The position numbers were made by a program, and so were the translations under genes. Below, one piece after another: positions 1 to 64,000 of a stretch of DNA of 64,000 bases. Source of the stretch: Sulfurimonas sp. HSL1-2 (lineage in GTDB: Bacteria; Campylobacterota; Campylobacteria; Campylobacterales; Sulfurimonadaceae); the NCBI RefSeq assembly GCF_039645565.1, contig NZ_CP147914.1, positions 2,105,573 through 2,169,572 on the forward strand, in the 5' to 3' direction. The notes beneath the pieces are model-generated. The model ran no database searches. It saw nothing but the letters and a program-made list of their open reading frames with translations, and was not told the origin of the DNA. Position 1 is the stretch's first letter, and every line of letters starts with the position of its first letter.

Positions 1-1065
1 CGCTTCGTCGCCGCGGTCGTCGGAGATCGTACAGATGAACTCTTTCTTGCGGCGGACTTTCGGTACTTCGCGCAGTGCAGGCTCTTCGATTTCGCCGATG
101 ACGCCTTCCGCTTTCAGTTTATTGTAAACCTCATTGATCTTGCCCGGAAGATCGTTGAAGCTTGCCGGTACATAGATACCCGCTTCTGCCATTGCTGCAT
201 TTTTAGCTGCAGCAGTCTCAGCATCGGCATTTGCGGATGCACCCGCGTGACCGAACTGAACACCGGAGCTGAAGTGTTTTGCGATCGTACCGATACACCA
301 TGCGATGATCGGCTTCGTGATCTTGCCGGACTTGACCGCTTCGATCACTTTATACTCTTCCGTACCGCCGACTTCGCCGAGCAGAATCATGTATTTGACC
401 TGCGGGTTGTTCTGCATACGCAGGAGGTTGTCGATGAAGACGGAACCGACGAAGCGGTCACCACCGATCGCAACACCCTCTGCAATACCGTCGGCATTGA
501 TAGAGATGATGTTGGAAAGTTCGTTGAACAGACCGCCGGAACGTGTCACAAGCCCACAGGAACCTGCACGGTGCAGTTTGGAGTTGATGATGTTCTCGAT
601 CGTACCGCCGACGTTCGCGATCTTGAATGCGCCCGGTGCGATACCGCCGACCGTCGCAGGCCCGATAACGGTAACACCGGCATCACGTGCCGCCTGGTTC
701 ATACCACGTGCCAGACGCTCCGGGATACCTTCTGCCGTAACCATGATCGTTTTGAACTGGCCCTTGAGACCGATCGCTTCCATCGTGACGTCATACGCCG
801 TACGGAAAGAGGCGAAGTTCAGCAGAACGTCTGCCTTCGGGAACGCGCTCGCCGCATCGGTCGTGTTACGGAAAACCGGGACCATAATTTCGTCCGGTCC
901 ATAGAAGAACTTCTCGAATTTATTGCTGGACGTCGGTGCGACGATCGCCGCAACTGACGGCGTTGCACGGTTGATGACATAGTCATAGTCCAGCATACGC
1001 TGGATCGCGCTTGCGTTGTTATTCCAGAAAATTGCCTGTGTGTCTTTTGTAAACAGTGCACCCAT
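1..1065 (-). CDS. aclA: ATP-citrate lyase, SucD/citrate-synthase-like subunit (3' end outside window)
   Basis: Cleaves citrate with ATP and CoA to acetyl-CoA and oxaloacetate, the diagnostic step of the reductive TCA cycle. The 355 visible residues align by eye with the SucD-like middle part of animal ACLY: the N-terminus with AIFWNNNASAIQRMLDYDYV, then AEGIPE, GPATVGGI and GGDRF. The phosphorylated histidine is His273 in FGHAGA. The last visible residues (FICTISDDRG) precede the citrate-synthase-like domain, which lies off the window, so the gene is incomplete here. The ATG at 1065 has AAGGAGAG just upstream, overlapping the aclB stop, so the two genes are surely co-transcribed. A plain succinyl-CoA synthetase alpha subunit was considered, but the N-terminus and the ongoing C-terminus fit ACL. 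The subunit letter follows Chlorobium usage. Confidence 0.93.
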   Translation of the reverse strand, partial: MGALFTKDTQAIFWNNNASAIQRMLDYDYVINRATPSVAAIVAPTSSNKFEKFFYGPDEIMVPVFRNTTDAASAFPKADVLLNFASFRTAYDVTMEAIGLKGQFKTIMVTAEGIPERLARGMNQAARDAGVTVIGPATVGGIAPGAFKIANVGGTIENIINSKLHRAGSCGLVTRSGGLFNELSNIISINADGIAEGVAIGGDRFVGSVFIDNLLRMQNNPQVKYMILLGEVGGTEEYKVIEAVKSGKITKPIIAWCIGTIAKHFSSGVQFGHAGASANADAETAAAKNAAMAEAGIYVPASFNDLPGKINEVYNKLKAEGVIGEIEEPALREVPKVRRKKEFICTISDDRGDEA

Positions 1066-1075
1066 TCTTCTCTCC

Positions 1076-2395
1076 TTACTTCTCAAGTGCCATACGCACG
1101 ATATCGGTTACGTGTGTTTCCGGCCCATAGACTTCGATATACAGGCCCAGACGGTCTGCCGCTTCTTTAATGTCTTTAAGACCTTTTTCGTAGTTCGGTC
1201 CGCCGCGGCGTACATAAATACGCGTGTTGTGTTCTTTCATCTTATCCGCATACTCTTCGAATGACTGGATGATACCTGTAAAGGTCTTCGCAACGTCGGT
1301 AAAGTTTGCAATCGCACCGCCGATGATGAGGATTTTGTCACGGCCCTGGGCATCTTTGTGACGTGTCATCAGGTCAAGGAGTGTGTCGGCGTAGAACTTC
1401 GTTTCACCCGTTGTCGGACCACCGGAGTATTCTCCATAGTTTGCGAGGTCTTTGACGTCGCCCGAGAGGTCAGCAATGGTATCTGCATAAACAACAGAAG
1501 CACCACCGCCCGCGACCATCGTCCAGATGCGGCCGAGCGGGTTGAGGATCGTCAGTTTCAGGGATGCACCGGATTTCGCATCGGCTTCAGCAACCGCTTT
1601 CTCTTCCGGGGACTGGTCCTCCATACCGAATGCCGTCGGGTACTCTGCACCGCACCAAGCGTCACCCATCATGAAGCCTGCGGTATCGTCCAGGCGTGCT
1701 ACGAGGTCAAGAATAGCCATTTCGTTGTTGGCGAGCATGACGATCGGGTTGATTTCAAGGTAAGCAAAGTTCAGGTCACGGTAGAACTTGAAGAATGCGA
1801 TCGCGAAAGAGGTGAATGCCTCTTTATTTGCAGCCGGAATATCCGCAGGCACGTTTGCACGGACGGCATGTTCCATATCCGCATCGCTCATGTTGATCGG
1901 GATATGAACCTCGTTGACCTTCTCGTCCCAGCCCTCTTCGACTTCCATACCGCCCTCTGCGGACATGTAAAGAACATCGTCTTCGCCGACGGTCGTCGCG
2001 GAGATGTAGTACTCCTGCTCCTGCGTATGCGGTGTGAACGGCTCGACGACGAAGTGTGTCAGGCGCCCGTGCTGACCGGAAAGCAGTGTCACGTCATGTG
2101 ACATTTTCTCGTCGATCCATTTGGCGGCATCGTCCAGGGTGACGTCGCCCGGCTTGTTCGTCTTGAAGAGAACGAGATCGTTTTTACCACGCTTACCGAA
2201 CAGCATATCCGGCTTGGCGACGAGCGGCTCCTGCTTCAGCCACTCGAAACCGTGTTCCTCGGCTTTCGCTTTCAGTTCCGCACCGCTGGTGACAAGAACT
2301 GATTTGAATCCATAGTGAAAACCGCTGAAATATTTTTCCCAGTGGCGGGCAAAGATGGCTTTACCGTCGTATTCACGAATCGCTCTTTGAGCCAT
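1076..2395 (-). CDS. aclB: ATP-citrate lyase, ATP-grasp/citrate-binding subunit
   Basis: The smaller ACL subunit (439 residues) carries the ATP-grasp and citrate-binding parts that correspond to the N-terminal third of animal ACLY. Recognisable blocks are VAKPDMLFGKRGK near residue 60, VEPFTPHTQEQEYY near 117, YLEINPIV near 213, and DAKSGASLKLTILNP followed by GRIWTMVAGGGASVVY in the second half, with RRGGPNYEKG near the C-terminus. The ATG at 2395 has AAGGAG seven bases upstream. It is first in the pair; aclA starts 10 bp after its stop. Together with aclA it indicates carbon fixation by the reductive TCA cycle. The length is close to what is expected for the two-subunit enzyme. Confidence 0.95.
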   Translation of the reverse strand: MAQRAIREYDGKAIFARHWEKYFSGFHYGFKSVLVTSGAELKAKAEEHGFEWLKQEPLVAKPDMLFGKRGKNDLVLFKTNKPGDVTLDDAAKWIDEKMSHDVTLLSGQHGRLTHFVVEPFTPHTQEQEYYISATTVGEDDVLYMSAEGGMEVEEGWDEKVNEVHIPINMSDADMEHAVRANVPADIPAANKEAFTSFAIAFFKFYRDLNFAYLEINPIVMLANNEMAILDLVARLDDTAGFMMGDAWCGAEYPTAFGMEDQSPEEKAVAEADAKSGASLKLTILNPLGRIWTMVAGGGASVVYADTIADLSGDVKDLANYGEYSGGPTTGETKFYADTLLDLMTRHKDAQGRDKILIIGGAIANFTDVAKTFTGIIQSFEEYADKMKEHNTRIYVRRGGPNYEKGLKDIKEAADRLGLYIEVYGPETHVTDIVRMALEK

Positions 2396-2424
2396 TTCAA
2401 CTCCTTGAAAATCTTTTGGTTTGG

Positions 2425-2430
2425 ATTATA
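2425..2430 (-). promoter_or_regulatory. -10 element of aclBA
   Basis: On the minus strand this reads TATAAT, about 30 bases upstream of the aclB start. No convincing -35 hexamer is seen 17 bp further upstream. The 86 bp between aclB and the downstream-facing membrane gene contain nothing else recognisable. Confidence 0.5.
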
Positions 2431-2481
2431 TCACGGATGATCTCTCACCCCTGCTTGAGACTTTCGCGGGAGGTCGTGGAA

Positions 2482-3675
2482 TTAATTTTTGGGTAATTTA
2501 GTAACATAAAAAACCGCTGCCGGCACATTATAGTAACGAATTGTTACACTATTGTGTCCCAAAGGCCCCTCTGAACGCAGAACCGTCTCTTCACACTCCC
2601 CGATCCCGTAGAAACGCAGCCGCAGCTGCATGGCCCGGTTCTCCGGGAGCGTCGCGCAGAAGATATTGCGCGCTTTCAGCTCTTCAGCCAGCTCCTTGGC
2701 GATGTGTGTGCGGTAGGCAAAATAGTGCGACGGTTCATCGATAAAGAGATAAGCCGCTTTATTAAAGAAGACGGCAGCCGCATTCACGACCAGCAGCGCC
2801 ATCGCCAGCGTAAACAGCAGACGGTAACGCTTGCGGAAGGGCCGGAGCCGCACCCGGTAGGAGTGATAGAAGGTCTGCATACCGAGCGGCAATGCCGCCA
2901 TCAGGAAAGGAGCAAACTGCTCGATCTCGATGCGCTGCCTGAAAGAGAGCAGCAAGGAGAGGACCAGGGCCGACGTCGCAATGGCCAGAAGAAGGTCCAG
3001 CTGACCCGTCACGTAACGACGGTAGAGCACGTAGACCAGGTAGACGAAGACGACCGGGGAAAAGACCGCCGCATAAAGCCCCATCATGTCGAGGAACTGG
3101 TTCTGCGGCACGCCCCCCGTATTGAATCCCAAGGCCCATACGGTGACTACGGACAACAGAAGGTAGGCACCAAAGTAGCGGTAGCGTTTCGCATGGAAAG
3201 CCTGCAGTGCCAGTGCCATGAACAGCAGGGTAAAGGCCACATCGCATAACGCCAGCAGCGGGAGCAGCAAATCCGCCCTCCTTCCGAACCGCTGCTCCAG
3301 GAAAAGGTAGACGAATAGCCCCAGGGTCACCAGCGCGGCATTGTCCACCAGAAGCGAAGAGCTGATCACGCCCGGTAGCAGCAGGAAAACGGCAACAAGC
3401 CAGACCCGTTCTCTCCCATGTTTCCCATAGGGTTTTGCGACCTTGTAGAGCAGCAGTGCGCTTGCCAGGTTCATCAGGATCATCGGCAGGCGCAGCGCCA
3501 CGTCATTCTGGCCGAACAGAGCAATCGAGCCCTGGATGATCCGCGTCATGACGGAAGGTTCATAGTCGTAAAGCAGTTTGGCGCCGTGGTAGGTCAGGGA
3601 GAGCGAGGAGGCCTCAAGCAGCAGGATGACGGCATCGATCCCGAGCAGGAGAAAGAGCGCCAGACGGGGGGTCAT
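2482..3675 (-). CDS. Polytopic membrane protein, GT-C/ArnT-PMT-like glycosyltransferase candidate
   Basis: A 397-residue protein with about ten hydrophobic segments. It resembles family-39-type (GT-C fold) glycosyltransferases, which move sugars from lipid carriers on the outer face of the inner membrane: an early loop with ALRLPMILMNLASALLLY (the 'RLP' region typical of this class), and a soluble C-terminal tail after about residue 300. A first-loop acidic residue that could act as catalyst is the Asp in YDYEPS (near residue 37). Its start overlaps the stop of the upstream pabA-like gene by 4 bp (ATGA), so translation is probably coupled. The substrate cannot be told from sequence. It could also be an unrelated multi-pass protein of unknown role. 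Confidence 0.6.
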   Translation of the reverse strand: MTPRLALFLLLGIDAVILLLEASSLSLTYHGAKLLYDYEPSVMTRIIQGSIALFGQNDVALRLPMILMNLASALLLYKVAKPYGKHGRERVWLVAVFLLLPGVISSSLLVDNAALVTLGLFVYLFLEQRFGRRADLLLPLLALCDVAFTLLFMALALQAFHAKRYRYFGAYLLLSVVTVWALGFNTGGVPQNQFLDMMGLYAAVFSPVVFVYLVYVLYRRYVTGQLDLLLAIATSALVLSLLLSFRQRIEIEQFAPFLMAALPLGMQTFYHSYRVRLRPFRKRYRLLFTLAMALLVVNAAAVFFNKAAYLFIDEPSHYFAYRTHIAKELAEELKARNIFCATLPENRAMQLRLRFYGIGECEETVLRSEGPLGHNSVTIRYYNVPAAVFYVTKLPKN

Positions 3676-4241
3676 AGTTTGAGGAAGTTATCCAGTATTT
3701 CGTGCCCGAACTCGCTCATGATGGATTCGGGGTGGAACTGCACGCCGTAGATGGGCTTGTCTTTGATCTGAAGCGCCATGATCTCATGGTCGTCCTGGCT
3801 GTAGGCCGTCGGCACGATCGTCTCGGGCAGACCCGCCTTTTCGACGATCAGGGAGTGATAACGTGTGGCCGTAAAGAACTCCGGAAGGTGCTTGAAGATC
3901 GCACAGCCGGTTTCGCACTCCATGACCGACGTCTTGCCGTGCATCATTTTTGCTGCGCGCACGACGTTCCCGCCGAAAACCTGTGCGATACTCTGATGCC
4001 CCAGGCAGATACCGAGAATAGGCACCTCATCTTTGAAATGGTCGATGACGGCCAGGCTCACTCCGGCTTCATCCGGGGTTGCCGGTCCCGGTGAGATGAT
4101 GATCTTCTCCGGCTGCAGCGCAGCGATCTCCTCCACCGTCATTTCGTCGTTCCGGATCACCTTCAGGTCCGCCCCCAACTCCAGGCAGTATTGCACAATA
4201 TTGTACGTAAAACTGTCGTAATTGTCGATCATCAAGACCAT
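3672..4241 (-). CDS. pabA: Aminodeoxychorismate/anthranilate synthase glutamine amidotransferase subunit
   Basis: A class I glutamine amidotransferase of 189 residues. It releases ammonia from glutamine for 4-amino-4-deoxychorismate (folate) or anthranilate (tryptophan) synthesis. The triad is visible: Cys79 in GICLGHQ, and His170 and Glu172 in HPES. The N-terminus MVLMIDNYDSFTYN is typical. No trp genes are adjacent, so PabA or a shared PabA/TrpG role is preferred over TrpG alone; sequence does not separate them. It overlaps the downstream membrane gene by 4 bp. The 60 bp upstream, shared with the end of nuoN, contain TATAAT on the minus strand at 4278-4283 as a probable -10. Confidence 0.9.
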   Translation of the reverse strand: MVLMIDNYDSFTYNIVQYCLELGADLKVIRNDEMTVEEIAALQPEKIIISPGPATPDEAGVSLAVIDHFKDEVPILGICLGHQSIAQVFGGNVVRAAKMMHGKTSVMECETGCAIFKHLPEFFTATRYHSLIVEKAGLPETIVPTAYSQDDHEIMALQIKDKPIYGVQFHPESIMSEFGHEILDNFLKL

Positions 4242-4301
4242 GGCGGAACCTCTGCTGCGGAAAGTATAATGAAAGCCATTATATCCAACGAACGCAAAAA
4301 G

Positions 4302-5801
4302 TTACGGGGTGGGCACCGCAAGTGCCGCCACCGCCTGCTGCGCCACATCGATGATACCGTCTGCGCCGGGGACGAACGGTATCAGGCTCGTACCGATCCC
4401 GCCCCAGATGATCAGTACGGCCATCACGGCAATGAGTGTACTGCTCAGATTAACCCTCAGTTTCTGCGCCTCCCCCTCTCCCGGGTAAAAGTACATCATG
4501 GCAATCAGCCGGAAATAGTAATAGACCGAGATAAACGCCGTCAAAATCCCAAGCCCCGCCAGCAGCAGCTGTCCCGACTCTATCGCCCCGCTGAAGATAT
4601 AGAACTTGCCCAGGAAACCGATGGTCGACGGAAAACCCGAAAGCGACAGCATGAAGACCGCCATGGTGAGCGCCAGGTAGGGGTGGCGGTCGGCGAACCC
4701 TTTGAAATCCTCGTAGGTCATCTGCCGGCGGCTTTGAGAAGCGATGGAACTCAAAACGCCGAACGCACCCACGGCACTGAGGAAATACGCGATCAGGTAG
4801 AACATGATCGCGGGCGCCGCCACCTGCGACCCCATCCCGGCCGACGTGAGGGCGATCAGCAGGTAGCCGCTGTGCACGATGCTCGATCCCGCCAGCATCC
4901 GTTTGACAGTCTGCTGCGATATCGCCAGCCACGATCCCCCGAGCAGGGTGAGCACCGTCACTGCCTGCAGGACCGGCGTCCAGACCGTTTGCACCGTCGC
5001 AAAGTCGACCAGATAGAGGCGCAACGCAATCGCGAACACGGCGATCTTGAACGTCGACGCCATGAACATCGTCACCGGGTAGGGCGCACCGTGGTACACA
5101 TCGACGACCCAGGAGTGAAACGGCACCGCCCCGATTTTAAAGAGAATGGTCACGATAATAAAGGTCCCGCCGACAATCACCATCGTCTGCTCCCCTTCAC
5201 CGGCGTGCTGCATGAACGCGGCAATGGCCGTCAGGTCCGTCGCGCCGACCGCCCCGTAGATCAGCGCCGTTCCCAGCATGAAGAAGACGCCGGTCATGGA
5301 ACCCAGGACCAGATACTTCATCATCGCCTCGGAACTGATCAGGTTGTTTTTGTGGTACCCGACCAGGGCATAGATGCTGAGCGACGCGGTCTCCAGCGCA
5401 ATAAAGGCACTGACCAGTTCGTTCGTATGGGCCAGCATCATCATCCCGAATACGCTGAAAAGGATCAGGGCGAAATACTCGCCGTTGTAGTAGCGGCGGC
5501 TGCGGAAGTAATCGGTGTTGATCAGCAGTGTCAGCATCGCCCCCGCGGTGAACATCAGATCAAACAGTCGCGCGAAATCATCCACGATAAATGCCGGTCC
5601 GAAGGTTCCCTGCCACAGCAGCCGGGGAGCGCTGCCCCCGTACTGCAACAGCCCCAGCAGGAACGAAACGGCCAGGAAGGCGACGGCGACCAGGTTGAAA
5701 CGCCCCAGCCCGAAGGTTCGGGTCCGGCTCAGCAGCATCATGACGAAGGCGCCGGCAAAAATGACGGCCAGCGGCAGGGCCTGCAGCAGCATCTGCATCA
5801 T
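4302..5801 (-). CDS. nuoN: NADH-quinone oxidoreductase subunit N
   Basis: Last gene of the complex I operon: one of the three antiporter-like proton-pumping membrane subunits (499 residues, about 14 helices). Family features include the charged helix pair around TASLSIYALVGYHK with its acidic residue, and the conserved lysine in FKIGAVPFHSWVVDVY. Its ATG lies inside the nuoM stop (4 bp overlap), so expression depends on the operon. Length is ordinary for NuoN. Confidence 0.97.
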   Translation of the reverse strand: MMQMLLQALPLAVIFAGAFVMMLLSRTRTFGLGRFNLVAVAFLAVSFLLGLLQYGGSAPRLLWQGTFGPAFIVDDFARLFDLMFTAGAMLTLLINTDYFRSRRYYNGEYFALILFSVFGMMMLAHTNELVSAFIALETASLSIYALVGYHKNNLISSEAMMKYLVLGSMTGVFFMLGTALIYGAVGATDLTAIAAFMQHAGEGEQTMVIVGGTFIIVTILFKIGAVPFHSWVVDVYHGAPYPVTMFMASTFKIAVFAIALRLYLVDFATVQTVWTPVLQAVTVLTLLGGSWLAISQQTVKRMLAGSSIVHSGYLLIALTSAGMGSQVAAPAIMFYLIAYFLSAVGAFGVLSSIASQSRRQMTYEDFKGFADRHPYLALTMAVFMLSLSGFPSTIGFLGKFYIFSGAIESGQLLLAGLGILTAFISVYYYFRLIAMMYFYPGEGEAQKLRVNLSSTLIAVMAVLIIWGGIGTSLIPFVPGADGIIDVAQQAVAALAVPTP

Positions 5802-7267
5802 CGGGCACCTCCCAACATGGCAAGCATTGCGGTGAGCTGCGGTTCGAATATCGGCGTAAAGAGCGACGGGACGATCCCGGTGACGAGCAGCAGCAGCGCC
5901 AGGGGGATCAGCATCGCCAGCTCCCGGGCATCAAGGTCCCGGCATGCACTGCTGCAGGCTCCCGCCGAACCAAAGACCGTCCGCTGCAGCATCCAGAAGA
6001 CGTACAGCATGGCGGCCAGCATCGTCGTCGCCGCGAACATGCCGATAAGCGGGTCCGCTTTGAAGGCGCCGACGATGATCAGCAGCTCACCCACAAACCC
6101 GCCGGTTCCCGGAAGCCCCGCGATACTGAGAGCAAAAAAGACGAAAAAGAGGGCGAACCTCGGGGCCTGCTGCGCCAGACCGCCCAGCGCACCGATACTG
6201 ATGGAACCGACGCGTTTATACAGCAGACCGATCATAATGAAGATCCCCGCCGATGAGAGGGCGTGGGTCGCAATGAAATAGAGGCTGCCGCCCCAGCCGT
6301 ACAGGTTGGTGACGAAGACCCCCAGCGCAATCAGGGAGAGGTGCGACCCCGAAGCGTACGCGAACATCCTGCGCAGATCGTTCTCCGTGACCGCCCGCAC
6401 CGCGAAATAGAGCATCCCGATGATCGCCAGCGCCATGATAAAGGGGGCATAGAGTTTCAGCGTCGGCTCAAACAGGCCGTACCCGAAACGCCAGATACCG
6501 TAGGCGCCGAGCTTGGCCATAATGGCCGAAAGAATCACAACCGCCGGTGTCGGCGACGAACCGTAGGCCGGGGCCATCCAGGTGTGAAAGCCCACCAGCG
6601 GAATCTTGATGGCGAATGCCAGCAGGAACCCGGCGGCCAGCCAAACGGATGTCAGCGGGGAGAACCGGAGCGTTGAAAGGTTTTCAAGGTCGAAACTCCA
6701 CCCCCCCGTCGCGGCAAAGTAGCTGTACCCGAGGTAGAGGATCGCCAGCAGCATGCTCATCGACCCCATCACGGTCATCAGCACGATCTTCATCGCGTTT
6801 CGTTGACGATCGCCGCTGCCGTAGCGGCCGATCATGATGAACACCGGCAGCAGCATCGTCTCCCAGAAGAGGTAAAAGAGGATCAGGTCCAGCGAAAGAA
6901 CGGCCCCGGTCACCCCGGTCTGCAGCAGCATCATGTTGTACCAGTACCCCTTGCGCTTCTCATGCCACATGTACAGGTACAGCAGCGGTATCAGAATCGC
7001 GATGAGCAGCAGCAATACCAAAGAGAGTGCATCCACTCCGACGAAATAGGCGATCCCGTAGTTGGCGATCCAGGGGAGATGGCGCATGTACTGCATCCCG
7101 CCGTCCGGATCGAAGCCCGCCGTCACGGCCAGTACGAGGGCAAGGACCCCGAGGGAAGAGAGAAGCGCGCCCAGGCGCAGCCAGCCAAGCGGCGCACGCA
7201 GCACCCCCAGCAGCAGTGCCGCCACAAAGGGCAGGAAAATGATGTCGGTCAGCACCTTCTCCATCAT
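5798..7267 (-). CDS. nuoM: NADH-quinone oxidoreductase subunit M
   Basis: Second antiporter-like proton-pumping subunit of complex I (489 residues). Typical motifs are the glutamate helix in FYLFWETMLLPVFIMIGRYG and the lysine-bearing segment AIKIPLVGFHTWMAPAYG, followed by SSPTPAVVILSAIMAKLGAYG. It overlaps nuoL upstream and nuoN downstream by 4 bp each. It belongs to the membrane arm with H, J, K, L and N. Confidence 0.97.
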   Translation of the reverse strand: MMEKVLTDIIFLPFVAALLLGVLRAPLGWLRLGALLSSLGVLALVLAVTAGFDPDGGMQYMRHLPWIANYGIAYFVGVDALSLVLLLLIAILIPLLYLYMWHEKRKGYWYNMMLLQTGVTGAVLSLDLILFYLFWETMLLPVFIMIGRYGSGDRQRNAMKIVLMTVMGSMSMLLAILYLGYSYFAATGGWSFDLENLSTLRFSPLTSVWLAAGFLLAFAIKIPLVGFHTWMAPAYGSSPTPAVVILSAIMAKLGAYGIWRFGYGLFEPTLKLYAPFIMALAIIGMLYFAVRAVTENDLRRMFAYASGSHLSLIALGVFVTNLYGWGGSLYFIATHALSSAGIFIMIGLLYKRVGSISIGALGGLAQQAPRFALFFVFFALSIAGLPGTGGFVGELLIIVGAFKADPLIGMFAATTMLAAMLYVFWMLQRTVFGSAGACSSACRDLDARELAMLIPLALLLLVTGIVPSLFTPIFEPQLTAMLAMLGGAR

Positions 7268-9141
7268 CGTACCTCCAGGATGCCCAGCATCGCGTACGAC
7301 ATCGCCGCGACCCCTGCCAGGATATAGAGGGCGTAATAGCGCACCTTGCCGTTTTGCAGGGCCGCAAACCGGCGGCCGGCAAAGCGGTACCCCCGGACAT
7401 TCAAGCCGATAAAACCGTCGACGACGCGGCGGTCGACGACCGTATCCGCAAAGCGGCTCAGCCGCAACAGCGGCCGCACGAAGAGCCGGGCGTAGAGTTC
7501 ATCGACATAAAACTTGCCGAGCACGGCCCGGCGCCAGGGCGTATCGGGACGCGGCGCTTCCGCCCCCGCGGCGTAGCGGCGGTAGGCCAGGGCCATGCCC
7601 CCTACCCCCATGATGACGTTCAGTGCCCCCAGCAGGTACTCCGTCCGGTGCGACAGTGCATACACCCTGTCCGGAAGCGCGGCAAAATGCGCAAAGAGGT
7701 CACTGCCGCCGTACGCTTCGTTCGCGCCCAGGAAGCCCGCGCCCGTACTCCCGAGCGCCAGCACTGCCAGCGGCCAGGTCATCGTGCGCGGCAGCGTCGC
7801 AAGCGATGCATGGGTGCCGGGGGCGTGGAAAACGATGAAAAGCATCCGGAACATGTAGAATGCCGTCAGAAAGGCCGTGAAGACGCCGATGCCCCAGAGC
7901 GTATAGTGCCCCGACGCGAAGGCCGCCGCGAGGATCGCATCCTTGCTGAAGAAACCGGCAAACGGGGGGATGCCGCTGATGGCCAGCGTCGCAATCAGCA
8001 TCACGGCGTAGACGTACTTCATCTTCGCCTTCAGCCCGCCCATCTTGAAGATGTCCTGTTCATGGTGCAGCGCGATGATCACCGCCCCTGCGCCCATAAA
8101 GAGCAACGCCTTGAAAAAGGCATGGGTGAAGACATGGAACAGCCCGCTGCCGTAGGCCCCCAGCCCCACGGCGATGAACATATAACCCAGCTGCGACATC
8201 GTCGAGTAGGCGAGGATCTTCTTGATGTCACGCTGGTAGGAGGCAATCAGCGCAGCGAAGAGTGCCGACGCCGCTCCGATGACCGCGATCCCCTCCCCGA
8301 TTTCGGGAATGCCGCTGTAAAGGAAGGCGAAACGCGCCACCATGTAGACCCCCGCCGTCACCATCGTCGCCGCGTGGATCAGTGCCGAAACGGGCGTCGG
8401 CCCCGCCATGGCGTCGGGCAGCCAGACGTAGAGCGGGATCTGCGCCGATTTGCCCATCGCCCCGACGAAGAGCAGCGCACCGATCAGCAGCGCGGTGCCC
8501 GGCTCCAGCATGCCGATATGCGTCCGGATGGCGTCGAAGGTATACCCCTGCCCCTCCAGGGAGACAAAGAGCAGCACGAGCCCCATGACAAAGCCGAAAT
8601 CCCCGACGCGGTTGAGGATGAACGCCTTGTTCGCAGCCGTGACGTTGGCCGCATCGCGGTGATAAAAGCCGATCAGCAGGTACGACGACAGCCCCACCAG
8701 CTCCCAGCCGATGAACATCATGATCGGGTTGTCCGCCAGTACCAGCAGCAGCATGCTTCCCATAAAGAGGTTGAAAAAAGCGAAGAACTTCCCGTAACCG
8801 GGATCACCGCGCATATACCCCGCGGCATAGACGTGGATCAGCGTCCCGATCACGGTAATAAAGGCGATCATCACCGCGCCGAGCCTGTCGGCGGCAAAGG
8901 CGACGGGAATTCGGAATTCCCCCAGGGCGATCCATTCAAAGAGCGTCGAATGCAGTGCGGCGTCAGCAGGCATGGCAGCGAGCTCACTTCCCGCAAAGAG
9001 CGCCAGGACGGCAGAAATGCCCGGTGCGGCGATGCCGACAGCCGCATAGAGACGCTCCCGGGGCCGTGTCGGCGCAGCCAGGTAGAGCAGCCCCAGCACG
9101 GCGGCGGAAACGAAGGGAACCAGTACGATCAGGCTAAGCAT
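7264..9141 (-). CDS. nuoL: NADH-quinone oxidoreductase subunit L
   Basis: Largest antiporter-like subunit (625 residues), including the C-terminal lateral helix region that clamps the membrane arm. Seen: MFIGWELVGLSSYLLIGFY, GDFGFVMGL, SAQIPLYVWLPDAMAGPTPV and LIHAATMVTAGVY. The frame is open for 14 more codons upstream, but ATG 9141 has AAGGAGGGG five bases before it and begins with a normal membrane start (MLSLIVLVPF). This start overlaps the end of nuoK by 8 bp. Confidence 0.97.
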   Translation of the reverse strand: MLSLIVLVPFVSAAVLGLLYLAAPTRPRERLYAAVGIAAPGISAVLALFAGSELAAMPADAALHSTLFEWIALGEFRIPVAFAADRLGAVMIAFITVIGTLIHVYAAGYMRGDPGYGKFFAFFNLFMGSMLLLVLADNPIMMFIGWELVGLSSYLLIGFYHRDAANVTAANKAFILNRVGDFGFVMGLVLLFVSLEGQGYTFDAIRTHIGMLEPGTALLIGALLFVGAMGKSAQIPLYVWLPDAMAGPTPVSALIHAATMVTAGVYMVARFAFLYSGIPEIGEGIAVIGAASALFAALIASYQRDIKKILAYSTMSQLGYMFIAVGLGAYGSGLFHVFTHAFFKALLFMGAGAVIIALHHEQDIFKMGGLKAKMKYVYAVMLIATLAISGIPPFAGFFSKDAILAAAFASGHYTLWGIGVFTAFLTAFYMFRMLFIVFHAPGTHASLATLPRTMTWPLAVLALGSTGAGFLGANEAYGGSDLFAHFAALPDRVYALSHRTEYLLGALNVIMGVGGMALAYRRYAAGAEAPRPDTPWRRAVLGKFYVDELYARLFVRPLLRLSRFADTVVDRRVVDGFIGLNVRGYRFAGRRFAALQNGKVRYYALYILAGVAAMSYAMLGILEVR

Positions 9142-9457
9142 CACGCCCCTCCTTTTCGCGCTGTGCCAGTGCGGCGAAGGCATCGCTGTCGAGGGTTTTC
9201 CGCCCCCGGTGCAGCTGGATGATGATGGCCAGGAAGAGCGCCGCCTCGGCAGCGATCACCGCGATCATCAACAGTACCATCGCCGCGCCGTCCCCGCTGC
9301 CCAGCACCCGTCCGAAGGTGGCAAGCATCAGGCTGACCGAAGTGAGCATCAGCTCCGCCGACATATAGACGACAAAGAGGTTGCGGCGGCTGACGATGCC
9401 GACCAGCCCCAGACAGAAGAGCAGCGTGGCGAGGGCGAGAAAAGGTTCGGGGCTCAC
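9134..9457 (-). CDS. nuoK: NADH-quinone oxidoreductase subunit K
   Basis: Small three-helix membrane subunit (107 residues) with the buried glutamate in MSAELMLTSVSL and a second in AAEAALFLA. The start is a GTG at 9457 overlapping the nuoJ stop (GTGA), with AAGGAG six bases upstream. This gives the usual length; the open frame reaching 9541 would add a non-conserved 28-residue leader. It helps pass protons between the quinone site and the antiporter subunits. Confidence 0.95.
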   Translation of the reverse strand: MSPEPFLALATLLFCLGLVGIVSRRNLFVVYMSAELMLTSVSLMLATFGRVLGSGDGAAMVLLMIAVIAAEAALFLAIIIQLHRGRKTLDSDAFAALAQREKEGRDA

Positions 9458-9954
9458 GGCTGCTCCTTCCGGGCGATCACGATCGCGCCCAGCATGGCCG
9501 CCAGCAGCAGGACCGAGACGATCTCGAAGGGGAGCACCCACTGTTGAAACAGCGATGCTCCCACCGCGTGCAGGCTGCCGAACCCCTCTGCACTTTCGGC
9601 GAATCCCCGGTGCAGGTACGCCAGGGTGCGGTAGAGCAAAATGCCGAAGGGAAGGGTCAGCGCGGCACTGAACAGGATCCAGCGCAGTTTATAGGGCTCA
9701 TGGGGAAGGTTCTCATCCTTCGCGTTGACCGAGACGATGACCATCAGGCTCAGCACCACGACCGCGCCGACGGCGACCATGATCTGGGCGAGAAAGAGGA
9801 AACCGTTCTCCAGCAGCGCGAACATCCCCGCCATGGCCAGCATCGCACAGAGAAAGCCGAAGGCGCCGTAGAGCGTCTGCCGCAGATACACCATCGCGAC
9901 AGCCCCGCCCAGCATGATCAACGCCAACACGGTAAAGAGGCTATTTTCCAGCAC
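9454..9954 (-). CDS. nuoJ: NADH-quinone oxidoreductase subunit J
   Basis: Membrane subunit of 166 residues with about five helices, including the typical AQIMVAVGAVVVLSLMVIVS segment. It sits between nuoI (14 bp overlap) and nuoK (4 bp overlap), the standard operon position. Confidence 0.95.
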   Translation of the reverse strand: MLENSLFTVLALIMLGGAVAMVYLRQTLYGAFGFLCAMLAMAGMFALLENGFLFLAQIMVAVGAVVVLSLMVIVSVNAKDENLPHEPYKLRWILFSAALTLPFGILLYRTLAYLHRGFAESAEGFGSLHAVGASLFQQWVLPFEIVSVLLLAAMLGAIVIARKEQP

Positions 9955-10465
9955 GGCTGTCCTCCTCCCCGAAAGCGCCCCGGAATGAGAGCAGCCGCTC
10001 CTTCTCCAGGACGAAATCCTCCCGGTTCCGGCCCGTCAGCGAAAAGATCCCTGTATCCATCCGGATCGCGTCGCAGGGGCACGCTTCGACGCAGTAGCCG
10101 CAGAAGACGCACTCGAGCGTATCGATCGCGAAGCGCTGCGGCATCTTCTCGTCGACCCCGTCGGTGCGCTCCGTCGCCTCGATGAATATGCAGTTCGCCG
10201 GGCAGGCGGTCGCACACATAAAACAGGCGACGCAGGCGACGCTGCCGTCGGGGCGGTGGGTGAGGCGGTGTAGACCCCGGTAGCGCTCCGTGATGTCACC
10301 GGGCTGCTCCTCGGGGTACTCCAGGGCGTCCACCGCCGTGATGTCGTTGACGTTATCGAAGAAGTGGCGGAAGGTGATCTTGATCCCTTCATAGATCGCC
10401 GGCAGGTAGAAGCGGTCCTTCGTCTCCCGGCCATGGCGCGGGACGACTTTGACGTTGCGTGGCAT
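9941..10465 (-). CDS. nuoI: NADH-quinone oxidoreductase subunit I (two [4Fe-4S])
   Basis: Peripheral-arm ferredoxin-like subunit (174 residues) that carries clusters N6a and N6b to the terminal cluster in NuoB. Both ligand motifs are present: CVACFMCATACP and CVFCGYCVEACP. The ATG at 10465 is in the arrangement TGATG with the nuoH stop and has AGGAGG upstream; 24 further open codons upstream are not conserved in character and lie inside nuoH. It overlaps nuoJ by 14 bp. Confidence 0.96.
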   Translation of the reverse strand: MPRNVKVVPRHGRETKDRFYLPAIYEGIKITFRHFFDNVNDITAVDALEYPEEQPGDITERYRGLHRLTHRPDGSVACVACFMCATACPANCIFIEATERTDGVDEKMPQRFAIDTLECVFCGYCVEACPCDAIRMDTGIFSLTGRNREDFVLEKERLLSFRGAFGEEDSRAGK

Positions 10466-11757
10466 CAGGCACCTCCTGTCACGACCAGTGCCGTAACGAA
10501 TAGATTGAACAGGGCAAGCGGCAGCAGGTAGTACCACCCCAGGTACTGCACCTGGTCGAAGCGGAACCGCGGCAGCGTCCAGCGCACCAGGATGAAAAAG
10601 AGGTTGAATGCCATCAGTTTCGTCACGAAGACCGCGATCTGCAGCAAAGCGACCGCCGTCGCAACCGCCGCCGTCCCCTCTGGGAGCAGTGTAACCCAGA
10701 GCAGTGCGCCCTCGATGAGCAGCGTCATGATAATGAGCGCGCCTGTCAGTACCTTCGTCTCGAACCCGCGGCCACCGTCGGTGGAGACCGTTGGGCGTAC
10801 CCGGTTGTTTTTGCGCATCCAGCGGATCACCCCGAAGACGATCAGCGGCAGCACAACCATATATCCCCAGGCGTAGTAGTCAAAATGCGTCAGCATCGAC
10901 GCCGTACCGACCCACGGCAGCTGGTAACCGCCGAAAAGCATGGTGATGACCACGGCGCTGGCGGTGTTCATCGCGACATACTCCCCCATAAAGTACATCG
11001 CGAACTTCATCGCCGTATACTCGGTAAAGAAGCCCGCGACGATCTCGCTCTCCCCCTCGGCGACGCTGAAGGGGGCGCGGTTCGTCTCGGCAAAAAGCGT
11101 GATGATCAGGATCACGGCCGCCAGCGGCTGCACCAGGATGCCCCAGGCGGGCAGGAACCCCAGCACCGTGCCGCTCTGCCACTGCACCATCGCGTTGAAA
11201 TCGATCGTATTGTAGGTGAGGATCAGCGCCACGACCGAGAGTCCAAGGGGCAGTTCGTAGCTCACCATCATCGACCCGGCGCGTACCGACCCCAGCAGCG
11301 CATACTTGTTGTGGCTCAGCCACCCCCCGAAGAAGATCCCGACGACGCCGACGGCGCCCACCCCCAGATACCACAATACCCCAAAATCAACCGGCAGCGG
11401 CTGGACGCGCAGCGCTTCGCCGCCGATATAGAGGGTATCCGCAAAGGGGATCACCATAAAGGCCAGCAGGGCCGCGGCAAAGGTGATGACGGGGGAGAGC
11501 ATCAGCAACCAGCGCCCCGTTTTGATATGCGCCGGGTAGTACTCCTCCTTGAGCACCAGTTTGATCACGTCGGCGAAGGACTGTACGACCCCGCCCAGGC
11601 GGAAGCCGGCAATGTTCGTGCGGTTTGGCCCCAGGCGGTCCTGGATGAGCCCCGCGACGCGCCGCTCCAGCCAGACCAGTACCGGAATCATCAGCAGCGC
11701 CAGCAGCGCCCCGAGGACGAACGATCCGAGTGCGACGATGATCGCGGCCGGGCTCAT
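10465..11757 (-). CDS. nuoH: NADH-quinone oxidoreductase subunit H
   Basis: Membrane subunit at the junction with the peripheral arm, lining the quinone chamber (430 residues, eight or more helices). Recognisable: RRVAGLIQDRLGPNRTN near residue 32 and the loop FAETNRAPFSVAEGESEIVAGF, whose acidic residues take part in quinone coupling. The protein is somewhat longer than typical NuoH because of an extended C-terminal region (about residues 330-430) with additional hydrophobic segments. It overlaps nuoG by 4 bp. Confidence 0.96.
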   Translation of the reverse strand: MSPAAIIVALGSFVLGALLALLMIPVLVWLERRVAGLIQDRLGPNRTNIAGFRLGGVVQSFADVIKLVLKEEYYPAHIKTGRWLLMLSPVITFAAALLAFMVIPFADTLYIGGEALRVQPLPVDFGVLWYLGVGAVGVVGIFFGGWLSHNKYALLGSVRAGSMMVSYELPLGLSVVALILTYNTIDFNAMVQWQSGTVLGFLPAWGILVQPLAAVILIITLFAETNRAPFSVAEGESEIVAGFFTEYTAMKFAMYFMGEYVAMNTASAVVITMLFGGYQLPWVGTASMLTHFDYYAWGYMVVLPLIVFGVIRWMRKNNRVRPTVSTDGGRGFETKVLTGALIIMTLLIEGALLWVTLLPEGTAAVATAVALLQIAVFVTKLMAFNLFFILVRWTLPRFRFDQVQYLGWYYLLPLALFNLFVTALVVTGGA

Positions 11758-13145
11758 AACGGCGCCTCTTCAAGCCGTTCCACCCATTCGACGGCCGACG
11801 GGATCGGACGGTTGCGGTGCACGGCCTGCGGGCAGAACTGCGCGACGCCCTGCTCGTTGACCAAGGTCCCCGCACACTCCGTAAACACCGCCAGCGGCAG
11901 GATCAGGTCGGCGTCCCGACCCACATGCGTCTGCAGTTCGATACGCATCTCGGCTTTGAATTTCGCTCCGTCGGGGTGGTTAACATTGATCAGCAGCCCC
12001 GTTTCGAGCGCATCGGGCAGCGTACGTTCGATCCCCAGTTTTTCCGCGCCGCCGAGATTAGCCGCACGGCAGGAGGAGCGGAGCCAGTCATCGCCGAAGG
12101 CGGGATCGTCGTAGCTTGCCGCCGGACAGTAGAGCGCGGCGCCGTGGCGTTCGGCGAACACCTTTACCGCCTCCATCTCTTCGCTGTAGCGGTCCGCGTC
12201 GACGAGGATCGTAACGGCACCTTTGTGACGCTTCAACGCATCACGGAAGTACTCAAGGGCCCGGACCTCATCGCACGCTTCTTTGTTCAGAAGCATATCC
12301 AAGCGGCGGTTCTCCTGCAGCGCTTCGTAGCTGAGCCGCCCCGCGTCGCAGATAAACCAGCCGTTCACTTCCCTGTTGACGCGGGGGCGGAAGCGGTAAA
12401 TGCGGTCGTCCTTGTACTTCTCGCGGTTATGGTCCACCCAGATATTGCACCCCGCCGCGCAGCCGTGGCAGACCGACGGCGTCGAGGTGAGGAACCAGAC
12501 CCGCTGGTGAAAACGGAAATCCTTGCTGGTTAACGCCCCCACCGGGCAGAGATCGATCACGTTCATCGCATAGGGGTTCTCAAGGCTTCTGCCCGGCATC
12601 GTGCTGACCCGGGCATGGTCGCCCCGGCCGATGATGCCCAGCTCGTGGGTCTTCGTGATCTCGGAAGTGAATCGGGTACAGCGTGCGCAGAGCACGCAGC
12701 GCTCCTGGTCGAGCATGACATTGGCGCCCAGGTCGACGTGCTTTCGGTGCGTTACCTTCTCGCGCTTTTCGATCTTCGCGTCGTGCAGGCCGTAGTCCAT
12801 ATAGAAATCCTGCAGCTTGCACTCCCCGGCCTGGTCACAGATGGGGCAGTCAACCGGGTGGTTGAGCAGTTCGAGCTCCAGGATATTGCGCCGAACGGCA
12901 TCGATATTTTCCCCTTTGGTACGCACCGACATCCCCGCGCGTACCAGGGTATCGCAGGCGATCTGCGGCCGCTTCTGCCCCTCTATTTCCACCATGCACA
13001 TCCGGCAGTTGCCATCAGGCCCCAGTGCCTCGTGGTAGCAAAAATAGGGGATCTCTATGCCGTTTTTCAGTAGAACCTCGATCAGAAGCGCATCCGCTTC
13101 CGCCGAGACCGTCCGGCCGTCTACGATGATCTCGACCCTGCTCAT
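11754..13145 (-). CDS. nuoG: NADH-quinone oxidoreductase subunit G, short form
   Basis: Iron-sulfur subunit of the NADH module, 463 residues against roughly 750-900 in most bacteria. The cluster region is complete: [2Fe-2S] ligands Cys36, 47, 50 and 64; the His96/Cys100/103/109 cluster; Cys150/153/156/200; and a fourth CxxCxxxC set Cys226/229/233 with Cys266. After about residue 270 the molybdopterin-oxidoreductase-like domain is reduced to about 190 residues that keep a family tail (LPLAVFTECAGTLVNEQG near 415). The ATG at 13145 overlaps the nuoF stop (ATGA); the 71 open codons upstream lie within nuoF and are not NuoG-like. It looks like a real compact form, because the frame is intact. Confidence 0.93.
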   Translation of the reverse strand: MSRVEIIVDGRTVSAEADALLIEVLLKNGIEIPYFCYHEALGPDGNCRMCMVEIEGQKRPQIACDTLVRAGMSVRTKGENIDAVRRNILELELLNHPVDCPICDQAGECKLQDFYMDYGLHDAKIEKREKVTHRKHVDLGANVMLDQERCVLCARCTRFTSEITKTHELGIIGRGDHARVSTMPGRSLENPYAMNVIDLCPVGALTSKDFRFHQRVWFLTSTPSVCHGCAAGCNIWVDHNREKYKDDRIYRFRPRVNREVNGWFICDAGRLSYEALQENRRLDMLLNKEACDEVRALEYFRDALKRHKGAVTILVDADRYSEEMEAVKVFAERHGAALYCPAASYDDPAFGDDWLRSSCRAANLGGAEKLGIERTLPDALETGLLINVNHPDGAKFKAEMRIELQTHVGRDADLILPLAVFTECAGTLVNEQGVAQFCPQAVHRNRPIPSAVEWVERLEEAPL

Positions 13146-14392
13146 CCCGCCGTCCTTGCTTCGAATTCGCTCCTGAACTTCGTCAGGAAGCCGGTGATGA
13201 CATCCGCGACCGCTGGGGCGAATACGCAGATCGTCTTGCCGTTCATTGTCTCCGCCAGCTCCAGCAGGGTGTCGAGATCCTTTGCGCTGCCGCGGCCCTC
13301 CAGGACCCGCTGCAGCAAAGCGTCGCTCCACCCCGTCCCTTCGCGGCAGGGGGTACACTGCCCACAGGATTCGTGGTGGTAGAACTCCAGCAGGTTCTTG
13401 AGCACTGCGACCATATCGGTCGTTTCATCCATCACGATCATTCCCCCCGTTCCCAGGGACGAACGCATCGCGCGGAGCGTTTCGTAATCCAGCGTCGCCT
13501 GCGCCGCCTCGTCGGCGGTCAACACCTTTGTCGACGCCCCACCGGGGATGACCGCCTTGAGCTTTCTGCCGCCGCGGATCCCGCCGCCGAAGTGCTCGAT
13601 ATACTCCAGCATCGGCGTGCCAAACTCCGCCTCGTAAACCCCGGGGCATTCGACGTGGCCGCTCATCGCAAAGAGCAGCGTGCCCGGACTCTGCTCGGTC
13701 CCGAACGCGCGGTACGCCTCCGGCCCCTCATAAACGATAAACGGTACAGTAGCAATGGTCTCGACGTTATTGACGAGGGTCGGGTTGCCGAAGTACCACT
13801 CCGGCTCTTTCTGCTTGGGCTTAAGACGCGGATGCCCCCGTTTGCCCTCCAGCGATTCGAGCATCGCCGACTTTTCGCCGCAGATATAGGCCCCGGCGCC
13901 GCGGTGGATCGTAATGTCGAGGGGATAATCGAAGCCGTCCACCGTTACGCCCAGATAGCCCGCCGCGTAAGCCTCGTCAACAGCGCCCTGCAGGATCTTC
14001 TGGAAGGAGGCATATTCACCCCGAATGTATATGTAGGCGTGGTGCGCGCCGATGGCGTAGCAGGTGAGGATGATCCCCTCGATGAGGAGATGCGGGTCTT
14101 TGGAGATGATCTGGCGGTCTTTGAAGGTGCCCGGCTCGCTCTCGTCGCAGTTGACGGCGAGGTAGGAGGGACGGGGGTCCTCCCTGGGCATCAGCTTCCA
14201 TTTCGCCCCGGCCGGGGCACCCCCGCCGCCCTTCCCGCGCAACCCGCTAGCATCGACCCGCGCGACGATCACCTCCGGCCCCATCGCGAAGGCCTCTTTC
14301 AGACGCGTGTAGGCCCCGTCGGCTCTGGCGGCTTCCAGGGTGTGGCTGTTCGGTGACTCAAAGCGTCGGCTGACGATGCGTGCGTCTCTCAT
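13142..14392 (-). CDS. nuoF: NADH-quinone oxidoreductase subunit F (NADH/FMN site)
   Basis: Flavoprotein subunit of 416 residues that in complex I binds NADH and FMN. The [4Fe-4S] ligands are Cys343, 346 and 349 (ESCGQCTPCREGTGW) and Cys389. The nucleotide loop reads GKGGGGAPAGAKW (residues 53-65), differing from the usual GRGGAGFPTGLKW at several positions, while NCDESEPGTFKDR and GAGAYICGEKSAMLESLEG are conventional. Many Campylobacterota lack NuoE and NuoF, so their presence here matters: this complex has an electron-input module. Overlaps nuoE and nuoG by 4 bp. Confidence 0.95.
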   Translation of the reverse strand: MRDARIVSRRFESPNSHTLEAARADGAYTRLKEAFAMGPEVIVARVDASGLRGKGGGGAPAGAKWKLMPREDPRPSYLAVNCDESEPGTFKDRQIISKDPHLLIEGIILTCYAIGAHHAYIYIRGEYASFQKILQGAVDEAYAAGYLGVTVDGFDYPLDITIHRGAGAYICGEKSAMLESLEGKRGHPRLKPKQKEPEWYFGNPTLVNNVETIATVPFIVYEGPEAYRAFGTEQSPGTLLFAMSGHVECPGVYEAEFGTPMLEYIEHFGGGIRGGRKLKAVIPGGASTKVLTADEAAQATLDYETLRAMRSSLGTGGMIVMDETTDMVAVLKNLLEFYHHESCGQCTPCREGTGWSDALLQRVLEGRGSAKDLDTLLELAETMNGKTICVFAPAVADVITGFLTKFRSEFEARTAG

Positions 14393-14862
14393 GCGAGCCC
14401 CTCCAGTATCCGCTCGAGTTTCTCGACGGTGAGGTTTTCATGGTTCGTCTCGTTGACCTGCAGCATCGGGCCGCAGCCGCAGGCGCCGAGGCACTCAACC
14501 TCGGAAAGGGTAAAGCGGCCGTCCCCGGTCGTTTCGCCGACCCCGATGCCAAGCCGTGCTTCGAGCGCCGCCAGGATCTCCGCCTGCCCGCAGAGCTTGC
14601 ACGACAGGGTCTTGCAGACCTGGATATGATAAGTGCCGACGGGCTCGAGGTGAAACATCGTATAGAAGGTGGCGACCCGGTAGACCTCCATCGGTGCCGT
14701 CTCCGCCAGGGCCGCGACCGCCTCGAAGACGCCCGGTTTCAGCCACCCCTCCTGTTCCTGCGCCAGCCAGAGCAGCGGCAGTACCAATGCCTGGGGCTGC
14801 GGGTAGCGCTCGCGCAGTGCAGCGATCTTCTCCAAGGTCTGGTCATGAAAGGCAAAACTCAT
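14389..14862 (-). CDS. nuoE: NADH-quinone oxidoreductase subunit E ([2Fe-2S])
   Basis: Thioredoxin-fold [2Fe-2S] subunit of 157 residues. The cluster ligands are Cys83 and Cys88 (CKTLSC) and Cys124 and Cys128 (CLGAC), the N1a pattern. Additional cysteines (91, 130) are present nearby. It forms the input module with NuoF and NuoG and overlaps both neighbours by 4 bp. Confidence 0.96.
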   Translation of the reverse strand: MSFAFHDQTLEKIAALRERYPQPQALVLPLLWLAQEQEGWLKPGVFEAVAALAETAPMEVYRVATFYTMFHLEPVGTYHIQVCKTLSCKLCGQAEILAALEARLGIGVGETTGDGRFTLSEVECLGACGCGPMLQVNETNHENLTVEKLERILEGLA

Positions 14863-16559
14863 CGGTCCATCTCTCCGGCGATGATATTGAGGCTGCCCAG
14901 GGTCAAAATGGCGTCGGCGACCTGGTACCCTTCGATCATCTTCGGGTAGGCGGCCATATGCACGAAACTGGGCGGTCGCACCTTCACCTTGTAGGGCGTC
15001 CCGCTGCCGTCGCTGACGATGTAGAAGCCCAGCTCCCCATTGGCCGCCTCATAGGCGCCGTAATACTCCCCCGCGGGGACCTTGACCCCTTCGTAGATCA
15101 GCTTGAACTGGTTCATTACCCCTTCGATCGTACCGTAGACCGCCGGTTTCGGCGGCAAGACGATGCGGTGGTCGGGGATGCTGACCGGTCCGCCCGGCAT
15201 CCTTTTGACCGCCTGGCGGATAATGCGCATGCTCTGGAGCATCTCTTCGAACCGTACCATAAGCCGGTCGAAAGTATCACCGACGGAGCCGACGACGACA
15301 TCGAAATCGAAGCTCTCGTAGAAGTCGTAGGGTTTCGCGGCCCGTAGGTCGTAGGCGACGCCGCTGGCGCGCAGATTGGGGCCCGTAAAGCCGAAATCGA
15401 CCGCCTGCTCCGCGCTGACCGGGGAGATATCCTGCAGCCGGTCCTGGAAGATGCGGTTGCGCTCCGTCATGATCAGCGTCTCCGAAATCCCCTTGTCGAT
15501 CTTCTGCAGTACCGCTTCGAGCTCCGCTTTCCAGCCGTCATGCAGATCGTGCGTCATCCCGCCGACACGCATGTAGCTGTTGGTAAGGCGCGCCCCGGTC
15601 AGGCGGCTGAGGAAATCATAGGCGTCATTGCGCGGGTTGAAGAGGTACCAGTAATTCGTCTGCGCTCCCATGTCGAGCAGCCCCGCCGCCAGGCAGACGA
15701 GGTGGTCGATGACCCGGGAGAGCTCGGCGATGATTACACGGATAAAGACCCCCCGATCAGGCAGCGTCACCCCCAGCATCCCCTCTACCGTGCGGGCGAA
15801 GGCGATGTTGTTCATGATCGCCGAACAGTAGTTGAGACGGTCGGTATAGGGGATGATCTGGTTGTAGGTGTGGTTTTCGCAGCTCTTCTCGAAGCCGCGG
15901 TGCAGGTAGCCGATCTCGCTGGCGCCGGCGATGATCTTTTCGCCGTCGAGGGCGGCGAGGGTCCGGATGGTGCCGTGGCTGGCCGGGTGCGAGGGGCCCA
16001 GGTTGAGGATCATCAGTCCGTCGCGCTCCGCCTCCAGCCCCTTTGAAGCGAGCAGCGGGGCCATCTCATCCATCATGTCCTGGGTCTGGGTACAGTACTG
16101 CCCCTTGGTGATCTCGTAATCTTTGCGCAGCGGGTGGCCGACAAACTCGAGGTGGTTCAAGATACGCTTGAGGTTGGGATGCCCCTCGAAACGGACCCCG
16201 TACTGATCAAACACCTCCCGCTCGGCCCAGTCGGCGCTGGAGTAGAGCGCAACGATGCTGCGGACCGCTTCGTGCAGCGCCGGGACTTTCAGCGCCAGGG
16301 TCCGGACGAAATCGCGGTGGCGGAAGAGGTAGACCAGGTCGAAGCGCGCCCCGCCGGCACGGGGACGGTAGAGGTTGTCCACGGCGGTGATGTCGAGCAG
16401 AAACGTAAACCCGAACTCCCGCTTCAGCGCCTCGGCAACCCCGTAGAGCGATGCGGCATCGCACTGCAGCACCGGGGTGTCCCCCATGGGCGGCAGAAAA
16501 TGCAAGGCATCGAACCGCGCCAGCAGCGGCCGGAAGAGATCGGGTTCAGGCATCGTCAA
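14859..16559 (-). CDS. nuoCD: NADH-quinone oxidoreductase fused subunit C/D
   Basis: A fusion of 566 residues. Positions about 1-155 are NuoC-like (DITAVDNLYRP, FEGHPNLKRILN, GHPLRKDYE). Residues about 175-566 are the NuoD 49-kDa subunit, starting at MILNLGPSHPASHGTIR and containing EIGYLHRGFEKSCENHTYNQ and the C-terminal end AGEMDR. NuoD forms most of the quinone pocket. Fusion occurs in enterobacteria and various other lineages. Overlaps nuoB by 14 bp and nuoE by 4 bp. Confidence 0.97.
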   Translation of the reverse strand: MTMPEPDLFRPLLARFDALHFLPPMGDTPVLQCDAASLYGVAEALKREFGFTFLLDITAVDNLYRPRAGGARFDLVYLFRHRDFVRTLALKVPALHEAVRSIVALYSSADWAEREVFDQYGVRFEGHPNLKRILNHLEFVGHPLRKDYEITKGQYCTQTQDMMDEMAPLLASKGLEAERDGLMILNLGPSHPASHGTIRTLAALDGEKIIAGASEIGYLHRGFEKSCENHTYNQIIPYTDRLNYCSAIMNNIAFARTVEGMLGVTLPDRGVFIRVIIAELSRVIDHLVCLAAGLLDMGAQTNYWYLFNPRNDAYDFLSRLTGARLTNSYMRVGGMTHDLHDGWKAELEAVLQKIDKGISETLIMTERNRIFQDRLQDISPVSAEQAVDFGFTGPNLRASGVAYDLRAAKPYDFYESFDFDVVVGSVGDTFDRLMVRFEEMLQSMRIIRQAVKRMPGGPVSIPDHRIVLPPKPAVYGTIEGVMNQFKLIYEGVKVPAGEYYGAYEAANGELGFYIVSDGSGTPYKVKVRPPSFVHMAAYPKMIEGYQVADAILTLGSLNIIAGEMDR

Positions 16560-17061
16560 GCTTCCCTTTGAAGTCGGCGTTGCGCGGGGAGAGCGTCGGC
16601 TCCCGCCACAACCGCTGCTGGATCTGCATCACTGCCTCAAGAATCCCCTCCGGGCGCGGCGGGCATCCGGCCAGGTAGACATCCACCGGGACGATCTCGT
16701 CGATCCCCTGCAGGGTCGTGTAATTGTCGTAAAAACCGCCGCTGCAGGCGCAGGCCCCGACGGCGATCACCCAACGCGGTTCGGGCATCTGGTCGTAGAT
16801 CTGCTTGAGGATCGGTGCCTGCTTGTAGCTGACGGTACCGGCGACGACCAGCAGGTCCGCGTGGCGGGGGGAGAAGCGCAGCACCTCCGCGCCGAAGCGG
16901 GAGATATCGTATCGGCTGGCCGCCGTCGCCATAAACTCGATGGCGCAGCAGGCCGTCCCGAAGACAAAGGGCCACAGCGACGACTGCCGCCCCCAGTTGA
17001 TGACGGCGTCGACCCTCGTTGTGATCACGGCATCGCCGAGGAGGTTTTCGCTCAGATCCAT
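16546..17061 (-). CDS. nuoB: NADH-quinone oxidoreductase subunit B (cluster N2)
   Basis: Carries the terminal [4Fe-4S] cluster that reduces quinone (171 residues). Its ligands are visible as the tandem pair Cys38-Cys39 in FGTACCAIEF, Cys104 in GACACSGG and Cys133 in LAGCPPRPEG. Start ATG 17061 lies within the 3' end of nuoA (10 bp overlap). Confidence 0.97.
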   Translation of the reverse strand: MDLSENLLGDAVITTRVDAVINWGRQSSLWPFVFGTACCAIEFMATAASRYDISRFGAEVLRFSPRHADLLVVAGTVSYKQAPILKQIYDQMPEPRWVIAVGACACSGGFYDNYTTLQGIDEIVPVDVYLAGCPPRPEGILEAVMQIQQRLWREPTLSPRNADFKGKLDDA

Positions 17062-17411
17062 CGCAGTATCCCCGCCCGGTAAACGTAAATCAGGCCGCCG
17101 GCCAGCAGGCCGATGAAAACGAACATCTCCGCCACGCCGAAAAACCCGAGGTCGCGGAGGTTGACCGCCCAGGGGAACATGAAAAGCACTTCGACATCGA
17201 AGATCAGGAAAATGATACCGACCAGGAAAAACTTGACATTGAAGACGTCGGAAGGATCCTCGACGGTCTTGCGCACGCCCCCTTCATAGGGTTCGTTTTT
17301 GCGCGGGGAGTCGCTGACGGCACCGAGATGACGCGTCAGATGAAACAGCAGCGGCAGTAGGATCACCAGCGCCGTGACCAACCCTGTTGCCAATAATAAC
17401 GATCCGGACAT
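17052..17411 (-). CDS. nuoA: NADH-quinone oxidoreductase subunit A
   Basis: First gene of the operon: a 119-residue membrane subunit with three helices and the typical KNEPYEGGV loop (about residue 38) and FLIFDVEVLFMFPWA. The 120 bp upstream, up to the end of mqnE, must hold the operon promoter or a read-through from mqnE; no clear -35/-10 pair stands out there. mqnE lies just upstream on the same strand. Confidence 0.96.
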   Translation of the reverse strand: MSGSLLLATGLVTALVILLPLLFHLTRHLGAVSDSPRKNEPYEGGVRKTVEDPSDVFNVKFFLVGIIFLIFDVEVLFMFPWAVNLRDLGFFGVAEMFVFIGLLAGGLIYVYRAGILRWI

Positions 17412-17531
17412 CCTGACCTACTTTTACGACGTTATTAGCCCGCGCTTGCAGGCCTTCCACGTGTCATTGCAACTATGATAACAAAAGTTGATTATGAATC
17501 TGTTACGGGTGTGGACAAATATCGCGCAGCA

Positions 17532-18584
17532 TCATGCCCAGGGCTTGATCTCGTTGTAAAGGCTGTCGCGCTCGACGGGGGTGAAGCCGCTCTCTTTGAT
17601 CAGGTGGACGAACTCCTCGAGGTTGACGCCGTTGGCACTTTTGGCCCCAGCGGCGGAGTTGATGGACTCTTTTTCGATCGTACCATCGAGGTCGTTCGCG
17701 CCGAACTCCTGCGCCACCAGAGCGAGGTTTACCGTCGACGTCACCCAGTAGGCTTTGAGGTTGGGGACGTTATCCAGGACGATACGGCTGATCGCCATCG
17801 TCTTAAGGATCTCGTTGGCCGTGATGAACTCTTTGACGTTCAGGAAGTTGTTCTCGGACTGGTACACGAGCGGGATGAAGCAGTTGAAGCCGCCGGTCTC
17901 GTCCTGCAGATCGCGGATACGCATCATGTGGTCGATGCGGTGTTTGCGCTCCTCGACATGGCCGAAGAGCATCGTCACGTTGCTCTTTTTGCCCCGTTCG
18001 TGCCACTTGCGGTGGATCTCCAGCCACTGTTCGGAGGTCACTTTCCCCTTGCAGATATAGTCGCGGACCCCCTCGTCAAAGATCTCCGCACCGCCGCCTG
18101 GCATCGAATCGACACCGTTCTCGACCATCAGGTCGAGGATCTCGTCGTAGCTTTTGCCGTACTCCTCGGCGAGGAAGTGCACCTCCGCCGCCGTCAATGC
18201 CTTGACGTGAAGCTGCGGGTATTTCTCCTTGATCTTGCGGAAGATGTCCAGGTACCACTGCAGTCCCGTTTCGGGGTTGTGCGCGGAGACGATATGCACC
18301 TCTTTGATATCGCGTAAAACGATGTCGTCGACGATCCCGAGGATCTCTTCATGGCTCATCGTGTAGGGGTTGGGGTTTTTGCGGCTGGCGCTGTAGGCGC
18401 AGAATTTGCAGACGTCCTTGCAGACGTTGGTCGGATTGATATGACGGTTGATATTGAAGTAGGTCTTCTCGCCGTGCAGCTCGCGCCGCAGCGCATCCGC
18501 GCGTTCACCCAGGGCGAAAAGATCTTCGTCGTACAGCGCCAGCGCCTCTTCAAAGCCGACCCGGCGGTTTGCGATTTTCGTCAT
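17532..18584 (-). CDS. mqnE: Aminofutalosine synthase (radical SAM), menaquinone synthesis
   Basis: Radical SAM enzyme of the futalosine pathway that joins 3-[(1-carboxyvinyl)oxy]benzoate to the adenosyl radical to give aminofutalosine. The cluster motif CxxxCxxC is Cys55/59/62, within INPTNVCKDVCKFC; the HINPTN lead-in fits MqnE better than MqnC. The protein is 350 residues from ATG 18584; the open frame continues 59 codons upstream through the promoter region, so the internal ATG was chosen. Menaquinone is the likely quinone used by the adjacent complex I and by nap. Confidence 0.93.
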   Translation of the reverse strand: MTKIANRRVGFEEALALYDEDLFALGERADALRRELHGEKTYFNINRHINPTNVCKDVCKFCAYSASRKNPNPYTMSHEEILGIVDDIVLRDIKEVHIVSAHNPETGLQWYLDIFRKIKEKYPQLHVKALTAAEVHFLAEEYGKSYDEILDLMVENGVDSMPGGGAEIFDEGVRDYICKGKVTSEQWLEIHRKWHERGKKSNVTMLFGHVEERKHRIDHMMRIRDLQDETGGFNCFIPLVYQSENNFLNVKEFITANEILKTMAISRIVLDNVPNLKAYWVTSTVNLALVAQEFGANDLDGTIEKESINSAAGAKSANGVNLEEFVHLIKESGFTPVERDSLYNEIKPWA

Positions 18585-18611
18585 GCTTACTCTCTGCTTT
18601 TCTTTTCGCGC

Positions 18612-18655
18612 ATTATAGCCAGATGAGCGCCTCCAAAGGCTAAAGCGACTATAAT
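18612..18655. promoter_or_regulatory. Divergent -10 elements of mqnE and glnD
   Basis: In the 100 bp gap between the divergent genes, TATAAT occurs on the minus strand at 18612-18617 (for mqnE) and on the plus strand at 18650-18655 (for glnD). No strong -35 boxes accompany them, which is common in this group. Confidence 0.55.
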
Positions 18656-18684
18656 AATAAGATTTCATCAGAGGAACAGCCCCC

Positions 18685-21201
18685 TTGAAAACACTTGTAG
18701 AAGATATTGAAACCCTTATCGAGAAGAATGCCAGCGACTTCGAGATCTCGAAACGGTTCAAGCAGGCGATCAGCGTCTACCTCGACTCGCTGCCCGATCT
18801 CTTCGAACAGACCCAGGGGAAAGACTTCCTCGTGCGCCACACCAAGGCCCTCGACCAGTTCATCACCCAGATGTACAAAACGGTGCTCCGGCGGATGTTC
18901 GGCAACTACCTGCCGATGCGCAACGCCATTCCCATCTCCCTGATGGCCCTGGGCAGCTACGGGCGCGAACAGCTCTCCGTCTACAGCGACATCGACCTGA
19001 TGATCGTCTACGTCCCCCTGGAGGGGTACAATACCGAGGCGATCATCGAGAAGTTCCTCTACCTCGCCTGGGACGCCGGCCTGAAGCTCGGCCACCGGGT
19101 CCACAAGGTTTCCGAACTTTTCGATGCCGCCGACGAGGACATCACCATCCGCACGGCGATGATGGAAGCCCGCTTCATCGTCGGCTCGACCTACACCTGG
19201 CACGCCACCCAGCGTGAGCTCGGGCGCATCCGCCGCTATGAGCCGCGCCGCTTCATCGAGGCGAAGATCGCCGAAGCGCAGACACGCCGGGCGAAATACC
19301 CCGTCTCCATGCAGCCCAATATCAAAGAGGGCGTCGGCGGCATGCGCGATGCCCAGCTGCTTTACTGGGTCGCCAAAACCCGCTTCGACGTCACCAGCCT
19401 CAAAGAGCTAGACGGCTCGATCTTCAGCGAGGAGTCCTACCGCGCCTACCGGATCGCGCTGGAGCTGATTTTCCGCGTGCGCAGCGCCCTGCACCTCGTC
19501 TCCGGCAAGCAGAACGACCAGCTCAACCTCGAGTATCTGCCCAAGGTACGGAAACTGCTGGGCTTCTCCGACGATATGAAGCTTGCCACCCAGGTCATCG
19601 AAGCGATGTGGCGGATCCACAACTTCAGCAGCATCTTTGTCACCAAGATGATCAGACCCATGTTTTACGATTCCACACGTCTCCCTTCATTGCGGGGCCA
19701 GAGGGTGCATCGCGGTATCTTTGTCTCTGATGACAAAGTGTTTGCCTCCTTCCGTCTCAAAGCACAGCCGATCGAATCCCTGCTGAGCATCCTGATCAAC
19801 CTGGAAGACCGCCCCTACTGTTTCGACGACAGCTTTGTCAGCCAGTTCACCTACACGTCGGTCCCGCATCCGCGGAGCAAAACCGTCAAGCAGCTGCTCC
19901 GCAAGCTTTTCGAACGCGAACACAGCTACGGTTTTCTCCGCCTCTTTTACGACGCCGGGGTGCTCGCCGAACTGATCCCCGCCCTGAAAAAGGCACTGTT
20001 TTTGCCGCAGTTCGACGGCTACCACCACTATCCCGTCGGCCTGCACTCCATCCAGTGCGTCAAGGCCTTCGAATCCATCGATGACCCCGATGTCAAGGCC
20101 CTTTACGACACGATCAGCCTTGAAGACAGGACCATGCTCAAAATCATCGTGCTTCTGCACGATGCGGGCAAGGGAAGGAAACTCGACCACAGCGAGGTCG
20201 GCGTCAAACTGATCCGTCCCGTGATGCAGAAGATGGGCTTCAGTGCCGAAATGACGGACGATGCCACCCTGCTGGTCCGCCATCACATCCTGATGAGCAT
20301 CATCGCACAGCGCCACAACATCCACAGCGAAAAAACGCTCTATAAATTTATGTCCATCATCAGGACACCGCGGTTGCTGACCCTGCTCTACATTCTCACC
20401 TACGCCGACATGAGCGGTGTCGGGCCCGGGACCTACAACGCGTTCAATGCGAAACTGCTCAACGAGCTCTACCACTCTTCCCTGGAAGTCGCCCAGGAAA
20501 AAGAGCGGATTACCGATGCCGCACGGCGTCTCAAGGTCGAACAGCGCATCCAGCGGCTCGACGCTTTCAAAGCCCTCCCCCGCCTGCTGCAGAAAAAAAT
20601 CCTCGCGGTCGAATCGAACATCTTCTTCTTCCTCCACGGCCCGGAAGAGGTCCTGCAGATCGCGCAGCGCGCCCGCGAGGTGAAAGAGTACCAGTACGCG
20701 CTGGATTTCAGTACGGGACTCAGCGTCGAGATCCTGCGCAAGATCCCGTTGAACCTCACCTATCTGCTGGGGCGCCTTGGGTACCTCGATGTCGTCTCGA
20801 TGGAGGTGTTCACCCTCTTCGACGACGTCAAGTATTTCAAGCTCGACTTCCTCCAGACACCGACACCGGATATGTATGAGAGCATCCGTGAGGTCGTCGA
20901 AGAGTCTTTTGATATGCAGCGAAGCGTTGCCCTCGAGGCGCCGGTCATCAAACCCGAAGAGATCACCATCGACTGCGAACACTCCAAGAATCTCGCCGAA
21001 CTTGCCGTCCACACGGCAAACCAGCGCGGGCTCCTGGCCTTTATCATCCAGTGCCTCGATGCCCTGGACATGCAGATCGTCACCGCCAAAATCCATACGA
21101 CGAAACGCCGTGCACGCGACCATTTCTTAATCGAGAAAACACCGCATATGTGTAATAATGCCGATCGATTAATCCCCCTTCTCTGCAAAGGAAATACGTA
21201 A
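18685..21201 (+). CDS. glnD: P-II uridylyltransferase / uridylyl-removing enzyme
   Basis: Bifunctional sensor of glutamine that adds UMP to, or removes it from, P-II proteins. Domains in order: nucleotidyltransferase with GSYGREQ and the metal pair in SDIDLM (residues 90-106); a central helical region; an HD phosphohydrolase with LLHDAGKGRKLDHSE near 487-502; and a C-terminal ACT region around 765-825. Only one ACT repeat is clear, against two in the enterobacterial enzyme (838 residues here). The start is TTG 18685, preceded by GAGGAA. Its TAA overlaps the glmS ATG by one base. Two P-II genes lie 3-4 kb away, and both keep the Tyr51 target. Confidence 0.93.
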   Translation: MKTLVEDIETLIEKNASDFEISKRFKQAISVYLDSLPDLFEQTQGKDFLVRHTKALDQFITQMYKTVLRRMFGNYLPMRNAIPISLMALGSYGREQLSVYSDIDLMIVYVPLEGYNTEAIIEKFLYLAWDAGLKLGHRVHKVSELFDAADEDITIRTAMMEARFIVGSTYTWHATQRELGRIRRYEPRRFIEAKIAEAQTRRAKYPVSMQPNIKEGVGGMRDAQLLYWVAKTRFDVTSLKELDGSIFSEESYRAYRIALELIFRVRSALHLVSGKQNDQLNLEYLPKVRKLLGFSDDMKLATQVIEAMWRIHNFSSIFVTKMIRPMFYDSTRLPSLRGQRVHRGIFVSDDKVFASFRLKAQPIESLLSILINLEDRPYCFDDSFVSQFTYTSVPHPRSKTVKQLLRKLFEREHSYGFLRLFYDAGVLAELIPALKKALFLPQFDGYHHYPVGLHSIQCVKAFESIDDPDVKALYDTISLEDRTMLKIIVLLHDAGKGRKLDHSEVGVKLIRPVMQKMGFSAEMTDDATLLVRHHILMSIIAQRHNIHSEKTLYKFMSIIRTPRLLTLLYILTYADMSGVGPGTYNAFNAKLLNELYHSSLEVAQEKERITDAARRLKVEQRIQRLDAFKALPRLLQKKILAVESNIFFFLHGPEEVLQIAQRAREVKEYQYALDFSTGLSVEILRKIPLNLTYLLGRLGYLDVVSMEVFTLFDDVKYFKLDFLQTPTPDMYESIREVVEESFDMQRSVALEAPVIKPEEITIDCEHSKNLAELAVHTANQRGLLAFIIQCLDALDMQIVTAKIHTTKRRARDHFLIEKTPHMCNNADRLIPLLCKGNT

Positions 21202-23015
21202 TGTGCGGCATCGTCGGCTACCTCGGAAAACATGATACGAAAGAAATTCTGCTCGACGGTCTCAAAGAGCTCGAGTACCGCGGTTACGACTCCGCGGGGA
21301 TCGCCGTCCTGCAGGCCGATGAATTCTCCTATTTCAAAGCGGTCGGAAAGCTGGCCAACCTTGAAGCCAAAACGGCCGACTTCAGCACCAGCGGGTTTGC
21401 CGCGGGAATAGGCCACACCCGCTGGGCGACCCACGGCAAACCGACGGAGATCAATGCCCACCCCCACCTGGGAGAGACTTCCTACGTCGTCCATAACGGC
21501 ATCATCGAAAACTACCAGGAGCTCAAAAATGCCCTGGTCGCCGGCGGGGTACACTTCCTGAGCCAGACCGACACGGAAGTCATCGTCCACCTCTTCGAAT
21601 CCCTGATGAACAGTGGCATGGAGCCGATGCAGGCGTTCCGTGAAACCATCAGCCGTCTCAAGGGGGCCTATGCGATCCTCCTCGTCACCAAGCAGATGCC
21701 CGATACGATCTTTTTCGCCAAGCACGGCTCGCCGATGATCGTCGGGGTGAACGAAAGCGATGAGAAATTCTTCGGCTCCTCTGACGCCGCACTGATCGGC
21801 AAATGCAGCCGGGTCATCTACCTCGAGGACGGCCAGCTCGGTTTTGTTTCGCGTACAGGCATTCACCTTGAAGATACGACCGGCACCGCTGTCGTACCGC
21901 GCTTCGCCCCCCTGCCGGAATCGAAACTCTCCGCCCAGAAAGAGGGGTTCCGATTCTTCATGGAAAAAGAGATCTACGAGCAGAGCGAAGTTCTCTCCGA
22001 CACCCTGATCGGGCGGCTTGCGGACGAAGCGATCGTCTTCGACGAGCTTAATCCCTCCCTGCTCGACGGTATCAACGAAATCAAACTCTGCGCCTGCGGG
22101 ACGAGCTACCATGCCGCCCTCGCGTCAAGCTACCTCTTCGAACGCCTGGGCAAAATCCGTACCTCCGTCGAGATCGCCAGCGAGCTGCGCTACAAAGAAC
22201 CGCTGCTCTGCTCCGATACGCTCTTCGTTGTCATCAGCCAGAGCGGGGAGACTGCTGACACCCTCGAGACCCTCAAGATGGCCAAGACGGCGGGCTTAAA
22301 GACCCTTGTCATCTGCAACGTCGACAACTCTTCCATGGTCCGTGAAGCGGATGCCGCCATCCTGACCCGTGCCGGGATTGAAAAGGGGGTTGCCTCCACC
22401 AAAGCCTTCGCGACCCAGATGGCCGTACTGTGGATGTTCTCCCTCTACGTCGCCCAAACCAAAGGGGCTATCGGCACGGAAACAATGCGCGAACAGATTG
22501 CGCTGCTGCGCGAAACCCCGGCTGTCGTCAAAGTCGACGACGACCTGCACGAACGGATCCGCCGTCTCTCCAAGCGCTACCTGCACGGCCACGGTTTCTT
22601 CTTTATCGGAAGGGATATCTTCTTCCCCCTCGCCCTCGAAGGGGCCCTTAAGCTCAAAGAGATCAGCTATCTGCATGCCGAGGGGTACCCCAGCGGCGAA
22701 ATGAAGCACGGACCCATCGCCTTGGCGGACCCGGAACTGTTCACGATTGCCCTGATGCCCAAGAACCTGCTCTATGACAAAACGAAGAGCAACGTCGAAG
22801 AGCTGAGCGCCCGCGACGCCACGATCTGCGCCATCAGCGATGAACCGTTTGAGAAGGCGGACGACTTCATCCCCATTGCCGTGCATGCGCACTATATGCC
22901 GGAATTTTTTGAGATGATGGTCGTACTGCAGCTGCTCTCCATGGAGATCGCCATCCGCCTCGGCAACGACGTCGATATGCCGAGAAACCTTGCAAAAAGT
23001 GTAACGGTAGAATAA
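21201..23015 (+). CDS. glmS: Glutamine-fructose-6-phosphate aminotransferase (isomerizing)
   Basis: Makes glucosamine-6-phosphate from fructose-6-phosphate and glutamine, the first step to UDP-GlcNAc. The N-terminal glutaminase begins MCGIVGYLG, with Cys2 becoming the nucleophile after Met removal; YRGYDSAGIAV and GHTRWATHG follow. Two SIS sugar-isomerase domains cover about residues 280-604, with SQSGETADTLETL and the C-terminal end NLAKSVTVE. Full length (604 residues). Start overlaps the glnD stop (TAATG), so the two are co-translated; the link between nitrogen sensing and amino sugar synthesis is contextual only. Confidence 0.97.
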   Translation: MCGIVGYLGKHDTKEILLDGLKELEYRGYDSAGIAVLQADEFSYFKAVGKLANLEAKTADFSTSGFAAGIGHTRWATHGKPTEINAHPHLGETSYVVHNGIIENYQELKNALVAGGVHFLSQTDTEVIVHLFESLMNSGMEPMQAFRETISRLKGAYAILLVTKQMPDTIFFAKHGSPMIVGVNESDEKFFGSSDAALIGKCSRVIYLEDGQLGFVSRTGIHLEDTTGTAVVPRFAPLPESKLSAQKEGFRFFMEKEIYEQSEVLSDTLIGRLADEAIVFDELNPSLLDGINEIKLCACGTSYHAALASSYLFERLGKIRTSVEIASELRYKEPLLCSDTLFVVISQSGETADTLETLKMAKTAGLKTLVICNVDNSSMVREADAAILTRAGIEKGVASTKAFATQMAVLWMFSLYVAQTKGAIGTETMREQIALLRETPAVVKVDDDLHERIRRLSKRYLHGHGFFFIGRDIFFPLALEGALKLKEISYLHAEGYPSGEMKHGPIALADPELFTIALMPKNLLYDKTKSNVEELSARDATICAISDEPFEKADDFIPIAVHAHYMPEFFEMMVVLQLLSMEIAIRLGNDVDMPRNLAKSVTVE

Positions 23016-23132
23016 CTTAGTACTTAGTGAAGGATGACGGTTTCCGCTTCTTCTGTCAAGTCAGAAACGGTATTAAGCGTGTCAGGCGGATTTGTGATGA
23101 ATGGAAGCTCCCGCAAGCGGCAGCCTTTCACA

Positions 23133-23228
23133 CTTTCTTCTTTCGGGTTCGGTTTCTTCTTTGTGCGAGCATAAGCGCTAAAGCGCAATACATGCGAGGC
23201 ACTAAATGCCGAGTCGTAAAGAAGAAAG
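23133..23228. other. Structured intergenic segment between glmS and amt (possible RNA element)
   Basis: The 313 bp between convergent glmS and amt carry no recognisable gene. A perfect 11-bp inverted repeat (CTTTCTTCTTT at 23133-23143, AAAGAAGAAAG at 23218-23228) encloses two smaller hairpins: GCAT/ATGC around GCGC-TAAA-GCGC (23169-23195), and GGCA-CTAAA-TGCC (23198-23210). This layout resembles a three-way junction. It could be a convergent terminator region, a small RNA or a repeat remnant. The strand is not determined. Confidence 0.35.
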
Positions 23229-23328
23229 GGAACAATGAACGCATTAGTAATTGTTGACAACACTCAGGGGTGAAAGATGCAAGGACAGGAACAAGCCTTC
23301 TTCCCCGGGCCGAAACCCGAGAGTGGAA

Positions 23329-24510
23329 TCAGAATGCTCTTTTGAATTCCGGGTAGGCCTCAAGACCGCATTCGGTGACGTCAAGCCCTTCGACCTGTTC
23401 ATCGTCTCCGGCACGGAACGGCAGGAATTTATTGATGATGTAGATTGCCGCGTACGAAACGGTAAAGACGAACACCGCGACGACAGCGATCCCTTTGAGC
23501 TGCCCAAGAAGGGTAATCCCCGCTTCGGGCTCGGCGGCAAAGATACCGACCGCCAGGGTTCCCCAGATACCGTTTACCAGGTGGACCGAAAGGGCACCGA
23601 CCGGATCGTCCAGTTTCAGCTTGTCAAACAGCGGAACGGCGAAAACGACCAGTGCACCGCCGATGGCACCGATGAAGATCGGGGTATGGGTATCATACAG
23701 GTCCGGGCCGGCCGTGATGGCCACAAGCCCGCCCAACGCACCGTTGAGGATCATCGTGATATCGAACTTGCGGTAGCGCAGGTACATAAAGATCCCCGCG
23801 ATCAACGCCCCCGCCAGACCGGCGGTGTTGGTATTCATGATCGTCAAGGCCACCGTATCCGCATTCTCTTTGCTGGCAATGGAACCGACGGAACCGCCGT
23901 TGAAACCGAACCAGCCAATCCACAGCAGCAGCGCCCCCAGGACGACCAGAGGAATATTTGACGCCGGGATGACGTGGATCTTGCCATCCTTGTAACGCCC
24001 TTTACGCGGTCCCATGATCATAATGGCCGCCAGCAGCGCCCAGCCGCCCGTCGAGTGAATGACGGTCGACCCCGCCAGGTCGTACATCTGCAGATCCAGC
24101 ATGGTTCCTGCCAGCAGGTCGGCACCCCAGGAAACGTTGACGACAAGCGGGTAGATCAGACCGCCCATCAGAACGGTAAAGAGCGCGATCGGCAGGATGC
24201 GCACCCGTTCGCTCACCCCGCCGCTCATGATATTGACCGTCTTCCCGACGAAGGCCATCTGGAACAAGAAAGCGGCATAGATGCTCATCCCGCTGTTTTC
24301 CCAGCTGCCGAAAGCCAGTTCATACCCCACCAGCAGGAACATCATCGACGCCACGGCATAGATCATCGTATTAACGGTCAGGACGGACGTAACGTTTTTC
24401 GTACGGACCAGCCCCGCTTCGAGCATCGCGAAACCGGGTACCATAAAGACGATCAACGTCATCGCAAAGAGGGCGAAGAGCGTGTCGACAATATAACCGA
24501 AATCTTCCAT
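23329..24510 (-). CDS. amt: Ammonium transporter (Amt/MEP/Rh family), intact copy
   Basis: Channel-type ammonium transporter with eleven expected helices (393 residues). Family signatures: PGFAMLEAGLVRTKNV near residue 26, the DLAGSTVIHSTGGWALL segment with the first pore His, GWFGFNGGS, and HLVNGIWGTLAVG for the second region. There is no cleaved signal peptide, unlike the second copy at 25409-26720. It follows glnB1 with 8 bp between them, a typical P-II/Amt pair in which P-II blocks the pore when nitrogen is plentiful. Confidence 0.95.
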   Translation of the reverse strand: MEDFGYIVDTLFALFAMTLIVFMVPGFAMLEAGLVRTKNVTSVLTVNTMIYAVASMMFLLVGYELAFGSWENSGMSIYAAFLFQMAFVGKTVNIMSGGVSERVRILPIALFTVLMGGLIYPLVVNVSWGADLLAGTMLDLQMYDLAGSTVIHSTGGWALLAAIMIMGPRKGRYKDGKIHVIPASNIPLVVLGALLLWIGWFGFNGGSVGSIASKENADTVALTIMNTNTAGLAGALIAGIFMYLRYRKFDITMILNGALGGLVAITAGPDLYDTHTPIFIGAIGGALVVFAVPLFDKLKLDDPVGALSVHLVNGIWGTLAVGIFAAEPEAGITLLGQLKGIAVVAVFVFTVSYAAIYIINKFLPFRAGDDEQVEGLDVTECGLEAYPEFKRAF

Positions 24511-24518
24511 TACACCGC

Positions 24519-24866
<348 letters not shown>

Positions 24867-24918
24867 TCATAAGACTAATGCAATCTTATCAAGAAAACCA
24901 TGATCTTTTTTTAGACAC

Positions 24919-24937
24919 ATGATTATTAATTAATCAT
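24919..24937. promoter_or_regulatory. AT-rich palindrome upstream of the first P-II gene
   Basis: Perfect inverted repeat ATGATTA-TTAAT-TAATCAT, about 62-80 bp upstream of the glnK start at 24857. It may be an operator. No sigma-54 type GG/GC element was found in this gap. Confidence 0.35.
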
Positions 24938-24974
24938 CAAAGCCTTGACAATGGTAGTCGATGTACACTTTCAA

Positions 24975-24991
24975 GGCAGGAAAAGCCTGCC
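24975..24991 (-). terminator. Hairpin after the second P-II gene
   Basis: GGCAGG-CTTTT-CCTGCC read on the minus strand, 13 bases after the stop of the 25004-25342 gene and followed by only TT. A weak rho-independent terminator; some read-through into the next P-II gene is expected. Confidence 0.45.
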
Positions 24992-25003
24992 CCGAGGAGA
25001 GGC

Positions 25004-25408
<405 letters not shown>

Positions 25409-26720
25409 TTAGAGGTTGAATCCGCGTTCGCCATGGATGGACTCATCCAGACCCATTGTTTCTGTCTCTTCGTCAACGCGTGCACCGCCGGTGATCGCAG
25501 AGGAGATCAGGTAAACAATAACCGTACCGACCAGGGTCCACAGACCGACGATCAGGACAGACTCGAACTGGACGAAGAGCTGACCCATACGGTCGCCGCT
25601 TGCTTTGAGCGGACCGTCCCAGAGGAGGTCCTGATCGTTCAGCGCGAAGATACCCGTAGCAATCGCACCCCACAGACCGGCGAGGAAGTGGATACCGAAT
25701 GCATCGAGGCTGTCGTCGTAGCCCAGTTTCTTTTTCAGGATCGCGACACCGAAGAAGCCGATGAGTGCACCGACGATACCGACGATGAAGGCACCGCCGA
25801 CACCGACGAAGCCGGCGGCCGGAGTGATCGCGACGAGACCGGCAACGATACCGGAAGCAACACCGAGCAGGGTCGGTTTCTTGAACATGAACCATTCAAC
25901 CAGCATCCAGGTGACACCGGCAGCTGCCGTAGCGATGGTTGTTGTCAGAACCGCAAGACCTGCAACCGCGTTCGCACCGAATGCGGAACCGCCGTTGAAG
26001 CCGTACCAGCCGAACCACAGCAGGGCTGCACCGGCAGCAGTCAGAATGATGCTGACCGGTTTCATCGCTGTTTTCGGATAGCCTGCACGTTTACCGAGCA
26101 TGATCGCCAGGACCAGACCGGCCAGACCGCCGTTCATGTGGACAACCGTACCGCCGGCGAAGTCAAGTGCACCTTCGTCGAAGAGGTAGGCACCGTCGCC
26201 GCCCCATACCATGTGGGTAATCGGTGCGTAAACCACCAGACCCCAGAGGACAACGAAGATCATCCATGTGGAGAACTTCATACGCTCGATCGCGGAAACC
26301 GGATGCGATGGCAACGGTGATCGCTGCGAACGTACCCTGGAAGGCGATGAAGACGAAGGTCGGGTAGCTGCCGGACAGGTCAGACCAGTTGATACCGGAA
26401 AGGAAGACGTTGCCGAAGCCGCCGAACACGTTCTGCAGTGCTGCGCTCTCGCTCGCACCGAAGGCGATGGAGTAGCCTGCAATGACCCAGACCACGAAGG
26501 CAACGACAAAGGCACCCATGACCATTGCATAGGTATTCAGTACGTTCTTTGTACGTGTCATCCCGGCATAAAACAGTGCCAGGCCTGCCGGCGTCATCAG
26601 CAGTACGAATGCGGTTGACACCATCATCCAGGCCGTATCACCTGTATCGAGCGTTGGAGCATCCTCTGCCAGCGCAAGCGTCGGCAGAAGCATCATCATG
26701 GACAAAAGCCACTTCTTCAT
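25409..26720 (-). pseudogene. amt: Second ammonium transporter gene, interrupted by a +1 frameshift
   Basis: The first 141 codons from ATG 26720 encode a signal peptide (MKKWLLSMMMLLPTLALAE) and the first Amt helices through AITVAIASG. At 26296-26298, where the minus strand reads GGTTTCC, one extra T shifts the frame. The next frame continues at once with SAIERMKFSTWM and runs to the normal C-terminus at 25409, including HMNGGLAGLV, FGWYGFNGGSAFG and GIHFLAGLWGAI. Removing one base restores a 436-residue protein. Both halves look fully conserved, so the lesion is recent or a sequencing/assembly error. The preceding helices resemble AmtB with a cleaved leader, unlike the copy at 23329. Confidence 0.88.
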
Positions 26721-26955
26721 TGGTTAATCCTTTTTTCGCAGCCTTGACTGCGGAAGTTTCATGAAAATAGTATACAATTTTGTCGGCTTTTTACTCGATA
26801 GTGGTGGTTATTTTTTAGGCAGTGTCCTCCTGTTTTATCACCGCCATCCCGCCCCCGTCCCGTGTCCGTCGTGTTTAAGTATATATAGGTTAATATAAGC
26901 GCCAAAAATCTTAGAACACGGGGCCTGCAGGCTCCTGTACGAGGTGGGACAAGCA

Positions 26956-29475
26956 ATGAGCGAACTGTTGGACAACAGCGAAATCGAAAATATCAATATT
27001 GAAGAGAGTCTGCAGAGCAGCTACCTCGACTACTCCATGAGCGTCATCATCGGCCGGGCGCTTCCGGACGTACGCGACGGTCTCAAACCGGTTCACCGCC
27101 GTATCCTCTACGCTATGGACAAGCTCAACCTCTCCGCCGGGGCGAAATACAAAAAATCCGCCCGTATCGTCGGGGACGTCATCGGTCAGTACCACCCCCA
27201 CGGCGACACGGCGGTCTATGACGCGCTGGTCCGTATGGCGCAGCCCTTCTCCATGCGGATGACCCTCGTCGACGGCCAGGGGAACTTCGGTTCCATCGAC
27301 GGCGACAACGCGGCGGCGATGCGTTATACCGAAGCGCGTATGACGAAGTATGCCGGGGAACTGCTCAAGGACCTCGACAAAGAGACCGTCAACATGATCG
27401 ACAACTACGATGCGACGACACAGGAGCCCGAGATCCTGCCGACCCGCGTCCCCAACCTGTTGATCAACGGCTCTTCCGGTATCGCCGTCGGTATGGCCAC
27501 CAACATCCCGCCGCACAACCCCAAAGAGGTCCTCTCCGCACTGGTACACCTCGTCGACAACCCCAAAGCGACGCTGACGGACATCATGCACTATATCAAG
27601 GCACCGGACTTCCCGACCGGCGGAACGATCTTCGGCAAGAAAGGGATCATGGATGCCTATGAGACCGGCCGCGGCCGCATCAAGGTCCGTGCGAAGACCC
27701 ATATCGAACAGACCCGCAAAAAAGAGATCATCGTCATCGACGAGCTCCCCTACATGGTCAACAAGGCGCGCCTGATCGAGAGCATTGCCAACCTTGTCAA
27801 AGACAAGCAGATCGACGGAATCAGCGAGATCCGCGACGAATCCGACCGCGAAGGGATCCGTGTCGTCATCGAGCTCAAACGCGACGCCATGAGCGAAATC
27901 GTGCTCAACAACCTTTTCAAATCGACCAACATGCAGACGACCTTCGGGATCATCATGCTCTCCATCCTCAACCAGGAGCCGAGAGTATTCCCGATCCTGG
28001 AGATGCTGAACCACTTTATCAACCACCGCAAAACGGTCATCATCCGCCGCACGATCTTCGACCTCGAAAAAGCGAAGGCGCGTGCGCACATTCTCGAAGG
28101 TCTGAAGAAAGCGCTGGATCACATCGATGCGATCATCAAACTGATCCGAGCCAGCAAAGACACCGAAACCGCCAAAGAGGGGCTCATCTCCGAGTTCGAC
28201 TTCAGCCCGGTCCAGGCCCAGGCGATCCTCGACATGCGTCTGCAGAAGCTGACCGGCCTCGAGCGCGAAAAGATCGAGAACGAGCTCAAAGAGCTGCTCG
28301 AACTCATCGAATACCTCGAGAGCGTCCTGCGCAGCGAAGAGGTGCTCCGCGGCATCATCAAAGAGGAGTTCAACGAGGTGATGGAGGTCTATAACGACCC
28401 GCGCCGTACCGACATCGAAGATGACTACGACGATATCGATATCGAGGACCTGATCCCGAACGAGCCGATGGTCGTCACCATCACCCACCGCGGCTACATC
28501 AAACGCGTGCCGCTGGTCAACTACGAGAAACAGCGCCGTGGCGGCAAAGGCAAAACCGCCGTCACAACCTACGAGGACGACTTCATCGAAAGCTTCTTCA
28601 CCTGCAACACCCACGATACGCTGATGTTCGTCACCGATCGCGGGCAGCTGCACTGGCTGAAGGTCTACCGCATCCCGGAAGGTTCCCGTACGGCCAAAGG
28701 AAAAGCTGTCGTCAACCTGATCCAGCTCCAGCAGGACGAAAAGATCCAGTCGATCATCCCGACGACCGACTTCAGCGACGAAAAGTCCCTGGTCTTCTTT
28801 ACCGAGAACGGTATCGTCAAGCGGACAAACCTCAGCGAGTTCTCGAACATCCGTAGCAACGGGGTGCGCGCCATCGTACTCGACGACGACGATACGCTGA
28901 TAACGGCGAAAATCGCCACCGCGGAGACGAAGTATCTCTTCATCCTGACGAAGTATGCGCAGTGTATCAAGTTCGAGATCGACAAAACCCGTGATCAGGG
29001 ACGCAGTACCCGCGGTGTACGCGGTATCAAGTTCAAGCATGACGGTGACCGTGTCGTCGACGCGAACATCATCGACAGCGACGAGCAGGAGATCCTTACC
29101 ATCAGCGAGAAGGGGATCGGCAAGCGGACGACCGCGGGCGAATACCGCCTGACCAACCGCGCCGGCAGCGGGGTCATTGCCATGAAACTCAACGCGAAAA
29201 CCGGCCAGCATGTCGTCGGTTGTGTGATCGTTAACGAAAATATGGACATGATGGCGTTGACAAAAGGCGGCAAGATGATCCGCGTCGATATGGAGAGCAT
29301 CTCCAAATCGAGCCGCAACACGAGTGGCGTCTACATTGTCAAAGGCGATGATGTCGTCAGCATCTCCCGCTGTCCGAAAAAAGAACCCGTGACAGACGAA
29401 GAGGATGACGGCGAAGAGGGCGAGATGGAAAATGTCCAGATCGAGCCCGAACAGCAATCATTTGATTTAGAATAA
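26956..29475 (+). CDS. gyrA: DNA gyrase subunit A
   Basis: Breaks and rejoins DNA in the gyrase A2B2 complex. From ATG 26956 (GAGGT eight bases upstream) it is 839 residues. The catalytic tyrosine is Tyr124 in RYTEARM. In the quinolone region the residue matching E. coli Ser83 is Thr85, and Asp87 matches Asp89 ([10 protein letters not shown]); Thr here is usual in Campylobacterota. The C-terminal half has the beta-pinwheel with the GyrA-box-like stretch QRRGGKGK, and the tail is strongly acidic. A GTG four codons upstream is also possible. The 235 bp upstream hold the promoter region and nothing else recognised. Confidence 0.97.
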
Positions 29476-29497
29476 TTTTACGAGGTAGCAAACAGTC

Positions 29498-30532
29498 ATG
29501 AAAAAATACAACGTAGCCGTCGTCGGCGCCAGCGGTGCCGTCGGCGAAGAGATCCTGCGCATTTTCGAAGAGATCGACTTCCCCCTGGCCAAACTCGTAC
29601 CGATGGCCAGCAGCCGCAGTGCCGGCAATACCGTCGAATTCAACGGCAACGAACTGGTCATCAAGGAGCTGACAGAGACCGTCTTTGACGAAGAGGAGAT
29701 CGAGATCGCCCTCTTCAGTGCCGGCGGTTCCGTTTCGGCCAAATTCGCTCCCTTCGCCGCCGCGGCCGGTGCCGTTGTCATCGACAACACCAGCCACTAC
29801 CGGATGGACGAAGAGGTTCCGCTCGTTGTCCCGGAGGTCAACCCCGAAGATATCCGCGACTGGAAGAAAAAAGGGATCATCGCGAACCCGAACTGTTCGA
29901 CCATCCAGATGGTACAGGCTCTCAAGCCTCTCGACGACGCTTTCGACCTGGTGCGCGTTGATGTCAGTACCTACCAGGCGACTTCGGGGGCCGGCAAATC
30001 GGCCATGGAAGAGCTTGTCCAGCAGATGCAGGACTTCTTCGCCTTCCGCCTCGGCGAGAGTGAACACAACAAGTTCCCGCACCAGATCGCTTTGAACCTC
30101 ATTCCGCAGATCGATGTCTTTACCGACAGCGGCTATACGAAAGAGGAGCTCAAAATGGTCAACGAGACGAAGAAGATCATGCACAAAGGGATCGAACTGA
30201 GCGCCACCTGCGTTCGCGTCCCGGTCCTGCGCGGCCACTCCGAAGCGATCACGATGACATTCGACAGCGCCGTCGACGCCGCCGAAGCACGCGAGATCCT
30301 CTCCAAGGCCCCGAACATCATCATCCAGGACGACCCGCAAAACAGCGTCTATCCGATGCCGGCAGCCTGTGTCGACCGCAACGAGACCTTTGTCGGGCGG
30401 ATCAGAAGCGACCTCTACCGCGACAATATGCTCCACATGTGGGTCGTCGCGGACAACCTCCGCGTCGGTGCCGCGACCAATGCCGTACGTATCGCGCAGA
30501 AATGGGTAGAGATGGGGGGTGCAGATGTTTGA
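29498..30532 (+). CDS. asd: Aspartate-semialdehyde dehydrogenase
   Basis: Reduces aspartyl phosphate to the semialdehyde for lysine/diaminopimelate, threonine and methionine synthesis. NADP-binding GASGAVGEEIL at residues 10-20; catalytic Cys133 in NPNCSTIQM; RVPVLRGHSEA with the second catalytic His. Full length at 344 residues. ACGAGG lies before the ATG. It follows gyrA by 22 bp and its end overlaps the next gene. Confidence 0.96.
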   Translation: MKKYNVAVVGASGAVGEEILRIFEEIDFPLAKLVPMASSRSAGNTVEFNGNELVIKELTETVFDEEEIEIALFSAGGSVSAKFAPFAAAAGAVVIDNTSHYRMDEEVPLVVPEVNPEDIRDWKKKGIIANPNCSTIQMVQALKPLDDAFDLVRVDVSTYQATSGAGKSAMEELVQQMQDFFAFRLGESEHNKFPHQIALNLIPQIDVFTDSGYTKEELKMVNETKKIMHKGIELSATCVRVPVLRGHSEAITMTFDSAVDAAEAREILSKAPNIIIQDDPQNSVYPMPAACVDRNETFVGRIRSDLYRDNMLHMWVVADNLRVGAATNAVRIAQKWVEMGGADV

Positions 30533-31040
30533 GAAGCTGTTTGAATCCGGCCTCTGGAACAGCCGCCTTTTCACCCTCTTTGCCGTTGTCTTTTCGCTGA
30601 TCGGCGCCATTATCCTCTTTGTCGTCGCAAGCCTCGACATCTGGGGCGTGCTAGTACTGGTATGGGACGTCGTTGCGCACCACGTCCATCCCGAGCACCT
30701 GCATGAAGACGTCGTGGCGAGCATCATCGGGGCCATCGACCTCTACCTCATTGCTATCGTGCTGCTGATCTTCAGCCTCGGGGTCTACGAGCTCTTCGTC
30801 TCCAAGATCGATGCGGCCGAAGATGAGGACGGAAAAAGCTCCTCGGTGCTGCAGATCCACTCCCTGGACCAGCTCAAGGACAAGATCGCCAAGGTCATCG
30901 TCATGGTCCTGGTCGTCAACTTCTTCCAGCGTGTCCTGCACACCCAGTTCAACGGGGCGCTGGAGATGCTCTACTTCTCGGGGTCGATCCTGCTGCTGGC
31001 GCTCGCCCTCTATTTTCTGCACAAAGGCGATCAGCACTGA
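30525..31040 (+). CDS. YqhA/UPF0114-family inner-membrane protein
   Basis: A 171-residue protein with about four hydrophobic segments, matching the YqhA family by overall layout (LFTLFAVVFSLIGAIILFVV at the start, AIDLYLIAIVLLIFSLGVYELFVSK in the middle, VVNFFQRVLHTQF later). The function of the family is not established. The start is placed at ATG 30525; the frame opens six bases earlier with GTG. It overlaps the end of asd by 8 bp and lies 34 bp before hemE. Confidence 0.8.
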   Translation: MFEKLFESGLWNSRLFTLFAVVFSLIGAIILFVVASLDIWGVLVLVWDVVAHHVHPEHLHEDVVASIIGAIDLYLIAIVLLIFSLGVYELFVSKIDAAEDEDGKSSSVLQIHSLDQLKDKIAKVIVMVLVVNFFQRVLHTQFNGALEMLYFSGSILLLALALYFLHKGDQH

Positions 31041-31074
31041 TCGCCCGCAAAATCCAACACCCATAGGAATATAA

Positions 31075-32124
31075 ATGAGTAAAATTTTCGTCGATGCCTG
31101 CCTCGGAAAAGAGACACCGTATACCCCGGTCTGGATGATGCGCCAGGCGGGCCGCTACCTGCCCGAATACATGGAAGTCCGTGCCAAGGCAGGCAGCTTC
31201 CTGAATCTCTGCCACGATCCGGAAAAAGCGGCGGAAGTCACGCTCCAGCCTCTTGACATTGTCGGCGTCGACGCAGCGATACTCTTCAGCGACATCCTCG
31301 TTATTCCCGATGAAATGGGTATGGACCTCTCCTTCGTCAAAGGCGAAGGACCGAAATTCAGCGACCCCATCACCTCTCAGGCGGACGTTGACCGTCTCCT
31401 CGGCGGCGAGGAGGCAGCGGACAAGCTCACCTACGTCTACGACACGATCAAACTGCTGCGCAAACAGCTGGACGCACGCGGTGACGAGAAGGCGCTGATC
31501 GGCTTTACCGGTGCCCCGTGGACCCTGGCGACCTACATGATCGAAGGCCAGGGGACAAAGACCTACAACATCTGCAAGAAGATGATGTACTCCAACCCTG
31601 AACTGCTGCACAGCGTGCTGAAAAAAGTCACCGAAGTCGTCAAATACTACATGGAGAAACAGATCCAGAGCGGCGTCGACGTCGTGCAGATCTTCGACTC
31701 CTGGGCCGCGGCAATCGAACCGGGCAAATATGACGAGTTCTCCTGGCAGTACATGGTCGAGATCGCCGAGTACCTCAAAGAGAAGTACCCCCATATCCCG
31801 GTCATCATGTTCCCCAAAGGGATCGCGGCCTTCATCGAACGCGGACTCGTTTACGGCAACTTCGACGTCATGGGTATCGACTGGGGCACGCCGATGGCCC
31901 TGGCCAAGGAGAAACTGGGCGACAAGTACGTCCTGCAGGGCAATATGGAGCCGTGCCGCCTCTACTCCAAAGAGGCCACGACGGCGTGCATCGAAGTGAT
32001 CCAGAAGACGATGGGCGGCAAGCGCCACATCTTCAACCTCGGCCACGGCATCCTTCCCGACGTTCCCGTCGAAAACGCCATCCACTTCGTCAACGAGTGC
32101 CACCGCGTCAGCACCAAAGCCTGA
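31075..32124 (+). CDS. hemE: Uroporphyrinogen decarboxylase
   Basis: Decarboxylates uroporphyrinogen III to coproporphyrinogen III in heme synthesis. The N-terminal signature [15 protein letters not shown] has the substrate-binding arginines, and the second signature [18 protein letters not shown] is at about 141-158; the C-terminal [11 protein letters not shown] is standard. 349 residues. Heme demand fits the many c-type cytochromes in this window. Confidence 0.97.
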
Positions 32125-32147
32125 CGCCTAACGTATCGGTCCAAACG

Positions 32148-33092
32148 ATGAGCGCTATCTTCGGTCCGGTCAACTCCCGCCGTTTCGGTACCTCCCTCGG
32201 TATCGACCTCTCGCCCGGTCTCAAACAGTGTAATTTCGACTGCCTCTACTGCGAGCTCGCCCCCGCCGCACCTGTCACTACACAGACACAGCGCAGCGGT
32301 GTCGATGAAATCGTTGCCGAACTGCGTAGCGCCCTGGCCGAACATCCCGGCATCGACGACATCACCGTTACCGCAAACGGCGAACCGACCCTCTACCCGG
32401 ACCTGGACGCCCTTGTCGAGCGCATCGACGCCGTCAAAGGCGATACGAAGACCCTGATTCTCACCAACAGCGCCACGCTGACCGATCCAAAGACCTTTGC
32501 CACTTTGCTCAAGTTCGACCAGGTCAAGCTCTCCCTCGATGCGGTCACCCCGGAGGTCTTCCGCAAGATCGACCGCCCGGCCGAAGGGATCGAAATCGAC
32601 GCGCTCGTCAATGCCGTCAAATCCTTTGCAAGAGAGTACCGCGGCGACCTCTACCTGGAAATCCTCTTCGTCCACGGCCTCAACGACACCGACGAAGAGA
32701 TCACTGCTCTCAATGCGGTCCTGCACGACATCCCCTGCAAACGGATCGATATCGGGACGATCGACCGGCCCCCGGCCTACCCCGTACAGGGGCTCAGTTA
32801 CGGTGAGCTTCACGAGGTTGCTTCGAAGTTCGACCCGGAGCTCCCGGTCCACATCGCCTCACGCACCCATGCCGAGTCTTGCCAGGGACGCTACAGTGAC
32901 GATGCGATCCTCAACACCCTCGACAAGCGCCCGCTAAGCATGGAAGACATCGCCCTGCTCTTCGACAATGAGAGCCAGGCGCGTTTCCGAGCCCTCGTTG
33001 AGACGGGCCGGATCGTTGCCGAAGACAGCTCGGGGATCACCTTCTACATCCCGGCCGGAAACCTCCACCGAAAACGCACCAAGAATTCTTGA
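32148..33092 (+). CDS. Radical SAM protein of unknown substrate, next to hemE
   Basis: From ATG 32148 the protein has 314 residues. The cluster cysteines are 28, 32 and 35 (CNFDCLYC), followed by a radical SAM barrel with TANGEPTLYPDL and LILTNSATL. The family is commonly annotated only as radical SAM (COG0731-like). The C-terminal 60 residues look like a small winged-helix domain (RPLSMEDIALLFDNE). The frame is open for 65 more codons inside hemE; those are out-of-frame hemE sequence. It starts 23 bp after hemE, so an operon is likely, but a role in heme synthesis is only inferred. Confidence 0.8.
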   Translation: MSAIFGPVNSRRFGTSLGIDLSPGLKQCNFDCLYCELAPAAPVTTQTQRSGVDEIVAELRSALAEHPGIDDITVTANGEPTLYPDLDALVERIDAVKGDTKTLILTNSATLTDPKTFATLLKFDQVKLSLDAVTPEVFRKIDRPAEGIEIDALVNAVKSFAREYRGDLYLEILFVHGLNDTDEEITALNAVLHDIPCKRIDIGTIDRPPAYPVQGLSYGELHEVASKFDPELPVHIASRTHAESCQGRYSDDAILNTLDKRPLSMEDIALLFDNESQARFRALVETGRIVAEDSSGITFYIPAGNLHRKRTKNS

Positions 33093-33117
33093 CTTTTCAG
33101 GAAGTTTCTTTTATAAT
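33089..33117 (+). promoter_or_regulatory. Promoter of tRNA-Asn
   Basis: TTGACT (33089-33094), a 17-bp spacer, then TATAAT (33112-33117), placing the start of transcription about 10 bases before the tRNA. The -35 box overlaps the stop codon of the preceding gene. The best sigma-70 promoter seen in the window. Confidence 0.85.
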
Positions 33118-33134
33118 TTCGGCCTCTTAACGAT

Positions 33135-33209
33135 TCCGGATTAGCTCAGCGGTAGAGTAGGTGACTGTTAATCACTTGGTCACTGGTTCGAATCCAGTAT
33201 CCGGAGCCA
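33135..33209 (+). tRNA. tRNA-Asn(GTT), CCA encoded
   Basis: 75 bases including CCA. The acceptor strands TCCGGAT and ATCCGGA pair fully. The D arm contains AGCTCAGCGGTAGAGT; the anticodon stem GGTGA/TCACT frames the loop CTGTTAA with anticodon GTT; and the T arm has GGTTCGAATCC. An integrase gene ends 78 bp downstream, so its 3' end is the likely insertion target of the island. Confidence 0.97.
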
Positions 33210-33262
33210 CTTTTTCTGTAACCCCCAAACACCGGACTTTCAAAGAAACAACTTCAAGCACT

Positions 33263-33289
33263 GTGCCCGAATTGTGCCCATAAGTGCCT
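33263..33289. repeat. Phased GTGCC repeats between tRNA-Asn and the integrase
   Basis: GTGCCC at 33263-33268, GTGCCC at 33274-33279 and GTGCCT at 33284-33289, spaced 11 and 10 bp, about one helical turn. Their position between the tRNA and the integrase stop suggests integrase or excisionase binding sites near the attachment site. Confidence 0.45.
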
Positions 33290-34352
33290 AGAGCACATCC
33301 GCCAAAAACACAGCCCTTTTCTTATCTTTCTGCTTGCGATACTTCGCGTACATCTGCAGGGTCATAGACGTGTCCGTATGCCCAAGCATATGCGAGACCC
33401 AGAGAATATCTTCCCCGTTTTCGATCATCACCGTCGCGAAGGCATGGCGCATCTGGTAGATGGTACGGTATTCAATATCAAGCTTTTCGAGCAGCTTTTT
33501 CCAGCGGGTGTCACGAATGCGCTTGATATCGTAGTAGTGCTCACCGTTCTTATTGAGAAAGACATAGGTGCCCTGCTCTCCCGTCCGCTCGTACTGCGCC
33601 CTGAGATAAGGCAGCAGCGGATCGAGGATATCAATGGTACGGATACTGCTTTGCGTCTTCGGTGTCGAGACGACACCCATCTTGATCGCCCGCTTGATGG
33701 AGATCTCTCCTCTTTCGAAATTGACATCTTCCCATCGCAGTCCGATCATCTCTCCGCTTCGCATCCCTGTAAAGAATCCCAGGGCACTGAAGGTCTGAAG
33801 ATCGCCTTCGGCGTTTTCGATGATTAGCTTCATCTCGTCCATCGTGAACGGGGCAACATCCACCTTATCGATTTTGGGAAGCTTCACTTTCGAGACCGGG
33901 TTCTTGTCGATGATCTCGTCGCGTATCGCATCCTCGAAGAAGGTGTTGAGCACCGCCCGGACATTGCGCACCCGTCGCGGCGCAAGCGTCTGAAGCAGCT
34001 CATTCTGCCACAGAGCGATATCCGAAGGCTTGATCCTGTCCAGCCGTTTCTTGCCCAAACGGGGGGCGATATGCAGACGCAGTGAGGTTGCGTAGTCATA
34101 CTTCGTCGAGGGCTTGCGGTGATGCTCGTGCAGCGCGAAGCTGACCTGGGCGTATTCGCTTACCGTCGGTATGGTTGTTTCTTTTTCAAAGAACGTTCCC
34201 GAGTTCAACTTGTAGATGATCTCGGGAAGTATTTTATTGGTCGCTAGTGCGCGATTTGCCTTGTTGTCATCCAGTCCCAAAGAGCGTCTATATCTCTTTG
34301 ATTGATGATAAAACGTTATCCACAACTTGCCGTTGCGTGTAATCAGTTTCAC
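33288..34352 (-). CDS. Tyrosine-type site-specific integrase
   Basis: A phage-type integrase of 354 residues: an N-terminal arm-binding region, a SAM-like core-binding domain (about 62-155) and the catalytic domain (about 165-345). Catalytic residues seen: Arg198 (GMRSGE), Arg302 and His303 (YQMRHAFAT), His325 (LGH) and Tyr335 (MYAKY). The position that is usually His in HxxR is Tyr299, a change found in other integrases. The GTG start at 34352 has GGAAAGGA upstream; longer readings run into the preceding gene. The gene ends next to tRNA-Asn, as for elements that insert in tRNA genes. It seems intact. Confidence 0.92.
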   Translation of the reverse strand: MKLITRNGKLWITFYHQSKRYRRSLGLDDNKANRALATNKILPEIIYKLNSGTFFEKETTIPTVSEYAQVSFALHEHHRKPSTKYDYATSLRLHIAPRLGKKRLDRIKPSDIALWQNELLQTLAPRRVRNVRAVLNTFFEDAIRDEIIDKNPVSKVKLPKIDKVDVAPFTMDEMKLIIENAEGDLQTFSALGFFTGMRSGEMIGLRWEDVNFERGEISIKRAIKMGVVSTPKTQSSIRTIDILDPLLPYLRAQYERTGEQGTYVFLNKNGEHYYDIKRIRDTRWKKLLEKLDIEYRTIYQMRHAFATVMIENGEDILWVSHMLGHTDTSMTLQMYAKYRKQKDKKRAVFLADVL

Positions 34353-34614
34353 GGTCGTCCTTTCCGACCACCCAAGAGTCAATCGCAACTCTATCAAAGA
34401 GTATTTTACCCGTTCGATTGTGAAAGTGCACTCCTTCTATGAAATGCTCATCTTTCATCTTGTAGATGCGATCCTTGGAGTAGCCAAGATATTCGGCAAC
34501 TTCTTTGACGTTCAACCACCGTTTGGTATTCGACGTCTCTAGCTTCATAGAGAGCTCGTCTATTCTTTTTAGTAGCAGTGGAATGAGGTTAATGTTTTCC
34601 AGTGACAGTTCCAT
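34288..34614 (-). CDS. Helix-turn-helix protein, excisionase/AlpA-like
   Basis: A small protein (108 residues from ATG 34614, with AGGAG seven bases upstream). The central part, WLNVKEVAEYLGYSKDRIYKM, is a MerR/excisionase-type HTH and is followed by a short wing (GKILFDRVAIDSWV). The N-terminal 35 residues are leucine-rich and may be a coiled coil. It lies directly upstream of the integrase, overlapping its start by 65 bp, which is the usual place for a recombination directionality factor or integrase regulator. The exact role is inferred from domain and context. Confidence 0.75.
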   Translation of the reverse strand: MELSLENINLIPLLLKRIDELSMKLETSNTKRWLNVKEVAEYLGYSKDRIYKMKDEHFIEGVHFHNRTGKILFDRVAIDSWVVGKDDRETDYTQRQVVDNVLSSIKEI

Positions 34615-34653
34615 TGCAGACTCCTGATTGGCGATTTTCGTCAACGAAGTAAG

Positions 34654-34764
34654 AAAAAGCCGACTTCGTGTTTCGATACAACCATTGTAAGAAGTCGCTT
34701 TTTAACCAGTGCCTAGGGATAGTTGCGTTTTGTACTTCAGACGCTTAATTATCGTTGCGTTTTG
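34654..34764. repeat. Hairpin and direct repeats upstream of the excisionase-like gene
   Basis: The 312 bp between 34614 and the next gene at 34927 contain an imperfect hairpin, AAAAAGC-C-GACTTC (34654-34667) against GAAGTCGCTTTTT (34691-34703), and an 11-bp direct repeat GTTGCGTTTTG at 34722-34732 and 34754-34764. These may be regulator or recombinase sites. The remaining sequence is AT-rich and presumably holds the divergent promoters. Confidence 0.4.
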
Positions 34765-34926
34765 CCTGGTGGTATTAGAAGACGCTCTTTTGAAACTGGT
34801 CAATGCAAAAATACCCACACTCCTTGACAAAAAAATTTTGATGGCAAATACTCTTTCAAGCCGCACGGGTTCCAAGACGACCGTCCTAGGAAAACCCAAA
34901 CCGTATGGCCTTTAGAAGGATTGATT

Positions 34927-35688
34927 ATGAACAACGAAACAGTTAAATCGAACCAAGAATTTTACTGGGCAACGACTGCTCTGGAAAAAGTCGCTATGGA
35001 GATCGTCGGTTTTCAAGCACGTATGACAATCCGGATGATCACTGATGGCAGCAATTACCATTTTCGTCTTGATATCGATGGCATCGATTCAGCCGACATG
35101 GTAAGAGCTGCACACTATCTGAATCATAAGATGAAGGTCAGAATTGCACAGAACCATGAGGCATTACTCCCCATAACGAACGAATACCTTCGTATGAATA
35201 CAGAAATGGCTGCATTTTTCATGGATGACCTTTTAGAAGACTGGTTGGCAGGTGAATTTGTAAAACATAAAGATGAGATGACACGAGAATATCGGCTCTA
35301 TAGCCGCTCGCCCTATATGATTCCGAACTGGGAGGTTTTAAATGTACCGCTTACAGAGGGAAACATTCTTGAATATCAGAAGATGGGGGATAAGGATATA
35401 GGTGCAATGATCCTGACCCCCGGACCCATCACACTGAATGATGAAATGCAAAAACTATTGAATGAGAACGTCAACTATCATGCCGGAGTACATCTCAATG
35501 AAAACTTTCGCAGGATTACATCGGTCTATTGTGCAAACGCGAGAGGAAGTGAAGATGCCGTACTGGCATCTGTTGGCAGTCGGATTCGCAGATCACTTGC
35601 AAGAGGCATTGCAATAATCTTGTTTTTTGAGAGCAAAGGGGGAAAGGTTAAGTACCGCCCTTACGCATTTGATGTGCTAGGGCTGTAG
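34927..35688 (+). CDS. Protein of unknown function in the tRNA-Asn island
   Basis: 253 residues from ATG 34927, with AGAAGGA seven bases upstream. I recognise no domain. The protein is soluble, with no signal peptide or membrane segment, mixed alpha/beta in character, and has many Met and acidic residues in the N-terminal half. A basic stretch RIRRSLARGIAIILFFES near the C-terminus ends in a hydrophobic strand. It is divergent from the integrase/HTH pair and convergent with the StbB-like gene. Base composition is clearly more AT-rich than the flanking chromosome, supporting recent transfer. Confidence 0.6.
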   Translation: MNNETVKSNQEFYWATTALEKVAMEIVGFQARMTIRMITDGSNYHFRLDIDGIDSADMVRAAHYLNHKMKVRIAQNHEALLPITNEYLRMNTEMAAFFMDDLLEDWLAGEFVKHKDEMTREYRLYSRSPYMIPNWEVLNVPLTEGNILEYQKMGDKDIGAMILTPGPITLNDEMQKLLNENVNYHAGVHLNENFRRITSVYCANARGSEDAVLASVGSRIRRSLARGIAIILFFESKGGKVKYRPYAFDVLGL

Positions 35689-35760
35689 AAAACAGGTCAT
35701 ACAACCCTGAAAATAAAGGACCTATCCTCACAAATACAGTCATCACTTGATTTACATGTC

Positions 35761-36516
35761 CTAAGAAGCATCGAAAATTTTTTCAGGGGAAGCCATTACC
35801 CAGTCAAAGATTCTCTTATTTTTCTTGTATAACCCTTTGACATTTGCACAGAGCAGGTGCAATAGTGCATATTCATTGGCTTTGACTGGGTCAGTTTCTT
35901 CTAGGGATAGCCTTGCGTAATCTTCTTTTGATTCCATGAGTGCCTTTGAGGTAAGACCTTTTTGTTCCAACTCGAAAAAAACATCTTTGTTCAAAAGGCT
36001 AAGATTGTCACTGGTATGAAAGCCTAGTGATTCTTTCAACACATAAACAAGTGCAAACTTCTTTTCAATGTCACATCCATCTTCCAGACGATTAAAAATC
36101 ACATAGACATTCGATGCAGGGACCCCAATGTCACAGATTAATGTATTCAACATTTTACAGGTGTCAAGGATATCTTTCATAGTAGGAACCACAGGGAGGA
36201 TGAGTTTATGATATGACTCGTGTACACCTGTATATCGTCTCATTTCACGCACAAATTCCGATACTTCCTTATCACTCACGTCGATTATGTAATCTTCCAC
36301 TTCACCTCTCAATAAAAGCTCTTTGTTAAGTTCCAAAAACTTGTAAGCAGGAATTCGGCGGTATGATCCGAAATATTCAGAATAATACTGGTTCCCTGTG
36401 TTTGACGTTTCTACTTCAAACATATGAGCCTTTGGCATATTGGCACCAAGAATCTCTCGTGCAATCATTGACTTGCCAGAGCTTCCAATTGAATTTAGAA
36501 GAACATTAACCATCAT
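35761..36516 (-). CDS. P-loop ATPase, StbB/ParA-like
   Basis: 251 residues beginning with a P-loop at once: NSIGSSGKSMIAR (residues 8-20, Walker A GSSGKS). A short IIDVSDKEVSEFVREM segment could supply Walker B, and VIFNRLED resembles the late strand with Asn of ParA/MinD-type enzymes. The layout fits the StbB branch found on conjugative plasmids and integrative elements (stable inheritance). AAGGAG precedes the tandem ATG ATG. The small gene at 36661 lies just upstream on the same strand, as in two-gene partition cassettes. Family assignment is from motif reading only. Confidence 0.55.
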   Translation of the reverse strand: MMVNVLLNSIGSSGKSMIAREILGANMPKAHMFEVETSNTGNQYYSEYFGSYRRIPAYKFLELNKELLLRGEVEDYIIDVSDKEVSEFVREMRRYTGVHESYHKLILPVVPTMKDILDTCKMLNTLICDIGVPASNVYVIFNRLEDGCDIEKKFALVYVLKESLGFHTSDNLSLLNKDVFFELEQKGLTSKALMESKEDYARLSLEETDPVKANEYALLHLLCANVKGLYKKNKRIFDWVMASPEKIFDAS

Positions 36517-36660
36517 TTGCTCCTTCGAAAAATATGTATCATCCCGTATTTAGCCATGACACTCTTTACTTTAAAACCTGGTCATCTCCTAACTCTTCAA
36601 GTGTATGGATCAGAACAAGTGTAAATCATTTCCACTTTGGGGGATCGAATTGCATTGTAG

Positions 36661-36933
36661 CTAACTACCCCGACGTTTTTTTATCCCCCCATTTTTTGAT
36701 TTTTCATACATCTTTTCAACAACGACAATCGGTTGAAATACATTGATTTTCAGCTTTGCACCATGTTCAGAGACTTTTACATACCATGGCAGATGCTTTT
36801 TATACTCCTTCAGCATAAGAGGGTTTTGATAGCTGAGAATTTCAAATAACTGTTCTTTAGTCTCGATTGTGACCGAACCATAAAGCTGGTTGATTGCTGG
36901 AAGTTTGAATGGTTTCATAGGGCAATTATGCAT
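36661..36933 (-). CDS. Small protein upstream of the StbB-like gene
   Basis: 90 residues, or 85 if the internal ATG at 36918 (MKPFKLP) is used; neither has a clear ribosome site. The middle reads as an alpha/beta fold and the C-terminus is very basic (KMYEKSKNGGIKKRRGS), which suggests nucleic-acid binding. No family recognised. The 144 bp between it and the StbB-like gene contain nothing identifiable. Partner or adaptor for the ATPase is a guess from position. Confidence 0.4.
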   Translation of the reverse strand: MHNCPMKPFKLPAINQLYGSVTIETKEQLFEILSYQNPLMLKEYKKHLPWYVKVSEHGAKLKINVFQPIVVVEKMYEKSKNGGIKKRRGS

Positions 36934-37027
36934 GAATCTATAGCATGGGCATTAAAATATTACATACATGACTTTCCACTCTTTGCTACAATGAATGCTA
37001 ATCATGCAATGGCTAAAGGAGCGCTCA

Positions 37028-37945
37028 ATGCAAACAAAAAAGATTAAAGTAGCATTCCTGTTTAGCATTTTGATATTTACGAACTTGGTATTTGCAGATG
37101 TCAACGCTTCTACATTCAATGTCAAATGGATCGGATATTCGAGTAGTCGTGATAACGAGGGAATTGCGAAGTTAATGTCCGAAGGACATAGGGATGTTGT
37201 TTTCATTCAAGAGGTTGTTTCGCCACCTACTGATATCAATATTACAGGAGAACCAGGCTGGGCCATCAGTGGAGATGCAGAGTCAGCAGCTTTTTTTGAT
37301 GCGATGCAGCAGCAGGGGTACGATTACGCACTATCAGAAGAAGATACCGGCACTGGTGACAGTATTCATTCCAACTCCGCCTCAACGGAATGGTTTGTCG
37401 CATTTTACAAACAAGACAAGCTTACATTGATCGATAAGGGATATCTAGCCGAAGATCGTAGCAATAATGATGATTATGAACGCGTCCCATACTATTTTAC
37501 ATTCAAAGATAAGAGTGGGATGGATTTTACTGTCATCTCAACCCACTTGAATCCCGGTAGCAGCAATGCAGATACTGACCGCCGCTATCACGAGTTGAGT
37601 TCTATTGTCTCTTGGGTGTTTAAACAAGCTTCCATGGGGTCAGAGAGGGACTTCATTATTGTGGGCGATATGAATGTATATGACTGTGATGTATTGGACC
37701 GAAGAGTTGATGCATTATTTTCACGTGCTAATCGTGAATGCCTAAACTCCAATTTGAAAAAATCAGAGCCATACGATCAAGTCTTGTACATCAAGAACTA
37801 TACACGAATCGACAATTATGAGGTGCTTGATCTTTACGAAATATTTGAGCTCCCTACTTCTACTCCAAACGATGAAGTGAATGCAAAATACAGCGATCAT
37901 CACCCAATCTTTTTCACTATTATTGGTAATGGAGACGATGATTAA
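37028..37945 (+). CDS. Secreted endonuclease/exonuclease/phosphatase (DNase-I-like) family protein
   Basis: 305 residues from ATG 37028 (AAAGGA eight bases upstream). A signal peptide spans about residues 1-23 (hydrophobic core LFSILIFTNLVF, then ADVN). The EEP catalytic set is present in order: Asn31 (TFNVKW), Glu62 (FIQEV), His174 (ISTHLNP), Asp215 and Asn217 (VGDMNV), and Asp291/His292 (SDHHPIFF). This indicates a metal-dependent phosphodiesterase acting outside the cytoplasm, most likely a nuclease. AT-rich like the rest of the island. Sphingomyelinase or phosphatase activity cannot be excluded. Confidence 0.85.
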   Translation: MQTKKIKVAFLFSILIFTNLVFADVNASTFNVKWIGYSSSRDNEGIAKLMSEGHRDVVFIQEVVSPPTDINITGEPGWAISGDAESAAFFDAMQQQGYDYALSEEDTGTGDSIHSNSASTEWFVAFYKQDKLTLIDKGYLAEDRSNNDDYERVPYYFTFKDKSGMDFTVISTHLNPGSSNADTDRRYHELSSIVSWVFKQASMGSERDFIIVGDMNVYDCDVLDRRVDALFSRANRECLNSNLKKSEPYDQVLYIKNYTRIDNYEVLDLYEIFELPTSTPNDEVNAKYSDHHPIFFTIIGNGDDD

Positions 37946-37953
37946 GGGCAATA

Positions 37954-38209
37954 TGACGATAATCGTCAAAAATGCGGCTAAGGCCCTATTTTAGGGAATT
38001 TCAGAGCACCGTTGACAACTTGTCAACGGTGCCCTCTAGACTACCGATCAACACACTTTGCTTAAATTCGCTAGTCGCCACAGCCGTTTGGCCCTTAGTA
38101 TCGGCATTTGGAGCATGGTCGCCATTCGCGAAAAACATTGTGTGTGTAGATCAGGTATAGTCCCAAAATATTTTTGGGACAAATCTTAACTACTTCGCTA
38201 TCGCGAAGT
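37954..38209. repeat. Run of five hairpins downstream of the nuclease gene
   Basis: The 345 bp between the nuclease and the GAPDH-like gene contain no convincing gene but five perfect inverted repeats: TGACGAT-A-ATCGTCA (37954-37968), CCCTA-TTT-TAGGG (37984-37996), GCACCGTTGACA/TGTCAACGGTGC (38006-38032), GTCCCAAAA-TAT-TTTTGGGAC (38160-38180) and ACTTCGC-TATC-GCGAAGT (38192-38209). Some may be terminators for the convergent flanking genes; their number suggests the right end of the island or another DNA-structure function. Confidence 0.5.
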
Positions 38210-38290
38210 TATGATCAAATAGTATCAACTCTTTTGAGAAAGATGCTGCAGTCTTTTAATATACATTCGTAGAAAAGGATTCCAATCAAA

Positions 38291-39301
38291 CTAATTTTTC
38301 ATTTCCATTAATCTCAGTGCAAGTTTAATCATTTGTGAAACGTATCCAACTTCGTTGTCTTGCCAACCCATCAGTCTGACAAACTTTCCCCCCACATTCA
38401 CCGTCCGCTTTTTTTCAATCGTGATCCCGTGAAGGTCACCGATAATATCGGACGATGCAAGGACATTTTCCGTCACGGCCAGAAGTTCTTTATACTCATT
38501 GTGTGCTGCATGTTCAAATATCTTGTTGAGATCTTCTGCATGTATCGATTGTATGAGCTGCATACTGAAATCGTAAAGTGTCCCTGCAGGTACAGGCACC
38601 CGAATACTATGGGTTTGAATACGGCCATCGAGTTGCGGCAATAACTTCTCCACGGTAACTGTAGCCGAACTAGAAAGGGGTAATATATTTGAGGAAGCGC
38701 TTCTGCAACGAAGCAGTTCAGAGGTATTCACTAGCACATCGAGCAGCTTCTGTTCTGCAGTATAGCTATGGATCATGGATACACTTGCGGCTTCCACACC
38801 GGCATATTCATTCAGCAGTTTTAGCACGGGGGCAATAGCATTCGCGCTGCAGCTCGCCGCTGATACTATCCTCTCGCCCTGATACTGATCATCGTTGATG
38901 CTTCCGATAAACATCGGCATATCATCCAGTGGCGGTGCCGACACGATGATCTTTTTCACACCGCTGTTAAGAAAAGGCTGATTGGCCCTGCAGGTGAGAT
39001 GTATCCCGGTACACTGAAAGAGAATGTCAATATCCAAGTCGTACAGAGCCTTTGACTCCACCTTCTCTTCGTTAAAAAGTGGAATTATCCTGTCCGCGAC
39101 CATGATGCGGTCATTTTTCTGTTCAACACCATATCGTAGCCGGCCATATACCGAATCAAACTGCAATAGATATGCAAACTGTTCCCGCATATAGATATCG
39201 TTTATGCCGACAATTTCAAAGCGGTCATCTTCAAGCAATCTGCGCATGAGCGCCCGCCCTATCCGCCCGAATCCGTTGATAAAGACATTGATTTTTTTCA
39301 T
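38291..39301 (-). CDS. Glyceraldehyde-3-phosphate dehydrogenase-like protein
   Basis: 336 residues with the NAD-binding start INVFINGFGRIGRALMRRLL, active-site Cys151 in SAASCSANAIAP (usually SNASCTTNCLAP) and the base His178 (MIHSYTAEQ), and a C-terminal WQDNEVGYVSQM instead of the usual WYDNEWGYS. The catalytic pair is kept, but the flanking motif and the phosphate-site residues differ, so this is a divergent paralogue; GAPDH or erythrose-4-phosphate dehydrogenase activity is possible. It stands alone beside the island and near respiratory genes, not in a glycolytic cluster. Confidence 0.75.
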   Translation of the reverse strand: MKKINVFINGFGRIGRALMRRLLEDDRFEIVGINDIYMREQFAYLLQFDSVYGRLRYGVEQKNDRIMVADRIIPLFNEEKVESKALYDLDIDILFQCTGIHLTCRANQPFLNSGVKKIIVSAPPLDDMPMFIGSINDDQYQGERIVSAASCSANAIAPVLKLLNEYAGVEAASVSMIHSYTAEQKLLDVLVNTSELLRCRSASSNILPLSSSATVTVEKLLPQLDGRIQTHSIRVPVPAGTLYDFSMQLIQSIHAEDLNKIFEHAAHNEYKELLAVTENVLASSDIIGDLHGITIEKKRTVNVGGKFVRLMGWQDNEVGYVSQMIKLALRLMEMKN

Positions 39302-39334
39302 AGTGAGATTATAAACCAGTCGGCATGTGCATCA

Positions 39335-39440
39335 TTCGGGTAAGCAGTAACTGTTCTGGTGTAATTGGAGTGTTGTGAATCGAATGAAGTTGCAAGGTTT
39401 CTTTCGCACAGTTACTGCTTACCCGAACCGCCCGAAGGCG
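39335..39440. repeat. Inverted-repeat element 1 with adjoining CGCC-CGAA-GGCG hairpin
   Basis: A perfect 20-bp inverted repeat (39335-39354 and 39408-39427, outer end TTCGGGTAAGCAG) separated by 53 bp, then a hairpin CGCC-CGAA-GGCG at 39429-39440. On the minus strand the order is: end of the cytochrome gene, UUCG-loop hairpin (likely terminator), long stem, AT-rich loop, closing stem. The same layout recurs at 39902-39999 with a different stem sequence. Confidence 0.75.
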
Positions 39441-39483
39441 ATATTCATATTGGTTAGTTGTGTATATACAATTTACCTGCCCA

Positions 39484-39855
39484 CTAATATCTTTCGAACA
39501 GGTAGTTCGAAATTTCCCGTAATTCTTCCTCGGTGAAAAGCGACTTTTGTGAAGGCATAATCCCGCCGAAACGCGCGATAGTCTGTTTAGGAAAAAGCAT
39601 CTTGTCTTCTGACGGATTTTGCATATACTCCACCATGAACTCTACTGCTTTCTCACGTTCCGGATAAGCCGCTTTTACTTTTTTCATCACGCCCCACATC
39701 GGTGGCGCTTTCATTGTAGCGACTCGCTCCGGAGACAGGTTGCTCACCAAATGACAGCTTGCACACCCACTCTCTACCTTTTGTTCCAGTGATGCCATTG
39801 GTTCCGATGCGTAAGCAAACGTTATCAGCAAAAGAACAAACAATATATTTTTCAT
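39484..39855 (-). CDS. Periplasmic monoheme cytochrome c
   Basis: 123 residues with a signal peptide (cleavage near YAS-EP, about residue 17) and one heme site CASCH (Cys31, Cys34, His35). A distal methionine is likely in GGIMPSQKSLF near the C-terminus. Small class I-like electron carrier; the partner is unknown. It lies between two structured repeat elements and downstream of a porin gene on the same strand, beyond that gene's terminator. Confidence 0.85.
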   Translation of the reverse strand: MKNILFVLLLITFAYASEPMASLEQKVESGCASCHLVSNLSPERVATMKAPPMWGVMKKVKAAYPEREKAVEFMVEYMQNPSEDKMLFPKQTIARFGGIMPSQKSLFTEEELREISNYLFERY

Positions 39856-39901
39856 TGGAATTCCTTTTCACGTTATTGTATCGCGAATCGAGGGGGACGA
39901 C

Positions 39902-39984
39902 TTGGTCAGGCAGCGGCTTGATGAAACTCTCGAGTTACATAGGAGTGAATGAATCGGTTACGCTTTGAAATGCTGCCTGGCCAA
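39902..39984. repeat. Inverted-repeat element 2
   Basis: Stem TTGGTCAGGCAGC (39902-39914) against GCTGCCTGGCCAA (39972-39984), 13 bp with one G-T pair, around a 57-bp AT-rich loop. Followed by the CCGCC-CGAA-GGCGG hairpin. The loops of elements 1 and 2 share a CGATTCA...CACTCC stretch on the minus strand, so the two appear related. Confidence 0.7.
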
Positions 39985-39985
39985 A

Positions 39986-39999
39986 CCGCCCGAAGGCGG
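39986..39999 (-). terminator. Terminator hairpin after the porin gene
   Basis: CCGCC-TTCG-GGCGG on the minus strand followed by TTT, starting 10 bases past the porin stop. The UUCG tetraloop gives high stability. Confidence 0.75.
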
Positions 40000-40008
40000 G
40001 AAGGCGAC

Positions 40009-41232
40009 TTACTTCGTTGAGAATTTATAGTCGAGCTGTGCCCAGACCTTGGTGACGTCGTTGCCCGTGTCGCCTTTGGAGTAGAAAGCCGCTTTCGCCA
40101 GGAACGCGAGGTCCTTGACGCCCGGGACCTTGTTCGCGTAGAGCACGTCAAACTCGCTGCCGAGGTCCTTGTTTGCGCCGGAGAGGGCGTCAAACTTGTG
40201 GTAGACGCCCAGCACTTTCCCGAAGCCCGCCGCGGCATATCCCAGCGTACCGCTCAGGTCCGCCAGACCGTCGTTGTTGCTTCCGGACGTGCGACCGAGG
40301 AAGACGTCCGCCCACCCCTGGAACTTGTGCAGGGTCGCCAGCGGGGTCGTGAACCCTTTCGTGCTGTTGCTTTCGGCATCACCGAGCACCTCATACTCCG
40401 CCCCGACAATGAGGCCGGAGATGTTCGCGCCCAGGGCGACGTCATAGTAAGCAGCATCGATCTCCGGCGCATCATCGAGAGCGTAGGTCAGCGAGGCGTC
40501 GCTCTGCTTTGCATAGGAGGCCGCATAGTTCAGCGTCACGCCGTCCAGGGCGATATCCCCGGAGACGCGCAGACCGTAGGTGTCGTGAATGTCTGCAAGC
40601 ATATAGCCGAACCCTGTGACGGAGAGCGCCTTGCCCGCCGAGTACGTAGCGTGCAGGAGCAGCGAGCCCGTATCGGTCGTCGGGTTGGCGTTGACCCCCT
40701 GGTAACCGTAGATCCAGGAGGCCATGAGGGAGAGGCCCTCGATGGAACCGTTGGTCAGCGTCACCGTGTCGTAGGCACGCTCCATCTGGCGCCAGCCGAC
40801 GGTACCCACAAAGCGCTGGTCGTCGAGGTTGACGAAGGAGCGTCCCGCGAGCAGCGTCGTGTCCGCCGCCGTATAGGCCAGGTATCCCTCGGTCAGGATC
40901 GCCTGCTGCGGGTCGAGGATAAGGTCATAGGTCGCATCCTGCGGCGCGTAGTCGTTGTAGCCGAAGTTGTTGACCGAGGTCATCCCCACTTTGGCGGTGA
41001 GCCCTTCAAGGCCGAGGAGCGTCCCTTCGACCGCGAGGCGCGTCCGGGCGGTAAAGGCGTTGGCCGTATCGAGGCCGTTGTCTTTGACGTCCGCCATCTC
41101 GTAGCGCGGGCGGATCTCGCCGCTCATTTTCATTCCGTCCAGGAGGACGATCTCTTCGGCCGCCGACGCGGCCACACCCATACTTCCCACAATAACCGGC
41201 ACGGCGGCCAAAGACAACATCACTTTTTTCAT
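40009..41232 (-). CDS. Outer-membrane porin
   Basis: 407 residues with a signal peptide ending near ASA-AEE (residue 24), alternating beta-strand pattern throughout, several Tyr/Phe girdle residues, and a C-terminal LDYKFSTK that ends one strand. It resembles the campylobacterial major porin and OprD/alginate-export-like groups by general layout; the substrate is unknown. Its start lies 30 bp downstream of the cytochrome c gene at 41263-41556, so both are likely read from the promoter at 41587-41629, which matches those of napA and moaA. This would make it a nitrate- or NO-responsive porin. Confidence 0.8.
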   Translation of the reverse strand: MKKVMLSLAAVPVIVGSMGVAASAAEEIVLLDGMKMSGEIRPRYEMADVKDNGLDTANAFTARTRLAVEGTLLGLEGLTAKVGMTSVNNFGYNDYAPQDATYDLILDPQQAILTEGYLAYTAADTTLLAGRSFVNLDDQRFVGTVGWRQMERAYDTVTLTNGSIEGLSLMASWIYGYQGVNANPTTDTGSLLLHATYSAGKALSVTGFGYMLADIHDTYGLRVSGDIALDGVTLNYAASYAKQSDASLTYALDDAPEIDAAYYDVALGANISGLIVGAEYEVLGDAESNSTKGFTTPLATLHKFQGWADVFLGRTSGSNNDGLADLSGTLGYAAAGFGKVLGVYHKFDALSGANKDLGSEFDVLYANKVPGVKDLAFLAKAAFYSKGDTGNDVTKVWAQLDYKFSTK

Positions 41233-41262
41233 GTTCTACTCCTCAATTTGGCTACTTACGCC

Positions 41263-41556
41263 TTATTTCCCGACCATGTCAGCAATCGACTGAATATCTG
41301 CATCCGAAAGGCTTGCTACCTGACCTTTCATCATCGCTTTCATCGGGCCGCCGTAACTGCCATCTTTATATCCGCTCAACGCTGTGACAATCTCTGCTTT
41401 TGTCATCGTATTGATCACCTTGCTTTTACCGAGCGCCGACTTTTCTCCGGTTGTACCGTGGCATGCCGAACATTTTTTATAAGCAGCAGCACCGTCGGCA
41501 GACAATGAACATGTCAAGCCAAACGTCACTACCAATGCCGTTACGAGTTTTGTCAT
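41263..41556 (-). CDS. Periplasmic cytochrome c, c553-like
   Basis: 97 residues from ATG 41556 (AAGGAGA six bases upstream). Signal peptide about 1-20 (cut after LSA), heme site CSACH (Cys29, Cys32, His33), and probable axial Met in GGPMKAMMKGQV. Size and motifs fit class I cytochromes of the c553 type that shuttle electrons between periplasmic complexes. The frame is open 16 codons further upstream without a ribosome site. First gene after a strong class II Crp/Fnr-type promoter; porin follows. Confidence 0.88.
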   Translation of the reverse strand: MTKLVTALVVTFGLTCSLSADGAAAYKKCSACHGTTGEKSALGKSKVINTMTKAEIVTALSGYKDGSYGGPMKAMMKGQVASLSDADIQSIADMVGK

Positions 41557-41586
41557 AATCTTCTCCTTGAATATACGGTTATGAAG

Positions 41587-41629
41587 ATTATAAGAAAACA
41601 ACAAGGGCGTCGTCTTTGACCTAGGTCAA
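41587..41629 (-). promoter_or_regulatory. Crp/Fnr-type operator and -10 upstream of cytochrome c-porin
   Basis: Operator TTGACCTAGGTCAA at 41616-41629 is a perfect 14-bp palindrome. TATAAT lies on the minus strand at 41587-41592. Centre-to-centre distance is 33 bp, which places the operator near -42, the class II activator position. The start codon is about 66 bases from the operator centre. Confidence 0.85.
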
Positions 41630-41672
41630 GCGACAGAAAAACTGCTGAGTAAAAAGGGGGTCAGGGGAGAGA

Positions 41673-41694
41673 CCGGCGCAGGAGTCTGCGTCGG
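41673..41694 (-). terminator. Terminator hairpin of the nap operon (after the PAS gene)
   Basis: Nine-base-pair stem (CCGACGCAG / CTGCGCCGG on the minus strand, one G-U pair) with loop ACTC, 12 bases past the PAS gene stop; the tail has only a few T's. Confidence 0.6.
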
Positions 41695-41705
41695 ATTCGG
41701 AAGCA

Positions 41706-42230
41706 CTAGTTTAACTGATTTGCAAGCCACTCCTCGGGGGAGATCCCGGCGTCAGAGGCAGCCTGTAACATCTTTTCGTATGTTCTTGTCGGAAAGTAGC
41801 CGACAATACGTACACTGTCGCCCTCTTTTTGCCGCATCGCATCGTAGACATTTTGCATCTCATAACGTTTGCTGTGAGGAACATAGGAGCGAAGCGATTT
41901 GTACTCTATGAGTTCACCGTTTTTAAACACACCGCTGACGCGGGCGTACACCCAGTAATAACCGTCATCTTTTCGGCGGTTCTTAACGTATCCCTCCCAT
42001 GCTTTACCTGCTTTGAGCGTCTCCCACATATGACGGAATGCGCTCTTGGGCATATCGGGGTGGCGCAGAATATTATGTGGCTGGCCGACCAGTTCCTCCG
42101 GAGTATAACCGGAAATGTCGGCAAAAGTATCATTCGCATACGTGATGATGCCTTTGAGATCCGTACGGGAGATAATAAGCTCGTCTTCCGGCACTTCAGT
42201 CTCGCGGAACATCGCAAACGACGTCTGCAT
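41706..42230 (-). CDS. PAS-domain sensor protein, Aer-like input without output domain
   Basis: 174 residues: a PAS domain (about 15-125) of the type seen in Aer and other FAD-binding redox sensors (ITYANDTFADISGYTPEELVGQPHNILRHPDMP, a much-used signature here given in part only) and a C-terminal 45-residue tail ending in AGISPEEWLANQLN that could be a short dimer or interaction motif. There is no kinase, methyl-accepting or GGDEF domain, so it must signal through a partner, such as a CheA/CheW-coupled receptor. It starts 11 bp after napD, has no promoter of its own visible, and is followed by a terminator, so it is the last gene of the nap operon. Confidence 0.82.
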   Translation of the reverse strand: MQTSFAMFRETEVPEDELIISRTDLKGIITYANDTFADISGYTPEELVGQPHNILRHPDMPKSAFRHMWETLKAGKAWEGYVKNRRKDDGYYWVYARVSGVFKNGELIEYKSLRSYVPHSKRYEMQNVYDAMRQKEGDSVRIVGYFPTRTYEKMLQAASDAGISPEEWLANQLN

Positions 42231-42241
42231 ATCGGCTCCTT

Positions 42242-42592
42242 TTAAAGCTTCTTCTTCAGATCGCCGTTGTACTGGATATCTTTATACCTGGCATCGGGAT
42301 CATCGAGCCATTCAGGTATATCCGTTCCTTCGATCTCCAGTTTGTCCCGCTCTTTGTCCAGCTCATCTTCACTGTAGGCAAATTGCATATCGGCGGCGAC
42401 AACGTGCGGCATTTCCTGAATCGTAGTCAGCTTTTTCACCTCTTCTTCAACCCCATCACCTTCAATTGTGACAATGATGCGTCCCTTTTCGTCATGGAAG
42501 TGATAATCACATACATCCGAAGCTTTGAGCGCTTCGACCAACTCTTCGACAAATTGCGGTGTCGTCTGAACGACAATACTTGAAATGTTCAT
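42242..42592 (-). CDS. napD: Nap chaperone NapD
   Basis: A 116-residue NapD-type protein that binds the twin-arginine leader of NapA and controls export until cofactor loading. N-terminal ISSIVVQTTPQFVEEL and the ferredoxin-like beta-alpha-beta pattern with GRIIVTIEGD are seen. The ATG at 42592 was preferred because AGGAG is six bases upstream; the ATG two codons earlier touches the ribosome site. Compared with enterobacterial NapD it carries a C-terminal extension of about 30 acidic residues. Confidence 0.85.
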   Translation of the reverse strand: MNISSIVVQTTPQFVEELVEALKASDVCDYHFHDEKGRIIVTIEGDGVEEEVKKLTTIQEMPHVVAADMQFAYSEDELDKERDKLEIEGTDIPEWLDDPDARYKDIQYNGDLKKKL

Positions 42593-42601
42593 GTTCATCT
42601 C

Positions 42602-43573
42602 CTATTTGATGGTTTCAATGTCCCAGTAAAGGATTCTGGTCTCTTCGGCCGATGAGAAAAAATGGTCTTCATCCACAAATGCGAAATCCGTCAAGGTTGC
42701 CGTATGCCCTTTAAGCTCAGCCAACTTTGTCCGACCCGCTATGTCGAAAAGCGCTACATCGTTTTCAACGGTTGCCGCGAATATGCCCCGATTTGCCGAA
42801 GGCGTCAGCGCTGCGGCATAGATTAGGAAATCACCCTCCATGTAGTAAGCCGTGCCATCCGGTTTATAGACGGCACAGCGGCGGTCCTGCCCCGCGGTGA
42901 TGATGACGCCTTGGCGATAATCCACCTTGTATATATTGTCAACGTTCTGTCCACGCAGGAGTTTCATATGGGAAAAGTCCGATACCCTGAAGACATTGAC
43001 ATCCCCGCTTTCATCCGCAGTGACGACCGTCTTGCGGTCCTCGCTTAGCGTCATGTCCCCGAATGCGGATCCGCCGCTTTCCTCATCCTTGATCATTCGG
43101 CGGTAAACAACTTCTTCGGTACTGATCCGATACAGAATGATTTCAGAACTCAACAGCCCCAGAAGCATATGGTCTTCGTCAACAAGCACCCCTCTCTTTA
43201 TCGGAAGGGCATCGCTGCTGTCAATCACTTTTTTCAGTTTTTCATTTTGATAAAGGTAAACGTTGCGATAGCCTGCCTTCCCTTCGGAGACCAGCATCAA
43301 AACATCACCGAGTTTGTCGATCGAATATATTTTTGCCGGGATTTCATCTCCCATAAAATCAATGATATTCGGAATCGTAATGACGGCCTGCTTTTTCCTG
43401 CCTGCGATGTCGAAAACATCGACCTTGCCGCCGTAGGTTGCGGCATAAAGCTCACCGTTCTCGACAAGGATGTCTGTCACCAGCCCATCTGCCGTCAACG
43501 CTGCAGCCGGACCGATTTCCCGACCGATCAACAGTGCTGCCGACAGCATGAAAAGCAGGCTGATTTTTTTCAC
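42602..43573 (-). CDS. napL: NapL, periplasmic beta-propeller protein of the nap operon
   Basis: 323 residues with an N-terminal signal peptide and WD40/quinoprotein-like repeats (recurrent 'D-V-F-D-I-A-G-R' and 'L-F-D-I-A-G-R-T-K' blades). NapL is peculiar to campylobacterial nap operons; its biochemical role is not settled, and it has been linked to NapA activity. It overlaps napF by 4 bp. Confidence 0.85.
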   Translation of the reverse strand: MKKISLLFMLSAALLIGREIGPAAALTADGLVTDILVENGELYAATYGGKVDVFDIAGRKKQAVITIPNIIDFMGDEIPAKIYSIDKLGDVLMLVSEGKAGYRNVYLYQNEKLKKVIDSSDALPIKRGVLVDEDHMLLGLLSSEIILYRISTEEVVYRRMIKDEESGGSAFGDMTLSEDRKTVVTADESGDVNVFRVSDFSHMKLLRGQNVDNIYKVDYRQGVIITAGQDRRCAVYKPDGTAYYMEGDFLIYAAALTPSANRGIFAATVENDVALFDIAGRTKLAELKGHTATLTDFAFVDEDHFFSSAEETRILYWDIETIK

Positions 43574-44064
43574 TCGTTCCCTTTAAAGAATGTCGTCTCA
43601 ATGGCTTCAGACGGGCACCTGCCGATGCAAAATCCGCACGATGTGCATCGGGAGGCATTTATTTCCGGCTTGTAAAGCCCTTTGAAATCGATCGCATTGT
43701 CCAAGCAAGGTTCTTTGCATGAAAAACACATCACTCCCTGCCAACTAACACATTTTAAAGGGTTGATCCTAACGGCAGCATGAATGGGTTCTTCCGCATG
43801 GGAAAGCACCCCGGGGCTACAGCCTTCCAGGCACGCTCCACAGTAGGTACAGCCACCCTTGGAAAAGTCAAGATGAGGAGTACGGTCTTTACCGATAATG
43901 ATGATATTCTCTTCGCACGCATTGCTGCACATTCCTTCGCATTCAGGACAAGTTTGCCCGAAGCGCGAAAGATCCGCCGCGTAGGGAGGCCTGATCTGCT
44001 TCCCTTTATTCATAACGGCGGCACCGAGTGCACCGAAAAAACCGCGGCGGCTGATGTCAGACAC
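43570..44064 (-). CDS. napF: NapF ferredoxin-like maturation protein
   Basis: 164 residues with several [4Fe-4S] motifs (CPECEGMCSNAC, CTYCGACLEGC, CFSCKEPC and CTSCGFCIGRCP). In other organisms NapF helps load iron-sulfur cluster into cytoplasmic NapA. The N-terminus SRRGFFGALGAA resembles a twin-arginine leader, as noted for other NapF proteins, although most are cytoplasmic. Two bp separate it from napB upstream. Confidence 0.92.
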   Translation of the reverse strand: MSDISRRGFFGALGAAVMNKGKQIRPPYAADLSRFGQTCPECEGMCSNACEENIIIIGKDRTPHLDFSKGGCTYCGACLEGCSPGVLSHAEEPIHAAVRINPLKCVSWQGVMCFSCKEPCLDNAIDFKGLYKPEINASRCTSCGFCIGRCPSEAIETTFFKGNE

Positions 44065-44065
44065 G

Positions 44066-44692
44066 TTATTGCACCCCTACGTTAAGGACATCAAGCAGAT
44101 CGGACTTGTTCTTCATCGTCTCATCCTGATAATCGGGTTTGAACGTGTTGGCAACTGCCGGCGCGATATTCGCCTGCGGCGCATGGCATTGGGAGCAGTT
44201 AAAGCGGCCTTGGTAAAGGTGATCAGATTTCTTTACGATCATTTTGAAATCACCTGTATTGTCAACCTCTTTCCCCTCTTTTGTGATCTTGCCGTCGGCG
44301 GCCAACGATGTATCGGGCCGGAAGTTGGCAAAGTGTGAAGCCGGAATTGGCGTTGCCCCCATCGCCTCTGCGATATCCGGCATATGACAGCCGAGGCAGG
44401 CATTGTTCTCCTTGGTAATCGGCAGAAGGCCCTCAACGTCATGCGGGATCATCGGCGGCGCGTTGTCGTAGGCGCGCTGAATCCGCTGTGACGTTCCAGG
44501 AGCCTCCGCGGAATAATCCGCCATCGCCGGTTTCGTTCCCTGCTCCGTATAGAGATCAGTCTTCCGAAGCCCCAGGGACTCTTCCGATACCGTCGGTTTC
44601 ACTTCGGCTGTCTTCGCCGGCTCCACACTATTGCTGCATCCAATCATCAGCAGAGCAGCTGCAATGCCGCCCGTTATCACTCTCATTTTCAT
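44066..44692 (-). CDS. napB: NapB diheme cytochrome c subunit of nitrate reductase
   Basis: 208 residues, with two heme sites CLGCH (Cys99/102, His103) and CSQCH (Cys166/169, His170). It passes electrons from the quinol-side proteins to NapA. The leader ends LLMIGCSNS with Cys19, which looks like a lipoprotein signal rather than a plain Sec leader, so NapB may be membrane-anchored. Overlaps napH by 4 bp. Confidence 0.94.
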   Translation of the reverse strand: MKMRVITGGIAAALLMIGCSNSVEPAKTAEVKPTVSEESLGLRKTDLYTEQGTKPAMADYSAEAPGTSQRIQRAYDNAPPMIPHDVEGLLPITKENNACLGCHMPDIAEAMGATPIPASHFANFRPDTSLAADGKITKEGKEVDNTGDFKMIVKKSDHLYQGRFNCSQCHAPQANIAPAVANTFKPDYQDETMKNKSDLLDVLNVGVQ

Positions 44693-45498
44693 GACTTCTC
44701 CTTTGCTTGTTTCGCAAGCTTGCGAATTGAAAAGTTCAGTGCATCATCCTCACAGACTTCAACACACCTTCCGCAGTTTGTACACTCACCCATCACTACA
44801 CTTTCGCTGCTTCTCGCAACCATATGCAGCACCTCTTTTTCAGGGCATATCTCTTTGCACTTCATACAGGCCGTACACTTCTCCGCGTCATGGAAGACCC
44901 GGATCAGAGAGAAACGACTGATCAGCGAATAAAACCCGCCCAGCGGGCAGATATGACCGCACCATCCGTGTTCATGGACGAACAGGTCGAACAGAAAGAT
45001 CACCAGAAGTGCTGCACCGCCGAACCCCATACCGAACACGATGCCGCGATGCGCCATCGAGATCGGACTGATCATTTCAAACGCTGCAACGCCTGTCAGC
45101 GCAGAGAGTATCAGGGAAATCCCGAGTACCCAATAACGCATGTTCCGGCTCATATAAACCCGCTTCTGCACCTGGGATATCCCCAGTTTTCTCCGTGTCC
45201 AGTTGGCCGCGTCCGTGACCATATTGACCGGACAGACCCAGCTGCAAAAAGCCCGTCCGCCGATCACGGCGTAAAAAACAAAAATGATCACCGCTCCGAT
45301 GAGTACGGTCGTTGAAAGCGCCGCACCCGCCGAGAGCATCTGCAATACCGCGAACGGATCGGAAAGCGGCACACGCTGAAGCAGCAGTGACGCACTCAGA
45401 TTTCCCTGCAGGATTGCCGTGTATCCGTACCAGTTGGCCGCACCGTAAAGCGTCAGCAGACCGACCTGGAGCATCCGGCGCAAAATCAGATATTTCAT
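44689..45498 (-). CDS. napH: NapH membrane ferredoxin
   Basis: 269 residues with four to five transmembrane helices and C-terminal cytoplasmic [4Fe-4S] sites (CTACMKCKEICPE and CTNCGRCVEVC). The membrane part has FCSWVCPVNMVTD and HGWCGHICPLGGFY loops. NapGH forms the quinol dehydrogenase for Nap where NapC is missing, and no napC is present here. Overlaps napG and napB by 4 bp. Confidence 0.94.
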   Translation of the reverse strand: MKYLILRRMLQVGLLTLYGAANWYGYTAILQGNLSASLLLQRVPLSDPFAVLQMLSAGAALSTTVLIGAVIIFVFYAVIGGRAFCSWVCPVNMVTDAANWTRRKLGISQVQKRVYMSRNMRYWVLGISLILSALTGVAAFEMISPISMAHRGIVFGMGFGGAALLVIFLFDLFVHEHGWCGHICPLGGFYSLISRFSLIRVFHDAEKCTACMKCKEICPEKEVLHMVARSSESVVMGECTNCGRCVEVCEDDALNFSIRKLAKQAKEKS

Positions 45499-46298
45499 TC
45501 GAGCAGATCCCCCATATCGTTCAGCGAATCGATCGCTTTTTCCTGACTGCGTTCCGTTACCGTCGTGCCGCCTTTAGCCGATTTGACGCGTTCCTGGTCC
45601 TTTTTATCCCAGCCTTTGACGTAATGACTGCCGGCATGTCCTTCGACAACACCTCTCGGTAGGATGGTAATCGCCGCCTTTTCCGTAACGCAGGCATGTT
45701 CGCACATCCCGCAGCCTGTACAGACGTCTGGGACAACAACCGGTTTTAAATAGGCATGTTTCCCCGTCCGTTCATTTTGCTCATATTCCAGCTTTATGGC
45801 CTGGTCCATTAATGGACAGGCCCGATAGCAGGCATCGCACTGGATTCCCCAGAAGGCGATGCAGGCCTTCGGATCGACGATGGCAACCCCGATGTCGATC
45901 TTCTTGATGTCCCAGAACATCTCTCCCTCGAAGTCACTTTGAACTTTGTTTGCGTCCAGCGCGCCCGTGGGACAGACCGGGACACAGGGGATGTCTTCAC
46001 ACATATAGCAGGGGATCTCCCTAGGGGTGAAAAACGGTGTTCCCATCGGTAATGTATCACCGGGAGCTGCCAGCTTGAGCGTATCGTAAGGACACCCCTC
46101 GACACAGAGGCCGCATTTGATACAGGACTTCAAAAAGTCGGCTTCATTCTGCGCGCCGGGAGGACGCAGCACCAGCGGTGCCGCTTTGACTTCTTCCACA
46201 TAAGCAGTCCATACCAATGCACCCATCGCGCTGAGGCCTACACCCCGCGCCATGGTCAGAAGAAATTTACGACGGTCGCTCAGCTGTTCGTTTTTCAT
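45495..46298 (-). CDS. napG: NapG periplasmic ferredoxin
   Basis: 267 residues from ATG 46298. Twin-arginine leader (DRRKFLLTMARG, Arg9-Arg10), then four [4Fe-4S] motifs, for example CIKCGLCVEGCPYD, CYMCEDIPCVPVCP, CDACYRACP and CTGCGMCEHAC. Acts with NapH. The 38 further open codons upstream are the out-of-frame end of napA. Confidence 0.94.
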   Translation of the reverse strand: MKNEQLSDRRKFLLTMARGVGLSAMGALVWTAYVEEVKAAPLVLRPPGAQNEADFLKSCIKCGLCVEGCPYDTLKLAAPGDTLPMGTPFFTPREIPCYMCEDIPCVPVCPTGALDANKVQSDFEGEMFWDIKKIDIGVAIVDPKACIAFWGIQCDACYRACPLMDQAIKLEYEQNERTGKHAYLKPVVVPDVCTGCGMCEHACVTEKAAITILPRGVVEGHAGSHYVKGWDKKDQERVKSAKGGTTVTERSQEKAIDSLNDMGDLLE

Positions 46299-46308
46299 TG
46301 CTCTCTCG

Positions 46309-49122
46309 TTATGCTTTCGTGATCTTGACCGCGCATTTCTTGAAGTCTGTCTGTTTTGACATCGGACACGTCGCATCCAGACAGACTTTATTGATGAAGA
46401 CCTTTTCATCAAACCACGGTACGAACACCAGGCCTTCCGGCGGACGGTTACGGCCGCGCGTCTCTACGCGGGCCTTCACCGAACCGCGACGCGATTCGAC
46501 GTTGACAAGTTCGCCGCGCTGTACACCGCGTTTCTTGGCGTCATTCGGATGCATGTAACAAAGCGCTTCCGGTACCGCACGGTACAGTTCCGGTACACGC
46601 ATCGTCATCGTACCGGAGTGCCAGTGCTCGAGCACACGGCCGGTTGCCAGCCAGACATCGTATTCGCTGTCCGGCATTTCCGGTGGATCCATGTAAGGAC
46701 GGGCAAAGATTTTTGCCTTGTTCTCAAGGCTTTTTTTCTCCGCGACTTTGACGCCGCCCAGGTCGCCGTATGGCAGCGCCTTCGCCAGCTTTCCGTAGAA
46801 CGCGTGCGTGCTGTCCGAACCGGACTTGGCGACCGCTTTGGCCGCATATGGATCGTATTTGACATTGAAGCGCCACTGCGTCTCTTTCCCGTCGACGACC
46901 GGCCATTTCAGGCCGCGGACCTTATGATAGACATCAAACGGTGCCAGGTCGTGGCCGTGCCCGCGTCCGAAGTCCGCATACTCTTCAAACAGGTATTTCT
47001 GAATGAAGAATCCGTAGCCCTTGAAGACCTCTCCGTCGGAACCGACAACGTTCCGGCTGTCACCCAGACACTCAGAGTTGTCGAAACCGGCCTGAACTGG
47101 GTCTTTGTCATCCAGTTTGTATGAACGGGCCTTGTCATTCGCAAACAGGATGTCGAACATCGTCGTATCTTCGTTATAGCCCATTTTTTTGGCTTCCGCG
47201 ATGACATCAGGCATTTTCGTGCCATCACGCAGCGTCGATGCGCCCCAGAGATCTTTGACGGTGAACCGTTTGGAGAGTTCGACCCACTGCCAGGTGTCGG
47301 ACATCGCATCGCCGACCGGGAGCACCTGCTGACGCCAGTGCTGTGTCCGGCGTTCGGCGTTACCATACGCCCCCCATTTCTCGTAAATCATCGCCGAAGG
47401 GAGGATCAGGTCCGAGACCTTCGCTGAAATACCCGGATAGCCGTCGGATGTCACGATGAAGTTGTCCATTTCGCGTGCGGCCTTGATCCAGTGTTTCGCA
47501 CTGGCGGAATCCTGATAAGCATTACAGACGCTGACCCACGCGAATTTGACGATACCATCCTCGATATCGCGGTGGATTTTCATGATGTGCTGGTTCCCGA
47601 CCGGGTTGAGCGTCCCTTCCGGAATCATCCATTTATGCTCGGCGATCTTGCGGTGCGCCGGATTGGCGACCATCATATCCGCCGGTAAACGGTGACAGAA
47701 TGTTCCGACTTCACGCGCCGTGCCACACGCTGAAGGCTGGCCCGTCAGCGAGAAAGCGCCGCTGCCCGGTAACGCCTGCTTGTTCAACAGGAAGTGGACG
47801 TTATACGAAAGCGTGTTATCCCAGGTACCGCGCGTATGCTGATTCATCCCCATCGTCCAGAAAGAGACGACTTTGCGCCCTTTCTCAATGTAGAGATCTG
47901 CCAGCGCCTTGAGTTTACCTTTGAAGGCCTCGAGATCCTCATTCGGGTCACCCTTGACAATCTTCGCAGTGTAGTCAAGTGTATACGGCGCGAGGGATTT
48001 CTTGTATTCTTCAAACGAGATCTCCCAGTGTGCCAGGGTACCGGGCTGATTATTCATAACTTCGCCCTCTTTATAGCCGTAAGGCTCCAGGGCCGGTGCT
48101 TCCTTGGCAGAGACGGGTTTGCTCATCTCTTTTGAAATCGTCTCCATCTCAAGATCGGTGTATTTGCCCTCTTTGACCGATTTCTCGTCACTGCGGCGCA
48201 TACCGTAGCCGATGTTAACCGGACCTGTCGCAAAAATGATATTCTGTTTGACGAAGTCCCAGTCAATCGCTTCGGGATGGTTGTAAACGATCTCGTGTGC
48301 AATGTAGTTCCACAATGCAAGGTCCGTGTTTGGCGAGAAAATAATCTCGATATCCGCCAAGTCGGATGTTCTGTGCGTGTAGGTCTGAATGGAAACAACC
48401 TTGACACGGTCGGGATCGGAGAGCTTGCGGTCTGTGACACGCGACCAGAGGATCGGGTGCATTTCCGCCATGTTCGACCCCCAGGCTACGACAGTGTCCG
48501 TCAATTCGATATCGTCATAACAGCCCGACGGTTCATCGATGCCGAACGTCTGGTAAAAGCCGACGACGGCCGATGCCATACAGTGGCGGGCATTCGGATC
48601 GATCGCATTGGAACGGAATCCCGCCTTCATCATTTTCTGTGCCGCATACCCTTCCATGACTGTGTACTGCCCGGAAGCGAAGTTGGCAACGCCTTCCGGG
48701 CCGCTGTGCGCAAGGGCTTTGCGGATATTTTTTTCCATTTCATCAAAGGCGCGCTGCCAGCTGACCGGCGCGAACTTGCCGTGCTTGTCGAACTCCCCCT
48801 TGCTGTTGATGCGCAACAGCGGTTGCGTCAGACGGTCGGCACCGTACATGATCTTCGCGTTGAAATACCCTTTAATACAGTTCAACCCGCGATTGACAGG
48901 TGCCGCGGGGTCTCCTTTGACCGCGACGATCCTCCCGTTCTTGGTCGCGAGCATGATCCCGCATCCCGTACCGCAGAAACGACATGCCGCCTTGTCCCAG
49001 CGCCAGTCTTTCTGGGCATCTGTCCCCGCGGCCTCGACATCTGTCGGAATCGTCATTCCAATCGCGCTCGCTGCCGAAGCGGCCGCTGCACTCTTGAGAA
49101 AACTTCTTCTGTCCATACCCAT
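46309..49122 (-). CDS. napA: Periplasmic nitrate reductase catalytic subunit NapA
   Basis: Reduces nitrate to nitrite using bis-MGD molybdenum and one [4Fe-4S]. Full length at 937 residues. Tat leader with DRRSFLKS (residues 4-11); cluster ligands Cys47, 50, 54 and 82; molybdenum ligand Cys181 in [10 protein letters not shown]. The campylobacterial type has longer insertions than the enterobacterial enzyme, as here. ATG 49122 has AAGGAGG just upstream. First gene of the operon A-G-H-B-F-L-D plus a PAS gene, and preceded by a Crp/Fnr-type promoter. Confidence 0.97.
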
Positions 49123-49197
49123 CGTATCCTCCTTGTTGATTACCGATGGCCGCCGTCTGCAAGGGAGAGCGTCTATCAGCTTTCAGGTTACGTTATC

Positions 49198-49240
49198 ATT
49201 GTATCGGGACAAGTTGTCAGGTGTCTTTGACCTAAGTCAA
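49198..49240 (-). promoter_or_regulatory. Crp/Fnr-type operator and -10 of the nap operon
   Basis: Operator TTGACCTAAGTCAA at 49227-49240 (minus strand TTGACTTAGGTCAA) and TACAAT on the minus strand at 49198-49203, centres 33 bp apart. The 5' leader of napA would be about 70 bases. The operator also lies just past the stop of the sensor gene at 49259. Confidence 0.8.
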
Positions 49241-49258
49241 GAAAGCATTGCATCGGAT

Positions 49259-50626
49259 TCACCCACGCGGTTTTGGTTCTGTTTTGGTGACGATGCTGTT
49301 GAGGTTTTCTTGCAGTTTTGTCAACAGTCTTGATGTGCCGGAGAGCTCTTCAAGCGTCTGGATGACGATATCTTCACTTTTATCTATTGTACGATCAATA
49401 TCTTTTTTGGATGCCTCATCTATCCCTAATCCCTCAAACTCCTCATCCATAGTTTCAGTGACAGTGGCCAATTCATTAGCAGCCTGTTCGGACTCATGGA
49501 TCGCCTGCTGGGCATGCTGAAGTATCGTGTTGATCTTGTCCACAAAATGACTCATATGCATCGATGCCTGAGAAAGCTCATCGGTCTGGACCGTCTCCAT
49601 TGTCGGTTCGTACCGTACCGTCTCTTCTGAAAGCTTCAACGAATCCGCCATCGACCTGGAACGGTCAAGGAAAAGCTCGAAGTCTCCCTGGATCCTTCGT
49701 GTCAGATACACGGCATACACCATAAAAAGCAAAGCGATCAAGCTTGCGGCATATTGGAAATATTGTAAAAAGGCACGCTGCTCTTCCGAATAGGCACTGT
49801 AGGCTGCTACCGCAGAGTCCATAGTCTCAAGCAAAACAACATTAAGTTCCTTGATATGCAGCACGGCTTCATTGAGCTGCTTCTGCTTTTCCATCAGTTC
49901 AAACATATAGGTGGAATATTTCTGCCACTGTTTATCATTTTCAATCAGCAGTTGATGCAGGTCAGGCCGCTGGTACCAGACCCGGTTCTCCTCAAACCGC
50001 TTGAGCGTGGCACCGTAGAGCCCGTACGCCTTCTGGAACTGCGTAAAATAGTTGGCATCTCCTGTGATCAGATACTGTGTCGCACTGAAACCGATACGCT
50101 GTGTCAGCATGCGCTGTCGCCCCGCATCGTCAATGACCGCTCCTTCAAGCCCTTCAACGACCATCTGCTTTACCACCCGGTCCGAGATCATCAAGATCGC
50201 CTCGTTTTCAGAAGGGAGCGACTCTTTCAGTTTGTTCGTCTCCGCCAGAAGCTCTTGGAATCGGACTACATGATCATCAAATGTTTTCCAAAGTGAAGAG
50301 ACCTGCAAAAGCCTTTCCGTAATGCACTGCTTGGGTGGTGCATATATCCCTCGTTCCGGGGCGCCGTTCATGAGATCTTCCAGGCTTGCATCGAACTCGG
50401 CACGAGCAGTATCAAGCGCTTTAAAGTTTCCCTCGTTACGGTTTTGGAGCCATAGCACCTCTTTGGCGATCTGCTGCGTCAGCATCCGTTGCTTACCCGC
50501 GATATTGATCACCACGGAGTCCTGTTTTGATGCGTGGTTGATATACACAGTGATACCGACAATTGAGGCGATGATCAGCGAGAGCATGCCGCCGATCAGT
50601 TTGATTTTGGATGTAATGGTTCTCAT
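49259..50626 (-). CDS. PilJ/NarX-type membrane sensor without recognised output domain
   Basis: 455 residues: a transmembrane segment at about 9-28, a periplasmic region with two copies of the nitrate-sensor P-box-like motif (NIAGKQRMLTQQIAKE near 40-55; DDAGRQRMLTQRIGFSAT near 166-183), a second membrane segment near 288-306, and about 150 cytoplasmic residues that look like coiled coil. No histidine-kinase, GGDEF, or chemoreceptor hairpin tip is visible. ATG 50626 has AGAGG six bases upstream. It follows the Crp/Fnr gene by 12 bp and leads into the nap operon. Confidence 0.75.
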   Translation of the reverse strand: MRTITSKIKLIGGMLSLIIASIVGITVYINHASKQDSVVINIAGKQRMLTQQIAKEVLWLQNRNEGNFKALDTARAEFDASLEDLMNGAPERGIYAPPKQCITERLLQVSSLWKTFDDHVVRFQELLAETNKLKESLPSENEAILMISDRVVKQMVVEGLEGAVIDDAGRQRMLTQRIGFSATQYLITGDANYFTQFQKAYGLYGATLKRFEENRVWYQRPDLHQLLIENDKQWQKYSTYMFELMEKQKQLNEAVLHIKELNVVLLETMDSAVAAYSAYSEEQRAFLQYFQYAASLIALLFMVYAVYLTRRIQGDFELFLDRSRSMADSLKLSEETVRYEPTMETVQTDELSQASMHMSHFVDKINTILQHAQQAIHESEQAANELATVTETMDEEFEGLGIDEASKKDIDRTIDKSEDIVIQTLEELSGTSRLLTKLQENLNSIVTKTEPKPRG

Positions 50627-50638
50627 CACGATCCTCTC

Positions 50639-51295
50639 TTATTCAAAAATTTCCCGCAATGTTGCTTCATCTTTCAAAACTGTTTCACCGTCAACAGTAT
50701 CGATCATGCCACTGCGTGTCAGTTTTTTCAGAATGCGTGAAAGTGTTTCAGGCTGAATATTCAGCATATAGGCTATCTCCTGCTTCTTGAGCTGGTTGAA
50801 ACTCCGAAGATCGTTGATCAGCATAAAGGCGACTTTCGCCGTGCCGTCAAACACGATCTCCCGGTTGATGATGCATTGCATCATTTTACTCTTCTTGGCG
50901 AACTCTTTCAGCAGTTTCAACATCAGGTTTGGACTGTTCATATACATCTGCTGAAAATGCTCAAAGTCGATAACCAGTACATCACTGTCAATGGCGAATT
51001 CCGCATTGGCAAAGCACCCGATACGGTCGAAATCAGTGATCTCTGATATCAGCGTATCGCTGAAAAGGTTGTACATGAACACTTCATTGTCGAACCTGTC
51101 TACCTTGTAGATCTTGATCAGCCCCTCTTTCAGATAGTAGATCTCATTGTGCTTCTCTTTTTCATAATAGAGAATCGCGCCCTTCGGGTATTTGCGCAGC
51201 GACACAATCTTTATGAGCTCCGCCAGCTCCTCTTGTGACAAGTCCGAGAATAAAGGAATGGTCTTTAGATATTCCTCCGTGACACGCTTGGTCAT
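50639..51295 (-). CDS. Crp/Fnr-family transcription regulator (nap/moa-linked)
   Basis: 218 residues from ATG 51295: cyclic-nucleotide-binding-like N-terminal domain, dimer helix near 115-145, and winged HTH with recognition helix IQPETLSRILKKLTRSG. The E-x-x-S-R set (Glu, Ser, Arg) is the FNR/CRP pattern that reads TTGA half-sites, matching the TTGAC palindromes found nearby. It has no N-terminal cysteine cluster, so it is not an oxygen-labile FNR; NO or heme sensing as in Dnr/NssR is possible. Upstream divergent from moaA with a shared operator. Two hidden cysteines (FANA region and KMMQC) have no obvious cluster spacing. Confidence 0.88.
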   Translation of the reverse strand: MTKRVTEEYLKTIPLFSDLSQEELAELIKIVSLRKYPKGAILYYEKEKHNEIYYLKEGLIKIYKVDRFDNEVFMYNLFSDTLISEITDFDRIGCFANAEFAIDSDVLVIDFEHFQQMYMNSPNLMLKLLKEFAKKSKMMQCIINREIVFDGTAKVAFMLINDLRSFNQLKKQEIAYMLNIQPETLSRILKKLTRSGMIDTVDGETVLKDEATLREIFE

Positions 51296-51335
51296 CGGCA
51301 GTGATCCTGATTCATAATACCTCCATTCTATCAAA

Positions 51336-51407
51336 AATATATATCAACCTATACACCCTTGTCCTTGACCTCGGTCAATGCATCATGCATATGGAAAAGA
51401 CTATGAT
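51336..51407. promoter_or_regulatory. Divergent Crp/Fnr-type promoter of crp/fnr and moaA
   Basis: Operator TTGACCTCGGTCAA at 51365-51378. On the plus strand TATGAT (51402-51407) and on the minus strand TATATT (51336-51341) both have centres 33 bp from the operator centre. The one site can therefore activate moaA and also the regulator's own gene. Confidence 0.8.
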
Positions 51408-51438
51408 GTCCATAATACAAGCAAAAAAAGGATTTACC

Positions 51439-52404
51439 ATGCTGCGCGACCAATTCGGCAGAGACGTGACCTATCTGAGAGTCTCGGTCACCGAACGGTG
51501 TAATTTCCGCTGCCAGTACTGCATGCCCGAAAAACCTTTCAGCTGGGTTCCCCGTGAAAATTTGCTCAGCTATGAAGAGCTCTACTCGTTTATACGCATC
51601 GGGATCGACCAAGGGATCACGAAAATACGTTTAACGGGGGGCGAACCTTTGACACGTGACGATCTGGACCACCTGATCGCCATGATCATCGAGTATGCAC
51701 CAGATGTCGATATCGGGCTCACTACCAACGGTTACCTACTGGAACCGATGGTTGAACGGCTCAGCAATGCAGGATTGAAACGGATCAATGTTTCCCTCGA
51801 TTCCATGCAAAAAGAGACATTGCATGCCATTACAAAAAAAGATGTTTTAGACAAAGTCAAGGCTGGGATTGAAGCCGCTGTACAAGCAGGCCTGAAAGTC
51901 AAGATCAACAGTGTCATCATGAAAAAGGTAAACGAGGATGAAGTCATTGCCCTTTTCGAATATGCCAAAGGGCTTGGGGCGCAAATCCGTTTCATCGAAT
52001 ACATGGAGAACAGTTTTGCCAGCAGCCATGTGCAGGGGCTGACAAGTGATGAGATTCTGGACATTCTGGGTAAGCATGTCAGTTTCAGCCCCGTGCTGAT
52101 CGGCAGTGATGGTCCGGCGACACTCTATGAATGCACAGACGGGTGCCGTTTTGGAACGATCGAACCGCATAAACACGATTTTTGTGCCACTTGCAACCGC
52201 ATCAGACTCACTGCGGAAGGCGATCTCATTCCCTGCCTGTACTTCGATGAGGCCATGAGTGTCAAAGATGCTTTGCGTGAAAATGATCTTGATCAGGCTG
52301 AACAGGTGTTGAGAACCGTCGTCTTCAACAAACCCGAAAAAAACCGCTGGAACGCCAATGACTCCGAAGTCTCGACGCGGGCGTTCTACCAGACGGGTGG
52401 ATAA
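51439..52404 (+). CDS. moaA: GTP 3',8-cyclase MoaA (molybdenum cofactor)
   Basis: Radical SAM enzyme that starts molybdopterin synthesis from GTP. 321 residues from ATG 51439 (AAGGA eight bases upstream). N-terminal cluster Cys21/25/28 (CNFRCQYC), then RLTGGEPLTR; C-terminal cluster in DFCATCNRIRLTAEG with the final Cys in LIPCLYFD. The longer open frame upstream passes through the promoter. Leads a moaA - FmdE-like - moaD - moaE set that would supply cofactor to NapA. Confidence 0.96.
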   Translation: MLRDQFGRDVTYLRVSVTERCNFRCQYCMPEKPFSWVPRENLLSYEELYSFIRIGIDQGITKIRLTGGEPLTRDDLDHLIAMIIEYAPDVDIGLTTNGYLLEPMVERLSNAGLKRINVSLDSMQKETLHAITKKDVLDKVKAGIEAAVQAGLKVKINSVIMKKVNEDEVIALFEYAKGLGAQIRFIEYMENSFASSHVQGLTSDEILDILGKHVSFSPVLIGSDGPATLYECTDGCRFGTIEPHKHDFCATCNRIRLTAEGDLIPCLYFDEAMSVKDALRENDLDQAEQVLRTVVFNKPEKNRWNANDSEVSTRAFYQTGG

Positions 52405-52416
52405 AGGCTCACCGAC

Positions 52417-53022
52417 ATGAATTACCCGACTTTTTTCGACCAGGCACCTACGATCACCCTTTATGATCCCCTCGCCGACCTGCTGGGTGCGATTGGTGAC
52501 GGGATCATCACCTACAGCTACCTCGATGCCGTCAAGCTCGCCGGCCACTCCTGTCCGACAGTTGCCGGCGCGTATCTGATGGCGCTCAAAGGCATCGATG
52601 CCCTCTACCCGGACAGTGTCCCGCAACGGGGAGATATTGCTGTCACTATCCGGGGCAGCCGCGAGGAGGGAACAAATGGCGTCATCGGGAATGTTCTAGG
52701 ACTCATCACCGGTGCAGCAGGTGACGAAGGATTCAAAGGGTTGCAGGGCAACTTTGCACGAAACGCACTTCTACACTTTCACCGTGTGCTGCCGGAACCA
52801 GTCATGATGACATGCAAGAGAACGGGAGACACAATCTATTTAAACTATAACCCTTCAGCCGCACCAACTGCGCAGATTCCCCCGGAACTGATGAAGGCTG
52901 TCGCCATGGGCACATCTTCTTTTGAAGAGAAGAAAGCATTCGGCCGCCTTTGGCAGCAGAACGTTGCGGCTATCCTTGCAGACCGGTCAAACCCCGATTT
53001 GATCACCATACATAAGGAGTAG
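52417..53022 (+). CDS. FmdE-like protein inside the moa operon
   Basis: 201 residues. The segment VKLAGHSCPTVAGAYLMA (His44, Cys46) resembles the metal-site motif of the FmdE family, named from formylmethanofuran dehydrogenase operons; the rest is a mixed alpha/beta single domain with no leader. No methanogenesis genes are here. The gene lies 12 bp after moaA and 4 bp before moaD, so a role in molybdenum cofactor or metal handling is the best inference; it might bind heme or metal. Assignment is by motif only. Confidence 0.6.
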   Translation: MNYPTFFDQAPTITLYDPLADLLGAIGDGIITYSYLDAVKLAGHSCPTVAGAYLMALKGIDALYPDSVPQRGDIAVTIRGSREEGTNGVIGNVLGLITGAAGDEGFKGLQGNFARNALLHFHRVLPEPVMMTCKRTGDTIYLNYNPSAAPTAQIPPELMKAVAMGTSSFEEKKAFGRLWQQNVAAILADRSNPDLITIHKE

Positions 53023-53026
53023 CTGA

Positions 53027-53248
53027 ATGATTACCGTACATTGTCTGGGCCCAATAGGCAATCTTGTCCTTGAAATAAAAGCTGCGAACCTGGCTGAAGT
53101 CGCAGACCAGATACGTTTGAACGAAACGATACGTCCTTGGCTGGAAACGTGTGCCGTTGCCATCAACGATACACTGGTTACCGCTTTGGACATGCCGCTG
53201 AAAGACGGGGACAGGGTCTCGCTGCTTCCGCCGGTATGCGGAGGCTGA
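53027..53248 (+). CDS. moaD: Molybdopterin synthase small subunit MoaD
   Basis: 73-residue beta-grasp protein ending in the required Gly-Gly (LLPPVCGG), which is thiocarboxylated and gives sulfur to the pterin. LKDGDRVSLLPPV is typical of MoaD/ThiS. moaE follows after 2 bp. Confidence 0.92.
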   Translation: MITVHCLGPIGNLVLEIKAANLAEVADQIRLNETIRPWLETCAVAINDTLVTALDMPLKDGDRVSLLPPVCGG

Positions 53249-53250
53249 AG

Positions 53251-53688
53251 ATGCTGGAAATCCATCACGGACCACTAAACGTCCCGCTCATCCTCAAACG
53301 CTGGTATGAGGAAGAATCCCTTAAAAACTATGGGGCCTTTATCCCCTTTATCGGCACAGTCAGAGAAGAAAACGGCGTTGACGGCCTGAGCTTTGACATC
53401 TATGATCCGCTCCTGAACCGGTGGTTCACCGAATGGCAGCAAAGAGCGAAAACGAAAGATGCCCTCGTGAAAATGGCGCACAGCCGTGGCGATGTTCCCG
53501 TACACACGTCGTCTTATATTGCTGCCGTTTTCTCACCGAAGCGCCGGACAGCACTCGAAATGATTGAAACATTTGTCGAAAGCTTCAAGGCTAGCGCCCC
53601 TATCTGGAAATATGATCTCGTCAATGGGCGGCGCATCTATGCCGCCGACCGCTCCGCACCAATTGAGGGCAGTGGAATACTCGTCTAG
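53251..53688 (+). CDS. moaE: Molybdopterin synthase large subunit MoaE
   Basis: 145 residues from ATG 53251, with GGAGG six bases upstream that overlaps the end of moaD. Conserved parts: GAFIPFIGTVRE, SRGDVPVHTSSYIAAVFSPKRRTAL and SAPIWKYDLVNGRR, which carry the catalytic Lys and substrate-binding Arg/His. Forms molybdopterin synthase with MoaD. Its last four bases overlap the convergent cytochrome gene. Confidence 0.93.
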   Translation: MLEIHHGPLNVPLILKRWYEEESLKNYGAFIPFIGTVREENGVDGLSFDIYDPLLNRWFTEWQQRAKTKDALVKMAHSRGDVPVHTSSYIAAVFSPKRRTALEMIETFVESFKASAPIWKYDLVNGRRIYAADRSAPIEGSGILV

Positions 53689-54209
53689 TCAGCAGCTCTT
53701 TTTTCTCCGATAGCATCAATCTGACGCTGCAATGCACTTTTTTTCAGTTTTATGCCTTCCAACATCGGCAGTGTCAGGTCCGGATAGGCCCCGCCCATCC
53801 CTTTGCCATCACTGCCATGACACCCCGAACAGTTACCGGCATAATAGAGACTGCCCTCCTGAATGTATTCCGGATTGACGGGGCTTTTGCCCGCGATAGA
53901 GACAACATATGCAGCAATTATCTGAGCATCGGAAGGATCGGAAAAACCTGCTGCCATACTCCCGGCCGGAAGCCCAAGCACATCGGAACCTTGATTGATG
54001 ACGTCCACGACATACCTTTCCAGATAAGCAGTGCTATCAATTTCATTGTATTCACGCTGCATAGCTATATAAGCTTTTCCCCTGCTGTCTTCTTTCGCCA
54101 GGGTATGGCTATTGCTATCGCAGGGTTCTTTATCCATGACAGGGTTTGATTCACATCCATGAAGCAAGATAGTCACAAGAGCGAAATAAACAGGGTAATG
54201 AATTTTCAC
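53685..54209 (-). CDS. Monoheme cytochrome c lipoprotein
   Basis: 174 residues. Leader with lipobox-like LLHGC (Cys19), so probably membrane-anchored in the periplasm. Heme site CSGCH at Cys127/130, His131 with the class I follow-on GSDGKGMGG; a first heme-free copy of the same fold (residues about 45-105, AGSMAAGFSD) suggests a degenerate duplication. Convergent with moaE. A degenerate half-match to the TTGAC operator (TTGAC-CCGC-ATCAT, 54277-54290) lies upstream. Confidence 0.82.
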   Translation of the reverse strand: MKIHYPVYFALVTILLHGCESNPVMDKEPCDSNSHTLAKEDSRGKAYIAMQREYNEIDSTAYLERYVVDVINQGSDVLGLPAGSMAAGFSDPSDAQIIAAYVVSIAGKSPVNPEYIQEGSLYYAGNCSGCHGSDGKGMGGAYPDLTLPMLEGIKLKKSALQRQIDAIGEKRAAD

Positions 54210-54414
54210 CGTCTCTCCTTTATTAAAAGATCAAACTCTACCTTCCAAAGCATACTCCCCTTTTGGGCAAAACCCATTGACCCGCATCATGCATATCACC
54301 TGAGTAAAACAGGTAAAATAGTACCAATTCAACGAAAAAAAGACTCATATGGCAGGCCGTTAATATGGCGCTAACAAGGTGATGGAAAACTGTTATTCTC
54401 ACTAAGGAGACGAT

Positions 54415-55068
54415 ATGGCGGACATCTTACTACTTGAGGACGATGTCACACTTGCCGAATCCCTTATCTTTCTACTTGAAGATGAAGGGTACGAGGTTTC
54501 TTGGGTCCGGGACGGCACTGCAGCTATAGATGCTACCGCAACCACCTCGTTCGATTTGCTGCTACTGGACGTCAATGTTCCCGGGACAGATGGCTTCACT
54601 GCCCTACGATCTCTACGTGACGCCGCAATCGACACCCCGGCCATATTCATTACCGCTTTGCAGGATATACGTTCACTATCACAGGGGTTTCAAAGCGGTG
54701 CCAACGATTACCTCAAAAAACCCTTCGATTTCGACGAACTGATGATCCGTATCAAAGCACTGATCCGGCAGTATTATCAAGGCATCCTTGAGACCATAGA
54801 AATAGGAGACCTTTCATTTCACATCGATCGCGGTGAACTGTACAGAAAGAGTGTATTCATCCCGTTGAGTGACTACGAACGTCGACTGGTCAGGCTTTTT
54901 TTCAGGCACTCCGGCACCACATTGACAAAGGAGGACATCCTTTTTGAAACAGCGCATGGTGAAGAGGCCAGCGAAGGCGCATTACGGGTAAGGATCAACA
55001 AACTGCGCAAAATCGGCCTTCCCATTCAGACAGTAAAAAATGTAGGGTACCGGCTTGAAATCAAGTGA
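54415..55068 (+). CDS. OmpR-family response regulator
   Basis: 217 residues: receiver domain with phospho-acceptor Asp52 (LLLLDVNVPG), acidic pair Glu8/Asp9/Asp10, Thr80 and the Lys-Pro motif at 102; then a winged-helix DNA-binding domain from about 125. AAGGAG precedes the ATG. It overlaps the kinase gene by 14 bp; a tripartite efflux operon follows, which it probably regulates. Confidence 0.93.
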   Translation: MADILLLEDDVTLAESLIFLLEDEGYEVSWVRDGTAAIDATATTSFDLLLLDVNVPGTDGFTALRSLRDAAIDTPAIFITALQDIRSLSQGFQSGANDYLKKPFDFDELMIRIKALIRQYYQGILETIEIGDLSFHIDRGELYRKSVFIPLSDYERRLVRLFFRHSGTTLTKEDILFETAHGEEASEGALRVRINKLRKIGLPIQTVKNVGYRLEIK

Positions 55069-56113
55069 AAAAAGGGCTTTCTGGAAGTTTTTCCTCACCT
55101 ACTTTATAAGTGTTGCTCTTCTCATCCTGACAGCAGGTCATTTCTACTATTCCCAGATGCAGCACCAACTGCTTGAAATGGAACATTTTTCCCTCATAGA
55201 GTACGCCAAACGGCTCAAAGTCGGCGAGAGCACTGAAGGTCTGGAAGGCTATACGCACCGATATGAGCAAAGAACATTTGAACATTTCAGCATCGACAAT
55301 TTCAACCAAAGGAACGATCAATTCGAAAAATGGGTACCTGGCAATGAAAAAGGTGTTTATATCTTCATTACCAAGAACACCACGCATTTTGAAGAACAAC
55401 GCAACAGGCTCTTTTTCGTTGTCGCCGGAACGCAGTTTCTTCTACTGCTCCTGTTCGCAATCATCAGCTTTATTCTCGCACGAAACGCTATCGCACCGCT
55501 GCAAAAAAGCATACGCGAGCTCGATCGCTTTGCCAAAGATTTGATCCACGATCTCAATACACCGGTAACATCAATCGGGCTGAACCTCAAAGCATTGCGC
55601 AAAGAACCCTTGCTGCATAATCATTCCGCACTGGACCGTCTTCAAAAAAGTGCTGATGCCATTTCCGATCTGCACAAGAACCTGAGGTATCTTCTACACG
55701 AGGGGTCCTATACGCCCGAGCTGATAGATCTTGAACAGATGGTTGATTCCCTGCTCGCGGAATATCGGCAGCTCTATCCTCACCAGCATTTTGAAGTAGC
55801 AATCCATGAAAGAAATGTTCAGGCAAACGCAGCAGCCCTGCGGCAGATTCTGGACAATCTGCTCTCCAATGCATGCAAATTCAGTGCAGATTCTGGCAAG
55901 ATAACACTCACTTACAAAGATAAAAAACTGACAATTGCAGATGAAGGAATCGGGATCAAGCGTCCTGAACGTATTTTCGAGCGCAGCTACTCCGAGCAAT
56001 ACGGTAGTGGTATTGGGCTTGATATTGTCAAACGCCTCTGTGATGCCATGCAGGTCCACATCGATGTTCTTTCAACAGAACGCGGCACCTCGATCTCATT
56101 AACATTCCGCTAA
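55055..56113 (+). CDS. Sensor histidine kinase
   Basis: 352 residues from a TTG start inside the response regulator gene. Membrane segments at about 13-29 and 120-142 enclose a 90-residue periplasmic sensor domain of no recognised type. Phospho-acceptor His165 in LIHDLNTP, N-box DNLLSNACKF, G1 ADEGIGI and G2 GSGIGLDIV are all present. There is no clear HAMP domain. Confidence 0.92.
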   Translation: MKSSEKRAFWKFFLTYFISVALLILTAGHFYYSQMQHQLLEMEHFSLIEYAKRLKVGESTEGLEGYTHRYEQRTFEHFSIDNFNQRNDQFEKWVPGNEKGVYIFITKNTTHFEEQRNRLFFVVAGTQFLLLLLFAIISFILARNAIAPLQKSIRELDRFAKDLIHDLNTPVTSIGLNLKALRKEPLLHNHSALDRLQKSADAISDLHKNLRYLLHEGSYTPELIDLEQMVDSLLAEYRQLYPHQHFEVAIHERNVQANAAALRQILDNLLSNACKFSADSGKITLTYKDKKLTIADEGIGIKRPERIFERSYSEQYGSGIGLDIVKRLCDAMQVHIDVLSTERGTSISLTFR

Positions 56114-56153
56114 CAGCGTCATTCTACGATATCGCATTCCAATAGACAGTTGA

Positions 56154-57458
56154 ATGCCGATGTTGTTTAAAAAACTTTTTTACCTCCTCTTGCCAATCAG
56201 TTCGCTCCTCTATGCAATGAGCATGGAGGAGACTGTTGCTCTGGGACTTACTTACAATCAGCAGCTTCAATCAGCTGACCTGCAGATATCGCTGGCAGAT
56301 GAACAAAAGCGAGAAAGCGCATCAAGGCATTTCGGGAAGATCGAAGCAGTAGCAAATTACTCGCATTACAATACTCCCAGAACGCTTTTTCCGCTCACTC
56401 CCGCCGCCATTGCAACAGGTGCGTCTAAAATCGCGACAACCCAGGATCTTTTCTCGGCAGGGATTCACTACCAGGCTTCGCTATTCAGTGGATATGAACT
56501 GCAGGATACTGAAGCGGTCGCCGAGCTTCAAAGAAAGATTGCTTCCTTGAAATATCGTCTTGCGCGTGAAGAGCTCATTTTCACAATCCGCAGTGCATAT
56601 ATTGACGCCCTTGGCGCACAAGCCAATGCAAAAGCATGGGAACACTATTCCGAAGCAATGGAAACCCTCTATAGCGCTACGAAAAGAATGGTATCTCTCG
56701 GGAAAAAAGCGGAGGTCGAACTTCTAAAAGTCGATGCGGAACGCCTCGGCAGTGAAACCAATGCCGAGCTTTTCGCGGCTCAGAGAGAATCCATGGTCGG
56801 TCTTTTAACCGTACTGACCGGGGGAACCCGTCCTCTTATACCACTGGAAGATATTCCAATCGTTCCGTCCTTGCAATCCCTGAGGGATGCGGCAAGCTCT
56901 TCGCGGATACAGATCAACGATCTTCTCATTGACCAAACTGAGAAAAATGAGCACAAAAGCCACGCGTCCTCACTTCCGCAGGCGGGGATAGAAGGCTACT
57001 ACGGCTACAGTTTCGGCCCCAATGACCCGACCAATCCATACAGCGGAAACTGGGAACATCAAGAACTTTGGAATATCGGCCTCAATCTGCAGTGGAACAT
57101 ATTGGATTTCGGGACCAGTTCAGCCAAGCAACAACAAGCCCGTATCCTGAAAATACAGCAAAAACATTCCAAAGCGCATACCGTACTACAAGTCGAGCAG
57201 GATCGCCGTGAAGGGACCATCAGTTTCAATACGGCAAAACGACGGTACGAACTGGCGAAAAAAGAGTATGCACTCGCACAAAAAACAGAGGAGATCGAGA
57301 CGCTCCGCTACCAGGAGGGGGAGATCAGCATGAACGATTTCCTGTTACAGAAAGCGAAAACCCAAATGATACTGAGTGAAATGCTTTCATCGCGATATGC
57401 CCTTTTAAAGGCATATTACATCCTCGAATACCTCTATGAACAAGGAGATACACAATGA
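56154..57458 (+). CDS. TolC-family outer-membrane efflux protein
   Basis: 434 residues with a signal peptide and the long coiled-coil/beta duplication typical of TolC-like channels (MEETVALGLTYNQQLQSADLQI near 23-44 and its repeat around 230). The tail segment RYQEGEISMNDFLLQKAKTQM is characteristic. Overlaps the adaptor gene by 4 bp; the trio plus TCS forms one operon with 40 bp before this gene. Confidence 0.9.
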   Translation: MPMLFKKLFYLLLPISSLLYAMSMEETVALGLTYNQQLQSADLQISLADEQKRESASRHFGKIEAVANYSHYNTPRTLFPLTPAAIATGASKIATTQDLFSAGIHYQASLFSGYELQDTEAVAELQRKIASLKYRLAREELIFTIRSAYIDALGAQANAKAWEHYSEAMETLYSATKRMVSLGKKAEVELLKVDAERLGSETNAELFAAQRESMVGLLTVLTGGTRPLIPLEDIPIVPSLQSLRDAASSSRIQINDLLIDQTEKNEHKSHASSLPQAGIEGYYGYSFGPNDPTNPYSGNWEHQELWNIGLNLQWNILDFGTSSAKQQQARILKIQQKHSKAHTVLQVEQDRREGTISFNTAKRRYELAKKEYALAQKTEEIETLRYQEGEISMNDFLLQKAKTQMILSEMLSSRYALLKAYYILEYLYEQGDTQ

Positions 57459-58513
57459 AAAAATACGTTTTCTTGCTTATCGCTCTCGCGTTCCTCATCT
57501 CGGGCGCATTACTGTTGCTGAACAGAAAAGCGGAAATTACCTCACTGCCAGTTCCGCAAAAACACATCGCCAATGTTGACATATTTACACCGGTTGACCG
57601 TGAGATTATCACTTCATATCCAACACTGGCCCATATCCAGTCAAAGCAACTCTCTAAACTCGCGACTCGCTACAGCAGTGTCGTCGTCGAAATACCGGTC
57701 CATGAGTCGCAACGAGTCAGAAAGGGCGACCTGCTTGTCCGGCTTGATTCTGGCGACGTGCAAAAAACAATTCGAGCACTCGAAGGCAAAAAAACAGCAC
57801 TTGAGAGTGAAGTGGCAGTACTTTCAAAACGGTTTCATTCAGATGCACTCCTCTTCAAAGCCGGAGCCATATCCGAAGAACGCTATGATACTTCTCGCCT
57901 CTCGCTTGTAAACAAATCCGCCTTGTTGACAGAACTCGATGCCACTCTTCAAATACAGAAACAGCAGCTCCCCTATTACGAACTCCGTGCACCGTATGAT
58001 GGAATCATCGGCACGGTTGATATAGAAATAGGGGATGTCACTGTACCCGGGAAAGGGCTTATAGAACTGCACTCGGAACCTAAAATCGCCCGAATCGCTT
58101 ATCCAACAACCCTTTCCATACCCCAAAATGCCGCTGTACATAGCCATGGCATCTTTATTGGGAACGTCGTTTCCCGGTATGCCGACGCACCGCAGGGACT
58201 TTACGAGGCCGAAATTGCACTGGATCCGAAATCTGCATTTGTGCATGGAGAGGCTGTCCCGGTGGCAGTCGAACTTCAAAAGATTATGCATTGCAGTGTC
58301 CCGGAAAAAGCATTGTTCAAAAGCGGGAAGTCCCAGACAGTCTTGGAAAACCGCAATGGAGCATTTGTGCCGTTGGCAGTCGACGTGCTTGCGCGTGACG
58401 GGTCTTATGCAGCTGTAGAACCCTGCCCCGAAAGCAGTGTCGCTGTCGCATCTGCGACCAAATTAGCAGCGCTGGCCCTACAAAACAGCCACGAGGCGAC
58501 AGAACATCCATGA
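57455..58513 (+). CDS. Periplasmic adaptor of RND efflux (HlyD/AcrA family)
   Basis: 352 residues: a membrane or signal anchor (KKYVFLLIALAFLISGALLLL), a barrel-sandwich region with VVVEIPVHESQRVRKGDLLVRLD (about 72-94), a hairpin at 95-165 and a second barrel half. Ends 4 bp inside the pump gene. Connects pump and outer-membrane channel. Confidence 0.9.
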   Translation: MKKYVFLLIALAFLISGALLLLNRKAEITSLPVPQKHIANVDIFTPVDREIITSYPTLAHIQSKQLSKLATRYSSVVVEIPVHESQRVRKGDLLVRLDSGDVQKTIRALEGKKTALESEVAVLSKRFHSDALLFKAGAISEERYDTSRLSLVNKSALLTELDATLQIQKQQLPYYELRAPYDGIIGTVDIEIGDVTVPGKGLIELHSEPKIARIAYPTTLSIPQNAAVHSHGIFIGNVVSRYADAPQGLYEAEIALDPKSAFVHGEAVPVAVELQKIMHCSVPEKALFKSGKSQTVLENRNGAFVPLAVDVLARDGSYAAVEPCPESSVAVASATKLAALALQNSHEATEHP

Positions 58514-61500
58514 CATCGAATAGCTTTACGGAACGCCTGTTGCGACGTCCCTATTTTATATACTCATTCCTGGTGCTCTTTGTCTTTCTGGGACTGGTCG
58601 GCTACGGCAAGCTTGACCGCAAGCTCTTCCCCGATTCAAACTATCCGGAAATCGCTGTAGTGATCGCTTCACCCGGTACGTCTGCCGAAGATATGGCAGC
58701 CAATATCGCCGTCCCGGCAGAACGGAAGTTCTATACCATCGACAACGTCCGACGCGTGTACTCCTCAACGATTGACGAGGTTACAGTCATCCGTGCGGAA
58801 TTCGAATATGACAAGGATTTGGACGACGCACTGAACGATGTCAGTGCCGCTTTCTCAAAAATCCGTGCAGTACTGCCGACGTCTATACAAGATCCGCAGT
58901 TCATTAAAATAACGGCTGCCACGGCCCCGATCGTTACTTATGCGCTGCATTCGAAGGATGATACGATTCCCTTGGAAGAGATCCGTCGTCTGGCGGAGCG
59001 TACAATCAAAAACCGCCTGCTGAAACTTCCAGGTGTTGCCAACGTTGATCTTTTTGGCGGACATGAAAAAAGCGTCCGGATTTCGCTCGACAGGCACAAG
59101 ATGGAACGTTTCGGACTGAAATTGGACAGTGTCATAGGTGCACTCAAAAGCAATGACGCTGATTTCGCCATCGGCTTTTTGCAAAACGAGGAAACGCGTT
59201 ATCTTCTGCGTTCAAGCGGGCAAAGAGAGGAAGTTGAATCGCTGAAGGCACTCCCCATCTCCGCAAACATTTCCCTTGGAGACATTGCTGAAATCAACTT
59301 CGGACACGGCGACAACCGCGCCCTCTATTATGGCAACGGAAATGCGGCGATCGCGCTTGCGGTACAGCGCAATGAAAACGCCGATGTCATCGCCGCTATC
59401 GAAACCGTCGAAAGAGAAATGCAGAAAATCGCAATTGAGTTCACAAACCTGCAGATCAGTGTCACGGATACACAGAAGGATACTATCGTACAGAGTACGA
59501 CCAATATGTTCGAATCGTTGCGTGATGCGATTATCCTTTCGACACTCGTCGTTTTTCTGTTCCTCGGAAGTTTCCGACAGATTCTTGTCGTTATGGCGAC
59601 CATCCCTCTGGTTTATGCCAGTACCGTCGCACTGATGTGGCTCGTCGGGATCGAGATCAACGTCGTTACCATGACGGCGATCATTCTTGCGCTCGGTCTC
59701 CTTCTGGATGATACGGTCGTCGTAATGGAAAACATCGAACGCCATTTTAAGACGCTGCACGACACCATTGATCAAGCCGTAATTACCGGGACAAAAGAGA
59801 TAATGTTCGCCGATCTTTCCGGCACGATCACTACCATGATCGCCCTTTCCCCGATGCTTTTTGTCGGCGGCTACCCGCAAACCGTATTCCAGCCGCTCGT
59901 CGGTACGCTTCTGCTTGCTCTGGTCGCCTCCTACATCATCTCCATTACCGCGGTCCCGCTACTCTCTTTGAAAATATTGGCCATAAAGCATCCACGGCTG
60001 GAAAGAAGTGAAGCTATATTTAACCGCTTCATCATGCGTTTCAATGACCATGTCCAATACTTTTTTGCCTCTGCAGTCAAACTCGCCCTTCGCTCAAAGC
60101 TGGCTGCGATCGGTTATGTCATCGTACTGGTTTTGCTTTTCATCATTAGTGCTAGAGGTGTTATGCCGACTGTCGGGCGTGAACTGATGCCGCCTATGGA
60201 TACGGGTGCGCTCAAAGTAAATATGATCATGGATGCGAACCTCCCCATCGAAAAGAGTGAAGCTGTCATACAGCGCGTCAATACCATTCTTGAAAGCAGC
60301 GGGGAACTGCGCTATCTCTCCGCGTCAATCGGTTCTGAAGCAGGTGTTCTCAGCATCGGCAGCGGAGGCAGCGAAGACCAGCTGTCCGTCACGGCGACGT
60401 ACGTTGACCGGTTCCATCGTGAAGAAAACATCTGGGAGATCGCTCGCCTGATTCGATCAAAACTGCAAAAACTGCCCGACGTCAAACAGTTTGACGTCGT
60501 CGATTTTGGCGCAACGGCGCTTGCGAATATCCGCGCCAATGTCGATGTTACACTGTTCAGTGATGACCTGAATGCGCTCGTACAGGCTGGTGATCTTGTC
60601 GCAAAGGCACTGTATCAGACGCAAGGGCTGGTATCTGTATCAAAAACCTGGGAACGTGACAAGAAGGTCTTCGACCTGAAGCTCGACGAGCGAAAAGCAC
60701 ATTATTACGGTACTGACCGTGAACAGATTGCATCTCAGCTGCAATCACAAATCTATGGTTCCGCTCTTGCTTCAGTACCGGAAAGCAATATCGAGGATTT
60801 AACAGTGTGGATTCAGCTGAAACCGCACCAGCGGGCTTCCTCAATCCAACTTGCCAGTTGGATTATTGATACGCCAAAAGGCAAAATCCCTCTTGGTGCT
60901 GTCGCTGAAGTTACAGAGCATATCGGTCCATCCCTGATTACGCGTGAGGGGCTGCAATACACACTCAATATTTACGGATATCGCGAAAAAGCAGCCATCT
61001 CTCACATTATGGATTCCCTGGAAGCGGCTCTCATGAAAATCACTCTCCCTGAAGGTGTCACGATGGAGCAGAGTGGTGATATCAAGCAGTTCAAAGATTC
61101 TGCAGGACGGATGGTCGTCGCCATAGGGTTTGCAGTTATCCTGATTTTACTGACACTTGTTGTTCTTTTTGAGTCCCTGAAGCTTTCTTTCATTGTAGTC
61201 CTTTCCATCCCGCTGACAATCATAGGAGCATCGTGGATGATGCTATTGATGCACTACCATACTTCTATGCCCGCCATGATGGGCTTTATTCTGCTTTCGG
61301 GTGTCATCGTCAATAACGCGATATTACTGATCCACTTTGCAAAAGAGAGGATGATGGCAGGGATGAATGCTGCAGAAGCGATGCTGGAGAGTATCCGAAT
61401 CCGGACCCGACCGGTATTAATGACTGCTTTTGCCGTCTCGGCAGGAATGCTGCCCATCGCCGTGGGGAATGCCATAGGCCTGGAACGGCTTGCTCCACTG

Positions 61501-61602
61501 GGTGCCGTAGCAATCGGAGGTCTGATCGTCGGCACATTTCTAACACTGCTCTTTATTCCACTGGTTTTTATATGGACCCAAAGCAAAAAGGCACAGGGCT
61601 GA
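58510..61602 (+). CDS. RND-family inner-membrane efflux pump
   Basis: 1030 residues with twelve expected helices and two large periplasmic loops. The paired TM4 aspartates are present (LALGLLLDDTVVVMENIE), as is the second-half counterpart GFILLSGVIVNNAILLIHF. N-terminus FTERLLRRPYFIYS with FLVLFVFLGLVGYGKLDRKLFPDSNYPEI is AcrB/HAE1-like. Substrates cannot be deduced; it lacks the Met-rich or HME signatures of metal pumps, so drug or solvent export is the more likely guess. Confidence 0.93.
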   Translation: MTSNSFTERLLRRPYFIYSFLVLFVFLGLVGYGKLDRKLFPDSNYPEIAVVIASPGTSAEDMAANIAVPAERKFYTIDNVRRVYSSTIDEVTVIRAEFEYDKDLDDALNDVSAAFSKIRAVLPTSIQDPQFIKITAATAPIVTYALHSKDDTIPLEEIRRLAERTIKNRLLKLPGVANVDLFGGHEKSVRISLDRHKMERFGLKLDSVIGALKSNDADFAIGFLQNEETRYLLRSSGQREEVESLKALPISANISLGDIAEINFGHGDNRALYYGNGNAAIALAVQRNENADVIAAIETVEREMQKIAIEFTNLQISVTDTQKDTIVQSTTNMFESLRDAIILSTLVVFLFLGSFRQILVVMATIPLVYASTVALMWLVGIEINVVTMTAIILALGLLLDDTVVVMENIERHFKTLHDTIDQAVITGTKEIMFADLSGTITTMIALSPMLFVGGYPQTVFQPLVGTLLLALVASYIISITAVPLLSLKILAIKHPRLERSEAIFNRFIMRFNDHVQYFFASAVKLALRSKLAAIGYVIVLVLLFIISARGVMPTVGRELMPPMDTGALKVNMIMDANLPIEKSEAVIQRVNTILESSGELRYLSASIGSEAGVLSIGSGGSEDQLSVTATYVDRFHREENIWEIARLIRSKLQKLPDVKQFDVVDFGATALANIRANVDVTLFSDDLNALVQAGDLVAKALYQTQGLVSVSKTWERDKKVFDLKLDERKAHYYGTDREQIASQLQSQIYGSALASVPESNIEDLTVWIQLKPHQRASSIQLASWIIDTPKGKIPLGAVAEVTEHIGPSLITREGLQYTLNIYGYREKAAISHIMDSLEAALMKITLPEGVTMEQSGDIKQFKDSAGRMVVAIGFAVILILLTLVVLFESLKLSFIVVLSIPLTIIGASWMMLLMHYHTSMPAMMGFILLSGVIVNNAILLIHFAKERMMAGMNAAEAMLESIRIRTRPVLMTAFAVSAGMLPIAVGNAIGLERLAPLGAVAIGGLIVGTFLTLLFIPLVFIWTQSKKAQG

Positions 61603-61617
61603 TGTTTTTCATTTCGT

Positions 61618-61654
61618 TATAATAATTGCAAACCGAAATGACGTATCAGATACG
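61618..61654 (+). promoter_or_regulatory. Promoter and palindrome before the second crp/fnr gene
   Basis: TATAAT at 61618-61623 and, just downstream of the expected transcript start, a perfect palindrome CGTATC-A-GATACG at 61642-61654. A second 7-bp inverted pair CATTTCG/CGAAATG flanks the -10 (61610-61616 and 61634-61640). The palindrome position suggests repression or autoregulation. Confidence 0.5.
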
Positions 61655-61680
61655 CAAGAGAGTGAAGTTACGATTATCCT

Positions 61681-62292
61681 ATGAACCCATTAAGATCACT
61701 GCCACTTTTTGAAGATCTCAACGAGGAGACCTTCTCAAAACTGACCGAAATCGCAAGACAATGTAGATTCCGAAAGGGGGAAATACTCTTTTTTGAAGGA
61801 GACGCTCCGAATGATCTGGTGGTCCTGACCAAGGGAATCCTGAAGCTTTTCAAAACCTCCAGCAGCGACAAAGAGATCATCCTTCATCATTTTACGCCCG
61901 TCTCATTGGTGGCAGAAGTCGCCGTGCTGCATCGCATCCCCTACCCGGCCACCGCCGTGTTCGAAGCCGACAGCGAGGTGCTCTTGATCAACTACGACGC
62001 TTTCGAGTCAATGTTTCTCAGCAATCAGGAACTTGCCCGTGTTCTTCTGCTTTCACTTAGTAAGAAAATACGTATGCTTGAATCAGTCATTGAACGTGGC
62101 CTGGTCATGGACGCATCCGAACGCGTTATCAACTTTATCCGGAAATCTCCTGAGCTGCTTAAAACAATGCGTCATTACGAAATTGCGAATATTCTGAACC
62201 TGACACCGGAGACCTTCTCGCGAACACTCAAAAAGTTGCAGCATGAAGGTAAAGTCGTCAACAGTGTGGAGGGGTGGGAGGTTCTCCCATAG
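61681..62292 (+). CDS. Crp/Fnr-family regulator, NssR-like, next to cgb
   Basis: 203 residues: cNMP-binding-like beta barrel (about 20-120), dimer helix, and HTH with TPETFSRTLKKLQ (Glu, Ser, Arg in FNR positions). No FNR cysteine cluster. It is convergent with the single-domain globin gene and near norB; in Campylobacter the Crp/Fnr protein NssR controls the Cgb globin on nitrosative stress, so a similar role is a good inference, but the sequence does not prove it. Confidence 0.85.
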   Translation: MNPLRSLPLFEDLNEETFSKLTEIARQCRFRKGEILFFEGDAPNDLVVLTKGILKLFKTSSSDKEIILHHFTPVSLVAEVAVLHRIPYPATAVFEADSEVLLINYDAFESMFLSNQELARVLLLSLSKKIRMLESVIERGLVMDASERVINFIRKSPELLKTMRHYEIANILNLTPETFSRTLKKLQHEGKVVNSVEGWEVLP

Positions 62293-62303
62293 AAGACACT
62301 CCT

Positions 62304-62732
62304 TTACGCCGCAGCGTAAAGCTCCTTTTCGCGGGCGATCAGCAAATCGCCCAAATAGAAATATGCCTCTTTCCAAGCTGTAAGCACCTCGTCGGTAGCA
62401 GCATCACCAAGTACATCCTTTACGGCGCCCAGCAGTGAAACACCGACCATCGGATAATGTTCCGGCTTCACACCGGTACGCACATGCGCCTGCGCCATCT
62501 TATCCAGTGCATCACCCAGGATATCGAGGCGCTCGATATTGGCGGCATATGCGCCAACTGCCGCCGCCAGTTTTTTGTGCTGATCAGGAGAAGCATCGCT
62601 AAACAGTGCTTTCGTCTCCGGATGGGACTCAAATAAGATCTCGTACATTCTCGCCGTAATCGCCTCTGCATTTTCTGCGACCGGTTTTGCGGTTGCTTTT
62701 ACAATCTCAATTGTCTCTTTTGATAGACTCAT
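62304..62732 (-). CDS. cgb: Single-domain globin, Cgb type
   Basis: 142 residues from ATG 62732 (AAAGGA seven bases upstream). Myoglobin-like fold related to Campylobacter Cgb and Vitreoscilla hemoglobin: probable B10 Tyr30, E7 Gln51 and proximal His83 in AHVRTGVKPEHYPMVG. Cgb proteins turn NO and O2 into nitrate. It lies between an NssR-like regulator and norB, giving an NO-defence context. The stop is 12 bp from the convergent regulator's stop. Confidence 0.93.
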   Translation of the reverse strand: MSLSKETIEIVKATAKPVAENAEAITARMYEILFESHPETKALFSDASPDQHKKLAAAVGAYAANIERLDILGDALDKMAQAHVRTGVKPEHYPMVGVSLLGAVKDVLGDAATDEVLTAWKEAYFYLGDLLIAREKELYAAA

Positions 62733-62826
62733 GTCAAATCCTTTATATGTCAAAATGTAGCATCGATGTTTGATGATTTTATCAGTGATGGCTGTATTTT
62801 TGTGCAATAAAATTGTATATATTTTA

Positions 62827-62954
62827 TGCTATAATCTTAATATTTTCTTAAAAAATGCCAAGGGAAAGCCTGGCGCGAATGTCAGTTGTTGAAGTTAAAA
62901 AATGATGGGCACCGTCCGACAGATAAGCATTTAACTGCAAGGGGCCTAGCCCCT
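62827..62954 (+). other. Plus-strand extended -10 promoter and hairpin between cgb and norB
   Basis: The 213-bp gap contains TGC-TATAAT (extended -10, 62827-62835) reading toward norB on the antisense strand, followed by an interrupted stem AGTTAA...TTAACT. A hairpin AGGGGC-CTA-GCCCCT (62940-62954) overlaps the norB stop codon and probably is the norB terminator on the minus strand. A short antisense or regulatory RNA is possible. No ORF of note. Confidence 0.4.
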
Positions 62955-64000
62955 ATGCAGCACCTTGCTGAAATAGATTTTTCTCGTTGTATCATAGAGA
63001 ATGACCAATCCTCCAAGTATCATCGTACCGTCTGGAAGAATGCGGAACCACATCCATCCGCTGAGCGCCTCTATCGTTTCACGGCTGCGTGCTGCGTAAT
63101 AACCAAATTCATGTGCAGTTGACGTCTGTTCAAATCCTATGATCAATGTCGGCAGCGCATAAAGCACCACCCCGACGGTCAACAGCCAAAATCCCCAAAG
63201 GCTAGGCCGATCATCCCATTCAAGATTCTTTGCCAGTGCATTGGCGCGTGCCGTCATATAGATAAACGCTATCGCTATGTATCCGAAGGCCCCGAGCAGT
63301 GCCACATGCCCATGCGGCATGATCAAGTAGGTGCCGTGAGAGTAATAGCTGATTGTGGGCGTATTGATGACCATACCCAAAAAGCCAGCACCAAACCAGT
63401 TTAGAAATGCCGAACCCGCAAGCCACAGGAATGGTACATTGAAGACGAATTCCTTTCCAAGGCTCTTAATATGACTACGCTCTTTGATTGCCTCAATCAT
63501 CAGAAGCGCTAGCGGCAGCGGCTCCATCGCCGAAAAGATGCCCCCTACAGCAATCCAGTATTCGTCAAGTCCCTGCCACCAGTAGTGATGTCCGACCCCG
63601 AGCGTACCGCTCATCATAATCAGTCCAAGCTCAAAAAGCATCACGCGTTCTGCCGTACGTTTCGAAACCAGCCCAAGCGCTACGGTCAAGAATGCCAACA
63701 CACCCGCTGCGAAGAGTTCAAATGTCAATTCTACCCAGAGGTGAACAACCCACCATCGGTAATAATCGTCAACAGTGTAGTTAGGCATGATATCTGTTAA
63801 TGGCATCATCCCCGCGATATAAAGTGTTGCAATTCCGAAAGCCGACCAGATAATGGTTCCGACCAACAAATTATTTTTACGGGCCTTGCGAACAGTAGAG
63901 TAGACCATACCGAACCAAAGTACGAGACCGATAACAAGTCCGATATCCCAGACCCGTCCCAAATTAAGTAGCTCTCGCCCTTCGTTTCCGAACCAGAACC
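62946..64000 (-). CDS. norB: Quinol-type nitric oxide reductase NorB (5' end outside window)
   Basis: The visible 351 residues are the C-terminal part of a heme-copper-family NO reductase that reduces NO to N2O. Conserved stretches: GNEGRELLNLGRVWDIG at the window edge (qNOR-like), YRWWVVHLWVEL, GVGHHYWWQG with the tandem His, GTYLIMPHGHVALLGAFGY, and further helices. The lead-in and helix order fit the single-subunit quinol enzyme (qNOR) better than cytochrome-type NorBC. The gene begins beyond base 64000. Confidence 0.9.
   Translation of the reverse strand, partial: FWFGNEGRELLNLGRVWDIGLVIGLVLWFGMVYSTVRKARKNNLLVGTIIWSAFGIATLYIAGMMPLTDIMPNYTVDDYYRWWVVHLWVELTFELFAAGVLAFLTVALGLVSKRTAERVMLFELGLIMMSGTLGVGHHYWWQGLDEYWIAVGGIFSAMEPLPLALLMIEAIKERSHIKSLGKEFVFNVPFLWLAGSAFLNWFGAGFLGMVINTPTISYYSHGTYLIMPHGHVALLGAFGYIAIAFIYMTARANALAKNLEWDDRPSLWGFWLLTVGVVLYALPTLIIGFEQTSTAHEFGYYAARSRETIEALSGWMWFRILPDGTMILGGLVILYDTTRKIYFSKVLHRG

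Follow-up and report, generated by a model that had tools for sequence, protein, structure and literature searches.

Introduction

RNAs of the RepG type in Helicobacter and Campylobacter act through a C/U-rich, pyrimidine loop on G-rich leaders, without Hfq. The Salmonella RNA NarS, from the 3′UTR of narK, represses nirC (PMC9438474). MalH originates at the 3′ end of malEFG and acts as a repressor of ompC and ompA (PMC9438474, PMC8081044). MicF and MicC are linked to a porin and repress another porin (PMC5745476), and the anti-Shine-Dalgarno motif in the 3′UTR of icaR acts on its own message (PMC3868564). RNase E, Hfq and ProQ are all absent from Campylobacter jejuni, a studied relative of the organism investigated here (PMC8687705). 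In environmental Campylobacterota, gene control at the post-transcriptional level has received little attention.

Here, we compare two related structured elements, A and B, with these systems. In our judgement they probably represent a 3′UTR RNA family belonging to the message of a nap-linked porin in Campylobacterota, which would pair in trans with the start of a second porin gene and most likely block its translation.

Results and Discussion

The window, the whole 64-kb stretch of DNA that was analysed, bears on its minus strand in this order nap-type genes, a PAS protein, a cytochrome c, a porin, element B, a small cytochrome c, element A and a GAPDH gene. The nap-linked porin gene (40009..41232, minus strand, 407 aa, Opr/Alginate_exp-like) was assigned from its ORF, weak Pfam and NCBIfam porin matches, the family alignment and element-bearing homologues elsewhere. 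Its message is the host of B (39900..39998, minus strand), a hairpin with a long stem-loop that starts 10 nt past the porin stop codon and scores 106.6 bits with R1, a covariance model for which A and B were the sole input. The UUCG hairpin of B (CGCC-TTCG-GGCG, 39987..39998, minus strand) has no T-tract behind it. The arms (39902-39914/39972-39984) comprise 13 positions with one C-A mismatch and enclose a loop of 57 nt. For its segment GTAACCGATTCATTCACTCC (39942..39961, minus strand), the predicted pairing partner is the start of the second porin gene, which in the window genome is G000:C1:550334. Element A (39334..39440, minus strand, 122.5 bits with R1) lies instead behind the small cytochrome c gene (39484..39855, minus strand; ORF, Cytochrome_CBB3 match below cut-off), 43 nt past its stop codon. 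Here, the UUCG hairpin (39429..39440, minus strand) is followed by arms at 39335-39354/39408-39427 with 20/20 bp paired and a loop of 53 nt. In the loop segment AACTTCATTC-G-ATTCACAACACTCC (39367..39391, minus strand), the AACTTCATTC part is the complement of GAATGAAGTT, which lies at the second porin's start codon.

UUCG hairpin, GTTYGG lead, stem layout and the loop motif CGATTCA-(2-3 nt)-CACTCC are common to A and B. The preliminary description of two related elements with the same layout and different stems could thus be reproduced for hairpins, stems and loops alike. The hairpin CGCCTTCGGGCG occurs twice in the 64 kb compared to 0 expected. Among the stems of this geometry detected by scanning the window, A is by far the longest; arms of 13 nt with a single mismatch occur twice, B being one of these cases. 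With RNA folding z-scores of -6.0 for A (minus strand) and -1.2 for B, only A is significant by folding energy.

The stems of A and B can be aligned without gaps over 14 pairs, four of which are changed on both sides and one of which is broken. Six copies, namely A, B and those in G061, G172, G153 and L176, align gap-free in both arms. In this alignment 92.2% of the cells are paired, double-sided changes occur in 7/15 pairs, and 0/500 shuffles reach the observed pairing and covariation. Shifting the partner by one base lowers the pairing to 35-40%. The core AGCAG(T/C)A is common even to deeper relatives. The 4/14 double-changed pairs between A and B and the covariation in the six copies support the earlier view that structure kept over sequence marks a selected element.

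A search with R1 over the own 2.52-Mb genome returned two copies, both at this locus; a weak match on the plus strand is the palindrome of A read backwards. In 100 relatives, matches were obtained in the near twin G010 and in G061 (5e-8), G172 (3e-5) and G153 (0.0017), the latter three each directly 3′ of a homologue of the window's porin. The covariance search suggested in the preliminary description therefore revealed nothing further in the own genome and several copies in relatives. The absence of additional copies in the genome, named there as an argument against the elements, applies literally, not in its intent, as relatives carry copies. In 74 kb, R1 found copies behind porin homologues in L095, L096, L176, L097, L107, L128, L118 and L168 with E values of 2e-9 to 0.14 and nothing beyond these eight. 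For extra copies, porin homologues were collected and their 3′ ends inspected by eye and by stem scan. Hairpin, long stem and pyrimidine loop were also seen 3′ of the porin in G015, G037, G188, G184 and G167, as well as in L163, L167, L168, L169 and L176, which are Nitratiruptor, Hydrogenimonas and other Campylobacterota MAGs. The 3′ end in G015 is identical to that in L149, a Sulfuricurvum MAG. Many porin homologues have no element, e.g. those of G003 and G016 and a paralogue in the window genome itself (G000:C1:702393-703610, L131).

The protein of this paralogue is 99% identical to the window porin at 40009-41232, from which it lies 1.4 Mb away. Leader and 3′ end of L131 are wholly different, with an own hairpin and a ATGTTTTTT...AAAAAACAT stem, and the sequences suggest a recent duplication or a gene conversion confined to the coding region.

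Exact-pattern searches for more copies returned the locus itself, the near twin G010 and one chance match inside a coding gene of G061 only. Loop-motif matches elsewhere in the genome had no stem, blastn against plasmids gave nothing, and Rfam covariance searches yielded no family match at the gathering score. The RNA family of A and B, from sulfur-oxidising relatives of Campylobacter, had thus not been listed before and has no counterpart in Rfam or in the literature searched.

The inverted repeats between successive genes and the tandem copies that flank a small gene would suit a palindromic repeat that is mobile (MITE or REP) or a recombination site of the integron type bounding gene cassettes. 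A mobile repeat family and a recombination site had been named in the preliminary description; neither is supported, and we consider both highly unlikely. REP and MITE elements come in many dispersed copies; the genome holds just two in 2.52 Mb, and elsewhere one element is found per porin gene, always behind the same porin family. The copies thus track one gene family and not moving blocks. The attC-like outer boxes RYYYAAC...GTTRRRY are absent, the ends reading GTTYGG ... CCRAA(T/G) in the opposite layout. Neither a transposase nor an integron integrase adjoins the elements, and the integrase found at 33288-34397 is part of another, tRNA-linked island. At 33135-34644, a small HTH protein and a tyrosine recombinase behind a tRNA gene mark where an integrated island ends; it has no relation to A or B.

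From the end of either element it is 30-45 nt to a start codon, as might be expected of a cis-acting 5′ leader for the genes that follow, i.e., the cytochrome c gene after B and the GAPDH gene after A (38291..39301, minus strand, outside the element). However, the GAPDH orthologues in G061, G007 and G156 have no element upstream, and across the other genomes the neighbouring gene that comes next is either unrelated or convergent. The cis-acting function for following genes considered in the preliminary description is hence already largely refuted, and its probability is very nearly negligible. The GAPDH gene itself is a second, diverged copy with orthologues of 53% identity in G061 and 48% in G007; the usual GAPDH is located at G000:C1:1981462.

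The loops resemble the antisense of a Shine-Dalgarno sequence with start codon. In Sulfurimonas, the 3′UTR of the same porin bears AAATTTCATAT..ACTCC just upstream of an AAGCAG stem. A family-wide pattern search revealed that the antisense of this seed recurs there where the genes of a single orthologous family begin, a Porin_4/Opr-type porin (MKFTKMSLVAALLIGSSAFAI...); the same search also matches rpiB starts, in other genera. This second porin (G000:C1:550334-551656 in the window genome) belongs to a family other than that of the nap-linked porin. In every element-bearing genome searched, it was then identified through homology of the protein rather than through complementarity, with the target choice in Sulfurimonas guided by its own seed pattern. 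Starts of the GGAG-TGAATCG type in the window genome had also been considered as target; they belong to several unrelated genes and provide no conserved target.

In ten genomes the loop has perfectly complementary runs of 10-21 nt to the second porin, over Shine-Dalgarno sequence and start codon or in the 5′UTR. The longest run was found in G184 (21 nt), followed by G167 (17 nt), G172 and G001 (14 nt each), G031 (13 nt), G037 (12 nt, in the leader at -28), G053 and G039 (12 nt each), G188 (11 nt) and G153 (10 nt). In the window genome, A reaches 10 nt and B 8 nt, with bulged extensions. G061 shows 8 nt with 6 more after one bulge, and in G015 the pairing is imperfect with 6 nt. Among the ten, four Sulfurimonas genomes account for runs of 12-14 nt. 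With targets from other clades, runs extend to 6-10 nt at most. When loops and targets were re-paired between clades, the true partners were the best of 720 combinations by run length and the second-best by energy. Since the Sulfurimonas target had been found with its own seed, this clade was left out of a second re-pairing, in which the true partners were the best of 120 by both run length and energy. A compensatory change is seen at position -1, where G184 combines the target GAATG with the loop CATTC and G167 the target GGATG with the loop CATCC. Overall, the comparative case for the predicted complementarity between loop and second porin is strong.

The position of the pairing site varies. 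The loop of L118 (G037) has no anti-Shine-Dalgarno motif; its 12-nt match to the second-porin leader is placed 28 nt before the start codon, so that the pairing site is shifted. In Sulfurimonas (L273-L286), the start region of the second porin is nearly repeated in its leader (ATATGAAATTTGTA), about 30 nt ahead of the start; this is a second possible seed site with a perfect match of 14 nt in G001. For L167/L169 a start of the second porin near ATGAAACTGGC is predicted.

In the window genome, the predicted duplex of A joins AACUUCAUUC to GAAUGAAGUU across the start codon of G000:C1:550334 and continues with AUUC past one bulged G. The predicted duplex of B comprises GUAAC, UUCAUUCA and CUCC with bulges between them. 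The 10-nt run of A exceeds that of any of 53 window gene starts. The duplex energies are equalled by 8-9 of these 53 starts and the run length of B by six. Since this match alone is not outstanding, the target case rests on the cross-genome comparison. The second porin is a plausible, not proven, target of the window's own copies, for which the sequence match is suggestive.

The start of the own porin was our initial hypothesis for the target and was dropped after a swap test. In such an autoregulation in cis or trans, as for icaR or OppZ, the 3′UTR would pair with the Shine-Dalgarno sequence of its own porin. The loops do contain anti-Shine-Dalgarno motifs, and a GGAGT tends to precede the start codon of element-bearing porins, which is not so for porins without element. 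By energy, the own start is favoured by A (-24.6 vs -18.7 for the second porin) and by G015 (-26.6 vs -23.2), so that energies are mixed with respect to the superior own-start complementarity of an icaR-type element. By run length this superiority is not found: the longest own-start run is just 4-7 nt in 14/14 cases and always below the second-porin run. Own starts also rank no better than swapped starts, and the porin of L165 has GGAGTAAG yet a plain terminator. Taken together, we regard pairing with the own porin as quite unlikely.

The position right past a stop codon, the UUCG tetraloops and the long stems would equally suit a terminator or stability hairpin of the porin operon that has no specific partner. 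Yet a T-tract and any terminator-like match are absent at A and B on either strand, and the succession of GC stem and T-tract typical of an intrinsic terminator is not found at either element. Were the UUCG hairpin a terminator, the loop would be made only by read-through, but no T-tract is present there. Additionally, a terminator leaves unexplained why the loops track the start of the second porin clade by clade. We therefore consider this function unlikely.

We return to the trans-acting 3′UTR RNA as the best explanation. This was not proposed in the preliminary description, of which the selected structured RNA remains. The family stands 3′ of the porin, its stem covaries, and the complementarity of its loop is conserved in a clade-specific manner. 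As is characteristic of trans-acting RNAs from mRNA 3′ ends, B and its relatives lie in sense orientation close behind the stop of a coding gene and are conserved there. They also contain an unpaired stretch whose complementarity to the beginning of a gene encoded elsewhere is conserved, though weaker in the window genome. We infer that a stable RNA is made, that it acts in trans, that pairing represses, and that A, as a sibling copy, shares the target of B.

Mechanistically, the short GC hairpin and the long, sequence-variable stem may hold the pyrimidine-rich loop open. The loop would be antisense to the ribosome-binding site and start codon or to the 5′UTR of the second outer-membrane porin, encoded elsewhere in the same genome. 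As no terminator-like site is present at A or B, the RNA is presumably transcribed with the operon. It could then remain part of the porin/cytochrome message or be excised from it, perhaps by a double-strand nuclease such as RNase III. RNase III-type release has a precedent in another RNA of this phylum (PMC8687705). Pairing would block ribosome loading on the second porin, and induction of the nap-linked porin would thus lower the second porin. In the window the porin adjoins nap genes, in G061 it lies beside denitrification-type genes (identified by eye), and in G005 and G023 (L120, L122) a napD-like gene, also assigned by eye, is found directly 3′ of it. The latter speaks for a connection between the porin family and the periplasmic nitrate reductase, and these neighbourhoods together point towards a likely porin exchange during nitrate respiration.

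With less assurance, though still on balance, we favour a wider reading as an ancient, Hfq-free porin-switch RNA of Campylobacterota, by which the 3′UTR of the nap-linked porin would silence a general porin. Stem, seed position (start codon, Shine-Dalgarno sequence or upstream leader) and seed sequence would have drifted by clade with target complementarity being kept, and the RNA would have been doubled into two tandem siblings in the window genome.

Conclusion

If this explanation is true, a switch from porin to porin is tied to nitrate respiration, and its targets can be predicted at the base level in many species. An RNA seed would then have been re-invented while the target stayed, making RNA-target coevolution directly testable.

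In comparison to known systems, the A/B family is new but of a known kind; its design is unusual in that the seed sits in a loop closed by a long stem that drifts freely. NarS is likewise an RNA from the 3′ end of a transport gene of nitrate respiration that acts in trans on another transport gene. It is, however, enterobacterial and cut by RNase E, its target is a nitrite importer rather than a porin, and a seed in the loop of a long stem sets the A/B family apart from it. MalH shares the origin at the 3′ end of a transport operon and lowers general porins, as is predicted for A/B, whereas its host gene is no porin and no sequence or structural relation to A/B was found. As with MicF and MicC, one porin locus would silence another porin at its translation start; those RNAs are stand-alone genes beside a porin, while the RNA of the A/B family lies within the porin's own 3′UTR. 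The icaR message also has a pyrimidine motif in the 3′UTR that pairs with a Shine-Dalgarno sequence, but there the own start is bound, which for the A/B family is the poorer match by run length. RNAs of the RepG type come from the same phylum and share the pyrimidine loop; they differ in genes and targets, and A/B have no Rfam match.

Follow-up and report, generated by a model that had tools for sequence, protein, structure and literature searches.

What does an FmdE-like gene do inside a run of molybdopterin genes? The window, that is the whole 64,000-nucleotide stretch of Sulfurimonas sp. HSL1-2 DNA analyzed here, carries such a gene between moaA and moaD (Table 1). The original prediction described an FmdE-like protein with a metal motif, inserted in the molybdopterin operon and made with the moa genes, which might assist the synthesis of molybdenum cofactor (Moco) or the delivery of metal to the periplasmic nitrate reductase Nap. 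We arrive at a different role: with moderate confidence, we judge the product to be a small soluble protein of the FmdE fold, belonging to a distinct subfamily, that acts as an accessory member of the gene set for nitrate and nitric oxide (NO) respiration.

Table 1. Positions of the FmdE-like gene, its neighbors and the promoter boxes in the window
Feature	Position	Strand	Remarks
Small cytochrome c-like gene	41263-41604	-	Named by reading
Box TTGACCTAGGTCAA	41616..41629		Upstream of small cytochrome c-like gene
napB	44066-44692	-	Name assigned from gene order, by comparison with the annotated nap cluster of Sulfuricurvum kujiense
napH	44689-45498	-	Named as napB
napG	45495-46412	-	Named as napB
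napA, periplasmic nitrate reductase	46309..49122	-	
Box TTGACCTAAGTCAA	49227..49240		Upstream of napA
PilJ/NIT-type sensor protein	49259..50629	-	
Crp/Fnr-family regulator	50639..51295	-	Divergent from moaA-FmdE unit; ORF listed to 51334, ATG taken at 51295
HcpR/DNR/FNR-type box TTGACCTCGGTCAA	51365..51378		Starts 74 bp before moaA start
moaA (GTP 3',8-cyclase)	51439..52404	+	ATG taken at 51439; ORF listed from 51301; NCBIfam 346.7 bits, above cut-off
FmdE-fold protein gene	52417..53022	+	201 aa, ATG start; GHSCPT = residues 43-48
moaD-like (ThiS family, Gly-Gly end)	53027..53248	+	Passes Pfam ThiS; below NCBIfam moaD cut-off
moaE-like	53251..53688	+	Pfam MoaE 48.3 bits; ORF listed from 53137
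Second Crp/Fnr-like regulator	61681..62292	+	Named by reading sequence
Single-domain globin	62304..62807	-	
NorB-type nitric oxide reductase, C-terminal part	62946..64000	-	Extends beyond window end

The gaps that separate the gene from the end of moaA and the start of moaD are 12 bp and 4 bp, respectively, which confirms its predicted position, and co-transcription with moaA, moaD and moaE is plausible in the window. The GC content of these four genes (0.50-0.55) was nothing distinctive, and inspection of the protein sequence revealed no apparent signal peptide. The predicted His-x-Cys motif, GHSCP, was found at residues 43-47. An alignment of the window protein with 139 relatives from Campylobacterota (140 sequences) showed residues H44, C46, R71, G105, F106 and G108 to be invariant; the motif is therefore not a chance occurrence, as both its His and its Cys are kept in every sequence. 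The subfamily signature reads (A/C)GHSCP[T/V]...GF.G, and position 42, an Ala in the window protein, is occupied by Cys in the copies from Neisseria and Paracoccus. As to the genes around it, the moaE-like protein is divergent and scores far under the NCBIfam cut-offs, and a second moaA is present elsewhere in the source genome. The NorB-type nitric oxide reductase is complete, at 746 aa, at L277:2019-4259 of the source genome, which also has, just beyond the window, genes for an Rrf2 regulator, a 12-TM protein, two proteins with hemerythrin domains and a ribonucleotide reductase of class II. The ribonucleotide reductase gene, assigned by Pfam (L277:7319-9337), follows the hemerythrins and has an FNR-type box upstream; a second ribonucleotide-reductase-like ORF, recognized by reading (L277:10723-12717), also lies after them.

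By sequence, the relationship to FmdE (PF02663) was marginal. The Pfam FmdE profile matched the window protein at E = 0.061 with 13.8 bits, below the gathering cut-off of 22.9, and the protein alone gave no Pfam or NCBIfam match at E <= 0.001 and no PDB match at E <= 10. An HMM of 41 sequences retrieved no FmdE structure from the PDB, its sole match being a chance one (E 1.2), and a phmmer search with L031, a canonical FmdE relative, gave no match in the PDB at E <= 0.1. Comparison of the subfamily with L031 in hhalign gave a weak match in which the two GHxC motifs were aligned (probability 27%, E 7e-4). Among the genomes of relatives, 11 of 41 also had an above-cut-off Pfam FmdE match, and one of these (L031) carries the canonical AHGHLC motif. 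The AlphaFold model, computed from the alignment of 41 sequences, had a mean pLDDT of 97.1, and crystal structures of three FmdE proteins were its only clear structural matches: 2glz (Z 11.7; 3.8 Å over 138 residues), 2gvi (Z 10.8) and 3d00 (Z 10.6), the next match being at Z 5.0; structures of the FmdE fold have release dates from 2006. The designation FmdE-like thus holds for the fold, whereas the sequence falls short of the family cut-off.

The window protein shares with FmdE an alpha+beta core fold over 130-144 residues (Z 10.6-11.7 for the model) and the His-x-Cys of the FHGHxC motif. As given in the available part of PMC2954224, the metal ligands of 2glz and 2gvi are the His, His and Cys of FHGHxC together with a distant Cys (Cys55 of 2glz). 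In the window protein, however, the first of these His residues is Ala42, the motif reading LAGHSC, and Cys55 corresponds by motif spacing to Thr86, a position at which no Cys is conserved; the conserved columns of the alignment contain no Cys other than C46. Two of the four ligands, His44 and Cys46, are thus kept, so that the predicted FmdE-like metal motif amounts to half of the FmdE site, and metal binding is uncertain because the other two are absent. The protein also differs from FmdE in that its sequence reads without a C-terminal treble-clef zinc finger, a domain that the same part of PMC2954224 describes as optional and present in two-domain members only, and in that no fmd operon adjoins its gene. 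As modeled, the window protein is an FmdE-fold relative with half a metal site and not a canonical FmdE.

We analyzed how regularly the gene is associated with moa genes. Among 397 Campylobacterota genomes, an FmdE-like relative was present in 137, including the source genome, versus moaA in 375. A moa gene lay within 6 kb of the FmdE-like gene at 4 of 140 Campylobacterota loci, representing 2 of 36 genera and all from the window's family (22 of the stretches searched were shorter than 12.4 kb owing to contig ends), at 0 of 40 control stretches (6 kb) and at 0 of 80 further GTDB loci. In a test set of 80 Campylobacterota genomes, 36 with and 44 without the gene and about one of each per genus, MoaA was present in 36/36 versus 40/44 (within-family permutation p 0.87). 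The order moaA-FmdE-moaD-moaE was matched by only one of the four moa-linked loci, from the window's own genus (G191). In S. kujiense, nap, Crp, NIT, moaA and FmdE genes follow one another on the same strand; the moaA immediately upstream of the FmdE-like gene and the moaA of the window are 66% identical. In two further genomes of genus g6 moaA lies ~3-5 kb from the FmdE-like gene. Sulfuricurvum SZUA-415, on the other hand, has window-like napA, NIT and Crp genes (89, 58 and 74% identical), next to which, beside the divergent Crp gene, lies the FmdE-like gene, and no moa gene was found in the surrounding 12.6 kb; directly 3' of this FmdE-like gene is a ribonucleotide-reductase-like ORF. The order napA-NIT-Crp-FmdE without moa was also seen at three g27 loci and one g29 locus. 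Thus, moaA is the variable part of an arrangement, nap-NIT-Crp-FmdE, that recurs without it, and as two genera share one type of moaA, either SZUA-415 may have lost this gene or the lineages around it may have gained it. The FmdE-like gene thus has moa genes as its companions in particular lineages: insertion into a molybdopterin operon describes the window and G191 and mostly not the loci elsewhere, and the idea of a general helper of Moco synthesis is not supported by these counts.

The promoter of the unit points to a different set of genes. The pattern TTGACNNNNGTCAA had 3 exact matches in the window, where 0.07 would be expected: one each ahead of napA, moaA-FmdE and the small cytochrome gene. 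Beyond the window, related boxes were found in the source genome upstream of NorB, hemerythrin and ribonucleotide reductase genes. Boxes upstream of the FmdE-like gene match the consensuses TTGACnnnnGTCAA and TTGATnnnnATCAA published for HcpR and DNR (PMC1274295, in the part available). In S. kujiense the start of the box is 68 bp upstream of moaA-FmdE, and in SZUA-415 it is 65 bp upstream of the FmdE-like gene. Leaving aside the split copy L180 and the window, the gap upstream of the gene was 80 bp or longer at 64 of 139 Campylobacterota loci. TTGA[CT]N4[AG]TCAA occurred in 32 of these 64 promoters, from 9 of 22 genera, and in 1 of the 181 promoters used as controls (p 4e-21); in this statistic the loci of one genus are not independent of each other, and simple ORF calling supplied the controls. 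Of 39 box positions, 25 have their start 62-81 bp ahead of the start codon. An upstream box of the HcpR/DNR/FNR type is thus a feature of the gene or its operon.

We also asked which respiratory enzymes accompany the gene in the 80-genome test set. NirS (PF02239) was present in 20/36 genomes with the FmdE-like gene and in 0/44 without it (Fisher 2e-9; within-family permutation p 0.0003). PF02239 takes in the d1-haem partners NirF and NirN as well, so 'NirS' here stands for the cd1 system. One-sided within-family permutation, as used throughout for these enzymes, gave p 0.025 for NosZ (19/36 versus 5/44), p 0.0001 for NapA (34/36 versus 26/44) and p 0.23 for NrfA (7/36 versus 21/44). In the window's family, NapA was found in 6/6 tested genomes with the gene and in 0/6 tested without it. 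By the PF02239 test, 16 of the 36 genomes with the gene have no NirS, among them the source genome, in which profile searches detected NapA and NorB and no match for NirS, NosZ or NrfA; a genome of the same genus without the FmdE-like gene (G288) has neither NapA nor NorB.

A second test in the order of Eoetvoesiella, where 41 of 260 genomes carry the gene, compared 40 of the 41 (the truncated copy of G686 was dropped) with 37 of the 219 genomes without it, taken in order of handle; beyond the first 20 of the latter, absence of the gene was inferred from their not being among the matches. NorB was present in 33/40 genomes with the gene versus 12/37 without it (p 9e-6), and NapA in 20/40 versus 5/37. 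Furthermore, NorB occurs without NapA in 16 of the 40 gene-bearing genomes, and 7 of the 40 gave no NorB match. The gene thus co-occurs with enzymes that produce or reduce NO, NirS and NorB. As 12 of the 37 genomes without it have NorB, it is not required for NO reduction, and its absence from many NorB-bearing genomes indicates that it is helpful rather than essential. For Nap, the predicted link persists as an association, most clearly in the window's family; a role confined to Nap is weakened by the 26 NapA-bearing test genomes that lack the gene and by the NorB-bearing genomes without NapA. A protein that helps Moco synthesis or brings cofactor or metal to Nap would fit the place between moaA and moaD in the window's genus, the moaA-FmdE company common to two genera, the nearby moaA of the two other g6 genomes and the frequency of NapA among genomes with the gene, but the rarity of moa neighbors, the far wider occurrence of moaA, the moa-free nap locus of SZUA-415 and the half of the Eoetvoesiella-order genomes with the gene that have no NapA make this explanation quite improbable.

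We then examined what else lies within 6 kb of the gene. Recurrent neighbors at the 140 Campylobacterota loci were DUF2249 (41 loci), DUF59 (FeS_assembly_P; 25), hemerythrin (21), the 12-TM family (21), the DrpB-like DUF1858 (14), NapA (13) and NIT/PilJ (9). With thresholds chosen gene by gene, any nap or N-oxide accessory gene was scored at 47/140 loci, from 19 of 36 genera, versus 3/40 control stretches. Counting against an N-oxide reading, no scored N-oxide gene was found within 6 kb at the remaining 93/140 loci, including all 31 loci of the Sulfurimonas-like genus and all 15 of genus g28, where the FmdE-like gene stands among genes read as housekeeping or unrelated. Of the further GTDB loci, 38/60 outside the other groups had a scored neighbor (8 of these 60 overlap the 140), whereas only 3/20 from the other groups did, which again counts against the N-oxide reading; NirS was present in 12/20 genomes of the latter. 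Two candidate assignments were rejected: the g28 NIT-GGDEF cluster as a nitrate sensor, since a search with the NIT domain matched it at 1/140 loci versus 2/40 controls, and the 12-TM neighbor as 'NnrS-like', since its profile matches a Thermus 12-TM protein and not the annotated Paracoccus NnrS. No Pfam match was obtained for the two 12-TM members scanned (L277:4834-6168 and L047:4739-6001). Together with the co-occurrence and the promoter box, these neighbors make it well supported, at the level of sequence, that the FmdE-like gene belongs to a predicted N-oxide regulon and not to cofactor synthesis.

Outside the Campylobacterota, some of the neighbors lean toward metals. In all four Azospirillum regions read, an FmdE-hemerythrin pair has nirK upstream, directly in three and after insertion-sequence genes in one. 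In two Paracoccus regions an Rrf2 regulator gene is followed by the FmdE-like gene and a DUF1971 gene; the annotated region reads Rrf2-FmdE-DUF1971-ABC-NnrS, with the NnrS gene five genes downstream of the FmdE-like gene and TonB receptor and ABC genes near it. In Neisseria the gene lies between those for a FecCD permease and an ABC ATPase, in an ABC gene set of the iron-siderophore type. In 6/6 haloarchaeal regions read, genes for an HMA protein and a P-type ATPase precede the FmdE-like gene, and the neighbors are heavy-metal genes and not N-oxide genes, a further point against the N-oxide reading. The haloarchaeal plasmids L266, L267, L319, L320, L321 and L326 repeat one cassette of regulator, HMA protein, P-type ATPase and FmdE-like protein. 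Selective copper handling through this ATPase was considered and rejected, its motif being CPG and not CPC in the three copies checked. The Neisseria, Paracoccus and haloarchaeal settings, and the report that most PF02663 genes adjoin metal transporters (PMC2954224, in the part available), would suit a general metallochaperone or metal buffer whose N-oxide link is secondary to the greater need of denitrifiers for iron and copper. Within the Campylobacterota, however, both the HcpR/DNR/FNR-type boxes and the within-family NirS association tie the gene to N-oxides, and we consider general metal homeostasis improbable.

How might an accessory protein of nitrate and NO respiration act? The moaA-FmdE-moaD-moaE unit would be made from a promoter with an HcpR/DNR/FNR-type box like that of nap, in a putative island with nap, the globin and the NorB-type NO reductase, and its moa companions would probably raise the supply of cofactor for Nap. 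The FmdE-like protein itself may help to supply or repair metal centers while NO is being made, its invariant His44/Cys46 pair in the FmdE groove either binding a metal, iron or copper, or performing thiol chemistry. We favor metal or thiol handling under NO because a conserved His-x-Cys lies in the FmdE cleft and because the gene adjoins those for di-iron hemerythrins, for an Fe-S assembly factor and for transporters of metals; between the two, a metal is favored since the haloarchaeal copies sit in heavy-metal cassettes. A broader proposal, which we regard as possible and hold only tentatively, is that the GHSCPT subfamily, whose haloarchaeal kin belong to heavy-metal cassettes, is an undescribed accessory factor of denitrification and NO defense in both Campylobacterota and Pseudomonadota. 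Its soluble protein would withdraw metal from NO-damaged iron or copper centers, or give it back to them, by means of the two residues, His and Cys, that remain of the FmdE metal site.

Relatives of the protein are widely distributed. A scan of GTDB genomes matched at least 592 stretches, 591 of them encoding relatives, and MAGs and isolates titled as betaproteobacterial were among the 80 loci taken from these. Of 72,556 records in a plasmid collection, 38 carried a relative, including records from Paracoccus, Azospirillum, Neisseria, S. kujiense and haloarchaea; two N. gonorrhoeae records of ~2.17 Mb filed there as plasmids (L265; H1, H2) look like mislabeled chromosomes. In a tree of 72 rows, mostly one or two per genus and with one g6 copy from the S. 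kujiense plasmid, the window, SZUA-415 and g6 copies grouped with Pseudomonadota copies (14 rows, support 96/95), and the Sulfurimonas-like copies of the window's family stood apart from the window copy. This grouping suggests horizontal transfer. Relatives in two MAGs labeled Ichthyobacteriaceae and Bacteroidales (L208, L211) are 48% identical to the Campylobacterota query, possibly through misbinning or transfer. Three relatives, L180 (G056), L007 (G364) and L143 (G380), contain an internal stop or are split in two, and the gene may therefore be decaying in some lineages that otherwise retain it.

The family is widespread and seems to be undescribed, and it travels with genes for breathing nitrate, coping with NO or handling metals in bacteria and some archaea. 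The literature searched assigned no role to the GHSCPT subfamily, and among the open-licence papers searched, none of those listed linked FmdE-like proteins to N-oxides. With the tie to an N-oxide regulon, the physiology of the subfamily becomes testable in denitrifiers that can be cultured, and the protein becomes a candidate part of the hemerythrin, DUF2249, DUF1858, DUF59 and 12-TM gene set, whose biochemistry is mostly unknown.

Two known systems offer a comparison. The first is the HcpR/DNR regulon, whose box the gene shares, although no FmdE-like member is named for it in the available part of PMC1274295. The second is the accessory module of nitrate respiration in Thermus, which, as described in the available part of PMC6282519, comprises DrpA, DrpB, a protoglobin, a 12-TM protein and a DUF59 protein, with DrpA and DrpB as proposed nitrate sensors. 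This module raises the alternative that the FmdE-like protein, with no action at metal centers, is a sensor or signaling partner of DUF2249/DUF1858 (DrpA/DrpB-like) proteins and of Crp and NIT regulators. In several genera the gene does adjoin DrpB-like, DUF2249, NIT and Crp genes, and the neighboring DUF1858 protein matches Thermus DrpB; yet no DNA-binding or signaling domain was found in the FmdE-like protein, its neighbors in Neisseria, Paracoccus and haloarchaea are others, and the 12.4 kb nar-drp stretch of Thermus has no annotated FmdE-like gene. We therefore regard a signaling role as unlikely. What the gene has in common with the Thermus module is its company: in Campylobacterota it adjoins genes for homologues of DrpB (DUF1858), of the 384-aa 12-TM protein that the Thermus nitrate cluster encodes and of the cluster's DUF59 protein.
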